This document shows, piece after piece, positions 1 through 62,383 of a stretch of DNA of 62,383 bases. Made by a program: the position numbers and the translations under genes. The notes beneath the pieces are model-generated. The model was not told the DNA's origin. It ran no database searches and was given only the letters and a program-made list of their open reading frames with translations. Positions within the stretch are counted from its first letter, which is position 1; the number at the start of each line of letters is the position of its first letter. Source of the DNA: an uncultured Clostridia bacterium (GTDB taxonomy: Bacteria; Bacillota; Clostridia; Oscillospirales; Acutalibacteraceae); contig CANQGT010000011.1 in NCBI GenBank assembly GCA_947623505.1, positions 1-62,383 on the forward strand, in the 5' to 3' direction.

Positions 1-130
1 CACTCGTCCTAGAAAATGTCTCAACTGGCGTTCTCCTGCTGAAGTCTTTTCTGTTGCACTTGCTTGACAATCTGCCGCTGTCTGCCGACAGGCAGACTGA
101 GGGGTTGGTCGATACAATCTCTAACCTTTT

Positions 131-940
131 TGGCTCACCTGTGCAAGGGGAGCTGTCTGCCGTCAGGCAGACTGAGGGGTTGGTCAGTTACAATAACGCC
201 ATTGTAACAGAACACTACAACCCTTCCGTTTCGCTAACGCTCAACACCTTCCCTTACACAGGGAAGGCTTGTTTTTGTAGATACACTCTTTAACCCCTTT
301 GGCTCCCCTGTGTAAGGGGAGCTGTCTGCCGCAGGCTGACTGAGGGGTTGGTCAGTTACAATAACGCTATTGTAGCAGAAGCTACAACCCTTCCGTTTCG
401 CTTACGCTCAACACCTTCCCTTACACAGGGAAGGCTTGTTTTTGTAGATACACTCTTTAACCGCTTTGGCTCACCTGTGTAAGGGGAGCCGGCTGCCGCA
501 AGGCAGACTGAGGGGTTGGTCAGTTACAATAACGCTATTGTAGCAGAACACTACAACCCTTCCGTTTCGCTAACGCTCAACACCTTCCCTTACACAGGGA
601 AGGCTTGTTCTTGTAGATACACTCTTTAACCCCTTTGGCTCACCTGTGTAAGGGGAGCCGGCTGCCGCAAGGCAGACTGAGGGGTTGGTCAGTTACAATA
701 ACGCTATTGTAGCAGAAGCTACAACCCTTCCGTTTCGCTAACGCTCAACACCTTCCCTTACACAGGGAAGGCTTGTTTTTGTAGATACACTCTTCAACTC
801 CTTTGGCTCACCTGTGCAAGGGGAGCTGTCTGCCGCAAGGCAGACTGAGGGGTTGGTCAGTTACAATAACGCCATTGTAACAGAACACTACAACCCCTCC
901 GTTTCGCTAACGCTCAACACCTCCCCTTACACAGGGGAGG
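131..940. repeat. Array of five palindromic repeat units
   Basis: Five head-to-tail copies of a 136-138 bp element lie at about 131-268, 300-435, 468-604, 637-772 and 805-940, separated by nearly identical 32-bp spacers (period about 168 bp). Each unit starts with GGCTCxCCTGTGTAAGGGG and ends with CCTTCCCTTACACAGGGAAGG or its C-rich variant, so its ends are inverted repeats. Inside are further small hairpins (GTCTGCC/GGCAGAC and ACAAT/ATTGT). A degenerate piece lies at about 61-115. No transposase is present, so this is a non-autonomous MITE- or REP-like element; the short reading frames across it are by-products of the repeat. Confidence 0.85.
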
Positions 941-1036
941 TGGAGAGAGGAGGGATTGTTCGCTTTCCATATCCTTACACAGGGGAGGCGGAGAGAGGAG
1001 GAATTGTTCGCTTTCCATATCCTTGCACAGGGGAGG
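925..1036. repeat. 48-bp tandem repeat at edge of palindrome array
   Basis: CCTTACACAGGGGAGG recurs at 925, 973 and (as CCTTGCACAGGGGAGG) 1021, giving an exact 48-bp period. The units extend the 3' end of the last palindromic element with a purine-rich GGAGAGAGGAGG segment and a TTCGCTTTCCATAT segment. This looks like slippage or stepwise duplication of the element's end. Confidence 0.75.
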
Positions 1037-1089
1037 CGGGGAGAGGAGGGATTATTGGGGAGGCATAATAGGTGGCGAATAGGGCAGAA

Positions 1090-1118
1090 AAATCCCTCCG
1101 CGAAAAGCGGAGGGATTT
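1090..1118 (-). terminator. Intrinsic terminator hairpin, part of the repeat tail
   Basis: A perfect 12-bp stem AAATCCCTCCGC / GCGGAGGGATTT has a 5-nt loop. On the minus strand it is followed by TTTTTC, so it can end transcription of the gene at 1148-2125. The same hairpin closes the repeat tail at the right end of the window. Confidence 0.7.
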
Positions 1119-1147
1119 CGTTGTTTAATATTCGTTTGCTTATCGGC

Positions 1148-2125
1148 TTACTGCCTTACAAGCTGGCGCCTTTCCATTATGTATTCATCCGACGCCGGGA
1201 ACTTATTATCATAGTACAGGATAAGTCCGGCTCCCTTATTATTTATAGCGCCCATAAAGTTCGCGTGCGTTATATCTACCTTGGCTACCATATGGTATTC
1301 GCCTTCTACGATTTTTCCGCTTGCCACGTCTACCTTTACCTTGGCGTAACCGTCCTCATAAACTACCTTGCAGTTATCGGCAGTTGTTCCTTCTGCCCAT
1401 TCAACACCTATCGTCTCTATCGTCGAGTCGATAGCGCCAAGCGAATTGAAGAAGTGACCTTGAGCGTCCATTCCCTTATGGCTCATATTAACCGTCTGCG
1501 GAACTATCGTTATCGTTATCGTTCCGTCGCCGTTATCAACAACTTCGCAGCTGAGCACGTCCTCGGGTGTTACTCTTGAGGTCATCATCGACGCGCCCGT
1601 TTCATCTACGTCCTGGTTTGGATCTCTGTTAGCGCAGGGCGGAAGTCCGTTTACGTTCGGCTTGAATATCTTGCCCAAAATCGGGGATACCAAACCGTTA
1701 AGGAACGAGCTGGGTTTACCATTAACAAGCAGACTGTTCGGCTTAAGAGTGAGGCTTTCCTCTACAAGAGCTTTGTAGAATACCGCCGTGCTACCGTCCT
1801 CGGTCGTATAATTCGCGGTTTCCGCTTTCGTGGCGTTATATACCGTGTTGTAGTAATTTACAACGTCCTCTACGCTCTGAAGGCTTACTCCGGCGTAATC
1901 GTTGGGCGTAAACGTCAACTGCGGCGCTTCGCTTTCTCTTTCGCCTTCTTCTCCGCCGGAACCTTTAATAATATCCTGCCACGTGCCGTCCTTTATTGTG
2001 TCAACCGCTTTGTTCATAGCAGCCATAACATAACTGATTTCGCTATGCTTAATAATGCCGAAGCCGGCGCAGCCTACAACTATTGCAATAACAAGCACAA
2101 GCGCTATAATTTTTACAGGTTTCAT
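1148..2125 (-). CDS. Hypothetical exported or lipoprotein-like protein
   Basis: This encodes a 325-residue protein I do not recognise. It begins with Lys residues and a hydrophobic stretch (about residues 5-20) that ends in VVGC, resembling a lipobox, so it is probably exported or anchored on the outer face of the membrane. The rest is soluble and rich in Asp, Thr and Val, with beta-strand-like stretches near the C-terminus. The ATG at 2125 is chosen because GGAG lies 8 nt upstream; an ATG five codons earlier overlaps that ribosome site. It is transcribed away from the regulator at 2309. Function is unknown; lipoprotein versus membrane-anchored is unresolved. Confidence 0.75.
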   Translation of the reverse strand: MKPVKIIALVLVIAIVVGCAGFGIIKHSEISYVMAAMNKAVDTIKDGTWQDIIKGSGGEEGERESEAPQLTFTPNDYAGVSLQSVEDVVNYYNTVYNATKAETANYTTEDGSTAVFYKALVEESLTLKPNSLLVNGKPSSFLNGLVSPILGKIFKPNVNGLPPCANRDPNQDVDETGASMMTSRVTPEDVLSCEVVDNGDGTITITIVPQTVNMSHKGMDAQGHFFNSLGAIDSTIETIGVEWAEGTTADNCKVVYEDGYAKVKVDVASGKIVEGEYHMVAKVDITHANFMGAINNKGAGLILYYDNKFPASDEYIMERRQLVRQ

Positions 2126-2241
2126 ATTTCTACTCCTCATAATAGATATTTGCTTATAATATCAGTTTTTACTATAAACCCAAAAAATAAATTAACTGTT
2201 AATTGAAAATAAACCGAAAATAAATTTTTATAAAAATACTA

Positions 2242-2270
2242 TTGTTTTTATTTGGCAAACGTGATAAAAT
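2242..2270 (+). promoter_or_regulatory. Putative sigma-A promoter of the orphan regulator
   Basis: TTGTTT, 17-bp spacer, TAAAAT lies about 38 bp upstream of the start codon at 2309, in an A/T-rich divergent intergenic region. The -10 fits well and the -35 only moderately. Confidence 0.45.
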
Positions 2271-2308
2271 ATATGTGAAGAAAGACAGCGCTAAGAGGTG
2301 GGGTAAAT

Positions 2309-2989
2309 ATGTTCAACATTCTTGTGATAGAAGACGATATTGACTGGATCAGCAATATAGGCACACGCCTTCGCCGCGACGGTTACAACATCGTCTCGGC
2401 GGGGAATACGCTTGCGGCGCAGCAATTACTTGATGACGTTTTCGTGGACCTTTGCATCGCCTCCACCAAAGGCTCAGACAGGCAAATCTATACTTTTCTT
2501 GAATCTTTGAAAAAAAGCAGCTATCAATATCTGCCGATAATCGTTATATCGACAAGCCATTCTTTCACGGAAATGGAAACGGCGTTTAATATGGGCGCCG
2601 ACGACTATATGATAAAGCCGTTCAATTTAGACGAGCTTTCTTTAAGGGTTAGAGCTCTTCTGCGCAGAGCGAGCATTATGAACGAGCGAAAAATCCAAAT
2701 CGGCTCAACAATGCTGAATTTTGACACGCTCACCCTTGTTCAAAACGGCGAGGAAACACTTTTGCCGAAAAAAGAATTTATGCTGCTTTACATGCTGGTT
2801 TCCTCTATGGACAAAATTTTCGGCCGCCACCAGATTATGGACGAAATTTGGGGATATGACAATGAATCCGACGAAAAAACAATCAACGTGCATATCAATC
2901 GGCTGCGTGAAAAGCTGAAAAACAACAAGGATATTGAAATAAAAACCGTTCGCGGAATGGGATATAAAGCCGTTTTGAAAAACAAATAA
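2309..2989 (+). CDS. OmpR-family response regulator with atypical receiver
   Basis: The 226-residue protein has an N-terminal receiver-like domain (about 1-120) and a C-terminal OmpR/PhoB winged-helix DNA-binding domain (about 130-224, ending in the usual TVRGMGYK motif). The acidic pair Asp9-Asp10 and Lys103 are present. At the expected phospho-acceptor position the usual DLVLLD stretch reads DLCIAS, placing Ser52 where Asp should be, and Ser81 stands at the conserved Thr. It is therefore probably not controlled by His-Asp phosphotransfer. No histidine kinase is adjacent; the gene has its own promoter and terminator. GGTGGGG precedes the ATG. Targets are unknown; the divergent gene 1148-2125 is a candidate. 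Confidence 0.88.
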   Translation: MFNILVIEDDIDWISNIGTRLRRDGYNIVSAGNTLAAQQLLDDVFVDLCIASTKGSDRQIYTFLESLKKSSYQYLPIIVISTSHSFTEMETAFNMGADDYMIKPFNLDELSLRVRALLRRASIMNERKIQIGSTMLNFDTLTLVQNGEETLLPKKEFMLLYMLVSSMDKIFGRHQIMDEIWGYDNESDEKTINVHINRLREKLKNNKDIEIKTVRGMGYKAVLKNK

Positions 2990-3002
2990 AAAATCGTATC
3001 AC

Positions 3003-3052
3003 AAAAAAGACTGCAAGCCTATCATTTAAAGATCACTTGCAGTCGTTTTTTA
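3003..3052 (+). terminator. Intrinsic terminator after the regulator
   Basis: The arms GACTGCAAG (3009-3017) and CTTGCAGTC (3036-3044) are followed by GTTTTTT. A-runs on the other side could let it also act on minus-strand transcripts that pass 3083. Confidence 0.8.
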
Positions 3053-3082
3053 TTTGGGGGCTGTTTTCTCAGTCCTTTCAGT

Positions 3083-3640
3083 TTATCTGTCTCCGGGAAT
3101 CCTCATAAGGTTTTGGCGTATTCCTCTTACGTCCTGAAGCGCCTTGTAAAGCGCGTCGTCTATCTTAAGAAGAGTATCCTCCGCATAATTGTTGACGGCG
3201 GCAACGGATTCCCTCTTATTTTTCTGCGCGGCGGCAAGCATATCGTTTGCCTGCGCTGTGGCATTGCCCAAAATCTCGCTTGCGTGAGCCTGGGCGTCTC
3301 TCACGGCGGCCTCGCCCTCTTCTTTTGCCCTTGCGAGAAGCTCGGCGGCCTCTGCCTGCGCGGTCTGTGTTATCTGATCGCGGGCAACAAGCTCGCGCGC
3401 CTGAGCCTGAGCCTCCTCGATTATGGATTTGGCTTCCTTGTGAGCGTCCTCAAGAATCGTGTTTCTCGAATCGATTATCGCCTTAGCCTGCTTGGTTTCG
3501 TGAGGCGTGTTAAGACGTATGTCCTCGATAATGGTTTTTATCTTCTCAACGTCTACAAGGCTCTTTTTCGTCATCGGCATAGACGTGGCGTCGTCAAGCA
3601 CATCTTCCAAATCTTCAAGTAAAATATCAGTATTTGTCAT
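3083..3640 (-). CDS. Coiled-coil protein downstream of coaD
   Basis: The 185-residue protein is dominated by Ala/Glu/Gln/Arg-rich heptad-like sequence from about residue 45 to 160, consistent with one long coiled coil resembling DivIVA-like or ATP-synthase b/E-type stalk proteins. It has no signal peptide or membrane segment. Its start overlaps the coaD stop by 14 nt, so the two are translationally coupled. I cannot assign a function; the architecture alone would fit a scaffold or cell-division-associated protein. No catalytic motif is visible. Confidence 0.8.
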   Translation of the reverse strand: MTNTDILLEDLEDVLDDATSMPMTKKSLVDVEKIKTIIEDIRLNTPHETKQAKAIIDSRNTILEDAHKEAKSIIEEAQAQARELVARDQITQTAQAEAAELLARAKEEGEAAVRDAQAHASEILGNATAQANDMLAAAQKNKRESVAAVNNYAEDTLLKIDDALYKALQDVRGIRQNLMRIPGDR

Positions 3641-4124
3641 AATTTATTTCTCCTTTACATCTTTTTATAACATCATCTAAAATTTCGGCAGGAACAAATC
3701 CGGATATATCGCCGTTCAGGCGGCAAACCTCTTTCACCATACTTGACGACAAAAACATATTTTTCCCCTTTGCGGTAAGGAAAACCGTTTCTATCTGCGG
3801 AAACAGGCTCTGGTTCGTAAGCGCCTGCTGAAATTCATAATCAAAATCGGAAACCGCGCGCAGACCTTTTACAATCGCCACGGCTCCTTTTTTTCTGGCG
3901 TAATCAACAAGCAGGCCGTCGTATGTATCGAACTCGATATTATCTCCGAAAACGCATTTTTTAAGGAGGCTCAGCCTCTCCCGCGTGGAAAAGACGGAAT
4001 TTTTCGCGCTGTTTGTCATCACAAGAACAATTACTCTGTCAAAAAGCTCCGCCGCGCGCTCGATAATATCCTTATGCCCAAGAGTAACGGGATCGAAGCT
4101 TCCGGGGCAAACGGCAATTTTCAT
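3627..4124 (-). CDS. coaD: Phosphopantetheine adenylyltransferase
   Basis: CoaD transfers AMP from ATP to 4'-phosphopantetheine, the penultimate step of cytosolic coenzyme A synthesis. The 165-residue length is normal. The N-terminal PGSFDPVTLGHKDII carries the nucleotidyltransferase (T/H)xGH signature, and SSSMVKE near residue 130 is the second conserved substrate-binding motif. It lies 5 nt after rsmD and overlaps the following coiled-coil gene by 14 nt. rsmD-coaD adjacency is common in bacteria and supports the call. Confidence 0.97.
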   Translation of the reverse strand: MKIAVCPGSFDPVTLGHKDIIERAAELFDRVIVLVMTNSAKNSVFSTRERLSLLKKCVFGDNIEFDTYDGLLVDYARKKGAVAIVKGLRAVSDFDYEFQQALTNQSLFPQIETVFLTAKGKNMFLSSSMVKEVCRLNGDISGFVPAEILDDVIKRCKGEINYDKY

Positions 4125-4129
4125 AAAAC

Positions 4130-4666
4130 TCAGTCCTTTCGGTAAAGAGTGATCTTGGTTTTGCCGTAAACACGTTCACGAACGGCGGAAAATCCGCCGA
4201 ATTGCTGCGGCAGCACTTCGTCCTTTGACGTTTCGCAGACCGCGAGCCCGCCGGAGCAAACCGCCGAATCAAGATAAGGCAGGCATTTTTTCACTATTCC
4301 CTGATTATAAGGCGGATCAAGAAACACAAGGCCGAATCCCGAAGCGCCGGCGAGAAACGAAACGCCGTCTCCCAAAACGAACCTGCTTCTGCCCGAAAAG
4401 CCGCAACGATCTATGTTGCCTTTTACAATTTCCGCCGCGCTTTTATTTATCTCAACGAAAACGCAATGCTCGGCTCCCCTTGAAAGGGCTTCTATCCCAA
4501 GCTGGCCGGAGCCTGCAAAAAGATCAAGCGCTTTTCTGCCCTCTATATCAAACTGGATCATACTGAACAACGCCTCTTTGACGTTTTCAGCGGTAGGTCT
4601 TGTTATATCGTCACCCCGCAGGGTGGTAAGCCTCCTGCCGCGCGCGCTGCCTGTGATCACTCTCAT
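4130..4666 (-). CDS. rsmD: 16S rRNA (guanine-966 N2) methyltransferase
   Basis: RsmD is a SAM-dependent methyltransferase that modifies G966 in the small-subunit rRNA during 30S assembly. The 178-residue protein starts with RVITGSARGR, has the SAM-binding LDLFAGSGQLGIEAL near residue 45, and the N6/N2-methylase motif DPPYN near residue 117. It heads the rsmD-coaD-coiled-coil operon with very short spacings. Confidence 0.96.
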   Translation of the reverse strand: MRVITGSARGRRLTTLRGDDITRPTAENVKEALFSMIQFDIEGRKALDLFAGSGQLGIEALSRGAEHCVFVEINKSAAEIVKGNIDRCGFSGRSRFVLGDGVSFLAGASGFGLVFLDPPYNQGIVKKCLPYLDSAVCSGGLAVCETSKDEVLPQQFGGFSAVRERVYGKTKITLYRKD

Positions 4667-4767
4667 AATAATCTGTTCCCAAAGGCGGAGCTATGCCCGC
4701 CTGCGCATTTTTATACAAATATAATTATACATTTATGGCATAAAGTAGTCAAGTCTAATTTTTAAAT

Positions 4768-6588
4768 TCACATATTATGGTAAAATGTGTAAATGCTTTC
4801 GGCGTTTTTTCTGCTTATCGACGGGCACCGCGCCAGCTCCTCAACGCTGCTTTCTTTGATTTTGGAAACCGTTTTGAAATATTTCATAAGAGCCTTCGCC
4901 TTCGCCTCGCCTATACCCTCGATGCTCAGCAGACTTGACGACAAAGTGCTTTTCTTATGCTTTTTGTGATGATACGTTATCGCGAAGCGGTGAACCTCCT
5001 CCTGAATATTTGAAACAAGAGTAAAGGCGCTGCGGTGGGAATTTATCTCTATCTCTCCCCCGCCGAAAGCTATCGCGCGCGTGCGGTGTTTGCCGTCCTT
5101 CACCATACCGAAAACGGGCACGTTAAGCCCCATTTTTTCAACTACGGGCAGAACGGCGTTCACCTGCGGCACGCCGCCGTCAAGCAATATAAGATCCGGC
5201 AGTATCTTAAACGTGCTTCCCTCTTCATCGTTATAATAATGATTGAATCTGCGCGTGAGCACCTCGCTCATTGAGCCGACGTCGTTCTGACCGTCAAATC
5301 CCTTAACTGAAAAGCGCTTGTAAGCGGATCTCATAGGCCTGCCGTTTCGGAAAACCACCATACCGGCAACATTATCCGCGCCGAAAGTATGCGAAATATC
5401 ATAGCTTTCTATATATTCGGGCGGCTTCGCAAGGCCGAGCAGCTTCGCGAGCTCCTCAAGAGCGGTAAACTCCCTGCCGAGCCTGCCCTCGCTTTGCGCA
5501 AGATGCTCCGAGGCGTTTTGAACGCACATTTTTACAATCGAAAGATGTTCGCCCTTTTGCGGATGGATAAATTCGGTTTTCCTGCCCCTTTGACTTTCAA
5601 GAAACTGCCGCAAAAGCTCCTCGTCCTCTATCTCGCCGTCAACCGCAATGCGTGAAGGTATCCTCCCCCTCATCGAATAATAGCGTTCGATAAGTTCAAA
5701 TCGGGCGGCGGGCAAATCGTCAACGCTGTCTATTATCCAAAATTCATCGTCCGTCAGCCTGCCGTTTTCAAAGCGTATCGCTTCAAAGCAGGCTTTCTTT
5801 TTGCCGTTCGCGATCGCGAAAACGTCCTCCTCCGGCACGTTTATCGAAACCACTTTCTGCTTTTCGTCAAGGTGCTTTATCGCCCTTATCCTGTCGCGCA
5901 GCTTGGCGGCCTCCTCAAATTCAAGCTCATCGGAGAGCGCGTTCATACGCTCCGTCATTTCGCGCACGGCCGCTTTACTGCCGCCCTTTAGAAACGAAAT
6001 CGCGTCGCGAACATTCGCGTTGTATTCCTCTTTGGTAATTCTGCCGGCGCAGGGAGCGGAGCAGAGCCCCATAAAACCGTTAAGGCACGGGCGTGATTTT
6101 CCGTAATCCCTCGGAAACTGCTTTGTGCAGCGCGGCAGCTTAAAAATTTTAAGAGTTTCCTCCACGGCCTGCTTAACGGAAAAGCCGGAAATATACGGCC
6201 CGACATAAGTCGCTCCGTCATCGTCAATCCGCTTGCATTCCGAAATGCGGGGAAACTCGCCTTTAGTTATTTTTATATAGTTGTATCCCTTATCGTCTTT
6301 TAAAAGAATATTGTATTTGGGCATATGCTGCTTTATGAGCGAGCATTCAAGCACCAGCGCCTCAAATTCGGTGTCAACAAGAATGTAATCGAAATCGTCT
6401 ACGTTTTCAACCATTCTGATAACTTTAAGAGAATGATTGGAATGCGAACCGAAATAAGAAGAAACCCTGTTTTTCAGCTTTTTCGCCTTACCGATATAGA
6501 TAATTTTTTTATCCTTGTTTTTCATAATATAAACGCCTGGCTGCATTGGCAGCGCCATCGCTTTTCTGCGAAGTTCCTTTTCGGTCAC
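4768..6588 (-). CDS. uvrC: Excinuclease ABC subunit C
   Basis: UvrC makes both incisions in nucleotide excision repair after UvrA/UvrB mark a lesion. The 606-residue protein contains the N-terminal GIY-YIG nuclease domain (PGVYIMKNK...IYIGKAKKLKNRV, about 17-50), a central UVR motif that binds UvrB (about 195-230), an RNase H-like nuclease region (about 370-540, with ESYDISH) and C-terminal helix-hairpin-helix motifs (about 550-605). Length and order are typical. It stands alone between rsmD and the ptsH terminator. Confidence 0.97.
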   Translation of the reverse strand: MTEKELRRKAMALPMQPGVYIMKNKDKKIIYIGKAKKLKNRVSSYFGSHSNHSLKVIRMVENVDDFDYILVDTEFEALVLECSLIKQHMPKYNILLKDDKGYNYIKITKGEFPRISECKRIDDDGATYVGPYISGFSVKQAVEETLKIFKLPRCTKQFPRDYGKSRPCLNGFMGLCSAPCAGRITKEEYNANVRDAISFLKGGSKAAVREMTERMNALSDELEFEEAAKLRDRIRAIKHLDEKQKVVSINVPEEDVFAIANGKKKACFEAIRFENGRLTDDEFWIIDSVDDLPAARFELIERYYSMRGRIPSRIAVDGEIEDEELLRQFLESQRGRKTEFIHPQKGEHLSIVKMCVQNASEHLAQSEGRLGREFTALEELAKLLGLAKPPEYIESYDISHTFGADNVAGMVVFRNGRPMRSAYKRFSVKGFDGQNDVGSMSEVLTRRFNHYYNDEEGSTFKILPDLILLDGGVPQVNAVLPVVEKMGLNVPVFGMVKDGKHRTRAIAFGGGEIEINSHRSAFTLVSNIQEEVHRFAITYHHKKHKKSTLSSSLLSIEGIGEAKAKALMKYFKTVSKIKESSVEELARCPSISRKNAESIYTFYHNM

Positions 6589-6611
6589 ATTCTCGCCTCC
6601 CTCAGACCGTA

Positions 6612-6646
6612 ATTTAAAAAATAAGGGTACAGAATTACTCTGTACC
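6612..6646 (-). terminator. Intrinsic terminator of ptsH
   Basis: On the minus strand, the stem GGTACAG / CTGTACC (6626-6646) is followed by CTTATTTTTTAAATT, directly downstream of the HPr gene and before uvrC. Confidence 0.75.
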
Positions 6647-6676
6647 GCAATATTTTATAATATTCAAAGAGTTTAA

Positions 6677-6940
6677 TCAATCGGCGAAGCCGCTTTTAAC
6701 AAGAGCGATAAGCCCCTCTACGGCGCTTTCTTCGTCAGAACCGTCTGCAATAATGCGAATATCAGTGCCGCCCATTATGCCAAGCGAAAGAACGCCTAAA
6801 AGCGATTTCGCGTTTACTCTTCTCTCTTCCTTTTCAACCCAAATAGAAGACTTAAATTCGTTTGCTTTCTGGATAAAAAACGTGGCGGGACGGGCATGAA
6901 GGCCAACCTGATTTTCAACTTTAACATCTTTTACAAACAT
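6677..6940 (-). CDS. ptsH: Phosphocarrier protein HPr
   Basis: HPr relays phosphate from enzyme I to sugar-specific PTS components, and in Firmicutes its Ser form is a corepressor for carbon catabolite control. The start is taken at the ATG at 6940, which has GAGAGG upstream; a TTG eight codons earlier is less likely. With this start the active histidine is exactly His15 (GLHARPA) and the regulatory serine exactly Ser46 (NAKSLLG), the canonical numbering. Both residues are present, so this is HPr rather than Crh. The 87-residue length is normal. It is monocistronic, with its own promoter and terminator. Confidence 0.93.
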   Translation of the reverse strand: MFVKDVKVENQVGLHARPATFFIQKANEFKSSIWVEKEERRVNAKSLLGVLSLGIMGGTDIRIIADGSDEESAVEGLIALVKSGFAD

Positions 6941-7007
6941 TCTTAAAAACCTCTCATCATTCAATAATAACAGCCAAATATCTATGGCTTATTAAGTTTT
7001 CTTACCT

Positions 7008-7035
7008 ATTATATCACCAAAGACGATTAGGTCAA
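7008..7035 (-). promoter_or_regulatory. Sigma-A promoter of ptsH
   Basis: On the minus strand, TTGACC, 16-bp spacer, TATAAT lies about 70 bp upstream of the HPr start. The leader contains a small hairpin AGCCA/TGGCT at 6972-6989 of unknown importance. Confidence 0.7.
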
Positions 7036-7120
7036 CCGATTATTTTAAAGTTCGTATGCTTTATGAAACAAATACAAATTATTTTGCCCCGTTTTGTGCA
7101 AAATTCACATATTTTTTTAC

Positions 7121-7846
7121 TTATTTTAACTGTTTCAAAAATTCATAATCCGCCTTGTCAAGTTCAGCCTTTTCAAGCATATCGGGGCGGCGTTTCGCGG
7201 TGCGTTCAAGGGACTGACGGCGGCGCCATTTTTTTATGTTTTCGTGGTGCCCCGAAATAAGTATCTCCGGCACAATTTTTTCGTGCCATTCATAAGGGCG
7301 CGTATATTGCGGATACTCCAAAAGAGAGCTGAAATGGCTTTCTTCCTCAAAGCATTCGTCATCGGAAAGAACGCCCGGCAACAGCCTTGAAACAGCGTCC
7401 GCAAGTATAAGCGCTGGAAGCTCGCCGCCCGTGAGGACATAATCTCCGACGGAAATTTCCTCCGGCTTGAGCTCCTCTATCACTCTTTCGTCTATACCCT
7501 CGTAATGGCCGCACAAAAGAGCTATATTATCAAGCCGCGAAAGCTCCTTGACACGCTCCTGCGTAAGCGTTTTCCCCTGAGGCGTCATATAGATAAGATG
7601 CGGCGTTTTACCGAGCTTTTCGCAAAGCGCCTTAAAGCAGTCGAACACGGGCTGAGCCTGCATTATCATACCCATTCCTCCGCCGTAGGGCGTATCGTCA
7701 ACCCTGCGGTGTTTGTCCTCTGTATATTCCCTTATATCGGTGCATTCTATCTTCACCTTTCCCGCCTCGCGCGCCCTGCCGATTATGCTTTCGGAAAGAT
7801 AGGCGTAACACATTTCGGGGAAAAGAGTAAGTATATCAATCCTCAT
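7121..7846 (-). CDS. trmD: tRNA (guanine-37 N1) methyltransferase
   Basis: TrmD methylates G37 next to the anticodon of tRNAs reading CNN codons and prevents frameshifting. The 241-residue protein shows the SPOUT-fold hallmarks: N-terminal MRIDILTLFPEM, DDTPYGGGMGM near residue 50, LLCGHYEGIDERV near 110 and ISVGDYVLTGGELPAL near 132. Its start overlaps the rimM stop by 11 nt. The usual downstream gene rplS is absent here. Confidence 0.97.
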   Translation of the reverse strand: MRIDILTLFPEMCYAYLSESIIGRAREAGKVKIECTDIREYTEDKHRRVDDTPYGGGMGMIMQAQPVFDCFKALCEKLGKTPHLIYMTPQGKTLTQERVKELSRLDNIALLCGHYEGIDERVIEELKPEEISVGDYVLTGGELPALILADAVSRLLPGVLSDDECFEEESHFSSLLEYPQYTRPYEWHEKIVPEILISGHHENIKKWRRRQSLERTAKRRPDMLEKAELDKADYEFLKQLK

Positions 7847-8345
7847 TGAAAAGTCCTTTCATCGGAATAATTCTGATAACCTGATATTCCGTGTTTATCT
7901 CTTTGACTATATCGGGGATCATCGGAACAAGTCTGCGTTTTCCGCCGCTTTCGATTTCAAGAATATCGGACGCGCCGTAATTTACCACGTCGGCCACTCT
8001 GCCGTATTCCTCGTCGGTTTCGGCATTCACAACATAACAGCCTATAAGATCCTGAATATAGTTCGCCCCGTCCTCTATTTTCGCGTCGCCTCGGTCGCAG
8101 TAAAGCACCTTATTCTTATAATATTCTGCGTCGTCGGCTGAGGTGATCTCTTTAAATGAAATAAGAGCGTGATTTTTTTGCGGACGCACCGAAACAACGC
8201 TTAGCGGACTCTGCCCCTTATCGTCAAGATACAGCGTTTTTAACTGCTTCAGGTATTCAATGCCGTCGCACCACATTTCGAGTTTCATCTCGCCCTTTAT
8301 TCCGTGGGTGTTTACAAGTCTGCCCACTTCAAGAAACTGCTTCAT
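7836..8345 (-). CDS. rimM: Ribosome maturation factor RimM
   Basis: RimM binds ribosomal protein S19 and assists 16S processing and assembly of the 30S head. The start is set at the ATG at 8345 (MKQFLEVGRLVNTHGIKGE), preceded by GGTGG; upstream codons in the same frame do not look like family sequence. The 169-residue length is normal, with the N-terminal RimM barrel and the C-terminal PRC-like barrel (LIGCYVVNAETDEEYGRV onward). It is cotranscribed with trmD (11-nt overlap). Confidence 0.95.
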   Translation of the reverse strand: MKQFLEVGRLVNTHGIKGEMKLEMWCDGIEYLKQLKTLYLDDKGQSPLSVVSVRPQKNHALISFKEITSADDAEYYKNKVLYCDRGDAKIEDGANYIQDLIGCYVVNAETDEEYGRVADVVNYGASDILEIESGGKRRLVPMIPDIVKEINTEYQVIRIIPMKGLFNED

Positions 8346-8412
8346 TTTGCCACCAAATTCTTTTTTATGTTTTGTTGAATAAAACCCCGCTTGATTGAGC
8401 TTAAAACTGAAC

Positions 8413-8976
8413 TTAAACTCGATCATTAAGCTTTTTTATGAGCTTTGAATAGATGTTTTCGCAAAACCAAGGCTCCGTTGATTTTCGCATAACCTCGTCA
8501 AACGTGAGCCACGCGACGGAACTGTTTTCGCCCTCCCTCGCGGCAAGGCGTTCGCTCTCGTCGCCCTCAAGAAGATACGTGAAATTCAAATGCAAATGCG
8601 ACGAAACGTATTTGCCTCTCTTTATATGCCCCTCTACCGGCAGAACCTCAACGGAAAATATATCGTTGAAAACGGGTACGGCGGTTTTAACGCCGCTTTC
8701 CTCTTTTGCCTCGCGAATCGCAACGCCTAAAAGATCCGTCTCGCCGTCCGCGTGCCCTCCGAGCCACGCCCACGAATTGTAGATATTGTGAAACGCCATA
8801 AGGACTTTTGTGCGGGCTTTGTTCACAAGCCAAGCGGAAACGGTGATGTGAGCCGCGGCGCTTTCGCGTGTGAATATTTTGCCGTTATTTTCCATAAGCG
8901 CGAGGATAAGCGACTTGTCCTTTTCCTCCTGCTCGTTATACGGCGTATAGTTTTTCAGCGTTTCTGCCACGTTCAT
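8413..8976 (-). CDS. Nudix hydrolase
   Basis: The 187-residue protein has an intact Nudix box (GGHADGETDLLGVAIREAKEESGV, approximately residues 73-96), with the REAKEE core that binds the catalytic metal. Such enzymes hydrolyse nucleoside diphosphates linked to another moiety; the substrate cannot be read from the sequence. It lies upstream of rimM-trmD on the same strand, with 67 nt between, and interrupts the usual linkage of rimM to khpA-rpsP. Confidence 0.9.
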   Translation of the reverse strand: MNVAETLKNYTPYNEQEEKDKSLILALMENNGKIFTRESAAAHITVSAWLVNKARTKVLMAFHNIYNSWAWLGGHADGETDLLGVAIREAKEESGVKTAVPVFNDIFSVEVLPVEGHIKRGKYVSSHLHLNFTYLLEGDESERLAAREGENSSVAWLTFDEVMRKSTEPWFCENIYSKLIKKLNDRV

Positions 8977-9073
8977 ATTTTTCCCTTTTCTTTCGGATTT
9001 TTTCGTTTATAATATAATACAACAGGAATATAAAAAAATCAATTACCGGCAATTTTTGCCTTTTGACGCTAAT

Positions 9074-9907
9074 ATGAAAGAACTCATTTTTAAAAAAACA
9101 AAAAAGCGCTCGTTTCGCGATCCTGCCGCATACATAAAGGACGGTAGGATTTATCTGTTTTTCACTTTAGTTGAAAATCTTGACGACGGACAATATTTTT
9201 TCGTTGCCAAAAGCGAAAGCACTGATTTTGAAAATTGGAGCGAGCCCGTAATTTTAACAGAAAAAAACAGATACAAAAATTATTCGTCGCCGGGAAGCAT
9301 AGTGGAATACAAAGATGAATATTATTTGTGCGTACAATCCTACCCCAGAAGAAAGGGCGAAATTTACGGCAACGAAAATTCAAGAATATACATAATGAAA
9401 AGCCGTGATCTTAAAACGTGGGATAAGCCTCTGCTGTTAAGGGTGAAAGGAAATATAAAAAAATCAATGACCGGCAGAATGATAGATCCGTTTATACTTG
9501 ACGACGGCGATAAATTTATTTGCTTTTTCAAGCAAAACGGTGTTTCATTCAGCTTTTCGGAAGATATGAGGCATTGGCGGTTTATCGGAAACGCGCCATG
9601 CGGAGAAAATGTTTGCACCATAAAGGAACACGACGAATATTTTATTTTTAACTCTCCTGAAAACGGAATAAACATTCTTTCGACAAAAGACCTGAAAAAT
9701 TTTGAGGACAGGGGCACGTTTTATCTTGAACAAAACCGAAAGCCTTGGGCGTGCGACAGAATAACCGCTGGATTTGTTCTTGATATAAGTTCGCTGAATA
9801 TGCCGTATAAATACGCTATGTTTTATCACGGAGACGATGAAAAGGACTGCCTTTTCGGCGCTTCCCTCGCCGTTACTTTCGGAAACGAACTAACAAAATG
9901 GAAATAG
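9074..9907 (+). CDS. GH43-like five-bladed beta-propeller protein
   Basis: The 277-residue protein has FRDPAAYIKDGRIYLFF near the N-terminus, an IDPFILDDGDKFICFF segment in the middle and repeated ‘SxDxxxW’ strands (SRDLKTWDKP, SEDMRHWRFI, STKDLKNF), the layout of family 43/32-type glycosidases. The Asp of RDPA and of IDPF would be the base and pKa-modulating residues; a convincing catalytic Glu is less obvious, so activity is uncertain. There is no signal peptide. Neither the ATG at 9074 nor the in-frame TTG at 9056 has a clear ribosome site. It is the only plus-strand gene in this block and sits inside a normally contiguous translation operon. Confidence 0.72.
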   Translation: MKELIFKKTKKRSFRDPAAYIKDGRIYLFFTLVENLDDGQYFFVAKSESTDFENWSEPVILTEKNRYKNYSSPGSIVEYKDEYYLCVQSYPRRKGEIYGNENSRIYIMKSRDLKTWDKPLLLRVKGNIKKSMTGRMIDPFILDDGDKFICFFKQNGVSFSFSEDMRHWRFIGNAPCGENVCTIKEHDEYFIFNSPENGINILSTKDLKNFEDRGTFYLEQNRKPWACDRITAGFVLDISSLNMPYKYAMFYHGDDEKDCLFGASLAVTFGNELTKWK

Positions 9908-10035
9908 CTTTTTAAAATTTTTTGTGAGAGCATAAGTCTCCCACCTCACGCCGAGAAACGAAGATGCGAAAGGATTTTGAAACAGAGTCTAAAAACCGCT
10001 TTTTCTTACAATACGGCAATGATAAAAGAGAAGGC

Positions 10036-10073
10036 AAAAGCCGCCGAAATGCTGACGCATATCGGCGGCTTTT
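10036..10073. terminator. Terminator between khpA and the GH43-like gene
   Basis: A perfect 12-bp stem AAAAGCCGCCGA / TCGGCGGCTTTT has a 14-nt loop. Its T/A-flanked form allows action in both directions: after ylxM-ffh-rpsP-khpA (minus) and after the GH43-like gene (plus). The rest of 9908-10168 holds nothing else I recognise. Confidence 0.75.
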
Positions 10074-10168
10074 AACGCATTATTGTGCAAAAATTTTGTA
10101 TTAAAAAAATACTGCCTTATAGGCGCTCGGCTTTGAGCCCTTACTTTTTTTGAAATGATTGAAAAGAA

Positions 10169-10411
10169 TCAATCTATTTCAACCATGATTTTTTCATCGT
10201 TTCTTGTTGCCGCCGCACGCATAACCACGCGGATAGCCTTGGCAATTCTGCCCTGCTTTCCTATAACTCTGCCCATATCATCCTCAGCCACGTGAAGATG
10301 ATAAACGGTTATGCCCTCTTCGTTCGGTTCGTCAACATCTACTGAAACCGCATCGGGATCATTTACGAGCCCCTTTGTTATGGATATCAACAAATCTTTC
10401 AAAGAATACAC
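10169..10411 (-). CDS. khpA: KH-domain RNA-binding protein KhpA
   Basis: The 80-residue single KH-domain protein carries VIGKQGRIAKAIR, a variant of the GxxG RNA-binding loop. In Firmicutes KhpA partners with KhpB (Jag) and influences RNA metabolism and cell elongation. Its position immediately after rpsP is the conserved context. Length is full. Confidence 0.93.
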   Translation of the reverse strand: MYSLKDLLISITKGLVNDPDAVSVDVDEPNEEGITVYHLHVAEDDMGRVIGKQGRIAKAIRVVMRAAATRNDEKIMVEID

Positions 10412-10434
10412 CTCCGATTTGACCTTTCAAAAGA

Positions 10435-10677
10435 TCAAATAATACCTTCTTTTTTCAAAATGTCCTTAACGGTATCCGTGGGCTGAGCGCCGTTCGCAAT
10501 CCATTTCTTTGCTTTTTCGGCGTCGATTTTGATTTCGGCCGGATCTACCATCGTGTTGTAGGTGCCGATTTCCTCAATAAAACGCCCGTCGCGGGGAAAT
10601 CTTGAATCGGCTACTACCACGCGGTAGAAAGGAGCTTTTTTCGCGCCCATTCTGCGAAGTCTGATTTTTACTGCCAT
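10435..10677 (-). CDS. rpsP: 30S ribosomal protein S16
   Basis: S16 is needed for 30S assembly. The 80-residue protein begins [19 protein letters not shown], the family signature. The ATG at 10677 is chosen because a perfect GGAGGT lies upstream of it; an earlier in-frame codon would overlap that site. It is followed closely by khpA and preceded by ffh. Confidence 0.97.
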
Positions 10678-10746
10678 TTTTCGTACCTCCAAAAAATATG
10701 ATTATATCTACTAAACCATTTATACACTGAAATGGGTTAATACAAA

Positions 10747-12147
10747 TTAAAATCCGAAAGGATTGTTTTTTCCTCTGCCCGTCATTCCCATCATTTTCTG
10801 AGCCATTTCGGGATTCTGCCGCATCATACGCTGCATCTTTTTGCTCATTTTCGGGCCGCTTCGCCCGCCGAACTGGCTTATCATTTTCTTCATCTGCTTA
10901 TATTGGGAAAGGAGCTTGTTGACGTCCTCCACCTGCATACCGCAGCCTGCCGCGATGCGGCGCTTTCGCGACGGGTTAATGATATCGGGCTGAGCCCTTT
11001 CCTTTAATGTCATCGAATAGATTATCGCCTTGAATTTTACAAAGGCCTTTTCGTCTATATCGCTGTCCTTTATCTTATTGCCGATGCCCGGAATCATTTT
11101 GATTGTGTCTTTTATGCTGCCCATTCGCTCAAGCTGCTCAAACTGATCGAGCAAATCGTTGAGATCGAATTTGTTTTTGGCGAGCTTTCTTTCAAGCTCC
11201 GCCGCTTTCTTTTCATCAAGGCTCTGCTCCGCTCTTTCTATAAAAGACAAAACGTCGCCCATACCGAGTATTCTCGAAGCCATACGGTTCGGGTGAAAGC
11301 TTTCGAGATCGCCTAACTTTTCGCCCGTGCCGACAAACTTTATCGGCTTGCCCGTAACCGCTCTTACCGAAAGCGCCGCGCCGCCTCTCGTATCGCCGTC
11401 CAGCTTTGTGAGCACAACGCCGTCGATGCCGAGAGCGTCGTTAAAGCTCTTCGCGACGTTTACGGCGTCCTGCCCCGTCATAGCGTCTATAACGAGCAGT
11501 ATTTCATTGGGGTGAACGCTTGAGCGTATGTTACACAGCTCCTGCATAAGCTCCTCGTCTATATGCAATCGGCCCGCCGTGTCGAGAAAAACATAGTCGT
11601 AGCCGTGATCCCTCGCGTGCTTTACGGCCTCTTCCGCGATTTTTACCGGGCTTTCCGTTCCCATCTCGAAAACGGGAACGTCTATCTGTGCGCCGACGAC
11701 CTGAAGCTGCTTTATAGCCGCGGGGCGGTAAATATCGCAGGCGGCGAGCATCGGCCTGTGGCCTTCCTTTTTCAGTTTTAAAGCGATTTTTGCGCAATGG
11801 GTGGTTTTACCCGAACCCTGAAGCCCGCACATCATAACGACGGTGGGAGGGTGATTTGCCGTTGAGAGACGGCTCTCGGAGCCGCCCATCAGCTTTGTGA
11901 GCTCTTCGTTTACAATTTTAATGACCATCTGGCCGGGAGTGAGGGACTCCATAACGTCCTCGCCCACGGCTCTGTCTGTCACGCTCTTTGTAAAATCCTT
12001 TGCCACCTTATAGTTTACGTCGGCCTCCAAAAGGGCAAAGCGCACTTCGCGCATAGCCTCTTTTACGTCGGCCTCCGTTAATTTGCCTTTGGCACGGAGC
12101 TTTTTAAAGGAATTTTCAAGCCTTTCGGAAAGACCTTCAAACGCCAA
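10747..12147 (-). CDS. ffh: Signal recognition particle protein Ffh
   Basis: Ffh binds the SRP RNA and signal peptides and delivers ribosomes to FtsY at the membrane. The 466-residue protein has the N-domain, the GTPase G-domain (P-loop GLQGSGKTTHCAK near 106, DTAGR near 190, TKLDGD near 247) and the Met-rich M-domain (MQRMMRQNPEMAQKMMGM) that holds the signal peptide. It follows ylxM by about 20 nt. The SRP RNA gene was not found in the window. Confidence 0.98.
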   Translation of the reverse strand: MAFEGLSERLENSFKKLRAKGKLTEADVKEAMREVRFALLEADVNYKVAKDFTKSVTDRAVGEDVMESLTPGQMVIKIVNEELTKLMGGSESRLSTANHPPTVVMMCGLQGSGKTTHCAKIALKLKKEGHRPMLAACDIYRPAAIKQLQVVGAQIDVPVFEMGTESPVKIAEEAVKHARDHGYDYVFLDTAGRLHIDEELMQELCNIRSSVHPNEILLVIDAMTGQDAVNVAKSFNDALGIDGVVLTKLDGDTRGGAALSVRAVTGKPIKFVGTGEKLGDLESFHPNRMASRILGMGDVLSFIERAEQSLDEKKAAELERKLAKNKFDLNDLLDQFEQLERMGSIKDTIKMIPGIGNKIKDSDIDEKAFVKFKAIIYSMTLKERAQPDIINPSRKRRIAAGCGMQVEDVNKLLSQYKQMKKMISQFGGRSGPKMSKKMQRMMRQNPEMAQKMMGMTGRGKNNPFGF

Positions 12148-12168
12148 AATAAATCAACTCCCCCGCTT

Positions 12169-12531
12169 TTACTCGCCGAGCATATCGGCAAGCGTCTTTA
12201 TTTTTGCGGCATTGTAGGAAATCTCTTTTGAAAGGCCGTGGGTAAGATTGAAATCGTTGATTATCTCGGCGCATTCCTTGATTTCCTCAAGCCCCATTCT
12301 CATCTCGTTGAACCGCTTAGCGAGCCCCAGCCTGTTTTCCATATCGAAAAGCTGATTTTCCGCGCGCTTAATAGCGTCTCTTACGCCTTGGCGCGTTATG
12401 CCCTCGTTTTCCGCGATTTCGGATAGGGAAAGATCTTCGTCATAATAGTACTCAAGAAAATCGCGCTGCTTTTTCGTAAGCATTTCACCGTAAAAATCCA
12501 TCAAAAAAGATATTTCAAGATTTTTGGCCAT
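12169..12531 (-). CDS. ylxM: YlxM/p13 family SRP-associated protein
   Basis: The 120-residue protein has a sigma-70-region-4-like helix-turn-helix (LSLSEIAENEGITRQGVRDAIKR, about residues 33-56). YlxM proteins occur upstream of ffh in Firmicutes and, where studied, bind SRP RNA and modulate the Ffh GTPase. The predicted role follows from the family and the neighbour. GGGAGGG precedes the ATG. Confidence 0.92.
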   Translation of the reverse strand: MAKNLEISFLMDFYGEMLTKKQRDFLEYYYDEDLSLSEIAENEGITRQGVRDAIKRAENQLFDMENRLGLAKRFNEMRMGLEEIKECAEIINDFNLTHGLSKEISYNAAKIKTLADMLGE

Positions 12532-12553
12532 TATGATCCCTCCCGTAAAATCG

Positions 12554-12575
12554 TGTAAAGTATTTCATCTTTACA
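12554..12575. promoter_or_regulatory. Inverted repeat TGTAAAG-N8-CTTTACA in the ylxM leader
   Basis: A perfect 7-bp inverted repeat with an 8-bp centre lies about 10 bp beyond the -10 box on the transcribed side, the classical place for a repressor operator. The same arms with the same spacing occur upstream of clpC at 57549-57570. It could also act as an mRNA hairpin. Confidence 0.55.
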
Positions 12576-12584
12576 GCACAAATA

Positions 12585-12613
12585 ATTATACATACGCTTT
12601 GCCCCTAAGTCAA
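12585..12613 (-). promoter_or_regulatory. Sigma-A promoter of ylxM-ffh-rpsP-khpA
   Basis: On the minus strand, TTGACT, 17-bp spacer, TATAAT is a near-consensus promoter about 55 bp upstream of the ylxM start. Confidence 0.85.
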
Positions 12614-12722
12614 GGGAAAAGACGATAATTTTTTTTATAAAATTTACGAAAAATCTATTGACACAATTTGTTGTTCTTTTCTTTCCACAGTGACACAATA
12701 TAGGGTGCATCATAGAAAAGAT

Positions 12723-12752
12723 AAAGAAAACGGACGCTGCCCTGCGCCCGTT
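12723..12752 (-). terminator. Terminator of the CFI-box/Cys-rich operon
   Basis: On the minus strand, AACGGGCGC / GCGTCCGTT (12729-12752, one G-T pair) is followed by TTCTTT, 10 bp after the stop of the 47-residue gene. Confidence 0.7.
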
Positions 12753-12761
12753 CGTTTGTTT

Positions 12762-12905
12762 TTATGAATACCTTTTGTATATGTCACATTCCTGATAATT
12801 TGTACCGTTGTAATCGGTGCAGTAATTATCGTGCTTTGCTTCGCTTACGGTGTTTTTGCAAAGCTCGCATTTGTATTCCCCGTCTTTATAGTACGGACAC
12901 CACAT
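12762..12905 (-). CDS. Small Cys-rich protein (47 aa), unknown
   Basis: The short gene starts ATGTGGTGTCCGTAC, has AAAGGAGGGG placed correctly upstream, and encodes 47 residues ending in KRYS. Five cysteines (3, 13, 16, 29, 40), including a CELC pair, and several Tyr/Asp/Asn residues suggest a small metal-binding or disulfide-stabilised domain. There is no signal peptide. It lies 14 bp after the TPR/CFI-box gene and is followed at once by a terminator, so the two form an operon. I do not recognise a named family. The strong ribosome site, codon-like composition and bracketed position support a real gene. Confidence 0.72.
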   Translation of the reverse strand: MWCPYYKDGEYKCELCKNTVSEAKHDNYCTDYNGTNYQECDIYKRYS

Positions 12906-12919
12906 AGCCGCCCCTCCTT

Positions 12920-14032
12920 TCATTTATCCTCATAGGGCGTAGTTTCTACGCCTTTTTCAACAAGCTTGTCAACAAATGAATCCAACGGAGTTTTAAATAA
13001 TTTGTGAAACCATAAATAATCTCCAAACAGCCTCACAACTGTCGGGCTGATTGAATAATACAGCTTAATGAACGATCTTCCAAAAACATTTTCGGCAAGG
13101 GTATTATCCCTGAAGCGTCGAAGTGCCCATACTTGCGGGCAGTCATACGAACCGTAAACACAGGTTGCAACATAGCATCCGCCGCTACTGTTTTTGTTAG
13201 AAGAGGCAGACTTTTCTGATTCATTAATTATGTTTTCAGTTAAATTTCTTATTTCTTCATCGCTTATCATGTAGCCTAAATTCTTGGCTTTATTTAGATA
13301 TGCGATTGCTTTTTCTTTATTTCTGTATCCTGGTTCTTTAGCATAAATCATTCCAAGCTCATAAATAGCATTAATTATGCATTTATCCGAGAAAGTGTAT
13401 AGATTTGGATTTTGAGTTGATAAATCACACTCTGAAAGTTGCAGATAGCCTTCTAACGCTGTATCTATATCCTTATTTTTGCCCTCTCCCAAATAGGATA
13501 TATGGGCAATATAATAAATAGCATCTAAATAGGGAACACTGTTAAGGGCTGCTTTAAAATGGCTAATCGCTTCGGGAAAATTTTTTTGTACATAATAAAC
13601 CTTGCCAAGCTCTGTCTCTGCTTCGGCAATGAAGTTTTTTCTCATTGAAATAGTATTTGGAAATTTCGACATCTGCTGGGTTTGATATCTAATAAGAAAC
13701 TCATAATTATTAATAGCAAGATCATAAGATTTTAGATTTAGATAAGCGAGACCCAAATACACAATCGGACCAGGGGAAAGGTCTAAGAGAAAAGAATTAT
13801 TTTCGTCACGCATCCATGAATTCACATATTCAACTATTTTGTCATAATCACCCGCTTTAAAATACAGTCTCGGGAGATCAAAACGAACATTATAAACATC
13901 AAATTCATTAACAAGCCTCTCGCATATTTCGACAGCTTCAGCAAAATCACCGGCTTCTTCGCAAGTTTTCAGCTTTGCTTCAAGTTCTTCTACCAATTCT
14001 TTGTTCTGTTCAATCTTATCATTATCTGACAT
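12920..14032 (-). CDS. TPR protein with C-terminal CFI-box domain
   Basis: The 370-residue protein has an N-terminal helical region with several tetratricopeptide-like repeats (about 20-270; for example FAEAVEICERL, FPEAISHFKAALN, EKAIAYLNKAKNLGY). A C-terminal domain starts at GGCYVATCVYGSYDCPQVW, continues ALRRFRDNTLAENVFG, and ends in a hydrophobic stretch. This end matches the CFI-box C-terminal domain found on diverse bacterial proteins; its role is not established as far as I know. There is no signal peptide. The gene shares a promoter region with a divergent HTH regulator and is followed by the 47-residue Cys-rich gene. TPR repeats suggest protein binding; enzymatic activity is not evident. 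Confidence 0.82.
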   Translation of the reverse strand: MSDNDKIEQNKELVEELEAKLKTCEEAGDFAEAVEICERLVNEFDVYNVRFDLPRLYFKAGDYDKIVEYVNSWMRDENNSFLLDLSPGPIVYLGLAYLNLKSYDLAINNYEFLIRYQTQQMSKFPNTISMRKNFIAEAETELGKVYYVQKNFPEAISHFKAALNSVPYLDAIYYIAHISYLGEGKNKDIDTALEGYLQLSECDLSTQNPNLYTFSDKCIINAIYELGMIYAKEPGYRNKEKAIAYLNKAKNLGYMISDEEIRNLTENIINESEKSASSNKNSSGGCYVATCVYGSYDCPQVWALRRFRDNTLAENVFGRSFIKLYYSISPTVVRLFGDYLWFHKLFKTPLDSFVDKLVEKGVETTPYEDK

Positions 14033-14063
14033 ATTTCTTTCTCCTTTTTCATTTTATAACAAT

Positions 14064-14092
14064 ATTGTAGCCCGTTTACGGGCAATTGTCAA
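14064..14092 (-). promoter_or_regulatory. Consensus promoter of the TPR/CFI-box operon
   Basis: On the minus strand, TTGACA, 17-bp spacer, TACAAT is nearly perfect sigma-A sequence. The whole spacer start region is filled by the palindrome at 14070-14083, so a protein bound there would block this promoter. Confidence 0.8.
14070..14083. promoter_or_regulatory. Palindrome in a divergent promoter, putative operator
   Basis: GCCCGT-TT-ACGGGC has perfect 6-bp arms. It lies inside the spacer of the minus-strand promoter and immediately before the -35 of the plus-strand promoter. The neighbouring HTH protein is the obvious candidate ligand; this is inference. Confidence 0.55.
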
Positions 14093-14114
14093 TATATAAA
14101 CATCAAATTACAAT
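14086..14114 (+). promoter_or_regulatory. Promoter of the HTH regulator
   Basis: TTGTCA, 17-bp spacer, TACAAT lies 22 bp upstream of the ATG at 14137. Its -35 overlaps the -35 of the opposing promoter, so the two are interlocked. Confidence 0.75.
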
Positions 14115-14136
14115 AATAATTAAGGGAGTTGATTTG

Positions 14137-14343
14137 ATGATTGTTTTTGACAAACTGTGGAAAGCCCTTAAAGAAAGAAACATATCACAATACAAGCTCA
14201 TTAAAGAATACAAAATCAGCACGGGTCAGCTTGACCGACTGCGAAAAAACGAAAATGTGAATACTTACACCCTTAACACACTTTGCGAAATACTTGATTG
14301 TAAATTAGATGATATTGCCGAATATAAAAAGGAGACCGAATGA
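14137..14343 (+). CDS. Small Xre/YozG-type HTH regulator
   Basis: The 68-residue protein consists of one Cro/CI-type helix-turn-helix domain (FDKLWKALKERNISQYKLIK, then ISTGQLDRLRKNENVNTYTLNTLCEIL), as in short YozG-like regulators. The start is the ATG at 14137, preceded by AAGGGAG; the longer frame upstream overlaps the promoter. It is divergent from the TPR/CFI-box gene and shares its control region, so it probably represses itself and that operon. The terminator hairpin begins within its last codons. Confidence 0.88.
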   Translation: MIVFDKLWKALKERNISQYKLIKEYKISTGQLDRLRKNENVNTYTLNTLCEILDCKLDDIAEYKKETE

Positions 14344-14369
14344 AAATTACGCGGTCTCCTAAATTTTTG
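14330..14369 (+). terminator. Terminator overlapping the HTH gene end
   Basis: AGGAGACCG (14330-14338) pairs with CGGTCTCCT (14352-14360), followed by AAATTTTT. The stem includes the last codons and stop of the HTH gene. Confidence 0.75.
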
Positions 14370-14472
14370 CCGTTATTTTGTTTTCCCACACTAAGTGATA
14401 TTTAATTGAGGACAACACACCCTATCATCAACATTTGCCGACAGGTCTCTTCAAGGAAAAAGCTCGATTTTA

Positions 14473-14505
14473 CAAAAATATTGCTCTCTTGCGAGAGGGA
14501 GCAAT
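14473..14505 (-). terminator. Terminator of the corC-to-mutS2 operon
   Basis: On the minus strand, ATTGCTCCCTCTC pairs with GAGAGAGCAAT around a short loop (14480-14505), followed by ATTTTTG. It lies 17 bp after mutS2. Confidence 0.8.
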
Positions 14506-14521
14506 CGTAATTTATTAAGGA

Positions 14522-16894
14522 TTATTTCAACGCGGCGATGGTGACGCCGTTTTCGCCCTCACCGTAAACGCCGAGGCGAAATTCCTTTATATTCGGGTGC
14601 TTTTTAAGCATATCGGTAACGGCGCTTCGCAGCGCTCCCGTGCCCTTGCCGTGGATTATTCTTATCTCGCTTATATTGTTCAGAACGCACTTATCTATGT
14701 AGAGGCCGAGATTTTCAAGCGCCTCGTCAACAGTCTGACCTCTAAGATCGATTTCCGTGCGCACGTCGGCGTCGGCGCGCGACGTTGTGCGGTAAACGCC
14801 CGAAGCTTTCTTTTGCGGCGATTTTTTCTTTTTATCGGCAAGCATAAGGTCACGCGCCTTTACACGCGTTTTGAGCATACCCGACTGCACGAGTATCCTG
14901 TCGCCGTTTACCTCCAACACCTCGCCCTCGCCTATGCCGCGTATTATCACGCCGTCGCCTTTAACGAGCGGGCGCGGCAAAGTGTAACTTTCGTCCCAAT
15001 TATCCGCGATTTCACGCGGGTTTACTATTTCGTCCATTTCGCCGAAACGGTTTTTCATTTCCCTGCGCGTTTTTCTCGCTATTTCCGCGGCGTTTGAGCT
15101 TTCTGCGTCTTTTTTGAGGCGCTCAAGCCGCAAAAGGAAATCGGCGCTTTGGCGCTTTGCCGCGCCTATTATTTTTTCGGCCTCGCGCTTTGCTTTTTCA
15201 AGCTCGTTTTTTTGCAGCTGCTCAATTCTGTTCCTTTCGGAGAGCGCTTTCTCCTTGATACGGTTTGCCTCGCTTACGGCCTGCTGAGCTTTTTCTTTTT
15301 CGGTTTCAAGCTCCATTCGGGTGTTTTCCAGCTTTTCAAGCACGGACTCAAACGAGCGGTTATCCGTTCCCACAAGCATTCTCGCGTTATCCACAACGGA
15401 TTTTTCCATACCGAGATGCTCCGATATGGCAAACGCGTTTGACCTGCCGGGCACGCCTATAAGCAGCCTGTAAGTGGGCTTGAGAGTCTCAACGTCAAAT
15501 TCACAGCAGCCGTTTGTAACGCCGCTTGTTTCAAGAGCATACGCTTTAAGCTCGGCGTAATGGGTGGTTGCCGCTATCTTCGCACCCTTTGAGCGCAGTC
15601 TTTCTATAATTGAAACGGCAAGCGCCGCGCCCTCAACGGGATCGGTTCCCGCTCCAAGCTCGTCTATCAGGACGAGAGAATTATCATCGGCCTTATTCAT
15701 TATATCGATAATATTTACCATATGAGCCGAAAATGTTGAAAGGCTCTGCTCAATGCTCTGCTCGTCGCCCACATCTACAAGAATACTGCCGAATACGGCG
15801 ATTTTTGACTGATCGGCCGCCGGTATCATCAGGCCGCAGGCCGCCATAACCGTAAGCAGCCCTATCGTTTTGATTGAAACCGTTTTTCCTCCCGTATTTG
15901 GGCCGGTGATAACAAGCGTGTCGAAGCTGCCGCCAAGCTGAGCGTTTATCGGAACCGCCTTTTTTTGGTCAAGCAGCGGATGCCTTGCTTTTTTCAGTTC
16001 TATAACGCCATCGTTGTTTAGTATCGGCATCGCCGCTTTCATTTTGTAAGCAAGATGCGCTTTGGCAAATATAAGATTAAGCATAACGGCGCTTTCGTAG
16101 GACTGTTTTATACTGTCCGCAAAAGTGCCCGCCTCCGCCGAAAACTCAAAAAGAATACGGCGAATCTCGTCTCTTTCCCTGCCCTCAAGCATTTTTATCT
16201 CGTTGTTTGCCTCCACCACCGAAACGGGCTCGATGAACACCGTTGCGCCGGAGGCGGATGTATCGTGAACAAGCCCCTGAACGCTTCCCCTGTTTTCCGC
16301 CTTGACGGGGATAACGTATCTGCCGCTGCGCTGAGTGACTATCGGCTCCTGCAAAAATTTCTGATAATGGGCGCTGTGTATCATAGAATCGAGCTTTTCA
16401 CGAATCGAATTTGATTTCGCGCGTATCTTTCTGCGTATCTCAGAAAGCTCTTCGGAGGCGCTGTCGGCTATCTCGTCCTCGCCTATCACCGTTGAAAATA
16501 TCTTTGTTTCAAGATACTTGTTTACGGTTATTCCGTCAAAGAAAAAGTCAAGATTTGTTTTTATGCCGGAGCAATGCCCGTACCATTCGTAAAGAGAACG
16601 CACGCACCGCAGAGTTCCGGCGATATTCAGAAGCTCCACCGTGTTCAGAACGCCGCCCGCCGCCGCTCTGCGGAGCGGATTATTTACGTTTTGCAGCCCC
16701 GAAAACGACGGCGCGCCGAAACGCGCAAGCAGCGAATGGGCGTCAAAGGTCTGCGCCAGCCTAAGCTGAGCCTCTCCCATATCGTCCGTTGGCGTAAGGC
16801 CTAACGCAAGCTCCTTTGCGTCGGCGCAGGTGGCCTCATCGGCAAGCATATTCAGAACGCTGTCAAGTTCAAGCGCTTTGCAGTGTTTGTTCAT
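14522..16894 (-). CDS. mutS2: Endonuclease MutS2
   Basis: MutS2 is a MutS paralogue lacking mismatch-recognition domains. In Firmicutes it acts on stalled or collided ribosomes and/or branched DNA. The 790-residue protein has the core/clamp region, the ABC-type ATPase (P-loop ITGPNTGGKTVSIKT near 325, DELGAGTDP near 405), a long coiled coil (about 515-610) and a C-terminal Smr nuclease domain (IDLRGQTVDEALENL to IIHGKGTGALRSAV). Its ATG overlaps the recO stop by 4 nt (ATGA). Confidence 0.97.
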   Translation of the reverse strand: MNKHCKALELDSVLNMLADEATCADAKELALGLTPTDDMGEAQLRLAQTFDAHSLLARFGAPSFSGLQNVNNPLRRAAAGGVLNTVELLNIAGTLRCVRSLYEWYGHCSGIKTNLDFFFDGITVNKYLETKIFSTVIGEDEIADSASEELSEIRRKIRAKSNSIREKLDSMIHSAHYQKFLQEPIVTQRSGRYVIPVKAENRGSVQGLVHDTSASGATVFIEPVSVVEANNEIKMLEGRERDEIRRILFEFSAEAGTFADSIKQSYESAVMLNLIFAKAHLAYKMKAAMPILNNDGVIELKKARHPLLDQKKAVPINAQLGGSFDTLVITGPNTGGKTVSIKTIGLLTVMAACGLMIPAADQSKIAVFGSILVDVGDEQSIEQSLSTFSAHMVNIIDIMNKADDNSLVLIDELGAGTDPVEGAALAVSIIERLRSKGAKIAATTHYAELKAYALETSGVTNGCCEFDVETLKPTYRLLIGVPGRSNAFAISEHLGMEKSVVDNARMLVGTDNRSFESVLEKLENTRMELETEKEKAQQAVSEANRIKEKALSERNRIEQLQKNELEKAKREAEKIIGAAKRQSADFLLRLERLKKDAESSNAAEIARKTRREMKNRFGEMDEIVNPREIADNWDESYTLPRPLVKGDGVIIRGIGEGEVLEVNGDRILVQSGMLKTRVKARDLMLADKKKKSPQKKASGVYRTTSRADADVRTEIDLRGQTVDEALENLGLYIDKCVLNNISEIRIIHGKGTGALRSAVTDMLKKHPNIKEFRLGVYGEGENGVTIAALK

Positions 16895-17631
16895 ATCCGT
16901 TGCAGTCCTTTATAAAATTCAAGCGCGCTCAGCTTGCGCTGAACTCTTGAAAGCATATATTTTTCCGCAAGCTCCGAAAGGAGCTTTGTGTTTTCTTCAT
17001 TCAGGCTGAATGAAAATATTTTTGTCGGCTCCGTAAGGCAGATAAACCTAACGGCGGTGACGACCGTTTTCGGCACGGGAAGAGCGCCCTCCTTGGGGCA
17101 GTTTTCGCAGTAGATTTTTCCCTCAAGAGTATCGAAATACATTGTCGGAGTTTCATATGTACCGCAGTTGTCGCAGGCCAAAACAGCCGGCATATACCCG
17201 CCTATGCACATTGCCCGCAGTTCAAAAACCGCCTTTATCTGCGAAAGGCTTTTTTCGCCCCTGCAAAGCAGATGGAGCGAATTGAGCATAAGCCTCAAAA
17301 GCTCCTCCTCCGGCTGCTCCTGCGCGCCGATTTCATAGGCAAGCTGAGCGAAATACTGCGCCAGCGAGAGCCTGTCTATATCCTTTCGCAGGTCAAAAAA
17401 TACCTCTATCGGCGAAGCGTCGTCAACAACGAAAGCGTCTTTTGTTTTATACAGCGTATAATCGCCGTAAGCAAACAGAGCCGTGGCGGAATTTAACCTG
17501 CTTTTCAGTTGGTTCGCTCTGCGCACAAAGGCTTTTATCATTCCGAAATCAGCAGTAAGGAGAGTAACTAAACGGTCACTCTCCCCTATTTTCTGCTCCC
17601 TGATTACCAAGCCCTTTGTTTTCCTTTGCAT
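16891..17631 (-). CDS. recO: DNA repair protein RecO
   Basis: RecO, with RecR/RecF, loads RecA onto SSB-coated single strands. The 246-residue protein has the N-terminal OB-fold (LVIREQKIGESDRLVTLLT) and a C-terminal zinc-finger with CDNCGTYE and CENCPKEG (about residues 150-182). Its start lies inside the yqzL gene (56-nt overlap) and its stop overlaps the mutS2 start. The set era-yqzL-recO is a conserved Firmicute arrangement. Confidence 0.96.
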   Translation of the reverse strand: MQRKTKGLVIREQKIGESDRLVTLLTADFGMIKAFVRRANQLKSRLNSATALFAYGDYTLYKTKDAFVVDDASPIEVFFDLRKDIDRLSLAQYFAQLAYEIGAQEQPEEELLRLMLNSLHLLCRGEKSLSQIKAVFELRAMCIGGYMPAVLACDNCGTYETPTMYFDTLEGKIYCENCPKEGALPVPKTVVTAVRFICLTEPTKIFSFSLNEENTKLLSELAEKYMLSRVQRKLSALEFYKGLQRI

Positions 17632-17728
17632 TGTTTTCCGCCTTTAATTCATTTTCGCTTTTCTTATATTTCAAATAATCGTATATATTCCCCGTTTGAG
17701 TAAAATGCACCCAGTTGTCGTCAATCAT
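17576..17728 (-). CDS. yqzL: YqzL-like small protein between era and recO
   Basis: The 50-residue gene encodes MIDDNWVHFTQTGNIYDYLKY and a Lys/Glu/Asn-rich tail. The W-x-x-F-x-QTG-x-I-x-x-YL-x-YK pattern is the YqzL signature, and YqzL lies between era and recO in Bacillus and relatives. GGCGGTG precedes the ATG. The last 56 nt overlap the start of recO in another frame, so translation is likely coupled. The function of the family is unknown. The tail beyond residue 25 is longer than I would expect. Confidence 0.85.
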   Translation of the reverse strand: MIDDNWVHFTQTGNIYDYLKYKKSENELKAENNAKENKGLGNQGAENRGE

Positions 17729-17803
17729 ATCATCACCGCCAAATAAACAAAATGTTCGCCGTTTTTATTTTATCCTATGGCGGCATATATAATTTGTGCC
17801 ATT

Positions 17804-18694
17804 TTAATCCAAACCGAAATTGCGGATAAGACCTTCCATATTTCTCCAGTTTTCCTTAACCTTTACCCAAGTGTGAAGATTTACTTTCACTCCGAAAAAT
17901 CTTTCAAGATCAAGGCGCGCGCCCGTTGATATTTTTTTGAGCATAGAGCCGTTTTTGCCTATCAAAATTCCTTTGTGGCTTTCACGTTCGCAATATATAA
18001 CGGCATCAATGTCAAGGATTTCCTTATCGGCGCGTTCGCGCATTTTTTCTATGGAAACGGCAATGCCGTGCGGCACTTCTTTATCCATAAGGCGCAGTAT
18101 TTTTTCCCTTATGATTTCTGAGGCTATCACCCTTTCGGGCTGGTCGGTCAGCGTATCGTCGGGGAAAAAATGGGGGCTTTCTACGCAGAGCTTTTCAAGC
18201 TCCTCTATCAAGCCGTCAAAGCCGTCGCCCGAGGCGGCGGAAACAAGCGTAACAGCGGTAAAATCATAATATTTTGAAAGCTCCGATATTCTTGAAAGCA
18301 GAGCGCTTTTATCCTTTACCGTATCCGTTTTGTTTATCGCGAGAACGGCAGGCAGTCTTTCCTGCCGTATTTTTTCCAAAAGCTCAAGTTCTTTTTCGTT
18401 TAGCGCACCCGACGGCTCCGCGACAAACAGCGCCGCGTCCGTGCCGCCTATACTGTCTCCCACCGCGGTGTTCATATGTTCGCCAAGCTTATTGTGCGGC
18501 TTGTGAAAGCCCGGCGTATCGGTAAACACAAGCTGAGTTTCGCCGCGGGTGAGTACGCCCATAATTTTGGTGCGCGTTGTCTGCGGTTTCGGGGAAACGA
18601 TAGCCACCTTTGCTCCGAGAAGCCTGTTCAAAATCGACGATTTGCCTACGTTCGGCTTGCCGACTATGGCGATAAACGCTGTTTTAGTCATCAT
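17804..18694 (-). CDS. era: GTPase Era
   Basis: Era is an essential GTPase that binds the 3' end of 16S rRNA during 30S maturation. The 296-residue protein contains G1 GKPNVGKSS, G3 DTPGFHKP, G4 NKTD and a C-terminal KH domain (ESHKGILIGKNGSMLKKI, about 235-255). Length is typical. Its ATG overlaps the ybeY stop by 4 nt. Confidence 0.98.
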   Translation of the reverse strand: MMTKTAFIAIVGKPNVGKSSILNRLLGAKVAIVSPKPQTTRTKIMGVLTRGETQLVFTDTPGFHKPHNKLGEHMNTAVGDSIGGTDAALFVAEPSGALNEKELELLEKIRQERLPAVLAINKTDTVKDKSALLSRISELSKYYDFTAVTLVSAASGDGFDGLIEELEKLCVESPHFFPDDTLTDQPERVIASEIIREKILRLMDKEVPHGIAVSIEKMRERADKEILDIDAVIYCERESHKGILIGKNGSMLKKISTGARLDLERFFGVKVNLHTWVKVKENWRNMEGLIRNFGLD

Positions 18695-19194
18695 TTATCT
18701 CCCATATAATAACTGCTGTCTCTCTTCCAGCCTATGCGGGTGAGCACCGTTTCCTCTTTTTCCCTCATACGCACTTCCTCAAGCCCGCCTTTTTCGTGGT
18801 CGTAGCCGAGAAGATGGAGCATTGAATGAACGGTCAAAAAGCCTATTTCGCGCTGAATAGCGTGATTGTAAAGCTCCGCCTGCTCCACCGCCTTTTCCAT
18901 TGAAATAACTATGTCGCCAAGGAGCTTCGCGCCCGTGTCGCGGTTTACATCATACACGCCGTTTTCGCCGAGCGGGAAAGAGAGCACGTCCGTTTCGCTG
19001 TCTATATTTCTGTATTCCCTGTTGAGCTCTCTTATCTGCTCATTATTGACAAAACGCACGGAGACCTCCGCCGAGCCCTCAAACTTTTCGTTTTCAAGAA
19101 CGGCGTGGCAGCAGCGCCTGATAAGCAGCCTTATACCCGTGGGTATCTTCACGTTTTTCTGATCGTTGCTTATTCTTACTTTTACGGATTTCAT
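18691..19194 (-). CDS. ybeY: Endoribonuclease YbeY
   Basis: YbeY is a single-strand RNase involved in 16S 3'-end maturation and ribosome quality control. The 167-residue protein holds the metal-binding motif HSMLHLLGYDH near residue 127. It lies one base after phoH and overlaps era, as in many bacteria where YbeY works with Era. Confidence 0.97.
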   Translation of the reverse strand: MKSVKVRISNDQKNVKIPTGIRLLIRRCCHAVLENEKFEGSAEVSVRFVNNEQIRELNREYRNIDSETDVLSFPLGENGVYDVNRDTGAKLLGDIVISMEKAVEQAELYNHAIQREIGFLTVHSMLHLLGYDHEKGGLEEVRMREKEETVLTRIGWKRDSSYYMGDK

Positions 19195-19195
19195 A

Positions 19196-20158
19196 TTATC
19201 GTTTTTCCTCGTTTTCGTATTTTTCGTATGCCTTTATAATATCCTGCACCAGCTTATGGCGCACAACGTCTTTTTGTGTGAATTTGCATATTTCTATATC
19301 GTCAACGTTTTTCAGTATTTTTATAACTCTTTTAAGTCCGGATTTTTTGCCGTCCGGCAGGTCTATCTGCGTTATATCGCCCGTAACCACCATTTTTGAA
19401 TTAAAGCCGAGCCTTGTAAGGAACATTTTCATCTGCTCGGAAGTTGTGTTTTGAGCCTCGTCAAGAATTATAAAGCTGTCGTCAAGAGTACGCCCGCGCA
19501 TATAGGCAAGCGGCGCGACCTCTATCGCTCCCCTTTCGTGATAGCGCTGGAAATTCTCTCCGCCAAGCATATCGAAAAGCGCGTCGTAGAGCGGCCTTAA
19601 ATAAGGATCGACCTTGCTTTGCAGATCTCCGGGAAGAAAGCCGAGCTTTTCGCCCGCCTCCACCGCCGGGCGCGTGAGAATTATTTTATTTACCTCTTTG
19701 GCGCGGAAAGCGGTCACGGCTTTCGCTACGGCAAGATATGTTTTTCCCGTTCCCGCGGGGCCTATGCCGAAAGTGATTGTGTTTTCGTCTATCGCCTCGC
19801 AATATTTCTTTTGCCCAAGTGTTTTCGGCTTAACGGGCTTGCCCTTTGCCGTAATGCAGACGGATTCGCCCGTCATAGTGTTGAGCTTGTCCTCACTGCC
19901 CTCTTTAACAAGGGATATAGCGTAGCGCACGTTCTGCTCCGAAAGAGATTCGCCCTTATTTATAAGCGACAGCAGGCTTTTCAGGGCGCGCACCGCAAGA
20001 GCCGCCTTTTCCTCTTCGCCGACCACCTTTAAATCGCTGCCACGGCTTATAACGGAAACACCGTATTCCCGCTCGATAAGCTCAATATTTTCGTCAAAAG
20101 AGCCGAACAGATTTACCGCCTGCTCCATAGCGTCAAGTTTTAAAACATATTCCGTCAT
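19196..20158 (-). CDS. phoH: PhoH family ATPase
   Basis: The 320-residue protein is a PhoH/YbeZ-type P-loop ATPase, probably an RNA helicase partner of YbeY. The Walker A GIGPAGTGKTYLA (near residue 134) and Walker B ILDEAQN are intact. Its ATG overlaps the corC stop (4 nt), and ybeY follows one base later. The corC-phoH-ybeY series matches the ybeX-ybeZ-ybeY group of proteobacteria in a different gene order. Confidence 0.95.
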   Translation of the reverse strand: MTEYVLKLDAMEQAVNLFGSFDENIELIEREYGVSVISRGSDLKVVGEEEKAALAVRALKSLLSLINKGESLSEQNVRYAISLVKEGSEDKLNTMTGESVCITAKGKPVKPKTLGQKKYCEAIDENTITFGIGPAGTGKTYLAVAKAVTAFRAKEVNKIILTRPAVEAGEKLGFLPGDLQSKVDPYLRPLYDALFDMLGGENFQRYHERGAIEVAPLAYMRGRTLDDSFIILDEAQNTTSEQMKMFLTRLGFNSKMVVTGDITQIDLPDGKKSGLKRVIKILKNVDDIEICKFTQKDVVRHKLVQDIIKAYEKYENEEKR

Positions 20159-20961
20159 TGCTTTATCTCTGCCTTGATAAGTTCCATTCTTCTGTCCTCA
20201 ACCTTCATAACGGTGAAAACTATATTTTCAAAAACCGCTTTCGCGGGGCTTTCCTCGTTTCCCGTCGGCAAAAATCCCAAAAGATTTATAACGAAACCCG
20301 CCAACGTGTCGTAATCCCCGTCGGGGATTTTTATATTCAGAGTTTCGCCCACGTCGTCGGTGCTTGCCGCGCCGTCAAAAATATAGGTATGATCGTCAAG
20401 CTTTTTAAAGGTTTCCTGCTCGTCGTCGTATTCGTCCTGAATATTGCCGACTATGCTTTCAAGAATATCCTCCATAGTTACAAGCCCCGCAGTTCCGCCG
20501 TATTCGTCAACAACAATGGCAAGCTGTATCCTTGTTTCGGTCATTTTTGTAAACAGCTTTCCGCATTCTATCGTTTCGGGCACGAAAAGGGGCTCGCGTA
20601 TATAATCTTTCAGGTTTTCGTCGGGTGAAATCTTTGTGCCTATAAATTTAAGCAAATCCTTAACATAGATTATGCCGACAACATTGTCTATATCCTCATT
20701 GTAAACGGGAATGCGCGAACACCCCGCCTTTATCGAAAGCGCCGCCACGTCCGCCAAAGAGGCGTTTATATCCACCGCCTCAATATCCGTGCGGTGAGTC
20801 ATTATATCCCCCGCGTTCAAATCGTCAAGCTGAAAGATATTGTTTATCATCTCTCTTTGCGAGACTTCCAGCTCGCCTACGTTCTTGTCATCGTCAACAA
20901 GCTGTTTGATTTCCTCCTCGGTTGAGTTTTTTCTGAACAGCTTTATCAGATTGCCTGCCAT
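20155..20961 (-). CDS. CorC/YbeX-type CBS-domain protein
   Basis: The 268-residue protein has two CBS domains (about 60-180; IMTHRTDIEAVD, VVDEYGGTAGLVTMEDILESIVG) and a C-terminal CorC_HlyC domain. It lacks the N-terminal DUF21 membrane domain of HlyC/CNNM exporters and so is like cytosolic YbeX/CorC. The ATG at 20961 follows GGAGG; longer frames upstream read through that ribosome site. Linkage to phoH and ybeY suggests a ribosome-related rather than a transport role; this is inference from family context. Confidence 0.88.
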   Translation of the reverse strand: MAGNLIKLFRKNSTEEEIKQLVDDDKNVGELEVSQREMINNIFQLDDLNAGDIMTHRTDIEAVDINASLADVAALSIKAGCSRIPVYNEDIDNVVGIIYVKDLLKFIGTKISPDENLKDYIREPLFVPETIECGKLFTKMTETRIQLAIVVDEYGGTAGLVTMEDILESIVGNIQDEYDDEQETFKKLDDHTYIFDGAASTDDVGETLNIKIPDGDYDTLAGFVINLLGFLPTGNEESPAKAVFENIVFTVMKVEDRRMELIKAEIKQ

Positions 20962-21034
20962 AAAGGCATTAACCTCCAAAAAATTATTTGCCCGCTTTTC
21001 CTCAGAAAAACACAATGCGGCATTTCAGATTTTA

Positions 21035-21063
21035 ATTATATACTTTTTAAAATTGTTTGTAAA
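21035..21063 (-). promoter_or_regulatory. Promoter of the corC-phoH-ybeY-era operon
   Basis: On the minus strand, TTTACA, 17-bp spacer, TATAAT lies about 75 bp upstream of the corC start. Confidence 0.7.
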
Positions 21064-21152
21064 GATATATGTTTTATGTTGTAAAAACAGCCTTTTTATG
21101 TTATAGTTAAAAGGTAAAATAAGGTTAGATTTTGATTTTACGGAGAAAAACA

Positions 21153-22205
21153 TTGCTTGATATAAACGAACGCGGCGTGTGGCAGACCCTTGCAGAAAGC
21201 GATAAGCCGACCGTTTTGTACGGAATGGGCAACGGCGCGCAAATGATAATATCCGCTTTTGAAAGCGCGGGCGTTCGGGTTTCCGATATTTTCGCGAGCG
21301 ACGGCTTTGTGAGAGGGCATTCCTTTATGGGGCACAAAATTCTGTCCTACTCTCAAATATGTGAAAAATACGATGATTTCAATATCGTTCTCGCTTTCGC
21401 CGTCCGCCAACCCGAAATGCTTGAAAAAATAAAATTTCTCGGCCGCGAACATAATCTGTTTGCCCCCGACGTTCCGATAGCGGGCGGAGGACTTTTCACA
21501 AGGGAATATTTTGAGGAAAACAGGGAAAATTTTGAATTTATTTACTCCCGCCTTTCCGACGATGAAAGCAGGCGGGTGTATGAAAACATAATCAATTTCA
21601 AAATAAGCGGTAAAGTAGATTACCTTTACAGTGCGACCGAATACGACAAAAGCCGCATTTATAAAGATATACTGCGCCTTTGCAAAGACGACATAATAGT
21701 GGATATGGGCGCTTACGACGGAGACACCGTCAGGGAATTTACAGAATTTACGGGAGGCTGCAAAAGGATTTACGCCATTGAGCCCGACGCGAAAAATTAC
21801 GCAAAATTGCTGAAAAACACGGCGGATATACCAAACATTATCACTTACAATATGGCGGCGTGGAGCCGAAGAGGCACGCTTATGTTTTCGGCAAAGGCGG
21901 GAAAAAATTCAAGCTTTGAGCAATCGGGAAAGCCCATTGAGGCAACGGATATAGACGGCTTGATAAACGGGCCCGTAACGATGCTGAAAATGGATATAGA
22001 GGGCGCTGAGCTCGAAGCGCTTGAGGGATGCGAACAGACGATAAAACGGTATGCGCCGAAGCTCTATATCTGCGCTTATCACAGAAATGAAGACCTTTTC
22101 GCTCTTCCGAAAAAGATACTTGAATTAAACGGCGGATATAAGCTGTATTTTCGCCACTCGCCGTATATACCCGCTTGGGAAAGCAATTTTTACTGCACTA
22201 TCTGA
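21153..22205 (+). CDS. FkbM-family SAM-dependent methyltransferase
   Basis: The 350-residue protein has two parts. The N-terminal half (about 15-110) has a Rossmann-like start (LYGMGNGAQMII...FASDGFVRG) as in sugar/amide-linked FkbM proteins. The C-terminal half is a class I methyltransferase (IVDMGAYDGDTVREF, AIEPDAKNYAKL, LKMDIEGAELEALEG). FkbM enzymes O-methylate small molecules or glycans. The TTG at 21153 has GGAG at a good distance; a TTG at 21132 is an alternative start. It is first in an operon with MscS, TauE and a sulfatase. Confidence 0.85.
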   Translation: MLDINERGVWQTLAESDKPTVLYGMGNGAQMIISAFESAGVRVSDIFASDGFVRGHSFMGHKILSYSQICEKYDDFNIVLAFAVRQPEMLEKIKFLGREHNLFAPDVPIAGGGLFTREYFEENRENFEFIYSRLSDDESRRVYENIINFKISGKVDYLYSATEYDKSRIYKDILRLCKDDIIVDMGAYDGDTVREFTEFTGGCKRIYAIEPDAKNYAKLLKNTADIPNIITYNMAAWSRRGTLMFSAKAGKNSSFEQSGKPIEATDIDGLINGPVTMLKMDIEGAELEALEGCEQTIKRYAPKLYICAYHRNEDLFALPKKILELNGGYKLYFRHSPYIPAWESNFYCTI

Positions 22206-22221
22206 AAAGGCGCTGATACAT

Positions 22222-23259
22222 ATGAAAGAATTTTATATCGAAAACAAGTTCTATATCGATATAGCCATAGGAGCTCTTGTTTTCGCCGCATTTTTTCTGC
22301 TGAGAAAAATTTTTACAAAGTTCATTCTTACTTTTTTAGGAAAATTTGTATTTTTTAAAAAGCCGGAGTTAAAAGAAGGCTTCGTCAAAAGTCTGACGCG
22401 CCCCGTTTCGTTTTTCTTTGCGCTTTTGGGGCTTTATCTCGGAGTTTATTTTAATCTTCCGAAGCCGACAATCACAACCGTTTTTAAAATTCTTATTATA
22501 GCTTTTGCCGCCTGGTGCGTAATAAGCTATATTTCGCAGAATCTTCAAACGATTTTCGATTTAAGGAAAAAAAGCGATTCCGTTCACGGCGTTGCCGTTA
22601 AATTCATCTCAAACATTCTTATTATTATAACGCTCTGCCTCGCCGCCGTTATGATAGTTTCGGAGCTGGGCTACAATATAAACGGCCTTATAACGGGGCT
22701 CGGAGTGGGAGGTCTGGCGGTTTCGCTCGCGGCGCAGGATTCGCTTAAAAATCTTATTTCCGGATTTGTTATACTTTACGATAAACCCTTCGCCATCGGC
22801 GACCTTATAGAAACGCCGGATTACAAGGGCTTTGTTGAGGATATAACTATGCGTTCAACAAGGCTGCGCAGGCTTGACGACGCCGTTATAGTGGTGCCTA
22901 ATTCCGCTTTGGCGGACGCTTACGTTACTAACTACGCCAAGCTGAATAAAAGGCTTTCGGAGTTTAAAATAGGGCTTTTGTATTCAACCGAAAGCGAATC
23001 GCTGAAAAAATGCGCCGACGAGATAAGAGAATATCTGCTTAATGAGGAAAGCGTGGACAACGAAACGGTGAGAGTGTGCTTTTCGGATTACGGCGAATCC
23101 TCGGTCAACCTGACGATAAGGTTTTACACAGACATTGTTGACATCGAGCTTTACAATAAATTTATGGAGGCTCTTAATTATAAAATCAAGGAAATCGTTG
23201 AAAATAACGATACCGATTTTGCATATCCGACAAGAAGCATTCACATAGAAAAGGAATGA
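22222..23259 (+). CDS. Mechanosensitive channel, MscS family
   Basis: The 345-residue membrane protein has about four or five hydrophobic segments (10-30, 55-80, 85-105, 130-150, 155-175). The pore-lining helix and beta domain of MscS follow (GLGVGGLAVSLAAQDSLKNLISG, then YDKPFAIGDLI). It opens under membrane tension to release solutes. It lies 16 nt after FkbM and one base before TauE. Confidence 0.93.
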   Translation: MKEFYIENKFYIDIAIGALVFAAFFLLRKIFTKFILTFLGKFVFFKKPELKEGFVKSLTRPVSFFFALLGLYLGVYFNLPKPTITTVFKILIIAFAAWCVISYISQNLQTIFDLRKKSDSVHGVAVKFISNILIIITLCLAAVMIVSELGYNINGLITGLGVGGLAVSLAAQDSLKNLISGFVILYDKPFAIGDLIETPDYKGFVEDITMRSTRLRRLDDAVIVVPNSALADAYVTNYAKLNKRLSEFKIGLLYSTESESLKKCADEIREYLLNEESVDNETVRVCFSDYGESSVNLTIRFYTDIVDIELYNKFMEALNYKIKEIVENNDTDFAYPTRSIHIEKE

Positions 23260-23260
23260 A

Positions 23261-24031
23261 ATGTACGAACTTATTTACGGAATTATAATTTTATTCGCGA
23301 CCTTTACCGGAGCTTTCGTCGGGCTCGGAGGCGGAGTCATCATAAAGCCTCTGCTTGATCTTATCGGGCACGACGGTATCGCGGCGGTCAATTTTATCTC
23401 CGCCTGCGCGGTTTTCAGTATGAGCATAAGCTCAACCGTAAGGCATATAAAGGCAAAAACAAAAATCGATTTCAAATTTATAGTAATTCTTTCCGCGGGC
23501 GCGGTTGCGGGAGGCGTAGGCGGCTCTTCCCTGTTCGATTACCTTCTCACGGTTTTTGACAATAATTCTCTGAAACGTATTCAGGGGTTGATACTCGGAA
23601 TTTTGCTCGTTGCCTCCGTAATATACGTCAACGCAAAAAACACCAAAAGCTTTAAAATCAAAAATCCCGCGGTAATCGTTGCCGTCGGTCTCGCGCTCGG
23701 CTTTATTGCCTCTTTCCTCGGAGTAGGCGGAGGCCCGATAAACGTGGCGTTTCTTGTGCTGTTTTTCTCAATGAGTATGAAAGAGGCGGCGGTCTACAGC
23801 GTCGGCACGATATTTTTCAGCCAGCTTTCAAAGCTGGTGACCATGGCAATCGGCTCAAGCATTCCCGAAGTGTCGCCCACCGTGCTTATTTCGGCGGTTA
23901 TATGCGCCGTTGCCGGAGGTATTCTCGGGGCAAGAATGAATAAAAAAGGCAATGAAAAAGTAATAAAAACGGTGTTCACGGTTTGCGTTGCCGCGATAGC
24001 AGCCGTTGATTTTTACAACGCGATAGCTTAA
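23261..24031 (+). CDS. TauE/SafE family sulfite/anion exporter
   Basis: The 256-residue membrane protein has about eight hydrophobic segments and the paired signatures GAFVGLGGGVIIKPLL and ASFLGVGGGPINVAFL typical of TauE/SafE (TSUP) transporters. Family members move sulfite, sulfonates or other small anions. It is one base after mscS and 28 bp before a sulfatase, suggesting a role in handling sulfur anions; that link is inference. Confidence 0.9.
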   Translation: MYELIYGIIILFATFTGAFVGLGGGVIIKPLLDLIGHDGIAAVNFISACAVFSMSISSTVRHIKAKTKIDFKFIVILSAGAVAGGVGGSSLFDYLLTVFDNNSLKRIQGLILGILLVASVIYVNAKNTKSFKIKNPAVIVAVGLALGFIASFLGVGGGPINVAFLVLFFSMSMKEAAVYSVGTIFFSQLSKLVTMAIGSSIPEVSPTVLISAVICAVAGGILGARMNKKGNEKVIKTVFTVCVAAIAAVDFYNAIA

Positions 24032-24059
24032 AACGCTAAAATACTGAAAGGGGTTAATA

Positions 24060-25388
24060 ATGGAAAAGAAAAATATCATCTTCTACTTTTCGGATCAGCA
24101 GAGATGGGACACCGTAAACGAAACCGTAACGCCGAATCTTATGAATTTGGCGCGGGAGGGCGTTTTATTTGAAAACAACTTCACCTGCCAGCCCGTATGC
24201 GGGCCCGCAAGGGCGTGCCTGCAATCGGGGCTTTACGCCACGCAGGTTGGCTGTTACTGGAACGGCATCTCCCTGCCGAGGGATATTCCCCCGCTCGCAA
24301 GATATTTCAACGAGGCGGGCTATGAAACGGCATACATAGGCAAATGGCATTTGGCGTCCGACCGTTACCCGGGGATCGGTCTGCACTGCGAAAAAGGGGC
24401 CATACCCAAAGAGAGACAGGGCGAATATCAGTATTGGCGCGCCGCCGACTGCCTTGAATTTACCTCACACGGCTATGACGGCTATGTTTTCGACGGAGAC
24501 GGCAACCGACTTGATTTCAAGGGCTACCGCGCCGACTGCATAAACGATTTTGCGCTTGAATACCTTGAAAAGAACAGAGACAAAAACAAGCCGTTCTTTA
24601 TGTTCATAAGCCAGCTTGAACCTCATCATCAAAATGACAGGCACTGCTATGAGGGTTACAAAGAGACGATAGACGATTACAGGGATTACCCCATTCCCGA
24701 CGATTTGACTTTCCTAAAAGGCGATTACAAAGAGATGTACCCCGATTACATTTCCGCGATAAACAGGCTCGATTACAACGTGGGGCGGCTTGTTGACAAG
24801 CTCAAGGAGCTTGGAATTTACGACGATACGATAATCGTTTACACAAGCGACCACGGCAGCCATTTTAAAACAAGAAATCCCGAATACAAGCGCACCTGCC
24901 ACGAAAGCGCAAGCCACACGCCTTTGATTATAAAGGGCGGCGGCTTTGAGGGCGGAAGGCGCGAAACAAGACTTTCAAGCCTTATAGATATGCCGCCTAC
25001 GCTGCTTTCAATGGCGGGGATAGATATTCCAAAACAGTATATGGGCGTTGATCTTACAAAGCAGATAAACGAACCCGAAAACAAACGCAAATGCGTGTTT
25101 ATGCAGATAAGCGAAAGCCAATGCGGCAGAGCCATAAGAACGGACAGGTTCAAATACGCCGTAAGAGACGCCGCTCCGGTAGGTTACATTCACCATTCAA
25201 GCAAGGTTTATATGGAGGACTACCTCTACGATCTTGAAAAAGATCCGATAGAAAAGCATAATCTTATAAAGGATAAGAGATACGCCAAAATCAGACAGGA
25301 GCTGAAATATCTGCTTATCGAGCAGATGGTCGCGGCTGACGAGGCAAGGCCGGTTATCCTGCCCGCGATAATCAAGAGAAACAAATAA
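24060..25388 (+). CDS. Cys-type sulfatase
   Basis: The 442-residue protein is a type I sulfatase. Cys47 lies in CGPAR (C-x-P-x-R), the site converted to formylglycine by an anaerobic sulfatase-maturating enzyme not present in this window. Metal-binding SDQQ (about 11) and YTSDHGSH (about 260) are present. Length fits the family. There is no signal peptide, so it would act inside the cell on imported sulfated sugars. GAAAGGGG precedes the ATG. It is the last gene of the FkbM-MscS-TauE operon and ends at a strong terminator. Confidence 0.93.
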   Translation: MEKKNIIFYFSDQQRWDTVNETVTPNLMNLAREGVLFENNFTCQPVCGPARACLQSGLYATQVGCYWNGISLPRDIPPLARYFNEAGYETAYIGKWHLASDRYPGIGLHCEKGAIPKERQGEYQYWRAADCLEFTSHGYDGYVFDGDGNRLDFKGYRADCINDFALEYLEKNRDKNKPFFMFISQLEPHHQNDRHCYEGYKETIDDYRDYPIPDDLTFLKGDYKEMYPDYISAINRLDYNVGRLVDKLKELGIYDDTIIVYTSDHGSHFKTRNPEYKRTCHESASHTPLIIKGGGFEGGRRETRLSSLIDMPPTLLSMAGIDIPKQYMGVDLTKQINEPENKRKCVFMQISESQCGRAIRTDRFKYAVRDAAPVGYIHHSSKVYMEDYLYDLEKDPIEKHNLIKDKRYAKIRQELKYLLIEQMVAADEARPVILPAIIKRNK

Positions 25389-25404
25389 TAAACCGCAAAA
25401 ATTT

Positions 25405-25438
25405 ACCCGCGCAGTAAATAAACTGCGCGGGTGATTTT
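25405..25438. terminator. Bidirectional terminator between sulfatase and transporter
   Basis: A perfect 11-bp stem ACCCGCGCAGT / ACTGCGCGGGT with a 6-nt loop is followed by GATTTTT on the plus strand and preceded by AAAAATTT for the minus strand. It separates two convergent genes. Confidence 0.85.
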
Positions 25439-25467
25439 TATGCCGAACGGCAATTAAACAATATATT

Positions 25468-27090
25468 TTATTCCGCTGATTTTTCTTCGTCAACCGGAAT
25501 CTCTTCGGCAACGGGGCTCTCGGATTCGGAATCAGCGGTCTGCGCCGCGGCAAGAGCGTCTTTTTCGGCGCGCTTCGCGACAAGCGCTTCAAGCATTTTT
25601 GCGTGCTCCTTATCGGTAAGCGCATATTTCAGCGTGGGAAGCGCCGAAAGAATCATACCGATTGCCGGAGGAATGGAGATAAGGAAGAACATCGCGGCGG
25701 CAAATTTACCGTCGTTATATGTAACGAAATCATCGCCCGCAGCAAGAGCCTTGTTCATAACGTCGATATTCGTTCCGCTGTAGCCCACCATATCGTAAAC
25801 AAGCGCGGAAATTATTGAAGCGATACCCGCGGAAAGCTTTGTGATAAACGACTGGCCGGAGAAAAACACGCCGTCCGTGCGCACGCCGTTTGTATATTCC
25901 TCGTGGTCAACACAGTCGGCAATCATAACGGACTGAAGAACGTTTATACCACCCATCGCGGCGCCCGCGAACAGGAAGAGGATACCGGAAACGATTACCC
26001 AAGGCATCGGTCTGATGTCTCCGCCGGAGAGCTTGTAAATTACATAAATCGCGGCAAAAGGAATCGCGCCTACAAGAGAGAAGAAGTTGTAAAGAGTCTT
26101 TTTCTCTATCTTTCTGACAAGCACGGGAGTAAGACCCATTGCGGCAAACTGGCCTACGAATATGCCCGCGGCGATTATAAGCAGCTTAACAAGTATGCCG
26201 AAATCAACGCCCGTAACATTGCCCGCGGCGTCCTTGGCGAGAATATTCATAAAGTCGCCGTTCGCGTAATAATAAGTGATAAGCGTAATTGCAACAATCA
26301 TAAGAAGCTGTATCGGGCTTCTGAGAACGCCGGAAATAAGTATCTGCCTGAAAGGCTTGTTTCTGAACATAATTTTGAAATTCTCGGCGATAGTATAATG
26401 CTTTTCGGACTGCTCGACGCGCTCTCTTGTGGACAAGCCGGCAAACTCAAACATTATCGTTGAAATTACCGTCATAACGGCGGCGGTAACAATAAAGCCG
26501 TACTGCGAAGCCTTGCTCTGCTCCATACCCATTCCGGAGAAAATACCGGCAACGAGCTGAGCTATCTGAACGATAAGAACGCTTACACCCGCAACGCCGG
26601 CGGCTATACGGGCAAGACCGAGTATTTTTGAACGGTCGTTTTCGTCCTCAGTCATAAGGGAGGTAATGCCCCAAAGCGGAATATCGCACACGGTGTAAAC
26701 CATACCCCAAGCTATGTAGGAAATCGCTGCCCAAGCTATAATAAACGCCTTTTGAGTGGATGATTCGGCCTCAGCGTAGTTGCCGTTAATAAACGTGAGT
26801 ATCGTAACAACGCCGATAATCGCGGGGAAAATTATCAAATACGGGCGGCATTTGCCCCATTTTGTGCGCGTTTTATCAACAATGGTGCCCATCATAGGAT
26901 CGTTGATAGCGTCCCATATCCTCGCGATAGTGAATATCCAGCCAAGCGCCATAGCCGGAAGGCATATAACGTTTTGGAAATAGAAATAAAGGCCGGTGGC
27001 TATGATATTGTAGATAACGTTCTGCCCGAACATACCAACAAGATAGCCCGCAAGCTCTTTCTTTCCGTAGGTTTTGGCTTTTTCCGCCAT
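25468..27090 (-). CDS. GPH/MelB-type sugar:cation symporter
   Basis: The 540-residue protein has about 12 membrane segments and the GPH-family loop DKTRTKWGKCRPYLI near residue 70. A second typical loop, DCVDHEEYTNGVRTDG, lies near 385. A soluble acidic tail of about 60 residues (KRAEKDALAAAQTADSESES...) ends the protein. These transporters import glycosides with Na+ or H+. Convergence with a sulfatase and nearness to sialidase suggest glycan uptake, but the substrate is not readable. GAGGTGA precedes the ATG. Confidence 0.9.
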   Translation of the reverse strand: MAEKAKTYGKKELAGYLVGMFGQNVIYNIIATGLYFYFQNVICLPAMALGWIFTIARIWDAINDPMMGTIVDKTRTKWGKCRPYLIIFPAIIGVVTILTFINGNYAEAESSTQKAFIIAWAAISYIAWGMVYTVCDIPLWGITSLMTEDENDRSKILGLARIAAGVAGVSVLIVQIAQLVAGIFSGMGMEQSKASQYGFIVTAAVMTVISTIMFEFAGLSTRERVEQSEKHYTIAENFKIMFRNKPFRQILISGVLRSPIQLLMIVAITLITYYYANGDFMNILAKDAAGNVTGVDFGILVKLLIIAAGIFVGQFAAMGLTPVLVRKIEKKTLYNFFSLVGAIPFAAIYVIYKLSGGDIRPMPWVIVSGILFLFAGAAMGGINVLQSVMIADCVDHEEYTNGVRTDGVFFSGQSFITKLSAGIASIISALVYDMVGYSGTNIDVMNKALAAGDDFVTYNDGKFAAAMFFLISIPPAIGMILSALPTLKYALTDKEHAKMLEALVAKRAEKDALAAAQTADSESESPVAEEIPVDEEKSAE

Positions 27091-27143
27091 AAAAAATCAC
27101 CTCTAAAATAATAAAAAATATATATTTATTCCCCTATTTAATA

Positions 27144-27172
27144 ATTATAACTTTAAACAGTTTTTAAAACAA
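27144..27172 (-). promoter_or_regulatory. Promoter of the GPH transporter
   Basis: On the minus strand, TTGTTT, 17-bp spacer, TATAAT lies about 55 bp upstream of the start. Confidence 0.6.
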
Positions 27173-27223
27173 TTATCAATTCTCCCCAAACATTTCCAAG
27201 CGTATTTGTAAATAATGACGAAA

Positions 27224-27266
27224 GCACCCGAATATGAGGATAAAAGTTTTCCTCACGTTCGGGTGC
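27224..27266 (-). terminator. Long hairpin after the alcohol dehydrogenase
   Basis: GCACCCGAA and TTCGGGTGC form the outer arms and TGAGGA/TCCTCA the inner arms, almost fully paired over 43 bp. On the minus strand it is followed by TTTCGTCATT, a weak T-tract. Confidence 0.65.
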
Positions 27267-27299
27267 GATGCTTAATACTTAGTATAAATATAATATTAT

Positions 27300-28505
27300 T
27301 TATGCCATAAATCTTCTGATAACGCTTTCCATATCCGCATAATTCATAATTACCGGAACGGGATAGCCGGGATTGCCCTCTTTGAGCGCTCTTGTGATAA
27401 GAGTGGGCAAATCCTCTTCCTTGATCATATCAAAGCTTGAAGGAATATTCATATCGGCGTTCATCTTCTTTATAGCCTCTATGAATTTAACCGCCTTATC
27501 GGAAACGCTTTCGCCCGTAATGCCTACAACATCGGCAAGCTTTGCAAGCTGGGGATGGATAGCTTTTCCGTACCATTCAAGCACATAGGGCAGAATCACC
27601 GCGTTCGCGAGGCCGTGGGGCGTGCCGTACAGACCTCCCAAATTATGGGCAATCGCGTGAACATAGCCAACATAGGCGCGGGTGAACGCGCAGCCCGCAA
27701 GATAAGAGCCCTTGAGCATATTTGCCCTTGCCTCGTAATTTTTACCGTTTTTATAGGCTTCCTCAACATTGTCGAAAATAAGCTTAGTGGCTCTTTCGGC
27801 CTGATCTCTCGTTGTCTTGGTGTTGCTTCTGCCGATATACGCCTCAACGGCATGAGTTAGCGCGTCCATACCCGTTGTAGAAGTGATATGCGGCGGCAGA
27901 CCTACGGTGAGTTCCGGGTCAAGCACGGCATATCTGGGACGAAGACAGATATCGTTTATCGCGTTTTTCTCATGCGTTTCCGGGTCGGTAACAACGGCGG
28001 CAACGGTAGTTTCGGAGCCTGTTCCCGCGGTTGTCGGAACCGCGAAAAACGGCGGCAGTTTTTTAAGTACTTTAAGATATCCCCTCATTTTACGGACGGT
28101 TTGATTAGGCTTAACAACTCTTGCCGCGGCAGCCTTCGCGCAGTCCATCGGAGAACCGCCGCCGAAAGCGATAAAGCCTTGGCAGCCGTTTTTGATATAC
28201 GCCTCGCGCGCCGCCTCAATATTCGGGATCGTGGGATTTGGCTGAACCTCGTCGTAAACGACATATTCAATGCCTACCTCGGTGAGCTTTTCAAACAGAG
28301 GATCGAGCAGATGAAGCCCCATAAGACCTTTATCGGTAACCACAAGAACCTTGCCTATTCCCTTGCCCTTGATAAACTCGGGCAATTTAAGCACGGAGCC
28401 TTTGCCTTCAAGGAGCTGCGGTTCCGACCAATCGAGAAAATTCATCGCCACTTTGAAAGCCGTTTGGTAAACTCGGTACCAGCATTTTTTCAATTCCCAA
28501 AGCAT
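27300..28505 (-). CDS. Iron-containing alcohol dehydrogenase
   Basis: The 401-residue protein is a group III (Fe-dependent) alcohol dehydrogenase. It has the NAD(P)-binding FGGGSPMDCAKAAA near 100 and the iron site with His residues in AIAHNLGGLYGTPHGLANA near 268-286. The ATG at 28505 follows AAAGGAGG; the longer frame is not needed. Substrates in this family include primary alcohols, lactaldehyde and butanol; the specific one is not clear. It is monocistronic and divergent from sialidase. Confidence 0.92.
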   Translation of the reverse strand: MLWELKKCWYRVYQTAFKVAMNFLDWSEPQLLEGKGSVLKLPEFIKGKGIGKVLVVTDKGLMGLHLLDPLFEKLTEVGIEYVVYDEVQPNPTIPNIEAAREAYIKNGCQGFIAFGGGSPMDCAKAAAARVVKPNQTVRKMRGYLKVLKKLPPFFAVPTTAGTGSETTVAAVVTDPETHEKNAINDICLRPRYAVLDPELTVGLPPHITSTTGMDALTHAVEAYIGRSNTKTTRDQAERATKLIFDNVEEAYKNGKNYEARANMLKGSYLAGCAFTRAYVGYVHAIAHNLGGLYGTPHGLANAVILPYVLEWYGKAIHPQLAKLADVVGITGESVSDKAVKFIEAIKKMNADMNIPSSFDMIKEEDLPTLITRALKEGNPGYPVPVIMNYADMESVIRRFMA

Positions 28506-28688
28506 CTTAAAACCTCCTTTACAATTTATTTCCAAATAATTTTACTAAATTTCGCGGGAATTTGCAATAGATATTTAAAAAGATATTTCTATTTTTACGC
28601 ATTTATATTATAATTGTTTACGGCGGCGGGCGAAAACAAAAATCCTTTATCAAACCTTTGCCCGCACTTTGAAACGGAGGTAAATTTT

Positions 28689-30053
28689 TTGAACGAAACA
28701 TCGCTTTTATTCTGCGGAAAAAGCCCGAAATTTCTTATTGAAAAGTTGACCGCGCAGAGCACGGCGGAAAACGGCGGCGAAGCGTTTCGCATTCCGAGCC
28801 TCATAAACGCAGACGGCGTTCTTGTTGCCGCGGCAGACCGAGCCTCGTCGGGAGCGGACTGGGGATATATCGAAATAGCCGTTAGGCGCAGCGAGGATTT
28901 GGGCAAAACGTGGAGCGCTCTTGAGGTAATAGCCGCTCCGCCCGCGCGGGAAACAAGAATTTCGGACGACTGCTTTTCTTCGGGATTTTACATAGATCCG
29001 TGTATGGCGATTGCCCCGAACGGCGATATTATAATGCTTGTTGATTTCTGGCCGGAATGCAAAGGTCTTCACGATTTGAGCAAACTTGAAAAACATAAAC
29101 CGGCTTACCGCAAAGAAAACGGCGAAACGCTTTTCATTATATATGATAAAAGCGGCCGCCCGTATTATGTAAAACCCGACGGCGAAATTACGGACGCGGA
29201 TATGCGGCCTACGGAATATTCGGCGCGCGGGCTCGGCGGTCTTTATAAGGGAGACGAATACCTCGGAAATATATTTCTTGACGGCGTAGAGGGCGAAAAC
29301 GAAATGTGCGTGGAGCTCACCCACGGCGCCCCTCTGAAAGCCGTAAAGCGATGCTACGTCTTTATGTTCAGAAGCGCCGATAAGGGCAAAACGTGGAGCG
29401 GGCCCAAGGATATAACAGGCGAAATATTGCTTGAAAGCGACAGCGTGTTTCTCGGCGTTGCACCGGGAGTCGGGCTCACGACCGAAAGCGGCAGGATAAT
29501 AATGCCTCTTTACGCGATAAAGCACGGCTCAGCCGCCGTTTACAGCGACGACAACGGGATAAGCTGGAAAAGAAGCGAAAAATGCCCTTACGCCAAAAAC
29601 ACCGGTGAATGGCAGCTTATCGAAGCAAAAGGCGGCGCCGTAATAGGCTTGGGCAGGCAGAAAAGATACGGAAAAACGCCGGTCTGCATTTCCGAAGACG
29701 GCGGAGAAAGCTGGAAAAAGCTGAAAAAATCAAAGCTGAACGCTCCAAAATGCCAAAAAAGCGTTATCACCGCGGGGGATTTGATACTCTGCTCTCACGC
29801 AAGCGCGAGAACAAGAAAAAACGGAATGCTTTCAAAGGGCAGGCTTTGTTACAGAAACGGCGTTCCGATAAAAATAGACTGGTTTTCGCGCAAGCCGATA
29901 AACAAAGGCTTTTTCGCGTATTCCTGCCTTTCGCCGATAGACGAAAAAACAATCGGCGTTTTATACGAATCGCAGCCCAGCAGCTATATCGAATTCGGGA
30001 AATTTGAAATCGGCGGCAGTTTCGGCAAAGAAACGGGCAGACCGGACGAATAA
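28689..30053 (+). CDS. Sialidase (GH33-like), cytoplasmic
   Basis: The 454-residue protein has the FRIP motif (residues 33-36) and four Asp boxes: RSEDLGKTW, RSADKGKTW, YSDDNGISW and SEDGGESW. These are hallmarks of the six-bladed sialidase propeller, which removes terminal sialic acids from glycans. The TTG at 28689 is chosen because a perfect GGAGG lies 8 nt upstream; earlier in-frame codons lie before this site. There is no signal peptide, so it would act on imported oligosaccharides. A related exo-alpha-glycosidase with a propeller fold cannot be excluded. Confidence 0.85.
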   Translation: MNETSLLFCGKSPKFLIEKLTAQSTAENGGEAFRIPSLINADGVLVAAADRASSGADWGYIEIAVRRSEDLGKTWSALEVIAAPPARETRISDDCFSSGFYIDPCMAIAPNGDIIMLVDFWPECKGLHDLSKLEKHKPAYRKENGETLFIIYDKSGRPYYVKPDGEITDADMRPTEYSARGLGGLYKGDEYLGNIFLDGVEGENEMCVELTHGAPLKAVKRCYVFMFRSADKGKTWSGPKDITGEILLESDSVFLGVAPGVGLTTESGRIIMPLYAIKHGSAAVYSDDNGISWKRSEKCPYAKNTGEWQLIEAKGGAVIGLGRQKRYGKTPVCISEDGGESWKKLKKSKLNAPKCQKSVITAGDLILCSHASARTRKNGMLSKGRLCYRNGVPIKIDWFSRKPINKGFFAYSCLSPIDEKTIGVLYESQPSSYIEFGKFEIGGSFGKETGRPDE

Positions 30054-30067
30054 TTTAAAAATAACTC

Positions 30068-30096
30068 TTGCAAAAACAAATCGGCTATAATATAAT
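30068..30096 (+). promoter_or_regulatory. Promoter of pheST
   Basis: TTGCAA, 17-bp spacer, TATAAT lies about 290 bp upstream of pheS and just before the T-box leader. Confidence 0.75.
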
Positions 30097-30103
30097 ATAT
30101 CCG

Positions 30104-30357
30104 ATTTGATAAACACTGCGACGAAGAAAAGTAGCTTTTATCCCTTTCATTCAGAGAGCAAAACCTAAGGCTGAAAGTTTTGTATGAAAAATAAAAGTGA
30201 AGTTCCCTTCCGAGTGGCCGCGCCGAACGAAAAAGTAAGCGCGGACGGAGCGGGCTCCGTTATCGGCTCAACGAGTGTTTGCTCCGAAAGACGCAAAAAT
30301 TAGGGTGGTACCGCAGGTTTCAGCTTGTCCCTTACAAACGGGGGCAGGTTTTTTTAT
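30104..30357 (+). promoter_or_regulatory. T-box leader (tRNA-Phe sensing) of pheST
   Basis: The 5' leader contains the invariant T-box AGGGTGGTACCGC at 30302-30314, which pairs with uncharged tRNA ends in the antiterminator. A terminator stem (CTTGTCCC with GGGGGCAGG) and seven T residues follow at about 30325-30357. An upstream long stem I region is present, and TTC at 30203-30205 is the candidate Phe specifier. Downstream genes pheST fit a Phe T-box: uncharged tRNA-Phe would allow read-through. Confidence 0.93.
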
Positions 30358-30386
30358 TCCCTGAATTTAAGGAAAGGAAGAACTAT

Positions 30387-31439
30387 ATGAAAGCACAACT
30401 TGAAAAAATAAGGCAAGCCGCGAAAGAAGCGCTCAACAGCTTCGACTCTAAAGAGCAGCTTGAACAGGCGAGAATAAAATATCTCGGAAAAAAAGGCGAG
30501 CTCACCGCGATATTAAAGCAGATGGGCGGGCTTTCGGCTGAGGAGCGCCCGGTTATCGGGCAGCTTGCTAACGAAATACGCGCCGATATTGAGAAAAAAA
30601 TAGCCGAAAAGGCGGAGGAACTGAAGCAAAACGAGATCCTGCGCGAAATAAATTCAATGCCGGATTTTGACGTTTCGCTGCCGCCCGATCTTGAAAGGGG
30701 CTCATATCACCCGATAACCCTCGTTCAGCGTCAGTGCGAGCGTATATTCAAATCAATGGGCTTCACCGTTGAGGATTACAGCGAGGTCGTAACGGATTAC
30801 GAATGCTTTGAGGCGCTGAACATTCCGAAGCACCACCCCGCAAGGGATATGCAGGATACCTATTATCTTGACAACGGCCAGCTTCTTAAAACGCAGACAT
30901 CTGCGGCGCAAAACGCCATTTATCTGAAATATAAGGACGCCCTTATCAACGACGGCGTGCCGATAAAGGCGATTTTCCCCGGCCGATGCTTCAGAAACGA
31001 GGCGACGGACGCGTGCCACGAAAACACTTTCTTTCAGATGGAGGGCGTTATGGTGGATAAAAACATCTCCATTTCAAACCTTATCTACTTTATGAAAACC
31101 ATGCTTTCGGAGGTTTTCCAAAGAGATATAAAGGTTCGCCTGCGCCCGGGATTTTTCCCGTTCGTTGAACCGGGCTTTGAGCTTGATATAAACTGCCTTA
31201 TCTGCGGCGGCGAAGGCTGCCCATCCTGCAAGCACAGCGGCTGGCTTGAGCTTTGCCCCTGCGGAATGATTCACCCCGAGGTATTGCGAATGGGCGGAAT
31301 AGATCCCGAGGAATACACGGGCTTTGCTTTCGGGCTCGGGCTTACGAGGCTTGCTATGATGAAATACGGAATTAAAGATATACGCGATCTGAACAGCGGA
31401 AACCTCAAGTCGCTTTCGCAGTTTACAGACGATGAGTGA
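30387..31439 (+). CDS. pheS: Phenylalanyl-tRNA synthetase alpha subunit
   Basis: PheS carries the catalytic site of the alpha2-beta2 synthetase. The 350-residue protein has the N-terminal coiled coil, motif 2 (FPGRCFRNEATDACHE near 197) and motif 3 (GFAFGLGLTRLAMM near 313). The ATG at 30387 follows GGAAAGGAAG; the longer frame upstream reads back into the T-box terminator. It is translated 26 nt before pheT. Confidence 0.98.
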   Translation: MKAQLEKIRQAAKEALNSFDSKEQLEQARIKYLGKKGELTAILKQMGGLSAEERPVIGQLANEIRADIEKKIAEKAEELKQNEILREINSMPDFDVSLPPDLERGSYHPITLVQRQCERIFKSMGFTVEDYSEVVTDYECFEALNIPKHHPARDMQDTYYLDNGQLLKTQTSAAQNAIYLKYKDALINDGVPIKAIFPGRCFRNEATDACHENTFFQMEGVMVDKNISISNLIYFMKTMLSEVFQRDIKVRLRPGFFPFVEPGFELDINCLICGGEGCPSCKHSGWLELCPCGMIHPEVLRMGGIDPEEYTGFAFGLGLTRLAMMKYGIKDIRDLNSGNLKSLSQFTDDE

Positions 31440-31465
31440 TCCAAGAAAGAAAGGAACGAAAAATT

Positions 31466-33826
31466 ATGTTTTTATCAATGAATTGGCTCTCTGATTTCGT
31501 GGATTTCACGGGGCTTGACAAAATGAAGCTGATAAACAGATTTTCACTTTCCACCGCGGAGGTCGAAAGCGAAATATTCCATAAAGGAAGCGATATAAGC
31601 GGCATTGTGGCGGCGGAAATCGTTTCCGTGCTCCCCCACCCCGATTCGCAAAAGCTGCACCTGCTCAAAGTTGACGCGGGCGACGGCGAACTCACTGACG
31701 TTGTATGCGGCGCGCCGAATGTGCGGGAGGGTATGAAAACCGCCTTTGCCAAAGTGGGAGCGAAACTCGGCGATATTGAGATAGCACCGCGCAAGCTGGC
31801 GGGATACACTTCAAACGGTATGTGCTGCTCCGAAAAGGAGATAGGGATAAGCGACGACAATTCCGGCATTATGGAGATAACGGACGATATTCCCAACGGC
31901 ACGGATCTTAAAGAGGTTTACGACATTGATGATATTATCTTTGAGGTCGACAATAAATCCCTCACAAACCGCCCCGACCTTTGGGGGCATTACGGCATAG
32001 CGCGCGAGTTTGCGGCGCTCGCGGGCAGAAAACTGAAAGCGATCCCCGTCGGAGACCTTTCAAAATACGATTCTTTGCCGAAAGTGGATATGAAAATAGA
32101 GGATCCGCTTTGCCAGCGTTACTCCTGCCTGCAATTTGAGAATATAAGCAGAAATGTAAGCCCCGTAAATATGCGCATACGCCTTTACTATTGCGGAATG
32201 AGGGCGATAAACTTTCTTGCCGACCTCACAAACTACCTTATGCTTGAAATGGGTCAGCCGATGCACGCGTTCGACTCGCGCAAGGTTGAAAAGATAAGGA
32301 TTAAGCGCTTTGACAAGCCTTTTGAGTTTACCACGCTTGACGGCGTTGAAAGGCATATCGACGAAAACACGCTTATGATATGCAACGGCGACAAGCCCGT
32401 TGCCATAGCGGGCATTATGGGCGGACTTGACAGCGAGATAGTTGACGACACAACGACGCTCACGCTTGAATCGGCGACCTTTGACGCGGTATCAATACGC
32501 AAATCCACGGTGCGCCTTGCCCACAGAACCGACGCGTCGATGCGCTATGAAAAATGCCTTGATCCCGAAATGACGGTAACAGCGATAGCGCGTTTCGTAA
32601 AGCTCCTCACCGATTACGACGGCGGAGTTAAAGTCGTTTCTTCTCTTACGGACGAGTACGCGTTTAAGTACGGCAAAGTAAGCCTCGCTTTTGACAAGGC
32701 GTTCGTAAACAGATACACGGGTATTGAGATCGACGACGGGCAGATACTTGATACGCTCAACGCCCTCGGCTTTAAAGCGGAGCTTAAAAACGGGGAGTTT
32801 AAAGTTGACGTTCCCAGCTGGAGAGCCACCAAGGACGTTACGATGAAAGCCGATATAATTGAGGAAATAACAAGAATTTACGGCTACGATAATTTTGACG
32901 TTCACACCGCCTGCGCCCCCCTCTACCCCGTTCGCGCCGACGAGGAAAAAACGGTTGAAGATAAAATTAAGGATATACTCGTAAAGCGGTTTTTACTGCA
33001 CGAGGTTCATTCCTATGTTTGGGCGTATCACGATGAGATGAAAGCACTCGGCATAGAAATCGAAAACAACGTGAAAATAGTTAATTCAACCAATCCGAAT
33101 ATCGAAACGATACGCCGCTCTATGATACCCACCCAGCTTTGCCAGCTTAAATCGAACACGGCTTTCGCGCCCGATTTCGGAATTTTTGAGATAGGCAGAG
33201 TTGTAAACGGAACGGACGGCGATGGACTTTGCGTTGAGCAGAAGAAGCTTGCGATAACGCTTTTCAGCAAAACGAAAACGGCCGAAACGCTCTATTTTGA
33301 ACTGCGCGATATGCTTGCCGTTTTGAGCGACGATATTAAGCATTCCCCGCTTACTTATGAAACGGCCGAAGCCTCGCGTTCATACGTTCACCCGAAAAAC
33401 CTGAACAAAATTTTCTGCGGCGGCTCGGAAATCGGCGAAATCGGCCTTATCCACCCGACGGTGCTCAAAAAGCTCGATAAAAAAGCGAGCGTTGTTTTCG
33501 CCGAAATAGACGTTAAAGCCTTTTCGGGAATCAGCGACGCGGGCATACATTACACCGAAATTTCCAAATATCCCGAAATCGAGGTCGATCTTTCTTTCGT
33601 GACCGATAAATTTGAGCCTATCGCCAAGGCGATAGACGCTCTGAAAAATTCGCTTATAAGAAAGATAAAGGTCGTCGACGTTTACAACGGAGATAACTCA
33701 AAATCCATAACCGTAAGGCTTACGTTTGCGCATTACGAAAAAACGCTCACCCGCGATGAGGTCACAAAGGTTACGGATAAGCTTATAGAAGATCTTGACA
33801 GGCTCGGTATCGCTTTGCGTTCCTAA
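31466..33826 (+). CDS. pheT: Phenylalanyl-tRNA synthetase beta subunit
   Basis: PheT provides tRNA binding and editing. The 786-residue protein contains the N-terminal tRNA-binding EMAP-like domain, the B3/B4 editing region (about 210-380), the B5 domain and a C-terminal ferredoxin-fold anticodon-binding domain (HYTEISKYPEIEVDLSFV onward). The ATG at 31466 has AAAGGAAC upstream; the stretch before it does not match the family. Confidence 0.98.
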   Translation: MFLSMNWLSDFVDFTGLDKMKLINRFSLSTAEVESEIFHKGSDISGIVAAEIVSVLPHPDSQKLHLLKVDAGDGELTDVVCGAPNVREGMKTAFAKVGAKLGDIEIAPRKLAGYTSNGMCCSEKEIGISDDNSGIMEITDDIPNGTDLKEVYDIDDIIFEVDNKSLTNRPDLWGHYGIAREFAALAGRKLKAIPVGDLSKYDSLPKVDMKIEDPLCQRYSCLQFENISRNVSPVNMRIRLYYCGMRAINFLADLTNYLMLEMGQPMHAFDSRKVEKIRIKRFDKPFEFTTLDGVERHIDENTLMICNGDKPVAIAGIMGGLDSEIVDDTTTLTLESATFDAVSIRKSTVRLAHRTDASMRYEKCLDPEMTVTAIARFVKLLTDYDGGVKVVSSLTDEYAFKYGKVSLAFDKAFVNRYTGIEIDDGQILDTLNALGFKAELKNGEFKVDVPSWRATKDVTMKADIIEEITRIYGYDNFDVHTACAPLYPVRADEEKTVEDKIKDILVKRFLLHEVHSYVWAYHDEMKALGIEIENNVKIVNSTNPNIETIRRSMIPTQLCQLKSNTAFAPDFGIFEIGRVVNGTDGDGLCVEQKKLAITLFSKTKTAETLYFELRDMLAVLSDDIKHSPLTYETAEASRSYVHPKNLNKIFCGGSEIGEIGLIHPTVLKKLDKKASVVFAEIDVKAFSGISDAGIHYTEISKYPEIEVDLSFVTDKFEPIAKAIDALKNSLIRKIKVVDVYNGDNSKSITVRLTFAHYEKTLTRDEVTKVTDKLIEDLDRLGIALRS

Positions 33827-33896
33827 GGAAATTTCGGGCACGAAGTCCGTTTTTCGGAACTTCAAAGCCGATAAAAATGAATTTTTCAAAAAAGCA

Positions 33897-33925
33897 TTGT
33901 AATTAAAGACGATTTTGTATATAAT
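33897..33925 (+). promoter_or_regulatory. Promoter of ireB
   Basis: TTGTAA, 17-bp spacer, TATAAT lies about 47 bp before the ireB start. Confidence 0.75.
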
Positions 33926-33971
33926 TAGTTTATAATGCAGTCTTGCAAATAAAACAGGAGGTGACTTTACT

Positions 33972-34217
33972 TTGACTGATAAAACCATGACTTTCCGCAT
34001 AGGCGATGAGCGCGAGGAAATTATGAAGGACGTTCTCACTCAGGTATTTGACGCGCTGAAGGAAAAGGGCTATAACCCCATAAATCAAATAGTCGGATAT
34101 ATCCTTTCCGAGGATCCGACCTACATCACCACACACAACAACGCAAGAAGTCTTATCAGAAAAATAGACCGTGACGAGCTGTTGTCAGAGTTGGTAAAGT
34201 CTTACCTTAACAGCTAA
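33972..34217 (+). CDS. ireB: IreB-family regulatory phosphoprotein
   Basis: The 81-residue protein matches the IreB/UPF0297 family ([39 protein letters not shown]), substrates of Ser/Thr kinases that influence cephalosporin resistance in enterococci. The start is TTG, with an unusually strong AGGAGGTGA 7 nt upstream. In other Firmicutes it is followed by ruvX and a DUF1292 gene; here it is followed by an unknown 98-residue gene instead, and alaS is not upstream. Confidence 0.93.
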
Positions 34218-34240
34218 ATAAAAGTAAAGGAGGATTTTCT

Positions 34241-34537
34241 TTGGCGGAAGTAAAAGATACTTTTCTTACCTATAAGGGAAAGCCTTTGGTAAGGTGCGGC
34301 AAAACCGTTTATTACGGCGATATGTCCGATCCCTACGTCGTTTGCCTGAATATTCAGAGCGATAAGGAATTTAAGGATATAACTCTTTCCGAAAAGGTTC
34401 TTATTCAGCTTATCAGCACCGATCCCGAGGTTATCAATCCAAAGGAAAAGATAATTAAAAAGAGTGAAAAAATCGGCCTTTTCACCGCGCTTGACCTTGG
34501 CGCAGTATGGCTTGAAAGAGAGCTCAAAAAGCAGTAA
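34241..34537 (+). CDS. Conserved-looking 98-aa protein, unknown
   Basis: The 98-residue soluble protein starts MAEVKDTFLTYKGKPLVRCG and has beta-strand-like and helical stretches (SDKEFKDITLSEKVLIQLI) but no membrane segment or motif I know. The start is TTG with AAGGAGG 7 nt upstream, 23 bp after ireB, so the two are cotranscribed. The YrzB/DUF1292 family that usually sits near ireB has a different sequence. Function is unknown; the operon suggests a link to the IreB signalling pathway. Confidence 0.75.
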   Translation: MAEVKDTFLTYKGKPLVRCGKTVYYGDMSDPYVVCLNIQSDKEFKDITLSEKVLIQLISTDPEVINPKEKIIKKSEKIGLFTALDLGAVWLERELKKQ

Positions 34538-34543
34538 AGCAAT

Positions 34544-34566
34544 AACCGCCCGAAAAAGGGCGGTTT
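34544..34566 (+). terminator. Terminator-like hairpin after the ireB operon
   Basis: ACCGCCC, a GAAAAA loop and GGGCGGTTT form a compact stem directly after the stop codon. The T-tract is short. Confidence 0.6.
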
Positions 34567-34596
34567 GCAAAGGGTATAAAATCTTTATGCCTACCT

Positions 34597-34624
34597 GCGC
34601 CGAAAGGCGCGGGCTTTCTTTTTT
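34597..34624 (+). terminator. Second terminator of the ireB operon
   Basis: GCGCC-GAAA-GGCGC is followed by GGGCTTTCTTTTTT, a strong tetraloop hairpin and T-tract; the G/C stretch can refold as GGGCTT...AAGCCC. The remaining region to 34730 shows nothing else. Confidence 0.65.
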
Positions 34625-34730
34625 AAGCCCTGTATCACGGGGTGCTATTTTGACCGCCGTTTTTCGAAGTGAATAGCGGAAAGCACTTACAAAATTTCCA
34701 CCGAATTTTATCATACAAGGAGATATAAAT

Positions 34731-35240
34731 ATGAAAAGAGAATTGATTAAAAGCATTAAGGCAACTACCGAAATAATGTTTCACAATTTTTATGTGACGC
34801 TTGTCACCTGCAATATGGATTTCATACTTTGCGATATGCCGATTTGGAAGCACTGTTATCATACTTTGCATTCCTGCGACCGATGGTTTATAAATCCGGC
34901 GCGGTACGAGGAGCCCCCGTTTCACGAATACGGGCTTAACAGCCTTGATTATATGGGCGAAAAAGTTCTTTCAAGGGAAGATTTGTTGGCATATTTTGAG
35001 CAGGTCAAGGATAAAATACTTGCTTATCTTGACGGACTTAACGACGAGGATCTATACACGAAGCCCGAAGGCTACGGGCATATCAGGCTTGAATGTATTA
35101 TGGGGCAAATGAGGCATTTTTATTGCCATTTGGGCAATATCAACGCAACTACAATCATTGAAACAAATAAATGGCCGCGTGTCGTAGGTATGGCGGGATA
35201 TGAAAAAGGCTTTGATAAAAACGATCTTTATGAAGAATAA
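34731..35240 (+). CDS. DinB-like four-helix protein
   Basis: The 169-residue protein resembles the DinB/YfiT superfamily of metal-binding four-helix bundles. His residues in CYHTLHSCDRWF (about 42-53) and MRHFYCHLGNIN (about 125-136) sit at the positions that usually coordinate a metal. Family roles include bacillithiol-dependent transfer and thiol transferases; the substrate here is not known. AAGGAG precedes the ATG. It starts an accessory stretch of poorly linked genes. Confidence 0.75.
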   Translation: MKRELIKSIKATTEIMFHNFYVTLVTCNMDFILCDMPIWKHCYHTLHSCDRWFINPARYEEPPFHEYGLNSLDYMGEKVLSREDLLAYFEQVKDKILAYLDGLNDEDLYTKPEGYGHIRLECIMGQMRHFYCHLGNINATTIIETNKWPRVVGMAGYEKGFDKNDLYEE

Positions 35241-35364
35241 AAGCAAGTAAAACGAAGTGATGGGATATCTTTACAGTTGTCGCCATTGCAAACTGATAGT
35301 CACATTTAAACAGCTTGTCCATAATACTAATTACAGTTTCATAATTATTCATAAGAGATGTTCC

Positions 35365-36285
35365 TCACATATATTGATTTTGCCATTGCTTTATCCATTT
35401 CAACTGCTTGTCAATAAATTCTTTATCAATACAATTAAGTCCGTAGATTTCTACTATTGTTGCCTGCAGCTGAAAATGTCTTAATGCTATAAAATCATAG
35501 AATTGATTTATGGTAAAATCAATTTGATTGTACTTTGAATACTCGTTCATAAACCGATTGAAAATATCTGTTGTATGATAAAATTCATTCTTGCCAAAAT
35601 TAAAATAATCCGTAGTATCACACATAACCGCAATATCAAATAATTGCGGCGCGAAACAAGCTGTGTCAAAATCCAACATGTAGATTTTGTTCTCTGCCGT
35701 TTTTAATAAATTACCTCTGTGTAAATCCCCGTGGCAAAATCCATAAGATAAATCTTTGACGCTGTTCCAAAGATTATCACCGATTTCTATGTATTCACAC
35801 AAATGCTTATCGTTGTATCCTTTTTGTTTTAAAATATTCATATATCTGTCAACAAAAAAGTGTTTTTCTTGTTTGATCAAATCATTACCGTAATTATTCA
35901 TCAAGCTGTGTAACCTGCCAACAAGTTTACCTATTTGCTCAATATTTTCGTCTAAGACAGGCTCTGCGCCTTTAATAAACTCATACATAACAAACAGCTG
36001 ATTATCAATTTCAAGAAACGCCCTGTCGGTATTTGTATAAATTATTTTTGGTAAAGGAAAATTATTTTTTATAAGATATTCTTGAATGTGTATAGATTGA
36101 ATGGCGGTTTTAATAAAGGCATTGCTGATTACTTTCAAAAACAGTTCGGCATTACCGCTTTTTACAGCATACGAAACACAACCGCCTTGGCGAATGAACT
36201 CAACACGGTCTATTTTGCTGTTGTAATATTCTTTTAATATGTTTAAAATTTTTGTTTCAAGCTTCATATTATTTACTCTACACAT
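35365..36285 (-). CDS. APH-family phosphotransferase
   Basis: The 306-residue protein has the kinase-like fold of aminoglycoside/choline/homoserine kinases: catalytic-loop HGDLHRGNLL (about residue 194) and metal-binding LDFDTA (about 213). It resembles CotS/HSK2-like members more than classical resistance enzymes, and the substrate is unknown, so resistance should not be assumed. AAAGGA precedes the ATG at 36285; an in-frame ATG at 36267 is an alternative. Its A/T-rich codon use differs from neighbouring housekeeping genes, suggesting transfer. Confidence 0.82.
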   Translation of the reverse strand: MCRVNNMKLETKILNILKEYYNSKIDRVEFIRQGGCVSYAVKSGNAELFLKVISNAFIKTAIQSIHIQEYLIKNNFPLPKIIYTNTDRAFLEIDNQLFVMYEFIKGAEPVLDENIEQIGKLVGRLHSLMNNYGNDLIKQEKHFFVDRYMNILKQKGYNDKHLCEYIEIGDNLWNSVKDLSYGFCHGDLHRGNLLKTAENKIYMLDFDTACFAPQLFDIAVMCDTTDYFNFGKNEFYHTTDIFNRFMNEYSKYNQIDFTINQFYDFIALRHFQLQATIVEIYGLNCIDKEFIDKQLKWIKQWQNQYM

Positions 36286-36301
36286 CACTTTTCCTTTAAG
36301 T

Positions 36302-36327
36302 ATAGCTGAGGGGAGCCGAACACAATA
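36302..36327. repeat. 26-bp direct repeat, copy 1
   Basis: ATAGCTGAGG followed by a GAG core and GAACACAATA matches 38016-38041 at 23 of 26 positions in the same orientation. It lies just upstream of the phosphotransferase gene. The role is unknown. Confidence 0.45.
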
Positions 36328-36361
36328 TAATTAAAAACATGTATTATAACTTTGAAGATGT

Positions 36362-36403
36362 AAAAAATCCGAACAATTCATCTTTGATGAAGTTCGGATT
36401 TTT
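36362..36403 (-). terminator. Terminator after tRNA-Pro
   Basis: AAAAAATCCGAAC and GTTCGGATTTTT form a 12-bp stem 7 bp after the tRNA 3' end, with a minus-strand T-tract. Confidence 0.85.
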
Positions 36404-36409
36404 CTTGTT

Positions 36410-36485
36410 TGGTCGGAGTGACAAGACTTGAACTTGCGGCCCCCAGACCCCCAGTCTGGTGCGCTACCATCTGCGCTACACCCCG
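36410..36485 (-). tRNA. tRNA-Pro (GGG)
   Basis: The 76-nt cloverleaf includes an encoded CCA. The acceptor stem is CGGGGTG/CACTCCG, the anticodon stem CCAGA/TCTGG with loop CTGGGGG giving anticodon GGG, and the T-arm GTTCAAGTC region is normal. It reads CCC and CCU codons. Confidence 0.95.
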
Positions 36486-36496
36486 ATTGCTGTTAT

Positions 36497-36525
36497 ATAA
36501 TATCACAACTTGAGCAGGAAATCAA
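36497..36525 (-). promoter_or_regulatory. Promoter of tRNA-Pro
   Basis: On the minus strand, TTGATT, 17-bp spacer, TATTAT ends about 11 bp before the tRNA 5' end. Confidence 0.65.
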
Positions 36526-36629
36526 CAGCTAATTTTATTTAATAACGATTTTTTATTTCCGCCGATTCGACGGAAGTGAAACTTCCGTGATAAAAGCATA
36601 TAGACGCTCGGTTAATGTTTTCGCCAGGT

Positions 36630-37286
36630 TTATTCCTCAGCGGTAAAAACTATCGTATCAAGCCGGCGCAAGGCCGAGAGATCGATCCTCAGCCTTTTAT
36701 CGTATGTAATGAAAATGCCGATATGCCCTTGGTATTCACTGCGGGGAGGTATCACCTGATAGCCGAACTCATCGCCGATCTTTTCACGCAGGCAATCCAA
36801 AAGCTCGTTTACGCGATACATATTATCGGATTCGATATACAAAACGCCCGTGCGGTTCTTTTTGCGCTCCAGCAGAGAAAAGAGCGCTATTGTAATAATG
36901 AAAAGAACCGTAACGACCGCCGCGCCGAAATAAAATCCGTAGCCCAGCGCAACGCCGATCGTGCCTGTTGCCCAGACTCCCGCCGCGGTTGTAAGGCCGG
37001 TAATGGTGCTGTTATTTTTGTGCATAATAACGCCCGCTCCGAGAAAACCGAGGCCGGATATTACCTGCGCCGAAATGCGGAACACGTCGCCGTTTACTTC
37101 GCCGTTCGAGAAAACATACATACTCGTCATCGAGGTCATACAAGCGCCGAGGCAAACGAGTATATGCGTTCTCGGGCCGGCGGCGCGGCCGTGCCTTGAG
37201 CGTTCGCTTCCTATAACGCTGCCTATAACAACGGCAAGCACGGTTCTCAAAATAATCTGAAACGCGTCGGATTGCAAGAAACTCAT
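36630..37286 (-). CDS. MgtC/SapB family membrane protein
   Basis: The 218-residue protein has about four or five N-terminal membrane segments and the MgtC signature (IGSERSRHGRAAGPRTHILVCLGA, then ISAQVISGLGFLGAGVI). A soluble ACT-like C-terminal domain (about 140-218) follows. MgtC proteins modulate the F1Fo ATP synthase or Mg2+ homeostasis in pathogens; in commensals the role is unclear. AGGGGGC precedes the ATG. The 5' leader contains a terminator-like hairpin. Confidence 0.9.
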   Translation of the reverse strand: MSFLQSDAFQIILRTVLAVVIGSVIGSERSRHGRAAGPRTHILVCLGACMTSMTSMYVFSNGEVNGDVFRISAQVISGLGFLGAGVIMHKNNSTITGLTTAAGVWATGTIGVALGYGFYFGAAVVTVLFIITIALFSLLERKKNRTGVLYIESDNMYRVNELLDCLREKIGDEFGYQVIPPRSEYQGHIGIFITYDKRLRIDLSALRRLDTIVFTAEE

Positions 37287-37323
37287 AAAAATTGCCCCCT
37301 AAAGATTCCGCCGAACGGCGGAT

Positions 37324-37361
37324 AAAAACAAAAATCGCGCTCCGAAAAAGGAGCGTTTTTT
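37324..37361 (-). promoter_or_regulatory. Terminator-like hairpin in the mgtC leader
   Basis: On the minus strand, CGCTCC, TTTTTC loop, GGAGCG is followed by CGATTTTTGTTTTT. It lies between the mgtC promoter and its start and is flanked by A/T-runs on both sides. It is either an attenuator for mgtC or a bidirectional terminator. A second hairpin (TCCGCC/GGCGGA) lies at 37302-37321. Confidence 0.6.
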
Positions 37362-37391
37362 AATAATCCCGTGCTTTATAAATACGCTATT

Positions 37392-37420
37392 ATAATATAC
37401 CCGCAAGCGCAGTTTGTCAA
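37392..37420 (-). promoter_or_regulatory. Promoter of mgtC
   Basis: On the minus strand, TTGACA, 17-bp spacer, TATTAT is near consensus and lies about 105 bp upstream of the mgtC start. Confidence 0.75.
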
Positions 37421-37442
37421 CAGCATTTCGGGCAAAAAGACA

Positions 37443-37470
37443 TTGTAAATCCGCCTAAAAAGTGTATAAT
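37443..37470 (+). promoter_or_regulatory. Promoter of the cinA-C gene
   Basis: TTGTAA, 16-bp spacer, TATAAT lies 17 bp before the start codon region of the CinA-C gene. Confidence 0.7.
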
Positions 37471-37486
37471 ATAAAAGGTGATGTTT

Positions 37487-37954
37487 ATGGCTCTTGAAGA
37501 AGACGTTGTTGAAAAACTTATAGAACACGGCTGGCACATTTCCTTTGCGGAAAGCTGCACCGGCGGACTTTGCTGCGGCACTTTGGTGAATGTGACGAAC
37601 GCCTCTAAGGTGCTCGACGCTTCGTTTACGACTTACGCGAACGAGGCGAAAATTAAATTTTTGGGTGTGAGCGCCGACACGATACTGAAATACGGCGTTG
37701 TTTCCGAAGAGGTTGCGCGGGAAATGGCGCGGGGAGTTGCAAAAACAGCGGGCAGCGAGGTAGGAGTCGGTGTAACCGGAATCGCGGGGCCGGGAGGCGC
37801 GACGGCGAAAAAGCCGATAGGAATGGTGTGCTTCGGATTTTGCGTAAACGGAGACACCGTGACATTTACAAAACAATTCGGCGAGATAGGCAGAAATCAG
37901 GTGAGGAAATCAAGCGTTGAGTTTGTTTTCAACACACTAAAAGAGATGTTATAA
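37487..37954 (+). CDS. CinA C-terminal domain amidohydrolase (PncC-like)
   Basis: The 155-residue protein is a stand-alone CinA-C domain that deamidates nicotinamide mononucleotide to nicotinate mononucleotide in pyridine-nucleotide recycling. It has FAESCTGGLCCGTLVN (about 20-35) and VGVGVTGIAGPGGATAKKPIG (about 88-108). It lacks the N-terminal molybdopterin-like domain of full CinA. The ATG at 37487 follows AAAGGTGATG. Confidence 0.92.
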   Translation: MALEEDVVEKLIEHGWHISFAESCTGGLCCGTLVNVTNASKVLDASFTTYANEAKIKFLGVSADTILKYGVVSEEVAREMARGVAKTAGSEVGVGVTGIAGPGGATAKKPIGMVCFGFCVNGDTVTFTKQFGEIGRNQVRKSSVEFVFNTLKEML

Positions 37955-38015
37955 ACTTAAAAAGATTTCTTGCGGACAAGCCGCAATTTAATAAAACAAA
38001 TAAAACGTCGGCGGC

Positions 38016-38041
38016 ATAGCTGAGGAGAGTTGAACACAATA
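38016..38041. repeat. 26-bp direct repeat, copy 2
   Basis: It matches 36302-36327 at 23 of 26 bases in the same orientation. Confidence 0.45.
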
Positions 38042-38181
38042 AGGTTTTTGCGGGCTTATTTACGCAAATAACGCTTCAAACCCCGTGCCAATGCTCATGT
38101 ACGGTAAGGAAGCAAGCAACCGAAAACAAGAGTTAGACCGCCAGCACCACACTATTCCGTGTAAGATAAACATGAAAGAAT

Positions 38182-38216
38182 CGCTCTGTCGAGGACAAAT
38201 CGTCAGAGCGTCTTTT
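38182..38216 (+). terminator. Terminator-like hairpin in the 38-kb gap
   Basis: CGCTCTG and CAGAGCG enclose a 15-nt loop and are followed by TCTTTT. Confidence 0.6.
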
Positions 38217-38356
38217 ACCCGACATGGACTGAGAATAATTTGATTAACCGTCTTAAACGAAAGTAGATTTCTTCACATTTGAGTAGTATAATACTAAATG
38301 TCGAGTGGATGACTATTCGACAAATTGGAGTTGTCAAGTGTAATGAGGTGATTTGA

Positions 38357-39109
38357 ATGCGGTATCCGAAAATGATCCTATTCGACTATGGACATACGCT
38401 TTTGTATGAACCCGGTTGGGATTCTGTCAAAGGAAATGCGGAACTTTTAAAGTATGCCACGAAAAATCCTGATCACTGCACATTGGATGATGTCAGAAAA
38501 GCGGCAGAACTGATTTACGGAGAACATATCGAAAATGTCCGTAAAATCGGGTACGATATTGGCGGTCAAATCGGCGATAGAGTGTTATATGAATATCTTG
38601 GAATTGAGTTTTCTCTGACACCGCTTGAAATGGAGAAGATTTTTTGGAACGGCGCCTCTATGGGGGCCATTATGCCGGAAGCGGATATCATGCTTGATTT
38701 CATCAACAAGAATAGCATAAGAAGCGCAGTAATCAGTAACCTCCTATGGTCGGGAGATGCTTTGTCAGAGCGGCTAAACAGACTGTTGCCGATGAATGAA
38801 TTTGAATTTGTTATGACTTCCAGTGATTATATTGTGCGAAAGCCCAACCGCATTTTATTTGATATTGCTTTACGGAAAGCCGGGCTGTGTGCCGACGAAG
38901 TATGGTACTGCGGGGACAATCCGCAAGCAGATATTGAGGGCGCGGCGCAGGTTGGGATATATCCCGTTTGGTACGATAATGAGACGGATAGGGAGTACAA
39001 AGACCGCTCCAAAGAATCTGTACCCAAATGTGAACATCTACATATCCACGAGTGGCATGAAATGATGGATTTATTAGTAAAAATGCGAAAAACTCTTTTA
39101 AACCAATAA
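38357..39109 (+). CDS. HAD-superfamily hydrolase
   Basis: The 250-residue protein has motif I FDYGHTLL (nucleophile Asp; the second acidic residue of the usual DxD is replaced by Gly), motif II VISN, a conserved Lys in VRKPNRILF, and motif IV CGDNPQADIEGA. It contains a helical cap after motif I. The replacement at motif I argues for phosphonatase- or dehalogenase-like variation or altered acid-base chemistry. GAGGTGA precedes the ATG. The substrate is unknown. It belongs to the accessory stretch. Confidence 0.85.
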   Translation: MRYPKMILFDYGHTLLYEPGWDSVKGNAELLKYATKNPDHCTLDDVRKAAELIYGEHIENVRKIGYDIGGQIGDRVLYEYLGIEFSLTPLEMEKIFWNGASMGAIMPEADIMLDFINKNSIRSAVISNLLWSGDALSERLNRLLPMNEFEFVMTSSDYIVRKPNRILFDIALRKAGLCADEVWYCGDNPQADIEGAAQVGIYPVWYDNETDREYKDRSKESVPKCEHLHIHEWHEMMDLLVKMRKTLLNQ

Positions 39110-39266
39110 GGGTACTTAAATTGGGCTTGTGGGAATACGAAGGTTGACAAGTCCGGCTTGTTGGGGAATAAATCAGAGCGAACAATCAAATTTTTGTGGA
39201 GACAGCGATGGAAAAATATCTCGTTTGTCGGAGAGATAATGAGGACGGCAAATCGGGATTTTGTAG

Positions 39267-39770
39267 GTGAATAAAATAGATAATTGTGATTGGTGTAACC
39301 TATCTGAAGAAGACAAACAGTTTCAGGTATACGAAAGTAAATCATGGTCTGTTTTCCTTTCAGATGAACAGGATTATATTGGACGATGTATATTGGTTTT
39401 GAAGCGTCATTGCAATTCATTGTCAGAGCTAACAGGTGGCGAATGGGACGAGCTCCGCAATCTGATTTGTAAAGTGGAGGCATGCTTAAAGGCTGTTTTA
39501 GGAGCAACTCTATGTAATTGGAGTTGTTTGATGAATAATTTTTACAAAGAGTCAGCGCCTAATCCTCATCTTCATATTCATGTAAGGCCAAGATATGATA
39601 AGCCCGTGATGCTCAACGGGAACATTTATTCTGATATAATACACATTTTGAAAAATAGTCATCAGCATATACATCTGAAAGAGAAGCATTCTGATTCAAT
39701 GCTTTATCATTGTATTGTGCAGTTGCCGCAATTGGAGTTAATACTAAAACCGTTGCTAACAAAGCACTAA
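39267..39770 (+). pseudogene. HIT-family gene with replaced 3' end
   Basis: The first ~118 codons match the intact HIT protein of this window at 60042-60506 almost throughout (DWCNLSEEDKQF vs EFCSLTELDKKY; GRCILV, KRHC, NW[ST]CLMNN, PNPH, HVRPRYDKPV). They include the HLHIHVRP catalytic triad. After GN at about codon 119 the similarity stops, and the remaining 48 codons are the antisense of a signal-peptide-like gene on the minus strand. The gene is therefore probably chimeric; the nucleotide-binding part may still function. The start is GTG, overlapping a 20-codon upstream frame (39208-39270, GGAG site) by 4 nt. Confidence 0.65.
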
Positions 39771-39783
39771 AAAACTTTTTCAT
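39613..39783 (-). CDS. Small exported protein or truncated N-terminus
   Basis: The short gene reads MKKFFSALLATVLVLTPIAA followed by TAQYNDKALNQ, a textbook Sec signal peptide with cleavage expected near ATA-Q, then about 33 mature residues ending NKCSR. AAAGGA lies 10-11 nt before the ATG. It overlaps, on the opposite strand, exactly the part of the HIT gene that has lost homology. Either this is a real small secreted protein, or it is the 5' end of a larger exported-protein gene cut at the joint. The mature part is unlike anything I know. Confidence 0.55.
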   Translation of the reverse strand: MKKFFSALLATVLVLTPIAATAQYNDKALNQNASLSDVYADDYFSKCVLYQNKCSR

Positions 39784-40052
39784 TTATATTCAATCCTTTC
39801 AATATATCGAATAATTATTTTAATATTAAATACTTTTAGATTTATCAAATCTGATTCATGGATTTTTTGAGTTGCTATAGTAAGTATATTAGTTGTTGTA
39901 AGCTAATAAATCGCTGAATCTTTGCCGTTTAAAGAGCAAGCGCAAACGGCGTTTTCAAAAAGAAATACAAAAAAAATTAAAAGCAATTTGTTTTCGCACT
40001 TGACCGAAACGGTTTTTTATTGTATAATCACTTAGCAAACAAAAAGGAATAT

Positions 40053-40128
40053 GCTGGAGTGGCACAGTTGGTAGCGCAGCTGATTCGTAATCAGCAGGTC
40101 GTGGGTTCGAGTCCCATCTCCAGCTCCA
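40053..40128 (+). tRNA. tRNA-Thr (CGT)
   Basis: The 76-nt cloverleaf includes CCA. The acceptor stem is GCTGGAG/CTCCAGC, the anticodon stem GCTGA/TCAGC with loop TTCGTAA giving anticodon CGT, and the T-arm GGTTCGAGTCC is normal. It reads ACG codons. The preceding 39784-40052 is A/T-rich and shows only possible promoter sequence. Confidence 0.96.
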
Positions 40129-40131
40129 TAT

Positions 40132-40160
40132 GCCGCAGGGTGGTTATCCTGCGGCGTTTT
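40132..40160 (+). terminator. Terminator between tRNA-Thr and tRNA-Val
   Basis: GCCGCAGG and CCTGCGGC enclose an 8-nt loop and are followed by GTTTT. It begins 4 bp after the tRNA-Thr end. Confidence 0.75.
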
Positions 40161-40174
40161 AAAACAGAATATAC

Positions 40175-40251
40175 GAAGGCGTAGCTCAGTTGGTTAGAGT
40201 ACTTGCTTGACATGCAAGGGGTCGGTGGTTCAAGTCCACTCGTCTTCACCA
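40175..40251 (+). tRNA. tRNA-Val (GAC)
   Basis: The 77-nt cloverleaf includes CCA. The acceptor stem is GAAGGCG/CGTCTTC, the anticodon stem CTTGC/GCAAG with loop TTGACAT giving anticodon GAC, and the D-arm AGCTCAGTTGGTTAGAG is normal. It reads GUC and GUU codons. Confidence 0.96.
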
Positions 40252-40253
40252 CG

Positions 40254-40289
40254 CCGCCGCAAGCGAGATTTCACTTGCGGCGGTTTTTT
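40254..40289 (+). terminator. Terminator after tRNA-Val
   Basis: CCGCCGCAAG pairs with CTTGCGGCGG around a 10-nt loop and is followed by TTTTTT. Confidence 0.85.
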
Positions 40290-40359
40290 GTTCGCTCCCT
40301 GTTTTGCCCTCTACGGCGGCGTACACCGCACATTTCCGAACAGCGTTGCGCCGTGTGGT

Positions 40360-42549
40360 TTAAACGGTTTGAGCCTGTTTCTTGGCGGTAATTTGACTGT
40401 AAAGCTCCTCAAGCTCATCGAGGTGAGTGTAGTTTTCAGCCTGCGACAAAAGTCTGCGGGCATTTTCATAAGGCGCAACGGCACGGTCGTATATTGATTT
40501 TGCTTTCAAAAAAGCCTTCAGATCGCGCTTTGCTTTCATACTCTCGGAAATCGTTGAAGTATCTCTGTTTCGTATTTCCTCGCGCACGGCCTCATCAGGC
40601 TGCTTTATATTTTCAATGCCGTATTTATTTATGAGCTTAACGGCGGCTTTTTTCGTTCTTATAACCTCAAACGCGTCTGAGCGCGCCAGCTTTTCCGCCT
40701 GCGTGCCGCGCGGCAATTTCTTTGCCGCCGCTTTTTCCTGCGCTAAATCGTCATACTTCTGAAACGGCCCGCGCTCATAGGTTTTTTTCGCGATTTCAAG
40801 CTGCATTCTGAAAGCCTGAGTATCAAATTTTGCCATTTCATCGTTTACGAAGGCGTAAGCCTCTATATCGTTGTTGCGCTTTTTCGTCTCTTTTATTTCT
40901 TTTTTGGCGGCTTTTATCGCGTCTTTTCTGTTGAGCTTGTTCTCTTCCGTATTTTTCGGCATAGCCTTTGCCTCTTTCAGCTTTGATTTGTCCACGGGAA
41001 TCGGCTTCGCTCCGTTAAGCTCTTTTGCCCTGTGGATTATCTCCATCGTCTCCTCTACCTCGTCGTCGCTGATGTTACCGTCCGCGTAATCCTCAAACAT
41101 AGCGCGCACCTTTAACACGTTCACGTATCCGTCGTGCTTATTTTCGGTAAGATCATAGAAAAGGTACGGGATAAGGTTGAGGGCGGAGCCGACTATCGCG
41201 CATATCGTAATTACCTCAAAGAGACCGTTTCTGAGCGCGTCGTTATAAAGCACGCTGTAATCCTCGTGGAGCCCCATATGCTCATAAATCGACGGGATTA
41301 TAAGCCCCGTAAAGAATCCGAGTATCGTGCTTATCATACCGAGCGGGCCGAACAGACCGTCTATCCTTACGCCCGTTTTCCACTGGTGGTAATCCCTCAT
41401 ATCCGCCTGAATATTCGGGAAATAGATATTGCCGAACGTATTAAGGAAATTGTTCAGCAGGAAAATAACGCTCACAAGAACAAGATTCTGATAAACAAAA
41501 TGCAGTATTGCAAGCAAAACTATATTTAAAACATTATTCAAAATAAGCAGATTTCGCTTACCGAGAAGCCGTATCGCGAACGGCGCGAGAATCATAGACC
41601 AAAGCGCCGAATTGCCTATGATAGTGTTTACAATCCCCAAGGACGCGTCATATTTACCGCCGAAAGCGTAAACGAACGACCAGCTCAGAACTATACCATA
41701 GGAATTTTCGAGAAATCCCACCCAGCTTGCGCTCGTTGTTATCCAAAAATACTTGTTTTTGGCCACTTCTCTAAGAGCGTCCGTTATTCTTACACCGCTC
41801 ATTTCGCGCTTGGGAAGAATAAGGCGTTCCTTTACCTTGCGGAAGAATATGGTGTTCACAATAAGACCGACAAAAGCGAACGCCGGGTAAATCGTGCGGT
41901 AAGTTTGAATGTTGTTAAGTCCGTATGTAAGTCCCGCAACGGTGGGTATCAAAAGATTTGATATTGATGGCGCGAGAGAGTAGATTATCTGAGATATACT
42001 CATAACGGTCGCCCTCTCCTGCGCGTTGGGCGTTATTATCTGCTGAAGATATGCGAAGCCCTCGTTGTAAAAGCAAAGGAAAAACTGCAAAACAAGATAG
42101 AAAAAGAATGTGACGACCGCCTTGACCGTATATTCCCAGTGCTCAAACGGCAAAAAAACAAACAGCGTGGACAGCCCCACTATCGGAAACGAGGAACGGA
42201 GCATAAACGGAATGAATTTTCCGCCTTTCATATGGTGGTTATCAAAATACCAGCCCCTGAAAAGACCGAGCGGAATGCCGATGGCGTTTGAAACTATCAG
42301 CATAATGTAAAGATCCATAGGGGCAAGGCCTATGCTGTGCCCGACAAGGAAATTTCCCGCGTCAAGCCCGATTGTGGCGGCAAGAATCGGAACCCATTGC
42401 ACTCCGAAACCCGCGCAGCCGAGCGTTACCACTTCTTTATACGGCACATAATTTCCTTTAGCAGGCTTATCCCAATATTTTTTGCCTGTTGCGATAAGCT
42501 CCTGCGCTTTGGATTTAAGCGCCTTGAAACCGTTTTTCACATAAATCAA
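40360..42549 (-). CDS. GPH-like MFS transporter with long C-terminal extension
   Basis: The 729-residue protein has about 12 membrane segments in its first ~480 residues and is related to GPH/MelB transporters. Its loops are divergent: the cytosolic loop near 90-115 reads NHHMKGGKFIPFML. After the last membrane segment comes a ~240-residue highly charged, Ala/Lys/Glu-rich tail that looks like coiled coil (KDAIKAAKKEIKETKKRNND, KAKRDLKAFLKAKSIYDRA). Such an extension is unusual. The start sits behind GGGAG. The substrate is unknown. It is followed by the tRNA-Val terminator, convergent. Confidence 0.85.
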   Translation of the reverse strand: MIYVKNGFKALKSKAQELIATGKKYWDKPAKGNYVPYKEVVTLGCAGFGVQWVPILAATIGLDAGNFLVGHSIGLAPMDLYIMLIVSNAIGIPLGLFRGWYFDNHHMKGGKFIPFMLRSSFPIVGLSTLFVFLPFEHWEYTVKAVVTFFFYLVLQFFLCFYNEGFAYLQQIITPNAQERATVMSISQIIYSLAPSISNLLIPTVAGLTYGLNNIQTYRTIYPAFAFVGLIVNTIFFRKVKERLILPKREMSGVRITDALREVAKNKYFWITTSASWVGFLENSYGIVLSWSFVYAFGGKYDASLGIVNTIIGNSALWSMILAPFAIRLLGKRNLLILNNVLNIVLLAILHFVYQNLVLVSVIFLLNNFLNTFGNIYFPNIQADMRDYHQWKTGVRIDGLFGPLGMISTILGFFTGLIIPSIYEHMGLHEDYSVLYNDALRNGLFEVITICAIVGSALNLIPYLFYDLTENKHDGYVNVLKVRAMFEDYADGNISDDEVEETMEIIHRAKELNGAKPIPVDKSKLKEAKAMPKNTEENKLNRKDAIKAAKKEIKETKKRNNDIEAYAFVNDEMAKFDTQAFRMQLEIAKKTYERGPFQKYDDLAQEKAAAKKLPRGTQAEKLARSDAFEVIRTKKAAVKLINKYGIENIKQPDEAVREEIRNRDTSTISESMKAKRDLKAFLKAKSIYDRAVAPYENARRLLSQAENYTHLDELEELYSQITAKKQAQTV

Positions 42550-42707
42550 CTCCCAATTTTAATATAGCAGAATAAATAATAAAAAGCAAATAAATATTAA
42601 ATCGGCGCGGCTGAAACCGCCGCACGAAATTTCGTTTGCCTCGGTTTTCGGAAATATAAAGATGTGATAAAAAATGAATTTTATGTGTACAAATTATGTG
42701 TTTTTTG

Positions 42708-42736
42708 TTTACAAATTTCTCACATTGTGTTAAAAT
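42708..42736 (+). promoter_or_regulatory. Promoter of the CDP-alcohol transferase gene
   Basis: TTTACA, 17-bp spacer, TAAAAT lies about 33 bp upstream of the start. Confidence 0.65.
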
Positions 42737-42769
42737 TATAGAAAAGTTGATGCTTGGGGGGAAGTTAAA

Positions 42770-43318
42770 ATGAAGAAGCATATTCCCAATATAATATCAA
42801 CGGCACGAATAATCGCGGCAGTTGTGCTTTTCTTTTTCGCAGAGATAACTTTTCCGTTTGTCGCTCTTTATATCTTTTGCGGTCTGAGCGATTTTGTGGA
42901 CGGTAAGCTTGCAAGAAAATGGGAGGTTACAAGCGTTCTCGGAGCTTATCTCGATACCGTCGGCGACGTGCTTACATATCTTGCACTTGTGAAAATACTG
43001 ATCTCGCAAAATCTTGTGCCGTTGTGGGCAATAATATGGTATATTGTCGCAATGGCCGGCAACCTTATCGCCGCCGTTATCGCGAAAAAGAGATTTGGCG
43101 AATTTTATTTTATACATTCCCTTTTCGGAAAAATCCTCGGCGTTACGCTGTTTTTGCTGCCGCTCGGAATGAGGCTTACGCATAACAACAGCGCCGTTTG
43201 TATGAGCGTTATCTGCGTTGTTGCAACGCTTTCGGCGTTTGAAACGATTTATATTCAGCTTAAAAGCAAAGAAATGCTCACGGATATAACCTCCTTTAAA
43301 CAACTTTTCTCGCTTTAA
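42770..43318 (+). CDS. CDP-alcohol phosphatidyltransferase
   Basis: The 182-residue membrane enzyme moves a phosphatidyl group from CDP-diacylglycerol to an alcohol. It has the full signature D-G-x2-A-R-x8-G-x3-D-x3-D in SDFVDGKLARKWEV...GAYLDTVGD (about 40-66) and about five or six hydrophobic segments. The acceptor (glycerol phosphate, inositol or serine) cannot be told. GGGGGGAAG precedes the ATG. It is monocistronic with a terminator. Confidence 0.9.
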   Translation: MKKHIPNIISTARIIAAVVLFFFAEITFPFVALYIFCGLSDFVDGKLARKWEVTSVLGAYLDTVGDVLTYLALVKILISQNLVPLWAIIWYIVAMAGNLIAAVIAKKRFGEFYFIHSLFGKILGVTLFLLPLGMRLTHNNSAVCMSVICVVATLSAFETIYIQLKSKEMLTDITSFKQLFSL

Positions 43319-43345
43319 AAGTCAATTTAAAAGTCAAAATAATTT

Positions 43346-43377
43346 AAGGTCGGTCGAAATCCGGCCTTTTATTTTTA
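43346..43377 (+). terminator. Terminator after the CDP-alcohol transferase gene
   Basis: AAGGTCGG and CCGGCCTT form a stem with one G-T pair, followed by TTATTTTT. The gap to 43554 (about 180 bp) holds a weak promoter-like TTGAAA...TAAAAT. Confidence 0.65.
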
Positions 43378-43554
43378 ATTTAGTTAAGTTGCGGGCGAAA
43401 GACTCGGAATCATTAAACCGAATGTAAATTCTCCCTTTACAGTTAGTTGTTTTCAACAAAACGGCAGCTGATTTTTTGTTGATAAGAATAATTGAAACAA
43501 CCCGTTTATTTCTGATAAAATAAAAATTATAATAAGAAAAAAGGAGTAATTATT

Positions 43555-45093
43555 ATGGCAACATTGCAAACACAGCCTTCAATTTCAGACGTAAACGCGA
43601 AGCATCTGAAAATGAAGGAATGGATACTGTATCTCAGCGCGGTATTCTTCTACACGAATATGACGGGTATGATGGGCTCTTACAGAAACGCCTATCTCGT
43701 CAATGTTCTGAGGCTTACCGACGATCAAGCCTCCCTTTTCAACACGCTTATAAGCGTTATTCCCTTTATACTTAATTTCTTCATCAGCTCATATATTGAC
43801 GGGCGAAAAATGGGTAAAAAGGGTAAGTTTAGACCGCTCGCCATCGCCTTTGCCGTTCCCACGGGAATCAGCCTTGTGCTATCGTTTTGGACCCCGTCGG
43901 TTTTATCCGGCACTTTTCTAATGATTTATATTGTTGCCATAGCGCTCATTTGGGCTGTATGCACCAATTTCTGCAGCTCGGTGGATATGGTGTCCTTCGT
44001 TATGACGCCTAATATGAAAGAAAGAGACAACGTTATCTCTTTCAGGAGCATATCCTCCGCCGTCGGCAACTCGGCGCCCCTTGTAATAATTCTTGTTATC
44101 GGTCTGTTTGTAAAGGACGAGGGCACGAAATACATAGTAACCGCCGCTCTTTGCGCCGTAGTCGGCACGATAACGATTCTTCTCGGTATGAACACTATAA
44201 GAGAGCGCGTTACCTACACCGCCGAAAAGAAAAACCCGCTTGCCGGATTTAAAGATGTTCTTACAAACAAATACGCTTGGGTAATAATCATTTCCGAATT
44301 TTTAAAAACATTCAGAAATATTTCAACATATATGGGCCCGTTCCTTGCGGCGGCCCTGCTCGGCGGAACCGACAAGTTCCTGCTCTTCGGTCTTCCCACC
44401 GGAATAGGCACGGCCGTAGGTATGCTTGTTATAAACTTCCTGCTCAAGAAATTCAATTCAAAGGTTCTTTATATCGCCAGCGGCATTTATTCGGTGCTTA
44501 TCAACATAGTGGCATTCGTAATCGGTTACACCTATTTCAAAACTCAGGACGCTTCCGGCGGCGGATCTTCAGCATTGCAGATAGTTTTCATAATTTCGCT
44601 GTTCCTTATCGGCTTACAGTTCGGCGCTTCAAATCTACTGCCCAATATGTTTAAGGCCGACGTTCTTGAGGATATTGAGCTCAAGGGCGGCAAGAGACTT
44701 GACGCCACAATGCCCTTTATTATCGGAATCGGCACAATGATAAGCGGCACGATAGCAAACGCCTTAGCTCCGAAAATCCTTTACGGCACATTCGCCGGAG
44801 TTCCGATAATCGGTTACATTCAGCCGACGGACGCCGTTCCGAATCCCGAACAGAGTCTGAAAACAAAAATCGTTATGCTGTTCTTCTATACGGTAGTTCA
44901 CGGCCTTATGATGTTCCTTGCCGGCGTTCCGTTCTTCTTCTATAAATTTACGGGCAAAATCAAAGAGGACGTTCACAACGCCGTAGTCGAAATGCGCCAA
45001 AAGCAGCTTGAACAGGGCTTGGCAACCGGCGACGATGACGATATTGCAGAAGATACCGAAACGCAGGAATCCGAAGACACGAAAGAAAACTGA
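43555..45093 (+). CDS. GPH/MFS-type transporter
   Basis: The 512-residue protein has about 12 membrane segments with the GPH-type loop DGRKMGKKGKFRPLAI near residue 82. A Gly/Ser-rich loop near 340 (GGGSS) and an acidic C-terminal tail (DDDDIAEDTETQESEDT) follow. These transporters take up sugars or glycosides. AAGGAG precedes the ATG. The metallophosphoesterase gene follows after 26 bp, suggesting shared transcription. Confidence 0.87.
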   Translation: MATLQTQPSISDVNAKHLKMKEWILYLSAVFFYTNMTGMMGSYRNAYLVNVLRLTDDQASLFNTLISVIPFILNFFISSYIDGRKMGKKGKFRPLAIAFAVPTGISLVLSFWTPSVLSGTFLMIYIVAIALIWAVCTNFCSSVDMVSFVMTPNMKERDNVISFRSISSAVGNSAPLVIILVIGLFVKDEGTKYIVTAALCAVVGTITILLGMNTIRERVTYTAEKKNPLAGFKDVLTNKYAWVIIISEFLKTFRNISTYMGPFLAAALLGGTDKFLLFGLPTGIGTAVGMLVINFLLKKFNSKVLYIASGIYSVLINIVAFVIGYTYFKTQDASGGGSSALQIVFIISLFLIGLQFGASNLLPNMFKADVLEDIELKGGKRLDATMPFIIGIGTMISGTIANALAPKILYGTFAGVPIIGYIQPTDAVPNPEQSLKTKIVMLFFYTVVHGLMMFLAGVPFFFYKFTGKIKEDVHNAVVEMRQKQLEQGLATGDDDDIAEDTETQESEDTKEN

Positions 45094-45119
45094 CGCTGCT
45101 TTTACAAAAGAGGGGTAAG

Positions 45120-46487
45120 ATGAACAGCTTCAACTTTTTGCTTTTGACGGACACCCATTTTTTCAAGCATTCTCTCGGGTGCCATGGCAAAGAATACGAT
45201 GAATTTATGCGCTTTGAGCAAAAATGTTTTGCCGAAACTGAGTCGATAAACAACGCCGTGTTTGAATTTCTGAATAATACGGAGCTTTCGGACACGGTGC
45301 TTATAGCGGGCGACCTTTCCTTTAACGGCGAGTACGAAAGCCATCTCGGCTTTATAGAACTGCTGAAAAAACTGAAAGAAAGCGGCAAGAGAATTTTCGT
45401 TATTACCGCCGACCACGATTTCAAGCGTGACGATGACAGCGCGTTTTGCTTTGACGAAAACGGCCGCCACGCTCCGAAAGCGGCAAAACGCGACGAGCTT
45501 TTCGACCTTTATTACGAATACGGCTTTAAAGACGCCATCGCGGTGGACAGAAAGCACCTTTCATACGTTGCTCAGTTGTGCGACGGAATACGGCTGCTGG
45601 CTTTGAATAACGACGGCAACTGCCGCGATTTCAAAACGTATGACGATGAGCAGATCGCGTGGATAAAGGAGCAGACGAAAAGGGCGCGCGAGGACGGGCA
45701 GATGATGATAGCGATGAATCACTATCCCCTGCTTCCCGGTCAGCCTATATTCTCCATAGTTCCGTCCGCCGTTCAGAAAAACGCCGGCGAGATAACCACG
45801 ATGCTCGCCGACGAGGGAGTGCACCTTGTTTTTACGGGGCATATGCACAACCAGAGCATAAACGTTAAGGTCACCGAAAAGGGCAACAAAATTTACGACG
45901 TCTGCACCGGGTCGATAATCGCAAGCCCGTCTGTAATGCGACTTGTGACTGTTGAAAGCAGCAAAACGGTGAAAGTAGAAACGCTGAACTGCCCCGATTT
46001 TGATTGGGACACGGGCGGCAGAACCTGCACACAATACCTTGACGATATGTTTGACAGTATGATTCTCAATATGCTTGCCGATATGAAGGAAAATCCCGAA
46101 AGAATACTGAGGCGTTTCGGAGCGGGCGACAAACAGAAGCTCTTTCCCATCGTCAAAAAAATCGGCAGGCTGCTCGATAAGCTGACGGTGGGCGGCACGG
46201 CAAGACTGCTATGGGTAAAATGCGACAAATCCATAAGAAAAACGCTGTTAAAGGATTATATCGTTGAGCTTGTGAGAAACGTTTTCAGCGGAAACCAGAC
46301 CTTTAAGGAGGGCACGCCGAAGGGCGACGTTCTGCTCAGAGTTCTTAAGAGATTTAATTTCCTGCTTAAAAAGATAAACCTTAAAACCATTGATGGCGAA
46401 AAGGCCGATCTTTACGATATAATAAAAAATTCCGCGGGAAATTACGACATAGACGATTACAACGCAACGCTTATTCTTGAAAACTGA
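45120..46487 (+). CDS. Calcineurin-like metallophosphoesterase
   Basis: The 455-residue protein has the metallophosphoesterase motifs DTH (about residue 11), AGDLSFNGE (about 63), NHYP (about 199) and FTGHMHNQ (about 240). The usual GNH(D/E) appears as TADHDF near 99, so the conserved Asn is replaced by Asp. No signal peptide is present. The ~180-residue C-terminal region after the catalytic domain has no motif I know. The substrate could be a nucleotide, phospholipid or glycan phosphate. GAGGGGTAAG precedes the ATG; it follows the transporter by 26 bp. Confidence 0.85.
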   Translation: MNSFNFLLLTDTHFFKHSLGCHGKEYDEFMRFEQKCFAETESINNAVFEFLNNTELSDTVLIAGDLSFNGEYESHLGFIELLKKLKESGKRIFVITADHDFKRDDDSAFCFDENGRHAPKAAKRDELFDLYYEYGFKDAIAVDRKHLSYVAQLCDGIRLLALNNDGNCRDFKTYDDEQIAWIKEQTKRAREDGQMMIAMNHYPLLPGQPIFSIVPSAVQKNAGEITTMLADEGVHLVFTGHMHNQSINVKVTEKGNKIYDVCTGSIIASPSVMRLVTVESSKTVKVETLNCPDFDWDTGGRTCTQYLDDMFDSMILNMLADMKENPERILRRFGAGDKQKLFPIVKKIGRLLDKLTVGGTARLLWVKCDKSIRKTLLKDYIVELVRNVFSGNQTFKEGTPKGDVLLRVLKRFNFLLKKINLKTIDGEKADLYDIIKNSAGNYDIDDYNATLILEN

Positions 46488-46565
46488 AAGCACGCTGAAT
46501 TAAAACCCACATAAAAACGGACGAAATTTACGCAGCTACTCATAAGGATGTTGTGTACCGGTGTC

Positions 46566-46605
46566 GGAAAAGACGGACAGTTAAGGCTGTCCGTCTTTTC
46601 CTTTT
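46566..46605 (+). terminator. Perfect 15-bp terminator
   Basis: GGAAAAGACGGACAG, loop TTAAGG and the exact complement at 46587-46601 are followed by TTTTGTC. It lies between the phosphoesterase gene and the recombinase remnant and could serve the plus-strand operon or be a leftover from the element. Confidence 0.75.
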
Positions 46606-46606
46606 G

Positions 46607-46756
46607 TCAGGCAGCGGATATCTGACCTATATGTGTAAAGTAGATATCAATCTGCTGTTCAACGCTTTCAGCGTATTTCCTTGTTCTTTCATGGATAACA
46701 ATTTTAGAAATAAATGTACACAGGATTTCAGGTGTTGCAATATGATTTAATATCAT
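46607..46756 (-). pseudogene. C-terminal remnant of a large serine recombinase
   Basis: The 49-codon frame encodes IATPEILCTFISKIVIHERT and then RKYAESVEQQIDIYFTHIG, ending QISAA. This matches, from memory of the family, the C-terminal end of large serine recombinases (TPEILRTFI...I.VHER...QxIDIYxxxIG) found on Clostridia conjugative and mobilizable transposons. No catalytic resolvase domain is nearby, so this is a fragment. It directly adjoins the A/T-rich ABC-transporter genes, which suggests those arrived with an element. Confidence 0.65.
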
Positions 46757-46761
46757 AATTC

Positions 46762-47430
46762 TTATAGAATACTGCAATATCTTTTACTTCTGAACAGATT
46801 TGATATAATTCCAACAATATATAAAATAAATGCTGAGATTATTAGCTGTAAAACTGTTTTAATAATGTTGCCCGAATTCATTTCTTCATAACTGCAAAAT
46901 ATAAATATTTTTAAATAATCTCCCATATTGTATATTGAAACAATTAAATAAATAAACAATGCGGCAACCGTCATTGGAACGGACATTGTTATAAATACAA
47001 GAGAATATGCCAGAGCTGAAAAAAATGCACATTGACAGAACACTCTTATAAATTCATAAATCATATTGTGCTCTATATAAACGCATGTGAGCAGCGGAAA
47101 TATCAATTCGATTAAATATACAAGCAATATCAAAAGTGATTCCTTAATTTTTGTTTTGGAATACAAAAAATAAATTTCACAATGATAATGTTCAATATAA
47201 TTTCTCAACACAAATACAGTTAAAAGTGAGGAGAAAAAAGGGAAACAGTATTGGGAAATTTCCATAATATTTCCATAACACATATCCGGCTGATTTTTAT
47301 AAAGCATTAAGAAAATTACCGGAAATATCAAAACGGTTAATATTGTCACTGTTATAAATATCGGCTTCATTGATTTTATCAACAGTTTTTCATTGATAAC
47401 AGCAACGGTTAAATTCCTTTTATTGCACAT
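46762..47430 (-). CDS. ABC-2-type membrane protein (6 TM)
   Basis: The 222-residue protein has about six hydrophobic segments (20-40, 50-70, 85-110, 125-165, 170-190, 200-215) and no clear soluble domain. It ends the three-gene ABC operon; its start overlaps the ATPase gene by 22 nt. It most likely pairs with the ATPase as a permease. It is A/T-rich in sequence and codon use. Confidence 0.75.
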   Translation of the reverse strand: MCNKRNLTVAVINEKLLIKSMKPIFITVTILTVLIFPVIFLMLYKNQPDMCYGNIMEISQYCFPFFSSLLTVFVLRNYIEHYHCEIYFLYSKTKIKESLLILLVYLIELIFPLLTCVYIEHNMIYEFIRVFCQCAFFSALAYSLVFITMSVPMTVAALFIYLIVSIYNMGDYLKIFIFCSYEEMNSGNIIKTVLQLIISAFILYIVGIISNLFRSKRYCSIL

Positions 47431-48230
47431 AAATAACCATCCTCGATAGTCGATTCAACCAAATAATTATTATCAAATTCTTTTGTCAAAACACGATAAT
47501 ATAAATTATTATCTTTGTCGAACTGTTTTACCACTTCGTATGAATCGGTTAAATTATATGATAAAGCTTCCGGTATTTCGTAAACCTTACCCTTTGCAAT
47601 ATTTTTAATTTCCTTTGTGCTGTTGCATTCAATAATCCTTCCGTTTTTTACGATTGCAATTTCATCACAAAGCGCATCAACGTCTTCAACAATGTGAGTT
47701 GAAATAATTACAGTTTTTTCTTTTTTTATTTTTTCAATTATGTTTTTAAAGCGCAGTCGTTCTTCAGGGTCTAATCCGGCAGTAGGCTCATCAAAAACAA
47801 TGATATCGGGATTTCCCAAGAGTGCCTGTGCTATACCAAGTCGTCGAATCATTCCGCCGGAAAGTTTTCCAACTTTTGTATTTGCTTTATCAGACAAGTT
47901 TACTAATTCAATTAGATTAGGTATCTCCTTGACGGCGGATTTTTTGGGCAAGCCCTTTTGATTTGCAAAAAACAACATCATATCATTAACCGTGAGTTCT
48001 TTGAATGCACCAAAATTCTGAGGCAAATAACCGATTTGTTTGTTTTTATCTGTTACTGTAATTTTACCTTTATAATTGGAGTACATTCCTGTTATGCAGC
48101 GAATTAGTGTTGTTTTTCCGGCACCGTTCTCACCGAGCAAACCATAAGTTTTGTTTTGAAAATCAATAGTAATATCGTTTAATATTTTCTTTGAATTGAA
48201 TTTTTTTGATAAATTCTCAATTTTAATCAT
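47409..48230 (-). CDS. ABC transporter ATP-binding protein
   Basis: The 273-residue ATPase has Walker A GENGAGKTT (33-41), Q-loop LPQNF, signature LSGGMIRRLG, Walker B IIVFDEPTAGLDP and the H-loop ISTHIVED. It resembles exporters of the CcmA/multidrug/lantibiotic type. The ATG at 48230 has GAGG upstream; three earlier codons are also in frame. It overlaps the upstream permease stop by 8 nt. It energises the flanking two membrane proteins. The operon is markedly A/T-rich. Confidence 0.93.
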   Translation of the reverse strand: MIKIENLSKKFNSKKILNDITIDFQNKTYGLLGENGAGKTTLIRCITGMYSNYKGKITVTDKNKQIGYLPQNFGAFKELTVNDMMLFFANQKGLPKKSAVKEIPNLIELVNLSDKANTKVGKLSGGMIRRLGIAQALLGNPDIIVFDEPTAGLDPEERLRFKNIIEKIKKEKTVIISTHIVEDVDALCDEIAIVKNGRIIECNSTKEIKNIAKGKVYEIPEALSYNLTDSYEVVKQFDKDNNLYYRVLTKEFDNNYLVESTIEDGYLCAIKGI

Positions 48231-49869
48231 AAACTTCATCCTCGCTTTCAGTCATAATCAATTCTCCCAAACCGGGTGTTAATACTACATTGTCAAATTC
48301 TCGTACTTGTGATGCAAAATTGATATTTACATGTGGTTCAATAAATATGGTTTTTCCATTAAATTCATCTAAGTCAATGTTTTGCAGTATATCATCAAAA
48401 TTAACTGTTTCTCCGTAAAGATATGGATAAACAATTGTTACGCCTTTAAACTCTCTTGAATTCAAAAATCCCGCAAACAGACAAGGAGCTGAGGTTTTTC
48501 CGTAAAATCTGTTACTGCTATCCGAATTCAAATTAGAATATATTTTAAGGTTAGATGAAACAGTAATTTCAAATTCAGGTGTATTATTCGGAACAACAGA
48601 TAAATAGTTTTCGTTATAAAGCATCTGTTTACCGGCTACAGGATAATACGGAAAATCACCGGAAAGATATATTCCTTGATAATTTGAGTAAAACCCTTTT
48701 CCGTTACCGCTGTAATCAATATTGATTGAGGTTATCTTCTCGGCAGTAAAAATTTCTATATAATCTCCACTTCTGTTATATTTCAGATCTTTTCCATCCT
48801 GATCGGTTACCTTGTTTATTCTGTATCCATGATATAAAGTGAAATCATACTCGGCATTGCTGCTATCAGGCATTATGCTTGCAGAACAGCTTAACTCTCT
48901 GCCAATTTTAATGTTTAGATTATATTTTTCTACATTGAATGCCGGACTGACATTTTCGCCTTCATAATCTAAATAGTAGTATTGATCGCCTAATGCTTCT
49001 CCTTCGGGATCACCGTTCAACACTAATTTTGATTCAGGCCGGAAAAATACTACTCCCAGAACGATAACCATTATCAAAGAAAAAATAGATGCCATTTTTA
49101 GCTTCTTGGTTTTTAAACTGCAAAGCAAAATGGTTAGAGCCAATAAGCACCATATAAGAATTAAAATGATTCTATAAGGCAATACAGAAAAGCCCATAGC
49201 ATATGTTGGAGTCCAACTCATATTAGGCGGAAAAATATTGAACAAATTAAAGATTTTAAATGCGTTAAATCCATTATCGGTTGCTACTACAATTGTACCT
49301 GCTAAACTTTCTCCGATTTTACTTCCCAAAATAAGAAAAAGAATAATGGATGAATAAGACAGTATTTTACTTTTAAAAAAAGATGCGGCTAAACCAAATA
49401 TAATGGCAAATGTATTGATAAGAAAAATATTAATCAGAATGTTAAGAAAAATATGAATAATATAATTCTTATCAAATGAATACAAAGTTAGAAACGCAAC
49501 GAAATTATATAATAATAAAATAATCGAATAGATTAAATTCCATATACTTAATACTGCTGCATTATAAATACTGATGGAAAGCAGCCTCTTTTTCGTACAA
49601 AGTATTGTTTCATATAATTTATTGACCTGTAATTTTGAGCAAAACTCATATGACAACAGCAGAAAAAATGCAAAAGAATATATTGAAATTATATTTGTTT
49701 GCCATAAAGGAAAAACAAATTGAAACAAGTCATCTCCTGCCCGAATATCTCTGTATAAACTAAATATCAAATATCCCACACTGATACAAATGAACATTAA
49801 TGTTGAAATGATAAACAGTCTGTTATAAATGAACCTTTTAAAGTTTATTTTAAGAATATTATTTTTCAT
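48223..49869 (-). CDS. ABC permease with M1-peptidase-like extracytoplasmic part
   Basis: The 548-residue protein has about six membrane segments in its first 290 residues. A soluble part follows (about 300-548) with strand patterns such as YNLNIKIGRELSCSASIMPD and YNRSGDYIEIFTAEKI, and ends with GELIMTESEDEVYD. The soluble part resembles the N-terminal beta domain of ABC-M1-peptidase fusions, but the HEXXH zinc protease domain is missing. The ATG at 49869 follows TTGGAG. It begins the ABC operon and lies 50 bp from folD on the same strand. Confidence 0.75.
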   Translation of the reverse strand: MKNNILKINFKRFIYNRLFIISTLMFICISVGYLIFSLYRDIRAGDDLFQFVFPLWQTNIISIYSFAFFLLLSYEFCSKLQVNKLYETILCTKKRLLSISIYNAAVLSIWNLIYSIILLLYNFVAFLTLYSFDKNYIIHIFLNILINIFLINTFAIIFGLAASFFKSKILSYSSIILFLILGSKIGESLAGTIVVATDNGFNAFKIFNLFNIFPPNMSWTPTYAMGFSVLPYRIILILIWCLLALTILLCSLKTKKLKMASIFSLIMVIVLGVVFFRPESKLVLNGDPEGEALGDQYYYLDYEGENVSPAFNVEKYNLNIKIGRELSCSASIMPDSSNAEYDFTLYHGYRINKVTDQDGKDLKYNRSGDYIEIFTAEKITSINIDYSGNGKGFYSNYQGIYLSGDFPYYPVAGKQMLYNENYLSVVPNNTPEFEITVSSNLKIYSNLNSDSSNRFYGKTSAPCLFAGFLNSREFKGVTIVYPYLYGETVNFDDILQNIDLDEFNGKTIFIEPHVNINFASQVREFDNVVLTPGLGELIMTESEDEVYD

Positions 49870-49918
49870 GACTATCTCCAATAATCGTTTTATTGTGATT
49901 TGTTTTTTCAATAAGCTA

Positions 49919-50770
49919 TCAAACAATTCCGTTTTGCAGCTTTGCGGCCGTAAGGGTATTTCGCATAAGCATTGAAATCGTCATCGGCCCCACTCCGCCG
50001 GGAACGGGCGTGATAAAAGAGCATTTATCCTTTACGTTTTCAAAATCAACGTCGCCGCAGAGTTTTCCGTTTTCGTCTCTGTTCATTCCGACGTCTATAA
50101 CAAGAGCTCCGTCCTTTACCATATCGGCCGTAACGAATTTTGCCCTGCCCACGGCGGCCACGAGAATATCCGCCTCTTTTGTGATTTCGGCAAGGTTTTG
50201 AGTTTTGGAATGAGTCATAACCACCGTAGCGTTTTCGTGAAGCAGCAGCATCGCCATCGGCTTGCCGACTATATTGCTCCTGCCGATAACAACGGCTTTC
50301 TTTCCGCAAACATCAACCCCCGTTGAATGAATAAGCTCCATTATACCCGCTGGGGTGCAGGGCAAAAAGCTGTAATCCCCTATCATTATCGCGCCCACGT
50401 TTTGCGGGTGGAACGCGTCCACGTCTTTCATCGGATCTATAAGATTTATTACTTCCTTATCGTTCAGATGCTTTGGCAGAGGAAGCTGGCAGAGTATTCC
50501 GTTTATATCCCCGCGCAAATTCAACCGCTTTACGAGGGCGTTAAGCTCCTCCTGCGAAGTATTTTCGGGCAAAGCGTATTTCTCGCTGTAAAAGCCGACT
50601 TCGGCGCAGGCTTTTTCCTTATTTTTAACGTACACCTGCGACGCGGGATCTTCACCCACGATTATAACCGCCAGCCCGGGCGTTACTCCTTTATTTTTCA
50701 GCGCTTCCGTTTCTTTTGCCACACTTTCGCGAACGGCTTTTGAAACGGCTTTTCCGTCAATTATATTCAT
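49919..50770 (-). CDS. folD: Bifunctional methylene-THF dehydrogenase/cyclohydrolase
   Basis: FolD converts 5,10-methylene- to 10-formyl-tetrahydrofolate via the methenyl form, feeding purine and fMet synthesis. The 283-residue protein has YVKNKEKACAEVGF (about 48-61, with the catalytic Lys), the QLPLPKHLN motif (about 95), GRSNIVGKPMAMLLL (about 162) and the C-terminal TPVPGGVGPMT. Length and motifs are typical. It is downstream of lgt on the same strand, 11 bp apart. Confidence 0.97.
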   Translation of the reverse strand: MNIIDGKAVSKAVRESVAKETEALKNKGVTPGLAVIIVGEDPASQVYVKNKEKACAEVGFYSEKYALPENTSQEELNALVKRLNLRGDINGILCQLPLPKHLNDKEVINLIDPMKDVDAFHPQNVGAIMIGDYSFLPCTPAGIMELIHSTGVDVCGKKAVVIGRSNIVGKPMAMLLLHENATVVMTHSKTQNLAEITKEADILVAAVGRAKFVTADMVKDGALVIDVGMNRDENGKLCGDVDFENVKDKCSFITPVPGGVGPMTISMLMRNTLTAAKLQNGIV

Positions 50771-50781
50771 TACTGCCTCCG

Positions 50782-51780
50782 TTAATTCACCCTAAAGAAA
50801 TCATTTTCACCGATTTTCGTATTTCCCGCAGAATAATTATACGCCGTCTCGACGGGAGCCTCGCCAAAAGACGCGGCGGTAACCGCCGGCGGATTTATCA
50901 TATATCTCACGGGGAGCTTTCCCTTTTTCTCTTTAACAAGCAGTACCGCGAGCCAAACGGCGAAAATAACCGCTATAACCGCCGAAAGAAGCTGGCTTAC
51001 CCTGATTGTTGTATCGCCTACATAGAGGCTGTCGGTTCTCATACCCTCAACCACCATACGCTCAAGGCCGTAGAATATGCCGTAAAGCAAAAATATTTCG
51101 CCCTTGAATTTGCGGTGCTTTTTCAGAATTATATGCAGCGCGGCAAACAACAGCAGGCACCATACACTCTCATAAAGAAAAGTGGGATGAACGGCCTTTT
51201 CCGGATCAACCTCAATACCTTTGGAGAGCAATTCGGCCTGGCTTCTTTCAAGAGTATCTCTTATTTTTACCGACCACATACGAAAAAGCGCCGTATCGGT
51301 GTTGGTACCGAAAGCCTCCTGATTAAAGAAATTGCCCCAGCGGCCTATGCCCTGCCCTATCAGCAGGCCGAGAGCGCCCAAATCAAGCAGATTGCGGAAA
51401 TCTATTTTGCCCGTCTTGCATCCGACGGCGGCGCCTATCAGCGCGCCGATTATTCCGCCGTAAATGGCTATGCCGCCGTTCCATATCGCGATTATCTCGT
51501 TCGGGTGAACGGAATAGTAATCCCACTGAAAAATAACATAATATGCCCTTGCGCAGATTATTCCGAATATCGTGCCCCAAAGCAGAACGTCGGTCATACC
51601 GTTAAGGCTCATTTTCCATTTATAGGCCATTCTGCCCCCGTAAAGAACAGCAAGTCCGAATCCGAAAGCAATAATAATGCCGTACCAATGCACCTCATAG
51701 CTGCCAATGGTAAAAGCCACCGACGGCACATCGAAGCTTATGCCCAAGCCGTCGAAAAACACCCTTGTATAATTACTCAT
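50782..51780 (-). CDS. lgt: Prolipoprotein diacylglyceryl transferase
   Basis: Lgt attaches diacylglycerol to the lipobox Cys of prelipoproteins. The 332-residue membrane protein contains the LGT signature GQGIGRWGNFFNQEAFG (about 140-156), a YGGxIG segment near 105, and about seven hydrophobic segments. The C-terminal ~45 residues are soluble and family-atypical but not long. GGAGGT precedes the ATG. It forms an operon with folD. Confidence 0.96.
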   Translation of the reverse strand: MSNYTRVFFDGLGISFDVPSVAFTIGSYEVHWYGIIIAFGFGLAVLYGGRMAYKWKMSLNGMTDVLLWGTIFGIICARAYYVIFQWDYYSVHPNEIIAIWNGGIAIYGGIIGALIGAAVGCKTGKIDFRNLLDLGALGLLIGQGIGRWGNFFNQEAFGTNTDTALFRMWSVKIRDTLERSQAELLSKGIEVDPEKAVHPTFLYESVWCLLLFAALHIILKKHRKFKGEIFLLYGIFYGLERMVVEGMRTDSLYVGDTTIRVSQLLSAVIAVIFAVWLAVLLVKEKKGKLPVRYMINPPAVTAASFGEAPVETAYNYSAGNTKIGENDFFRVN

Positions 51781-51907
51781 TTTTTACCTCCGAAAACTTA
51801 TTCCTTTGCTTTGCCGCATTTTGTGCGTTTGCCTCGATTAAATATTGTACCACAATGCCGTGATAATTTCCATATTATTTTATTTTAAGATAAAAAAGCC
51901 GCCGGCG

Positions 51908-52213
51908 TTACAGCAGCAAATACAGCAGCGCCAGCAGCAGTTTATTATCCGCCCCTTCGCGGGAGAGTATTATTATCAGAATAAGAATTATAAGGAAGGA
52001 ATCTTCGGAATCCTCCGGCAGATTTTCGTTTTCTTTTCGCTCAAGCGGAAAAACGCTTTCGTCCTTGCCGCCGCTTTTACGCGGCTCGTCCTTTAACTCT
52101 TCCGCTCTTTTCGCGCGCGTTTTTTCTCCCGAAACATAGCCCTCCGCCCTGCTTTGCATCTCACGAACGCGCCTTTTCGCTTCTTCTATTTCGCTGCTTG
52201 AAAATGTCGGCAC
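51908..52213 (-). CDS. Small membrane-anchored protein, unknown
   Basis: The 101-residue protein has a charged, helical N-terminal part (SEIEEAKRRVREMQSRAEG) and a C-terminal pair of short hydrophobic runs (FLIILILIIILS, LLLALLYLLL) separated by REGADNK. It starts with GTG overlapping the TAG stop of the previous gene by one base, so translation is coupled. I do not recognise it. Very similar short membrane proteins occur near sporulation genes in Clostridia, but I would not claim that here. Confidence 0.65.
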   Translation of the reverse strand: MPTFSSSEIEEAKRRVREMQSRAEGYVSGEKTRAKRAEELKDEPRKSGGKDESVFPLERKENENLPEDSEDSFLIILILIIILSREGADNKLLLALLYLLL

Positions 52214-52575
52214 TAAAACAGATCCTTCAAAAGAGGCAAAACCTCGAATAATTTCAGTATTTTAACTGCCGTGTCCGCCTTGTTTCTGCTTTGGGGCGAA
52301 AGGTGCGGTTTTAAAGCAAGGATCAAATCGGTATTTTTGTTTGAGGCGGAATTCATTTTATCAAAAATCGTTTTTGCTTTCATTATCATATTAAAATCAT
52401 CTAAGCCCAATCCGAGAGACGCCAGCCCCGTGCCGGAGCTTTGGGGCGCCACGCTTTGCTCCTTAACGGCTGCCTCGCCGCCGTTTTGAGAACCCAAAAT
52501 AGACGAGGCAACGCCTTTAAGCATATTTATATCGTCCGCCGAAAGGCTTGAAATTATATCGTTTAAATTATCCAT
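52213..52575 (-). CDS. Helical protein, unknown
   Basis: The 120-residue protein looks all-helical, with a flexible Gly/Ser/Gln-rich middle (GSQNGGEAAVKEQSVAPQSS) and a C-terminal KPHLSPQSRNKADTAVKILKL segment. There is no membrane segment. It is flanked 3 bp after the 80-residue gene and overlapped by the 101-residue gene, forming a three-gene operon. Function is unknown. Confidence 0.7.
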   Translation of the reverse strand: MDNLNDIISSLSADDINMLKGVASSILGSQNGGEAAVKEQSVAPQSSGTGLASLGLGLDDFNMIMKAKTIFDKMNSASNKNTDLILALKPHLSPQSRNKADTAVKILKLFEVLPLLKDLF

Positions 52576-52578
52576 AGC

Positions 52579-52821
52579 TTATCCTTTTAATAAATTTTTA
52601 AGAAGTTCTTTGGCCTCGGGAGTAGAAAGCAATTTTTCGGCTGCGGTTTTATCCGAAAGCACCGATTTCAGCTTTTTTGAAGCCTCCGGCGAAAGCTGCC
52701 GGCCTATAAAATCGTCAATATTGCCGTTTTGCGCGGCATTTTTCATCTTATTAACGTCAACGCCCGTCTTTTTCGAGGCGTTTTTCATAATTTTGTTTAT
52801 CTGCTCATCACTAAAGTTCAT
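52579..52821 (-). CDS. Small helical protein, unknown
   Basis: The 80-residue protein is soluble and helical (MNFSDEQINKIMKNASKK, LSPEASKKLKSVLSDKTAAEKLL). It is rich in Lys, Ala and Asn and has no catalytic motif. It heads the three-gene operon and is divergent from the phosphodiesterase gene. Function is unknown; the operon encodes three small proteins that may act together. GAAAGGAG precedes the ATG. Confidence 0.7.
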   Translation of the reverse strand: MNFSDEQINKIMKNASKKTGVDVNKMKNAAQNGNIDDFIGRQLSPEASKKLKSVLSDKTAAEKLLSTPEAKELLKNLLKG

Positions 52822-52916
52822 TTTTGCCGTTGTCTTCTCCTTTCAAATCATATATAATAAAAACATAATTTGTTTCGCCTTATATTATTACTATGATTTT
52901 AAAAGGAAATATATGA

Positions 52917-53396
52917 ATGAGACTAACCGTTATTTCAGACTGCCACGGAAGAATGCAAAACGCTTTTGAAATAATCGAAACCCATATAGACGATACTGAT
53001 TTTTTTATCAGCCTCGGCGACTGCAACAGCGGCAGGGATTATGAAAGCGCAATAAATTATTTTAAATCAAAAGGGAAAGAAATTAACTTTATCTCCGTCT
53101 GCGGAAACTGCGACTTGGCTTCATTAGAGCCTGTCATAAAAGAATTTACATTAAAAGGCAGGCGTATAATGATTTGCCACGGCCACACGCTCGGAGTTAA
53201 GTTCGATCTGAAAACGCTCACCGAAGAAGCGCGCCGCCGCGGCGCGGATCTGGCGCTGTTCGGCCACACGCATAGTCAGTATTACGAATATACGGGCAAT
53301 ATCCACATTTTCAATCCGGGAGCCGTCTGCGACGGTTATTACGGATTGGTTGACATAACCGACGGCGGCCTTATTTGCCTGCCGGCAAGGCTTTAA
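52917..53396 (+). CDS. YfcE/MJ0936-type phosphodiesterase
   Basis: The 159-residue protein is a small metallophosphodiesterase of the YfcE family: DCHG (about 8), SLGDCNSG (about 31), CGNCD (about 62), CHGHT (about 90) and GHTHSQ (about 120). Family members hydrolyse phosphodiesters in vitro; natural substrates are unknown. It is cotranscribed with the sulfatase that starts 13 bp later. AAAGGAAA precedes the ATG. Confidence 0.9.
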   Translation: MRLTVISDCHGRMQNAFEIIETHIDDTDFFISLGDCNSGRDYESAINYFKSKGKEINFISVCGNCDLASLEPVIKEFTLKGRRIMICHGHTLGVKFDLKTLTEEARRRGADLALFGHTHSQYYEYTGNIHIFNPGAVCDGYYGLVDITDGGLICLPARL

Positions 53397-53409
53397 TACG
53401 GAGGCGCTT

Positions 53410-54735
53410 ATGAGAAAACCCAACGTTATAGTGATTATGACCGACGATCAGGGCTACGGCGATTTAAGCTGTATGGGCGCGGAGGATTTCGTTACTCCGA
53501 ATATCGACAGTCTGGCTGAAAGCGGAATACTTTTTTCATCAATGTATTCCGCCTCGCCCGTATGCTCCCCGTCAAGAGCCGCTTTGCTCACCGGAAGATA
53601 CCCCATACACGCGGGTGTCAGGGCAATCCTCGCGGGGCACCGCAGGGCGTCCGGCCTAACGCCGGAAGTGCCTACCGTTGCGACGGCGCTGAAAAACGCC
53701 GGTTACCGCACGGGAGCGGTAGGAAAATGGCATCTTGGGCTTAGAGAGGAGTGCCGCCCCAACAGCAACGGCTTTGATGAATTTTACGGTTTTCTCGCGG
53801 GCTGCGTTGATTACTATTCGCATATATTCTACTGGGGAATGGCGGACGGAAACACTAATCCCACCCACGACCTTTGGGAAAACGGCGAGGAAATATATAA
53901 CAACGGCAGATATATGACGGAGCTCATAACCGAAAAAAGCATAGATTTTATCCAAAAGCACTATGATGAACCGTTCTTTCTTTACACCGCCTACAACGCG
54001 CCGCACTATCCTATGCACGCACCCGAAAAATATCTGAAACGCTTTTCGCACCTGCCGCCGGACAGAAGAATAATGGCCGCTATGATAAGCGCCGTTGACG
54101 ACGGCGTTGGCGAAATAGTCGCGGAGCTGAAGCGCAGGGGGATTTTTGAGGATACGGTAATATATTTTCAAAGCGATAACGGGCCTTCGCGCGAATCGAG
54201 AAATTATCTTGACGGAACGCAGGATTTATACTACGGAGGCACGACGGGAAAATTCAAGGGCCATAAATTCAGCCTTTTCGAGGGAGGCATAAGAGTTCCC
54301 GCTATGATGAGTTACCCGCGGCTTATACCGCAAATGCGCGAAGACGCGCCCCATATTGCAACGGATATTTTCCCGACTGTTCTTGAGCTTTGCGGCGTAA
54401 GCCCAAATGATTTTGAGATTGACGGAATAAGCCTGCTGCCCATAATAAACGGAGGCAGAGCGGAGCACGAATATCTTTTTTGGGAAATGGAGGATCAAAC
54501 GGCCGTAAGAAAAGGAAAATACAAACTTGTTTTGAACGGCAGGCTCGAGGAATTTGAAAATCCGGTTGCCCCCGCTTTCCTTTCGGATATAGAGAAAGAC
54601 CCCGCGGAAAGTCATAATCTTGCCGAAGAAATGCCGGAGCTTTGCCGTGAAATGGCTGACACGGCGCTACGCTGGAGGACGCGGGCCGAAAAAATGTGGG
54701 CGGAAAAATTTGAGAAAAATTACAGCCTTACATAA
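53410..54735 (+). CDS. Cys-type sulfatase (second copy)
   Basis: The 441-residue protein has Cys52 in CSPSRAALLTGR, the formylglycine site for anaerobic maturation, metal-binding TDDQGYGD (about 11-18) and QSDNGPS (about 255). It is only distantly related to the sulfatase at 24060, with which it shares the C-x-P-x-R type site. No signal peptide is seen, so it would act on intracellular substrates. GGAGG precedes the ATG. It lies 13 bp after the phosphodiesterase gene. Confidence 0.93.
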   Translation: MRKPNVIVIMTDDQGYGDLSCMGAEDFVTPNIDSLAESGILFSSMYSASPVCSPSRAALLTGRYPIHAGVRAILAGHRRASGLTPEVPTVATALKNAGYRTGAVGKWHLGLREECRPNSNGFDEFYGFLAGCVDYYSHIFYWGMADGNTNPTHDLWENGEEIYNNGRYMTELITEKSIDFIQKHYDEPFFLYTAYNAPHYPMHAPEKYLKRFSHLPPDRRIMAAMISAVDDGVGEIVAELKRRGIFEDTVIYFQSDNGPSRESRNYLDGTQDLYYGGTTGKFKGHKFSLFEGGIRVPAMMSYPRLIPQMREDAPHIATDIFPTVLELCGVSPNDFEIDGISLLPIINGGRAEHEYLFWEMEDQTAVRKGKYKLVLNGRLEEFENPVAPAFLSDIEKDPAESHNLAEEMPELCREMADTALRWRTRAEKMWAEKFEKNYSLT

Positions 54736-54756
54736 CGGCGAGAAAGCATAACAAAA

Positions 54757-54779
54757 CCCCGTCGGTTGACCCGACGGGG
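54757..54779. terminator. Duplicate hairpin A after the sulfatase
   Basis: CCCCGTCGG, loop TTGAC and CCGACGGGG form a perfect 9-bp stem. The exact sequence is repeated at 55059-55081. On the minus strand it is followed by TTTTG; on the plus strand the T-tract is absent. Confidence 0.7.
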
Positions 54780-54781
54780 AT

Positions 54782-54946
54782 GGCGTGTAGAAAAAGTCAG
54801 AGGAACAGATTTCTACACGCCGGCAGACTTCGAGAAACGGAACTGAATTCTCCTTTCGGCAATTCGTCGGCGTACATAGGTACGGTAGAGTTGCCGAAAG
54901 GTGAAAGCGCCGAAAGCCGCTTGAATTCGATATTCAAGCGGCTTTC
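54782..54946. other. Three long hairpins in a row, possible RNA
   Basis: Perfect stems of 12, 11 and 15 bp lie at 54782-54821 (GGCGTGTAGAAA arm), 54852-54901 (CCTTTCGGCAA arm) and 54912-54946 (GAAAGCCGCTTGAAT arm). Loops are 16, 28 and 5 nt. There is no convincing reading frame. They sit between two identical terminator-like hairpins. They could form a structured RNA, a small mobile element, or duplicated terminator debris; nothing here decides. Confidence 0.5.
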
Positions 54947-55058
54947 TCATTGCAGTTGTTATTAAAAATTATACAAACTGAATTTTTGTAGGCTATACCG
55001 ATAACGCAAGCATATTTATTTTCTCGGCGCGGTTCAGACCGCTTTATCGATAGGCTGA

Positions 55059-55086
55059 CCCCGTCGGTTGACCCGACGGGGATTTT
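55059..55086. terminator. Duplicate hairpin B, terminator before clpC end
   Basis: The same stem as at 54757 is followed by ATTTTT on the plus strand, 13 bp from the clpC stop. It probably ends clpC transcription together with the upstream copy. Confidence 0.75.
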
Positions 55087-55098
55087 TGCGCCTTTACC

Positions 55099-57525
55099 TT
55101 ATTCAAAAGTAAATTCGCCGTCTTTATAATTCACGGTGCATTTTCCGTTTTTGCTTATTTTATTCTCAAGAATCAGTTCCGAAAGCGGATCCTCTATCTT
55201 TTGCTGAATAACTCTTCGCAGCGGTCTTGCGCCGTATGCCTTGTCAAAGCCCTTTTCGGCAAGAGCGTCTATCGCCTCATCGGTGAAATCAACGGTTATA
55301 TCCATATCGGCAAGCCGCTTTTCAAGGGATTTCAGCATACGCCTTGCTATCTCCGTAATATCGCCTTTTTCAAGCTGATTGAAAACGATTATCTCGTCTA
55401 TTCTGTTCAGAAATTCGGGCTTAAAGGTCTTTTTTAGATCTCCCATAACAAGGCTTTCTATATCGAGCTTTCCGCCGTCAACACCGCCAAAGCCCAAAGC
55501 CGTTTTGTTTTCGGTTATCTTTGACGCTCCCACGTTTGAGGTCATAATAATAACCGTGTTTTTGAACGAAACCTTCCTGCCCTGCGAATCGGTGAGAACG
55601 CCGTCCTCAAGTATCTGCAAAAGCATATTGAAAACATCGGGGTGAGCCTTTTCTATCTCGTCGAAAAGAACGACGGAATACGGTTTTCTCCTTATCTTTT
55701 CGGTGAGCTGGCCGCCGTCGTCGTATCCGACATATCCGGGTGGCGAACCTATAAGCTTTGATACGGTGTGCTTTTCCATATATTCGCTCATATCGAGCTT
55801 TACTATGGCTTCTTCACTGCCGAACATCGTTTCGGCAAGGGTTTTGCAAAGCTCCGTTTTGCCCACGCCCGTCGGGCCGAGGAATATAAACGAGCCGAGC
55901 GGTCTGTTCGGATTTTTAAGCCCCACCCTGCCGCGTCTTATCGCTTTGGCAACGGCGGAAACGGCCTTATCCTGCCCGACTATTCTTTCGTGCATTATTT
56001 TTTCCATATTCAGCAGGCGTTGGCTTTCCTCCTGCGTAAGCTGATTTACGGGTATCCCCGACCAGGAAGAAACAACAGAGGCTATATCCTCGGTGGATAT
56101 TTCCTTAACTTCGCGCGAGGACAGGTTCTTCCATTTTTCCCTTTCCCCGTCCAAAAGAGTCTGCAATTCCTTTTCCTTATCCCTAATTTTCGCCGCGCTT
56201 TCAAAATCCTGATCCCTTACGGCGGAAGCCTTTTCATCCTTCAGGCGTTTTATCTCGTTTTCCATTTCTTTAAGGTTTGGCGGGGCTGTAAAGGCTTTTA
56301 ACCTTACACGCGAAGCCGCCTCGTCGATAAGGTCTATCGCCTTGTCGGGAAGAAATCTGTCGGCAATATAGCGGGAGCTCATTTTAACCGCCGTTTCTAT
56401 GGCGGAATCGGGAATTCTTACCTTGTGGTGAGCCTCATATTTGTCGCGAAGCCCTTTCAATATCTCCACCGTTTCCTCTTCGGTGGGCTCGCCTACCATA
56501 ACGCTTTGGAAACGGCGCTCAAGCGCGCTGTCTTTTTCAATATTTTTTCTGTATTCGTCGATAGTAGTGGCTCCTATTACCTGTATCTCGCCCCTCGCGA
56601 GAGCGGGTTTAAGGATATTCGCCGCGTCTACCGCTCCCTCGGCGGCGCCCGCGCCCATTATCGTGTGCACCTCGTCAATAAACAGAATAACGTCCTTGGC
56701 GTTTCTCACCTCGTCCATAGCTTTTTTAATGCGTTCCTCAAAATCGCCGCGGTATTTTGTGCCGGCAACCATTGAAGTGAGATCAAGCGCCACTATCTTT
56801 TTGCCCGTAAGAAGCTCCGGCACCTCTCCCTTTATTATCTTCAGCGCAAGCCCTTCGGCAATGGCGGTCTTTCCGACGCCTGGCTCACCGATAAGGCATG
56901 GGTTATTCTTTGTTCTTCTTGAAAGTATCTGGATAACTCTCTCTATTTCCTTTTCTCTGCCGATAACGGGATCTATCTGGCCGTCCCTTGCCGCGTCCGT
57001 AAGATTTTTTCCGAATTCGTCAAGAGTGGGCGTAGAGCTTTTGCCCTTTTTCCCCGTTCGGGAACCGCTTTTGTAATCGGATTCGCTTTTGCCGAGAGAG
57101 GAAACGGTTTCCTCCAAAAGGGTTTGCTCGTCAACTCCGCAGGCGTTCAAAAACTTAACGGCATAGGAATCGCTCTCCCTAAGCAGCGCCATAAGTATAT
57201 GCTCCGTTCCAACGAAAGAATTGAGCATTCCCCTTGCCACCTGAAAGCTTACCTCGATTATCCTTTTGCAGGTGGGGGTAAAATCGTCGGGTGAAAGGCG
57301 CGTCGGGTTACCCTTGCCGATATGCTCTTCCATAAGCTCCTCCACTTTATCGGCGGTTACACCCTTTGAATCGAGCAGCATTGCCGCAACTCCGGTACCC
57401 TCTTTTAAAAGGCCGATAAGAATATGCTCGGAGCCGACATAGGTGTGTCCGAAATTTTCCGCCTCTTTTATCGCAATGTTCAAAACGTCGTTTGCTTTTT
57501 GCGTAAAACTGTTGAATCTATACAT
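55099..57525 (-). CDS. clpC: ATP-dependent Clp protease ATP-binding subunit ClpC
   Basis: ClpC is the AAA+ unfoldase of ClpCP, handling misfolded and McsB-phosphorylated proteins. The 808-residue protein has the double N-domain repeat (about 1-150), AAA1 with GEPGVGKTA, the UVR-bearing coiled linker (about 420-470), AAA2 with GPTGVGKTE and the C-terminal domain. GGGAGGG precedes the ATG. It is the last gene of ctsR-mcsA-mcsB-clpC; 81 bp before it carry a hairpin and an inverted repeat. Confidence 0.98.
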   Translation of the reverse strand: MYRFNSFTQKANDVLNIAIKEAENFGHTYVGSEHILIGLLKEGTGVAAMLLDSKGVTADKVEELMEEHIGKGNPTRLSPDDFTPTCKRIIEVSFQVARGMLNSFVGTEHILMALLRESDSYAVKFLNACGVDEQTLLEETVSSLGKSESDYKSGSRTGKKGKSSTPTLDEFGKNLTDAARDGQIDPVIGREKEIERVIQILSRRTKNNPCLIGEPGVGKTAIAEGLALKIIKGEVPELLTGKKIVALDLTSMVAGTKYRGDFEERIKKAMDEVRNAKDVILFIDEVHTIMGAGAAEGAVDAANILKPALARGEIQVIGATTIDEYRKNIEKDSALERRFQSVMVGEPTEEETVEILKGLRDKYEAHHKVRIPDSAIETAVKMSSRYIADRFLPDKAIDLIDEAASRVRLKAFTAPPNLKEMENEIKRLKDEKASAVRDQDFESAAKIRDKEKELQTLLDGEREKWKNLSSREVKEISTEDIASVVSSWSGIPVNQLTQEESQRLLNMEKIMHERIVGQDKAVSAVAKAIRRGRVGLKNPNRPLGSFIFLGPTGVGKTELCKTLAETMFGSEEAIVKLDMSEYMEKHTVSKLIGSPPGYVGYDDGGQLTEKIRRKPYSVVLFDEIEKAHPDVFNMLLQILEDGVLTDSQGRKVSFKNTVIIMTSNVGASKITENKTALGFGGVDGGKLDIESLVMGDLKKTFKPEFLNRIDEIIVFNQLEKGDITEIARRMLKSLEKRLADMDITVDFTDEAIDALAEKGFDKAYGARPLRRVIQQKIEDPLSELILENKISKNGKCTVNYKDGEFTFE

Positions 57526-57548
57526 TATACTTCCCTCCCAAAAGTTTA

Positions 57549-57570
57549 TGTAAAGTACTATACCTTTACA
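57549..57570. promoter_or_regulatory. Inverted repeat TGTAAAG-N8-CTTTACA before clpC
   Basis: The same arms and spacing as at 12554-12575 in the ylxM leader. It lies 24 bp before the clpC start, downstream of mcsB. A GTAACGC/GCGTTAC stem surrounds the region to 57606. It could be an operator or an mRNA hairpin. Confidence 0.55.
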
Positions 57571-57606
57571 GTAACGCTATATATGAACGGGAGAGCCGTT
57601 CTCGCG

Positions 57607-58596
57607 TTACAGTTTATTTCTTATGATATTTGCCCTGATTTTAGAAGCGAGTTCGGGCGAATCCTCACTTTTTGCCTCGCAAAGCACGGAGGCGTCGGCA
57701 AGCTCCCTTATAAGCTGCTCTATCGCGAACAGATCATCGTCGAAGAGCCCGAGCGTAACGCCGAGGCGGGCATCGGATATAAGCTCGATAAATTCATCGT
57801 AATCAAGTCTTCTTGCCATTTTGAGGGTGCCGTAGCTTCTGTAAAGTCTGTCCTCCCACGCCTCGCTGTTTTTCATAACCTCGCGCAGGTTGCGTTCCTG
57901 CCTTATTATCTGCGCTGTAACCGCATTTATATTATCTATTGCCGATTTTTCGCTTATTCCCAGCGAAATCTGATTTGAGAGCATATAAAACGCTCCGCTT
58001 TCGCTGTATAATGGTCTGAGCGACAGACCGAGCTTGCCCACCATTGAGGCAAGGCGGGCAACGGCGCCGTTCGCTTTTATCGCGGGCAAGTGGAGCGCGA
58101 CCGAAACCTTCATTCCCGTGCCGATGTTGATAGGACTTGCCGTTAAAAAGCCGAGTCTTTCGTCAAAAGCGATTTTCATATTGTTTATGAAAATATCGTC
58201 CGTTTTATCAGCCCTCTCATACGCCTTTTCCGTGGCAAGTCCTCCCGCGAAGGCGGTTATTCTGATATGGTCTTCCTCACAAAGCATAACGGAAACGGCC
58301 TCGTCCGCCGACAAGAGAAACACGCCCTTTTCCTTTGCGAATTCCGGACTTATTATCTGCTTTTCGGCGTAAGACACGGCTTTGGCGTCGCTCTCGCCTG
58401 AAAGGTCTATCATTTCAAATTCTCTGCCGAGCTCCGAGTTTTTAACGCAGGCGTACAGCTTTTTTACCGTGCTTTTTTTGATTTCGCGGCTCATTCTGCT
58501 TTTAAAAGGCGTGCCGCTCAGATTTCTCGCAAGCCTTACCTTTGAGAAAAGAACAACGTCGTTATCGGCGCATTCGTCTTTATACCACTTGCCCAT
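57607..58596 (-). CDS. mcsB: Protein arginine kinase McsB
   Basis: McsB phosphorylates Arg residues on substrates of ClpCP and CtsR. The 329-residue protein has the phosphagen-kinase-like fold with VLFSKVRLARNLSGTPF at the N-terminus, MLCEEDHIRI and the loop QERNLREVMK. Length is normal. It follows mcsA after 3 bp. Confidence 0.95.
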   Translation of the reverse strand: MGKWYKDECADNDVVLFSKVRLARNLSGTPFKSRMSREIKKSTVKKLYACVKNSELGREFEMIDLSGESDAKAVSYAEKQIISPEFAKEKGVFLLSADEAVSVMLCEEDHIRITAFAGGLATEKAYERADKTDDIFINNMKIAFDERLGFLTASPINIGTGMKVSVALHLPAIKANGAVARLASMVGKLGLSLRPLYSESGAFYMLSNQISLGISEKSAIDNINAVTAQIIRQERNLREVMKNSEAWEDRLYRSYGTLKMARRLDYDEFIELISDARLGVTLGLFDDDLFAIEQLIRELADASVLCEAKSEDSPELASKIRANIIRNKL

Positions 58597-58599
58597 TTT

Positions 58600-59112
58600 T
58601 TATGCCTCCCCGTTGATTTCCTTTATCTTGTCTCTTAAAACAGCCGCGTCCTCAAAACGTTGCTCTTTAATCGCCTGCTTCAGTTCTTCCTTTAGCTTTT
58701 CAAGGGGATTTTCCTGTTTTTCCTCCTCCTGCTCCGGCTCCTCCGTGTAGCTTACGTTTTTACCGACGTGCCTTGTTTTGCCGTGCACCTTGATTATCGA
58801 CGGTTCAAGCTTATCGGCGAATTTTGAATAGCAGTGCGAGCATCCCACGGTTCCGTTTTTGACTATATCGTTAAAAGACGAGCCGCAGTATTCGCATCTG
58901 TCCACTCCCGAAAGCACGTTCATCGCGGGTATGCCCGCTCCGAGGAAATTGCCGAAGAAAGTATCTGCAAAGAAATTTTCGGGGTTAAACTCATCAAGCA
59001 GCCCCATTTCGGCGGCGCATTCGCTGCAAAGATGCATCTCCGTTTTTTCACCGTTTATGTTCTGTTTGATAAAGGTAGTTGCTTCCCTTTTGTTGCAATG
59101 TTCGCATTTCAT
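58600..59112 (-). CDS. mcsA: McsA, zinc-finger activator of McsB
   Basis: The 170-residue protein has two CxxC zinc-binding pairs near the N-terminus (CEHCNKREAT, CSECAAEMG) and two more in CEYCGSS and CSHCYSK. A C-terminal UVR-like helical motif (LKEELKQAIKEQRFEDAAVLRDKI) follows. It activates McsB and senses stress. It lies between ctsR and mcsB. Confidence 0.94.
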   Translation of the reverse strand: MKCEHCNKREATTFIKQNINGEKTEMHLCSECAAEMGLLDEFNPENFFADTFFGNFLGAGIPAMNVLSGVDRCEYCGSSFNDIVKNGTVGCSHCYSKFADKLEPSIIKVHGKTRHVGKNVSYTEEPEQEEEKQENPLEKLKEELKQAIKEQRFEDAAVLRDKIKEINGEA

Positions 59113-59136
59113 AAAAAATCATCCTTTCAAAATAAA

Positions 59137-59586
59137 TCAATCAATATATGCCATAAGCATTTGTTTTAACTGCCTTGCCCTCACGGCGTTTCGCGTTTCG
59201 GCGTCTATCCCCTGCATATTGCTGTCCGCCGCGGCGGCTATAAGCAGTCTTGCCGTTTTATCGTCTATATAATCGTGATAATTCAGATTATATATATTTG
59301 CCTTTGCCGAGCGCTCGTCTATCGACGAACCTATACTGTTGATAAACGCCACTATCGCGGTGCTTTTGGTTTGGGCCCTTGTAATATATATGCACCCGCC
59401 CCCGCCGCGTCTGCTCTCTATTCTGTATCCCTGTTCGGGAGTAAAACGAGAGGTTATGACGTAGTTTATCTGGCTCGGCACGCACCCGAGCTGAGACGCA
59501 AGATCGTTTCGCTGTATCTGAACCGTGCTGTTGTTTTCGTCAAACATATCAAGGATCATATCGGCGATAATGTCTGTCATTTTCAT
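59137..59586 (-). CDS. ctsR: Transcriptional repressor CtsR
   Basis: CtsR represses clp genes until McsB or heat inactivates it. The 149-residue protein has the winged-helix region with NDLASQLGCVPSQINYVITSRFTPEQGYRIESRRGGGGCIYI (residues about 27-68). Its own promoter carries CtsR boxes. The ATG at 59586 is used; an in-frame ATG two codons later is possible. Confidence 0.95.
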   Translation of the reverse strand: MKMTDIIADMILDMFDENNSTVQIQRNDLASQLGCVPSQINYVITSRFTPEQGYRIESRRGGGGCIYITRAQTKSTAIVAFINSIGSSIDERSAKANIYNLNYHDYIDDKTARLLIAAAADSNMQGIDAETRNAVRARQLKQMLMAYID

Positions 59587-59644
59587 TTTTCAGATCACTT
59601 CCGTTTCTGTTTGAGAGTCTCTGAACGCCAAATTTCTTTTTGAC

Positions 59645-59661
59645 TTTGACTTTCTTTGACT
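59645..59661 (-). promoter_or_regulatory. CtsR box 2
   Basis: On the minus strand, AGTCAAAGAAAGTCAAA matches the GGTCAAANANRGTCAAA consensus except for the first base. It lies downstream of the -10, so it can block elongation. An extra overlapping half-site AGTCAAA follows. Confidence 0.8.
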
Positions 59662-59671
59662 TTCTGAATAC

Positions 59672-59700
59672 AGATTAGCACAAAGGTCAAAGAAAGTCAA
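59672..59700 (-). promoter_or_regulatory. Promoter of the ctsR operon
   Basis: On the minus strand, TTGACT, 17-bp spacer, TAATCT lies about 85 bp upstream of ctsR. The -35 is part of CtsR box 1. Confidence 0.75.
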
Positions 59701-59701
59701 T
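59685..59701 (+). promoter_or_regulatory. CtsR box 1
   Basis: GGTCAAAGAAAGTCAAT agrees with GGTCAAANANRGTCAAA at all but the last base. It overlaps the -35 of the ctsR promoter and so is a classical CtsR operator. Confidence 0.88.
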
Positions 59702-59807
59702 ACTTTTTTGAAAAATTTTTTCAGATTTATAAAAACTGCGTAATTTTCGCTCAACGGAGCGGTTTTCAAAACCTCGGCACGGAGAATTTAACGCCCGCCC
59801 AAACAGA

Positions 59808-59846
59808 AAAATGCACTCGGTTTTACCCAAGTGCATTTTCTTTTTT
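59808..59846. terminator. Terminator of the small Cys-rich peptide
   Basis: AAAATGCACT and AGTGCATTTT form a 10-bp stem with flanking A/T-runs, followed on the minus strand by TTTC. The rest of 59702-59851 is a non-coding A/T-rich stretch. Confidence 0.7.
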
Positions 59847-59851
59847 AACTA

Positions 59852-59971
59852 TTAGTTACAACCGCAGCCACAGCCGTCGTTGTTGTTAAAGCCTCCGCAA
59901 AGGAGAAGGATTATGATAAGGATAATAACCCAAGAAGAACCATTGCAACCGTTATTGCAACCGCAACCCAT
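59852..59971 (-). CDS. Small Cys-rich membrane peptide (39 aa)
   Basis: The short gene encodes MGCGCNNGCNGSSWVIILII followed by ILLLCGG and NNNDGCGCGCN. Gly/Cys-rich ends flank one hydrophobic segment (about 14-25), which resembles small membrane peptides associated with sporulation such as YjcZ-like proteins. GGGAGG lies 8 nt before the ATG and a terminator follows the stop. Seven Cys suggest metal binding or disulfides. The family assignment is not certain. Confidence 0.7.
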   Translation of the reverse strand: MGCGCNNGCNGSSWVIILIIILLLCGGFNNNDGCGCGCN

Positions 59972-60041
59972 AGCCAGACCTCCCTTCGCTTTTCTAAGTC
60001 ATACTATGAAAAGCAAAAAGAAGTGTTACAGATTTTGATTT

Positions 60042-60506
60042 TCAGAAATGCTCGCCGATGTTTGCAACGAGCATTTCAAAAAGCTCCCGCGCCGCATTAT
60101 CTCCCAACAGGGGCAATTTGTTATCGTAATGATGACCGAATTTTTCATCAACAAATTGTATGCCGCCGATATTTACAGGCTTTGAATATCTCGGGCGCAG
60201 ATGAAAATGAATATGTGGATTCGGTTTTTCGTTTTTATACGCATTATTCATAAGGCAAGTCCAGTTAAAAGCGTCCGCTTTAAGAACCGCTTTAAGTAAA
60301 TTCTCCGCGCCGGTCATCACTTCTTTTAAAGAGAGCCATTCGTCTTTTCCAAGATCGGCTATGCCGGCGCAATGGCGCTTGCACACCAATATGCACCTGC
60401 CGGGATAATCCTGCCTATCCGCCAAAAAAAGATACCAAAATTTATTTTCGTATAAAAGATATTTTTTATCAAGCTCGGTCAAAGAGCAAAATTCGCATTT
60501 TTCCAT
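60042..60506 (-). CDS. HIT-family nucleotide-binding protein
   Basis: The 154-residue protein has the histidine triad PNPHIHFHLRPRY (about residues 96-108) and CEFC at its N-terminus. HIT proteins hydrolyse nucleotidyl phosphoramidates or related dinucleotides. It is 6 nt downstream of the SDR gene and has a divergent paralogue at 39267. The intact tail here defines where that paralogue stops matching. Confidence 0.9.
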   Translation of the reverse strand: MEKCEFCSLTELDKKYLLYENKFWYLFLADRQDYPGRCILVCKRHCAGIADLGKDEWLSLKEVMTGAENLLKAVLKADAFNWTCLMNNAYKNEKPNPHIHFHLRPRYSKPVNIGGIQFVDEKFGHHYDNKLPLLGDNAARELFEMLVANIGEHF

Positions 60507-60512
60507 AGAGCC

Positions 60513-61184
60513 TCACACCATTCCGCCGCTTACGGAAATATCCTGCCCCGTTATATATTCGCTTTCGGCGAGGAAAAATATCGCCCGCGCCGTTTCCTCC
60601 GCTTTCGCGAGCCTCCCGAGCGGCACCTCTTCGGCAAGTTCTTCCTTAGAAAACATTGAGTTCATGCGCGTGTCCGTTATTCCGGGTGAAACGCAGTTTA
60701 CGGTTATGCCGCTCGGGGCAAGCTCTTTTGCCAAGGCCTTTGTAAGGCCGATAACGCCCGCCTTGCTCATCGAATAGAGCGTTTCGCAGGAGGCCCCCAC
60801 CTCGCCCCATATAGAGGCGACGTTTATTATTGCGCCCTTGTGCTTTTTCAGCATAAGCTCTGCGGCGTGCTTGCAGCAGAAATAAACCGCTCTTGAATTT
60901 ACGTTCATAACGCCGTCGTAATCCTCCGGCGTAACGTCGTTTATCTGCTTTATAAGGCTTACGCCCGCGTTGTTCACCAAAATATCAAGCGAGGAGAAGT
61001 TTGAAAACAGTTCATCTATCTCCTCAATATCCGCGAGATCGCATTCTATCGCCGTAACTCCGTCAAGATCGGGCTGCGCATTGTGATAAGTAATATACAC
61101 GTCATAACCTTTTTCGCAAAAGAGCCGCGCCGTTTCTCTGCCGATTCCCGTAGCGCCGCCCGTAATAAGAACCTTTTTCATCAT
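60513..61184 (-). CDS. SDR oxidoreductase, EF-P 5-aminopentanone reductase-like
   Basis: The 223-residue protein is a classical short-chain dehydrogenase: GGATGIGRET at the cofactor site, NNAG, the catalytic Ser in NVASIWGEVGASCE and LYSMSKAG with Tyr and Lys. The IWGEVGASCE...LYSMSKAGVIGLTKALAKEL stretch is typical of YmfI-type reductases that modify EF-P, as well as of FabG. It is about 20 residues shorter than FabG. GGTGAT precedes the ATG. It shares an operon with the HIT gene. Confidence 0.85.
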   Translation of the reverse strand: MMKKVLITGGATGIGRETARLFCEKGYDVYITYHNAQPDLDGVTAIECDLADIEEIDELFSNFSSLDILVNNAGVSLIKQINDVTPEDYDGVMNVNSRAVYFCCKHAAELMLKKHKGAIINVASIWGEVGASCETLYSMSKAGVIGLTKALAKELAPSGITVNCVSPGITDTRMNSMFSKEELAEEVPLGRLAKAEETARAIFFLAESEYITGQDISVSGGMV

Positions 61185-61271
61185 ATCACCGATTCTATAT
61201 TACCACGCGAGGTTGTTTTTTTCAATCGTATATGTTATTATTCATTTTAGTAATTAAATTCGGGTGATAAT

Positions 61272-61784
61272 ATGGAAAGGGAATTTTACACCATATCTGT
61301 TTACGTGGATAAGGACGAAAACCTTATCGGAATACCCTGCGGAGAGAGCGAACAGTACGGAATCGCGGATATAGACACCGTTTTGCTGCTGAAAGCTCCC
61401 TACACCGCGAAAGAGGCGGAGGATTTCATAGAAAAGGTTTTTGACGCCTGCTTCACAAAAAAGCACAATGATGAAAATCCCGTATCCACCATTGAGAGAT
61501 ACACCAAGAAAAAAGGATTTGTTGAGGCTACAAGCGAGCTTACGCTTATATCGCTGGTTAAAACGCAAAATACCTATTCAATTATGCCCACCTTTAACGA
61601 TTGGGAAAAAGGCCCCCTTTGCATCGACGACGACGAACGGATAATCGCGAATCCCTATAAAGAGGGCGAGCTTTATGAGCATATACACGACATAATTATG
61701 GTTTATATGCGCGCCAACGCTTTTTATAAGGAGATTGCCGAAATTGAGCAAGCGAAGAAAAACAATAACGACATCGTGCAATAA
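61272..61784 (+). CDS. Conserved-looking 170-aa protein, unknown
   Basis: The 170-residue protein is soluble, rich in acidic residues and Lys, with alternating strands (FYTISVYVDKDENLIGIPCG) and helices (AKEAEDFIEKVFDAC). It ends in a charged tail (EQAKKNNNDIVQ). I recognise no motif. It has its own terminator and lies divergent from the SDR gene. The ATG is preceded by GGGTGAT. Function is unknown. Confidence 0.7.
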   Translation: MEREFYTISVYVDKDENLIGIPCGESEQYGIADIDTVLLLKAPYTAKEAEDFIEKVFDACFTKKHNDENPVSTIERYTKKKGFVEATSELTLISLVKTQNTYSIMPTFNDWEKGPLCIDDDERIIANPYKEGELYEHIHDIIMVYMRANAFYKEIAEIEQAKKNNNDIVQ

Positions 61785-61792
61785 AACAAGAG

Positions 61793-61825
61793 CCCGCAAA
61801 TCGTACGATTTGCGGGATTTGTTTT
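61793..61825 (+). terminator. Terminator of the 170-aa gene
   Basis: CCCGCAAATCG and CGATTTGCGGG pair perfectly around a TA centre, followed by ATTTGTTTT. Confidence 0.85.
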
Positions 61826-61871
61826 ACGCATAATATTTTCTGATACTTTACTTTATTTTTTCAACTTCTTC

Positions 61872-62237
61872 GGCTCTCTTGTGCAAGGGGAGCTGGCTGC
61901 CGTCAGGCAGACTGAGGGGTTGGTCAGTTACAATAACGCCATTTTAACAGCACAACCCCTCCGCCTCGCATCCGCTCGGCACCTCCCCTTACACAGGTGA
62001 GGCAATAAGGAATATCATATGCACAACCCCTCCGCCTCGCATCCGCTCAACACCTCCCCTTACACAGGTGAGGCTTATGCTATCAGGAATATATTTAAAA
62101 AATTTGGCTCCCCTGTGCAAGGGGAGCCGGCTGCATTTATGCAGACTGAGGGGTTGGTCAGTTACAATAACGCTGTTTTAACAGTACAACCCCTCCGCCT
62201 CACATTCGTTCGGCACCTCCCCTTACACAGGTGAGGC
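61872..62237. repeat. Right-hand palindromic repeat array
   Basis: Two full units of the same element as in the left array lie at 61872-62003 and 62105-62237, with a partial unit near 62019-62073. They are in the same orientation as the left array, with more C/G-rich 3' arms (CCCCTCC instead of CCCTTCC). The 62238-62306 stretch is a further partial copy. No gene is visible; short open frames here follow the repeat. Confidence 0.85.
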
Positions 62238-62309
62238 AATAAGGAAAATCATATGCAACCCCTCCGCCTCGCATTCGTTCGGCACCTCCCCTTACACAGG
62301 GGAGGTGGA

Positions 62310-62383
62310 GAGAGGAGGGATTATTGGGGAGGCATAATAAGTGGCGAATAGGGCAGAAAAATCCCTCCGCGAAAAGCGGAGGG
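62310..62383. repeat. Terminal repeat tail, copy of 1041-1114
   Basis: The last 74 bp match 1041-1114 with a single difference. The window ends inside the hairpin GCGGAGGG arm of the same terminator that closes the left array. Confidence 0.9.

Follow-up and report, generated by a model that had tools for sequence, protein, structure and literature searches.

The locus lies in a 62,383-bp stretch of DNA (hereafter, the window) from a genome of 1.82 Mb in 24 contigs, and is flanked by ylxM–ffh on one side and by mutS2 on the other (ffh and mutS2 were named by eye). It contains three genes, which were present as described in the first-pass annotation: an HTH regulator gene of 68 aa (14137..14343, + strand), a gene encoding a 370-aa TPR protein with a C-terminal CFI-box domain (12920..14032, − strand; hereafter, the payload), and a Cys-rich gene of 47 aa (12762..12905, − strand), the second gene of the operon, past which there is a terminator-like hairpin (12728..12753, − strand). 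The HTH protein, of the Cro/C1 type and of the recognition helix class STGQL, matched PF13443 (HTH_26) with 62.7 bits (cut-off 22), and the TPR protein matched PF07719 with 34.8 bits (cut-off 27) and NF041770 (CFI_box_CTERM) at residues 286–352 of 370 with 69.6 bits (cut-off 40). The HTH and TPR genes stand back to back, not face to face as had been worded. The Cys gene starts 14 nt after the TPR stop codon; an alternative upstream ATG at 12923 overlaps this stop and would yield 53 aa, but a GGAGG-like ribosome site falls between the two candidate starts.

Both of the interlocked promoters and the palindrome annotated between the divergent genes were recovered. The payload promoter (14064..14092, − strand) consists of TTGACA (14092–14087), a 17-bp spacer and TACAAT (14069–14064), with 11 of 12 consensus positions, and the HTH promoter (14086..14114, + strand) of TTGTCA (14086–14091), likewise a 17-bp spacer and TACAAT (14109–14114), with 10 of 12. 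The −35 boxes of the two overlap by 5 bp. The putative operator, a perfect 14-bp palindrome GCCCGT-TT-ACGGGC (14070..14083), lies inside the payload spacer, with 2 nt separating it from the HTH −35 box. VanU-type regulation relies on two adjacent inverted repeats of ~14 bp at the regulator's own promoter; here, a short ACAATATTGT overlapping the payload −10 box occurs besides the one perfect palindrome. The locus has the anatomy of a lambda- or Rco-like region, namely, overlapping divergent promoters, one of them nearer the consensus, with an operator at the overlap. The arrangement exceeds what chance would give. Promoters of this quality (≤1 mismatch, 17-bp spacer) were found six times in the window on both strands, the payload promoter included. 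Allowing ≤3 mismatches, the operator block had seven matches in 80 congeneric genomes, one per genome and exactly in the seven with a close HTH homologue; the reversed pattern had none, and no further copy was found elsewhere in these genomes. Joint inheritance of the operator and the HTH gene is expected, since the two are adjacent; what these counts add is the absence of extra operator copies elsewhere. It should be noted that a 15-nt imperfect inverted repeat (87%), probably a chance occurrence, is present at 14035–14049 and 14326–14340; one arm coincides with the payload ribosome site, the other with the HTH gene end, and the two thus mark the ends of the cassette described below.

At 68 aa, the HTH protein leaves no room for a separate sensor domain. 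Its best named NCBIfam match was VanU (NF000090; 39.2 bits, below the equivalog cut-off of 150), and its sole PDB sequence match was 3tyr/3tys (E = 1.2 × 10−7), which we take to be VanUg. A profile covering both of the HTH classes defined below gave matches at E ≤ 10−12 in 174 genomes (80 of 135 genera) when 398 from the family were sampled. The 60 best-scoring loci (30 + 30), a part of all matches, were fetched; removal of duplicates and of loci with <100 nt upstream left 55 non-redundant loci, and setting aside 14 with other recognition helices left 41, divided into class A (recognition helix GQL, 18 loci) and class B ([SA]TI, 23 loci). The operator AGCCC-N6-GGGC (A) was found in 18/18 GQL loci, in 0/23 [SA]TI loci and in 0/14 others, and the operator TAGTC-N8-GACTA (B) in 21/23 [SA]TI loci; the loose B pattern also matched three of the 18 GQL loci (with two mismatches) and one of the 14 others, the frequencies in shuffled upstream regions being 0.0002 for the A pattern and 0.049 for the loose B pattern. 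Thus, the operator type follows the recognition helix. An operator of the own class was located near the payload promoter in 39 of the 41 loci, mostly inside the spacer, and several class B loci carried a second copy of the B operator further upstream.

The promoters were conserved to a similar extent. A payload promoter TTGACA-17-TATAAT with ≤1 mismatch was present in 40/41 loci (18/18 in class A and 22/23 in class B) and was perfect in 31, against a background of 0.011 such sites per 130 nt of further DNA from the genus, a set that may still contain fetched cassettes. An HTH promoter reading off the common −35 region (TAnnnT at 17 bp) was found in 35 of 38 loci, compared with 4.6% in shuffles. 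L173 and L184 had no class B operator, and L184 no payload promoter either. In a tree built on 66 columns, the HTH_26 proteins of the cassette formed a clade with support of 100/97. Among the 14 loci with other helices, a divergent promoter with ≤1 mismatch occurred in five of the seven inside this clade, which represent two smaller helix classes, and in none of the seven outside it, where the divergent site had 3–5 mismatches. Since class A forms a single clade in this tree, the helix–operator pairing goes back to one evolutionary event or a few, and the 41 loci do not count as independent instances of it. The operator, the overlapping promoters and the HTH gene are conserved together in many genomes. 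The genome of the window also carries a second HTH_26 gene (L144; G000:C24:612-806), which has an operator of a different type and a perfect divergent promoter and stands opposite a ligase-like ORF of 572 aa (by eye); a locus of the same layout with a different ORF (L143) is present in the sister species G019.

Close HTH homologues (78–99% identity) were detected in six other genomes of the genus. The block around the HTH gene was 86, 82, 77 and 75% identical to that of loci L136, L137, L139 and L140, respectively, and in these four the homology started at 14060–14064 (≤4 nt from the payload −10 box) and ended at 14330–14332 (~11–13 nt before the HTH gene end). In L138 (82%), it extended back to 14030, the payload start, and at the orthologous site L100 it ran on towards mutS2. 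Judging from these alignments, the recurring unit is a cassette of ~270 bp bounded by the payload −10 box and the HTH gene end, and the block common to unrelated sites elsewhere covers 14064..14330, up to the last HTH codons. No convincing terminal repeats were found, and a transposon-like unit bounded by such repeats was rejected on this ground.

The seven class A loci of the genus place the block at five apparently different sites (two of these loci, in G018 and G051, are near contig ends), the window sharing its site with G019, and G015 with G004. This distribution bears on another reading, in which the HTH protein is an ordinary local repressor inherited by common descent and the payload differences reflect gene turnover around an old regulator. 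The single class A clade is consistent with such a history, as is the apparently vertical relationship of the HTH genes of the window and G019 between ylxM and mutS2; however, besides the five sites, the block is more similar to its counterparts in G015 (86%) and G055 (82%) than is the housekeeping gene ylxM (74% in both), and an empty site, with mutS2 no more than ~250 nt away, was seen in 10 of the 30 ylxM loci fetched. We therefore consider the non-portable repressor unlikely, although it is the strongest of the alternatives. In three other genomes (L103, L104 and L105), the ylxM–mutS2 gap is occupied by a MATE-like transporter gene (by eye), indicating a recurrent insertion spot.

Comparison of orthologous sites points to the exchange of payloads behind the cassette. 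At the same site in the sister species G019, the HTH protein is 98.5% identical and the palindrome is the same, and the payload is a lipoprotein-like protein of 71 aa with no Cys gene; homology with the window breaks off at 12737, within the terminator to the left of the Cys gene, and is found again from the payload start codon (14029) onwards, with no DNA in common between these points. At a glycosyltransferase–aldolase site (genes named by eye), the HTH gene with its operator (87%) and the Cys gene are retained in both G011 and G052, whose payloads have no DNA homology to each other. Between G022 and G052, the Cys gene is kept and both the payload and the HTH gene differ, the break lying at the Cys/payload border. 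On DNA comparison, therefore, orthologous sites carry different payloads; some of these apparent swaps could be losses followed by unrelated gains.

The payloads opposite the six other close HTH homologues were diverse: in addition to the lipoprotein-like protein of G019, they comprised NlpC/P60 proteins of 647 aa (G015) and 973 aa (G004), a BspA-type LRR protein (G018) and a Zn-ribbon/TM-like protein (G051; by eye), with no convincing divergent ORF in G055. Across the HTH family, NlpC/P60, fn3 and BspA-LRR proteins were among the payloads. A divergent ORF of at least 60 aa was absent in eight of the 41 loci, two of which had short upstream DNA. A hydrophobic N-terminus was predicted by a crude hydropathy rule in 19 of 33 mechanically picked divergent ORFs versus 11 of the 54 window ORFs (Fisher test, 9 × 10−4). 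Several payloads, those of L112, L120, L180, L185, L188, L191 and L193, open with a zinc-ribbon-like CxxC pattern, and payloads of this type also contain a predicted membrane segment.

A small HTH gene beside a variable payload with shuffled domains (the payloads of L046 and L049 have 83 N-terminal residues in common and different C-termini) and a constant small partner could also suggest a toxin–antitoxin or phage-defence cassette, in which an antitoxin-like HTH autorepressor would accompany an effector payload and a Cys-rich immunity or accessory protein. Against this, PADLOC returned only a weak HTH match (E = 0.006), PHROGs only TPR and repressor matches, the Cys protein had no match in viral contigs or plasmids, and the NlpC/P60, fn3 and BspA-LRR payloads belong to the same HTH family; such a cassette seems quite improbable. 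A defence or phage origin was likewise rejected, the PADLOC, PHROGs, viral and plasmid searches yielding nothing beyond weak HTH, TPR and CFI similarity. The similarities in question were a single CFI-box match, in the record of a Clostridioides phage, one HTH relative of 38% identity in viral contigs, and HTH relatives of <60% identity in 16 phage and eight plasmid records; the promoter layout was as in the window in one or two of the three phage or plasmid relatives that were fetched.

Searching 60 congeneric genomes with the TPR protein gave 12 matches including the window, and the 11 others aligned over the C-terminal part only (the CFI-box and the stretch preceding it). We know of no described function for CFI-box-CTERM proteins (NF041770), to which the payload belongs by its C-terminus, and the term "CFI-box" was not found in the one open literature library searched. 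The Cys gene adjoins three of these 11 genes, giving four loci in all (the window, L046, L050 and L051), among which the CFI part (12923..13180 in the window, − strand) is 71–77% identical, and the N-termini of the three other proteins had no BLAST match to the TPR protein of the window.

Cys-gene matches (E ≤ 0.01) were found in 14 of 80 genomes of the genus and were read as 12 intact genes in 10 genomes and N-terminally decayed remnants in three (G029, G014 and G319, that of G014 also being cut by a contig end); the match in G308 and second weak matches in G023 and G052, with stops inside, were dropped as spurious. The remnants (L056, 6851–7530; L059, 1191–1460; L058, 6441–6663) lie next to rpsO or rplU (by eye); L056 and L059 have the remnant and a flank in common, indicating that a Cys gene once sat at this site. 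The mean column identity of the 12 proteins was 73%, with C3, C13, H25, C29 and C40 invariant and C16 nearly so. For 11 of the 12 genes (L052, of other length, was left out), dN/dS was 0.010–0.055 in seven of 20 pairs at dS of 1.4–2.6, i.e., near saturation, and the remaining pairs were saturated. Thus, the Cys gene is real and under purifying selection. Its named relatives occur in assemblies of Clostridia and Ruminococcaceae, and, among 394 genomes sampled, three from two further families of the order carry more distant ones; weak matches in three genomes of other genera were judged to be unrelated ORFs. The closest Pfam profile, PF05741 (zf-nanos), scored 19.7 bits, under its cut-off of 27, NCBIfam gave no match and the best PDB match had E = 0.43. 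None of the scans with Pfam, NCBIfam, PHROGs and PADLOC puts a name to the family.

In each of the 12 genus loci, a payload ORF precedes the Cys gene; past the gene comes a convergent ORF or, in the window, the terminator. The payloads preceding it are mostly unrelated: four have the common CFI-box C-terminus, those of L050 and L051 are homologous throughout, and that of L048 appears as two ORFs and may be broken. The upstream region was visible in 14 of the 15 intact Cys loci (L057 was cut by a contig end), and a divergent Xre-type HTH gene confirmed by Pfam (HTH_26 or HTH_3) was present in 11 of these 14, none being seen by eye in L050, L053 and L163. With 34 HTH_3 matches in the entire genome that contains the window, this neighbourhood is probably not due to chance. 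Nine of the 11 loci with an HTH gene had a payload promoter with ≤2 mismatches and a palindrome in it or ≤12 nt from it, a pattern absent from L048 and L052; in L050 and L053, which have no HTH gene, there was no promoter at ≤3 mismatches. The most likely role of the Cys protein, advanced with low confidence, is to bind zinc and to act together with the payload.

The first-pass annotation had regarded the regulator, the adaptor-like protein and the small Cys-rich protein as one switch-like module and had named neighbourhood of the three genes in other genomes as a test of it; since they are neighbours in one further genome, the module is not refuted outright. The switch itself holds up, as the operator, the promoters and the HTH gene are conserved together, whereas the fixed trio does not: among the 11 other CFI-box matches, only G022 (L046) repeats it with a divergent HTH_26 gene, L051 having an HTH gene of the HTH_3 class, and the conserved unit is the HTH gene with its promoter. 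A dedicated three-gene stress or metal switch, in which the HTH protein would specifically control the TPR adaptor and its Cys partner, finds some support in the trio of G022 and in the four loci with adjacent CFI-box and Cys genes, yet it is the least probable reading, since the CFI-box gene is opposite none of the six other close HTH homologues, the Cys gene follows a non-CFI payload in 8 of the 12 genus loci, and the sister species has the HTH gene with neither CFI-box nor Cys genes. A module specific to metals or redox stress was also rejected, the Cys protein having no family match above cut-off.

We consider the locus to be, quite probably, an instance of a portable local gene switch, in which a Cro-like repressor acts on a near-perfect promoter in front of exchangeable payloads. 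The anatomy, its conservation, the operator–helix pairing and the differing payloads at orthologous sites can be read directly from the sequences. In the proposed mechanism, the 68-aa repressor, probably a dimer, would bind the palindrome within the 17 bp that separate the −35 and −10 boxes of the payload's near-perfect sigma-A promoter; RNA polymerase would thereby be blocked and the payload operon (the TPR-CFI and Cys genes) kept off. The weaker HTH promoter uses the same −35 heptamer, and presumably only one of the two promoters could be occupied at a time. Centred ~44 bp upstream of its own transcription start (if this is 7 nt after the −10 box), the bound repressor may also aid its own promoter. 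The HTH protein would thus both keep the payload off and sustain its own expression, and payloads, in many cases secreted or surface proteins, would be exchanged behind a cassette that stays in place.

An arrangement of this kind is familiar from phage lambda, where PR and PRM are strong and weak divergent promoters, an operator can block one and adjoin the other, and CI, bound next to PRM, helps its own promoter. The locus resembles the CI/Cro region in these unequal divergent promoters and in an operator that would block one beside the other, and differs in having one operator in place of three and in that no second regulator was found here. A further parallel is RcoLS20 of plasmid pLS20, a regulator that is reportedly larger than the 68-aa HTH protein. 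RcoLS20 acts on the overlapping divergent promoters Pc and Pr, of which the strong one is repressed and the weak one is the regulator's own and is helped by it, in a system involving DNA looping and conjugation genes (PMC4207663). The overlapping promoters of unequal strength, with the strong one putatively repressed, are similar here, whereas the conjugation genes, and perhaps the looping, contrast with a unit of ~270 bp that has many payloads. VanUG, the repressor of the vanG operon, shuts down its own promoter through two adjacent inverted repeats of 14 bp; its gene is transcribed together with vanRS, and the protein is also in competition with VanR at a second promoter (PMC4405338). The locus resembles VanUG in its small Xre-type regulator and in the 14-bp length of the palindrome, and differs in that a single perfect palindrome lies in the spacer and that the HTH gene is divergent from a single variable payload instead of being cotranscribed with vanRS.

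Taken together, these comparisons suggest that the switch is likely real, conserved and portable, with exchangeable payloads, and that its mechanism is of a kind already known from lambda or from Rco of pLS20. The first-pass annotation had put the locus forward as its best candidate for something new; a limited search of one open literature library found no published description of the cassette, which is a weak indication.

It is conceivable, though we regard it as rather doubtful, that this plug-in switch, a ~270-bp repressor gene and consensus promoter with a common −35 region, moves between sites of gut Clostridia with interchangeable payloads, many of them surface-exposed, and that a few cells heritably keep each payload ON while the majority keep it OFF, the Cys protein being a constant accessory of one payload class. 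The heritable states are suggested by the lack of a sensor domain and the presumably mutually exclusive promoters. If true, this would provide heterogeneity resembling phase variation without DNA inversion or repeat slippage. The helix–operator pairing suggests an orthogonal set of repressor–promoter parts and makes the bistability of such loci directly testable, and the small Cys-rich proteins constitute a newly defined family under strong purifying selection. Given the presence of HTH_26 matches in nearly half of the family genomes sampled, a large number of surface and membrane proteins of gut commensals that are still poorly understood may be under the control of the switch.
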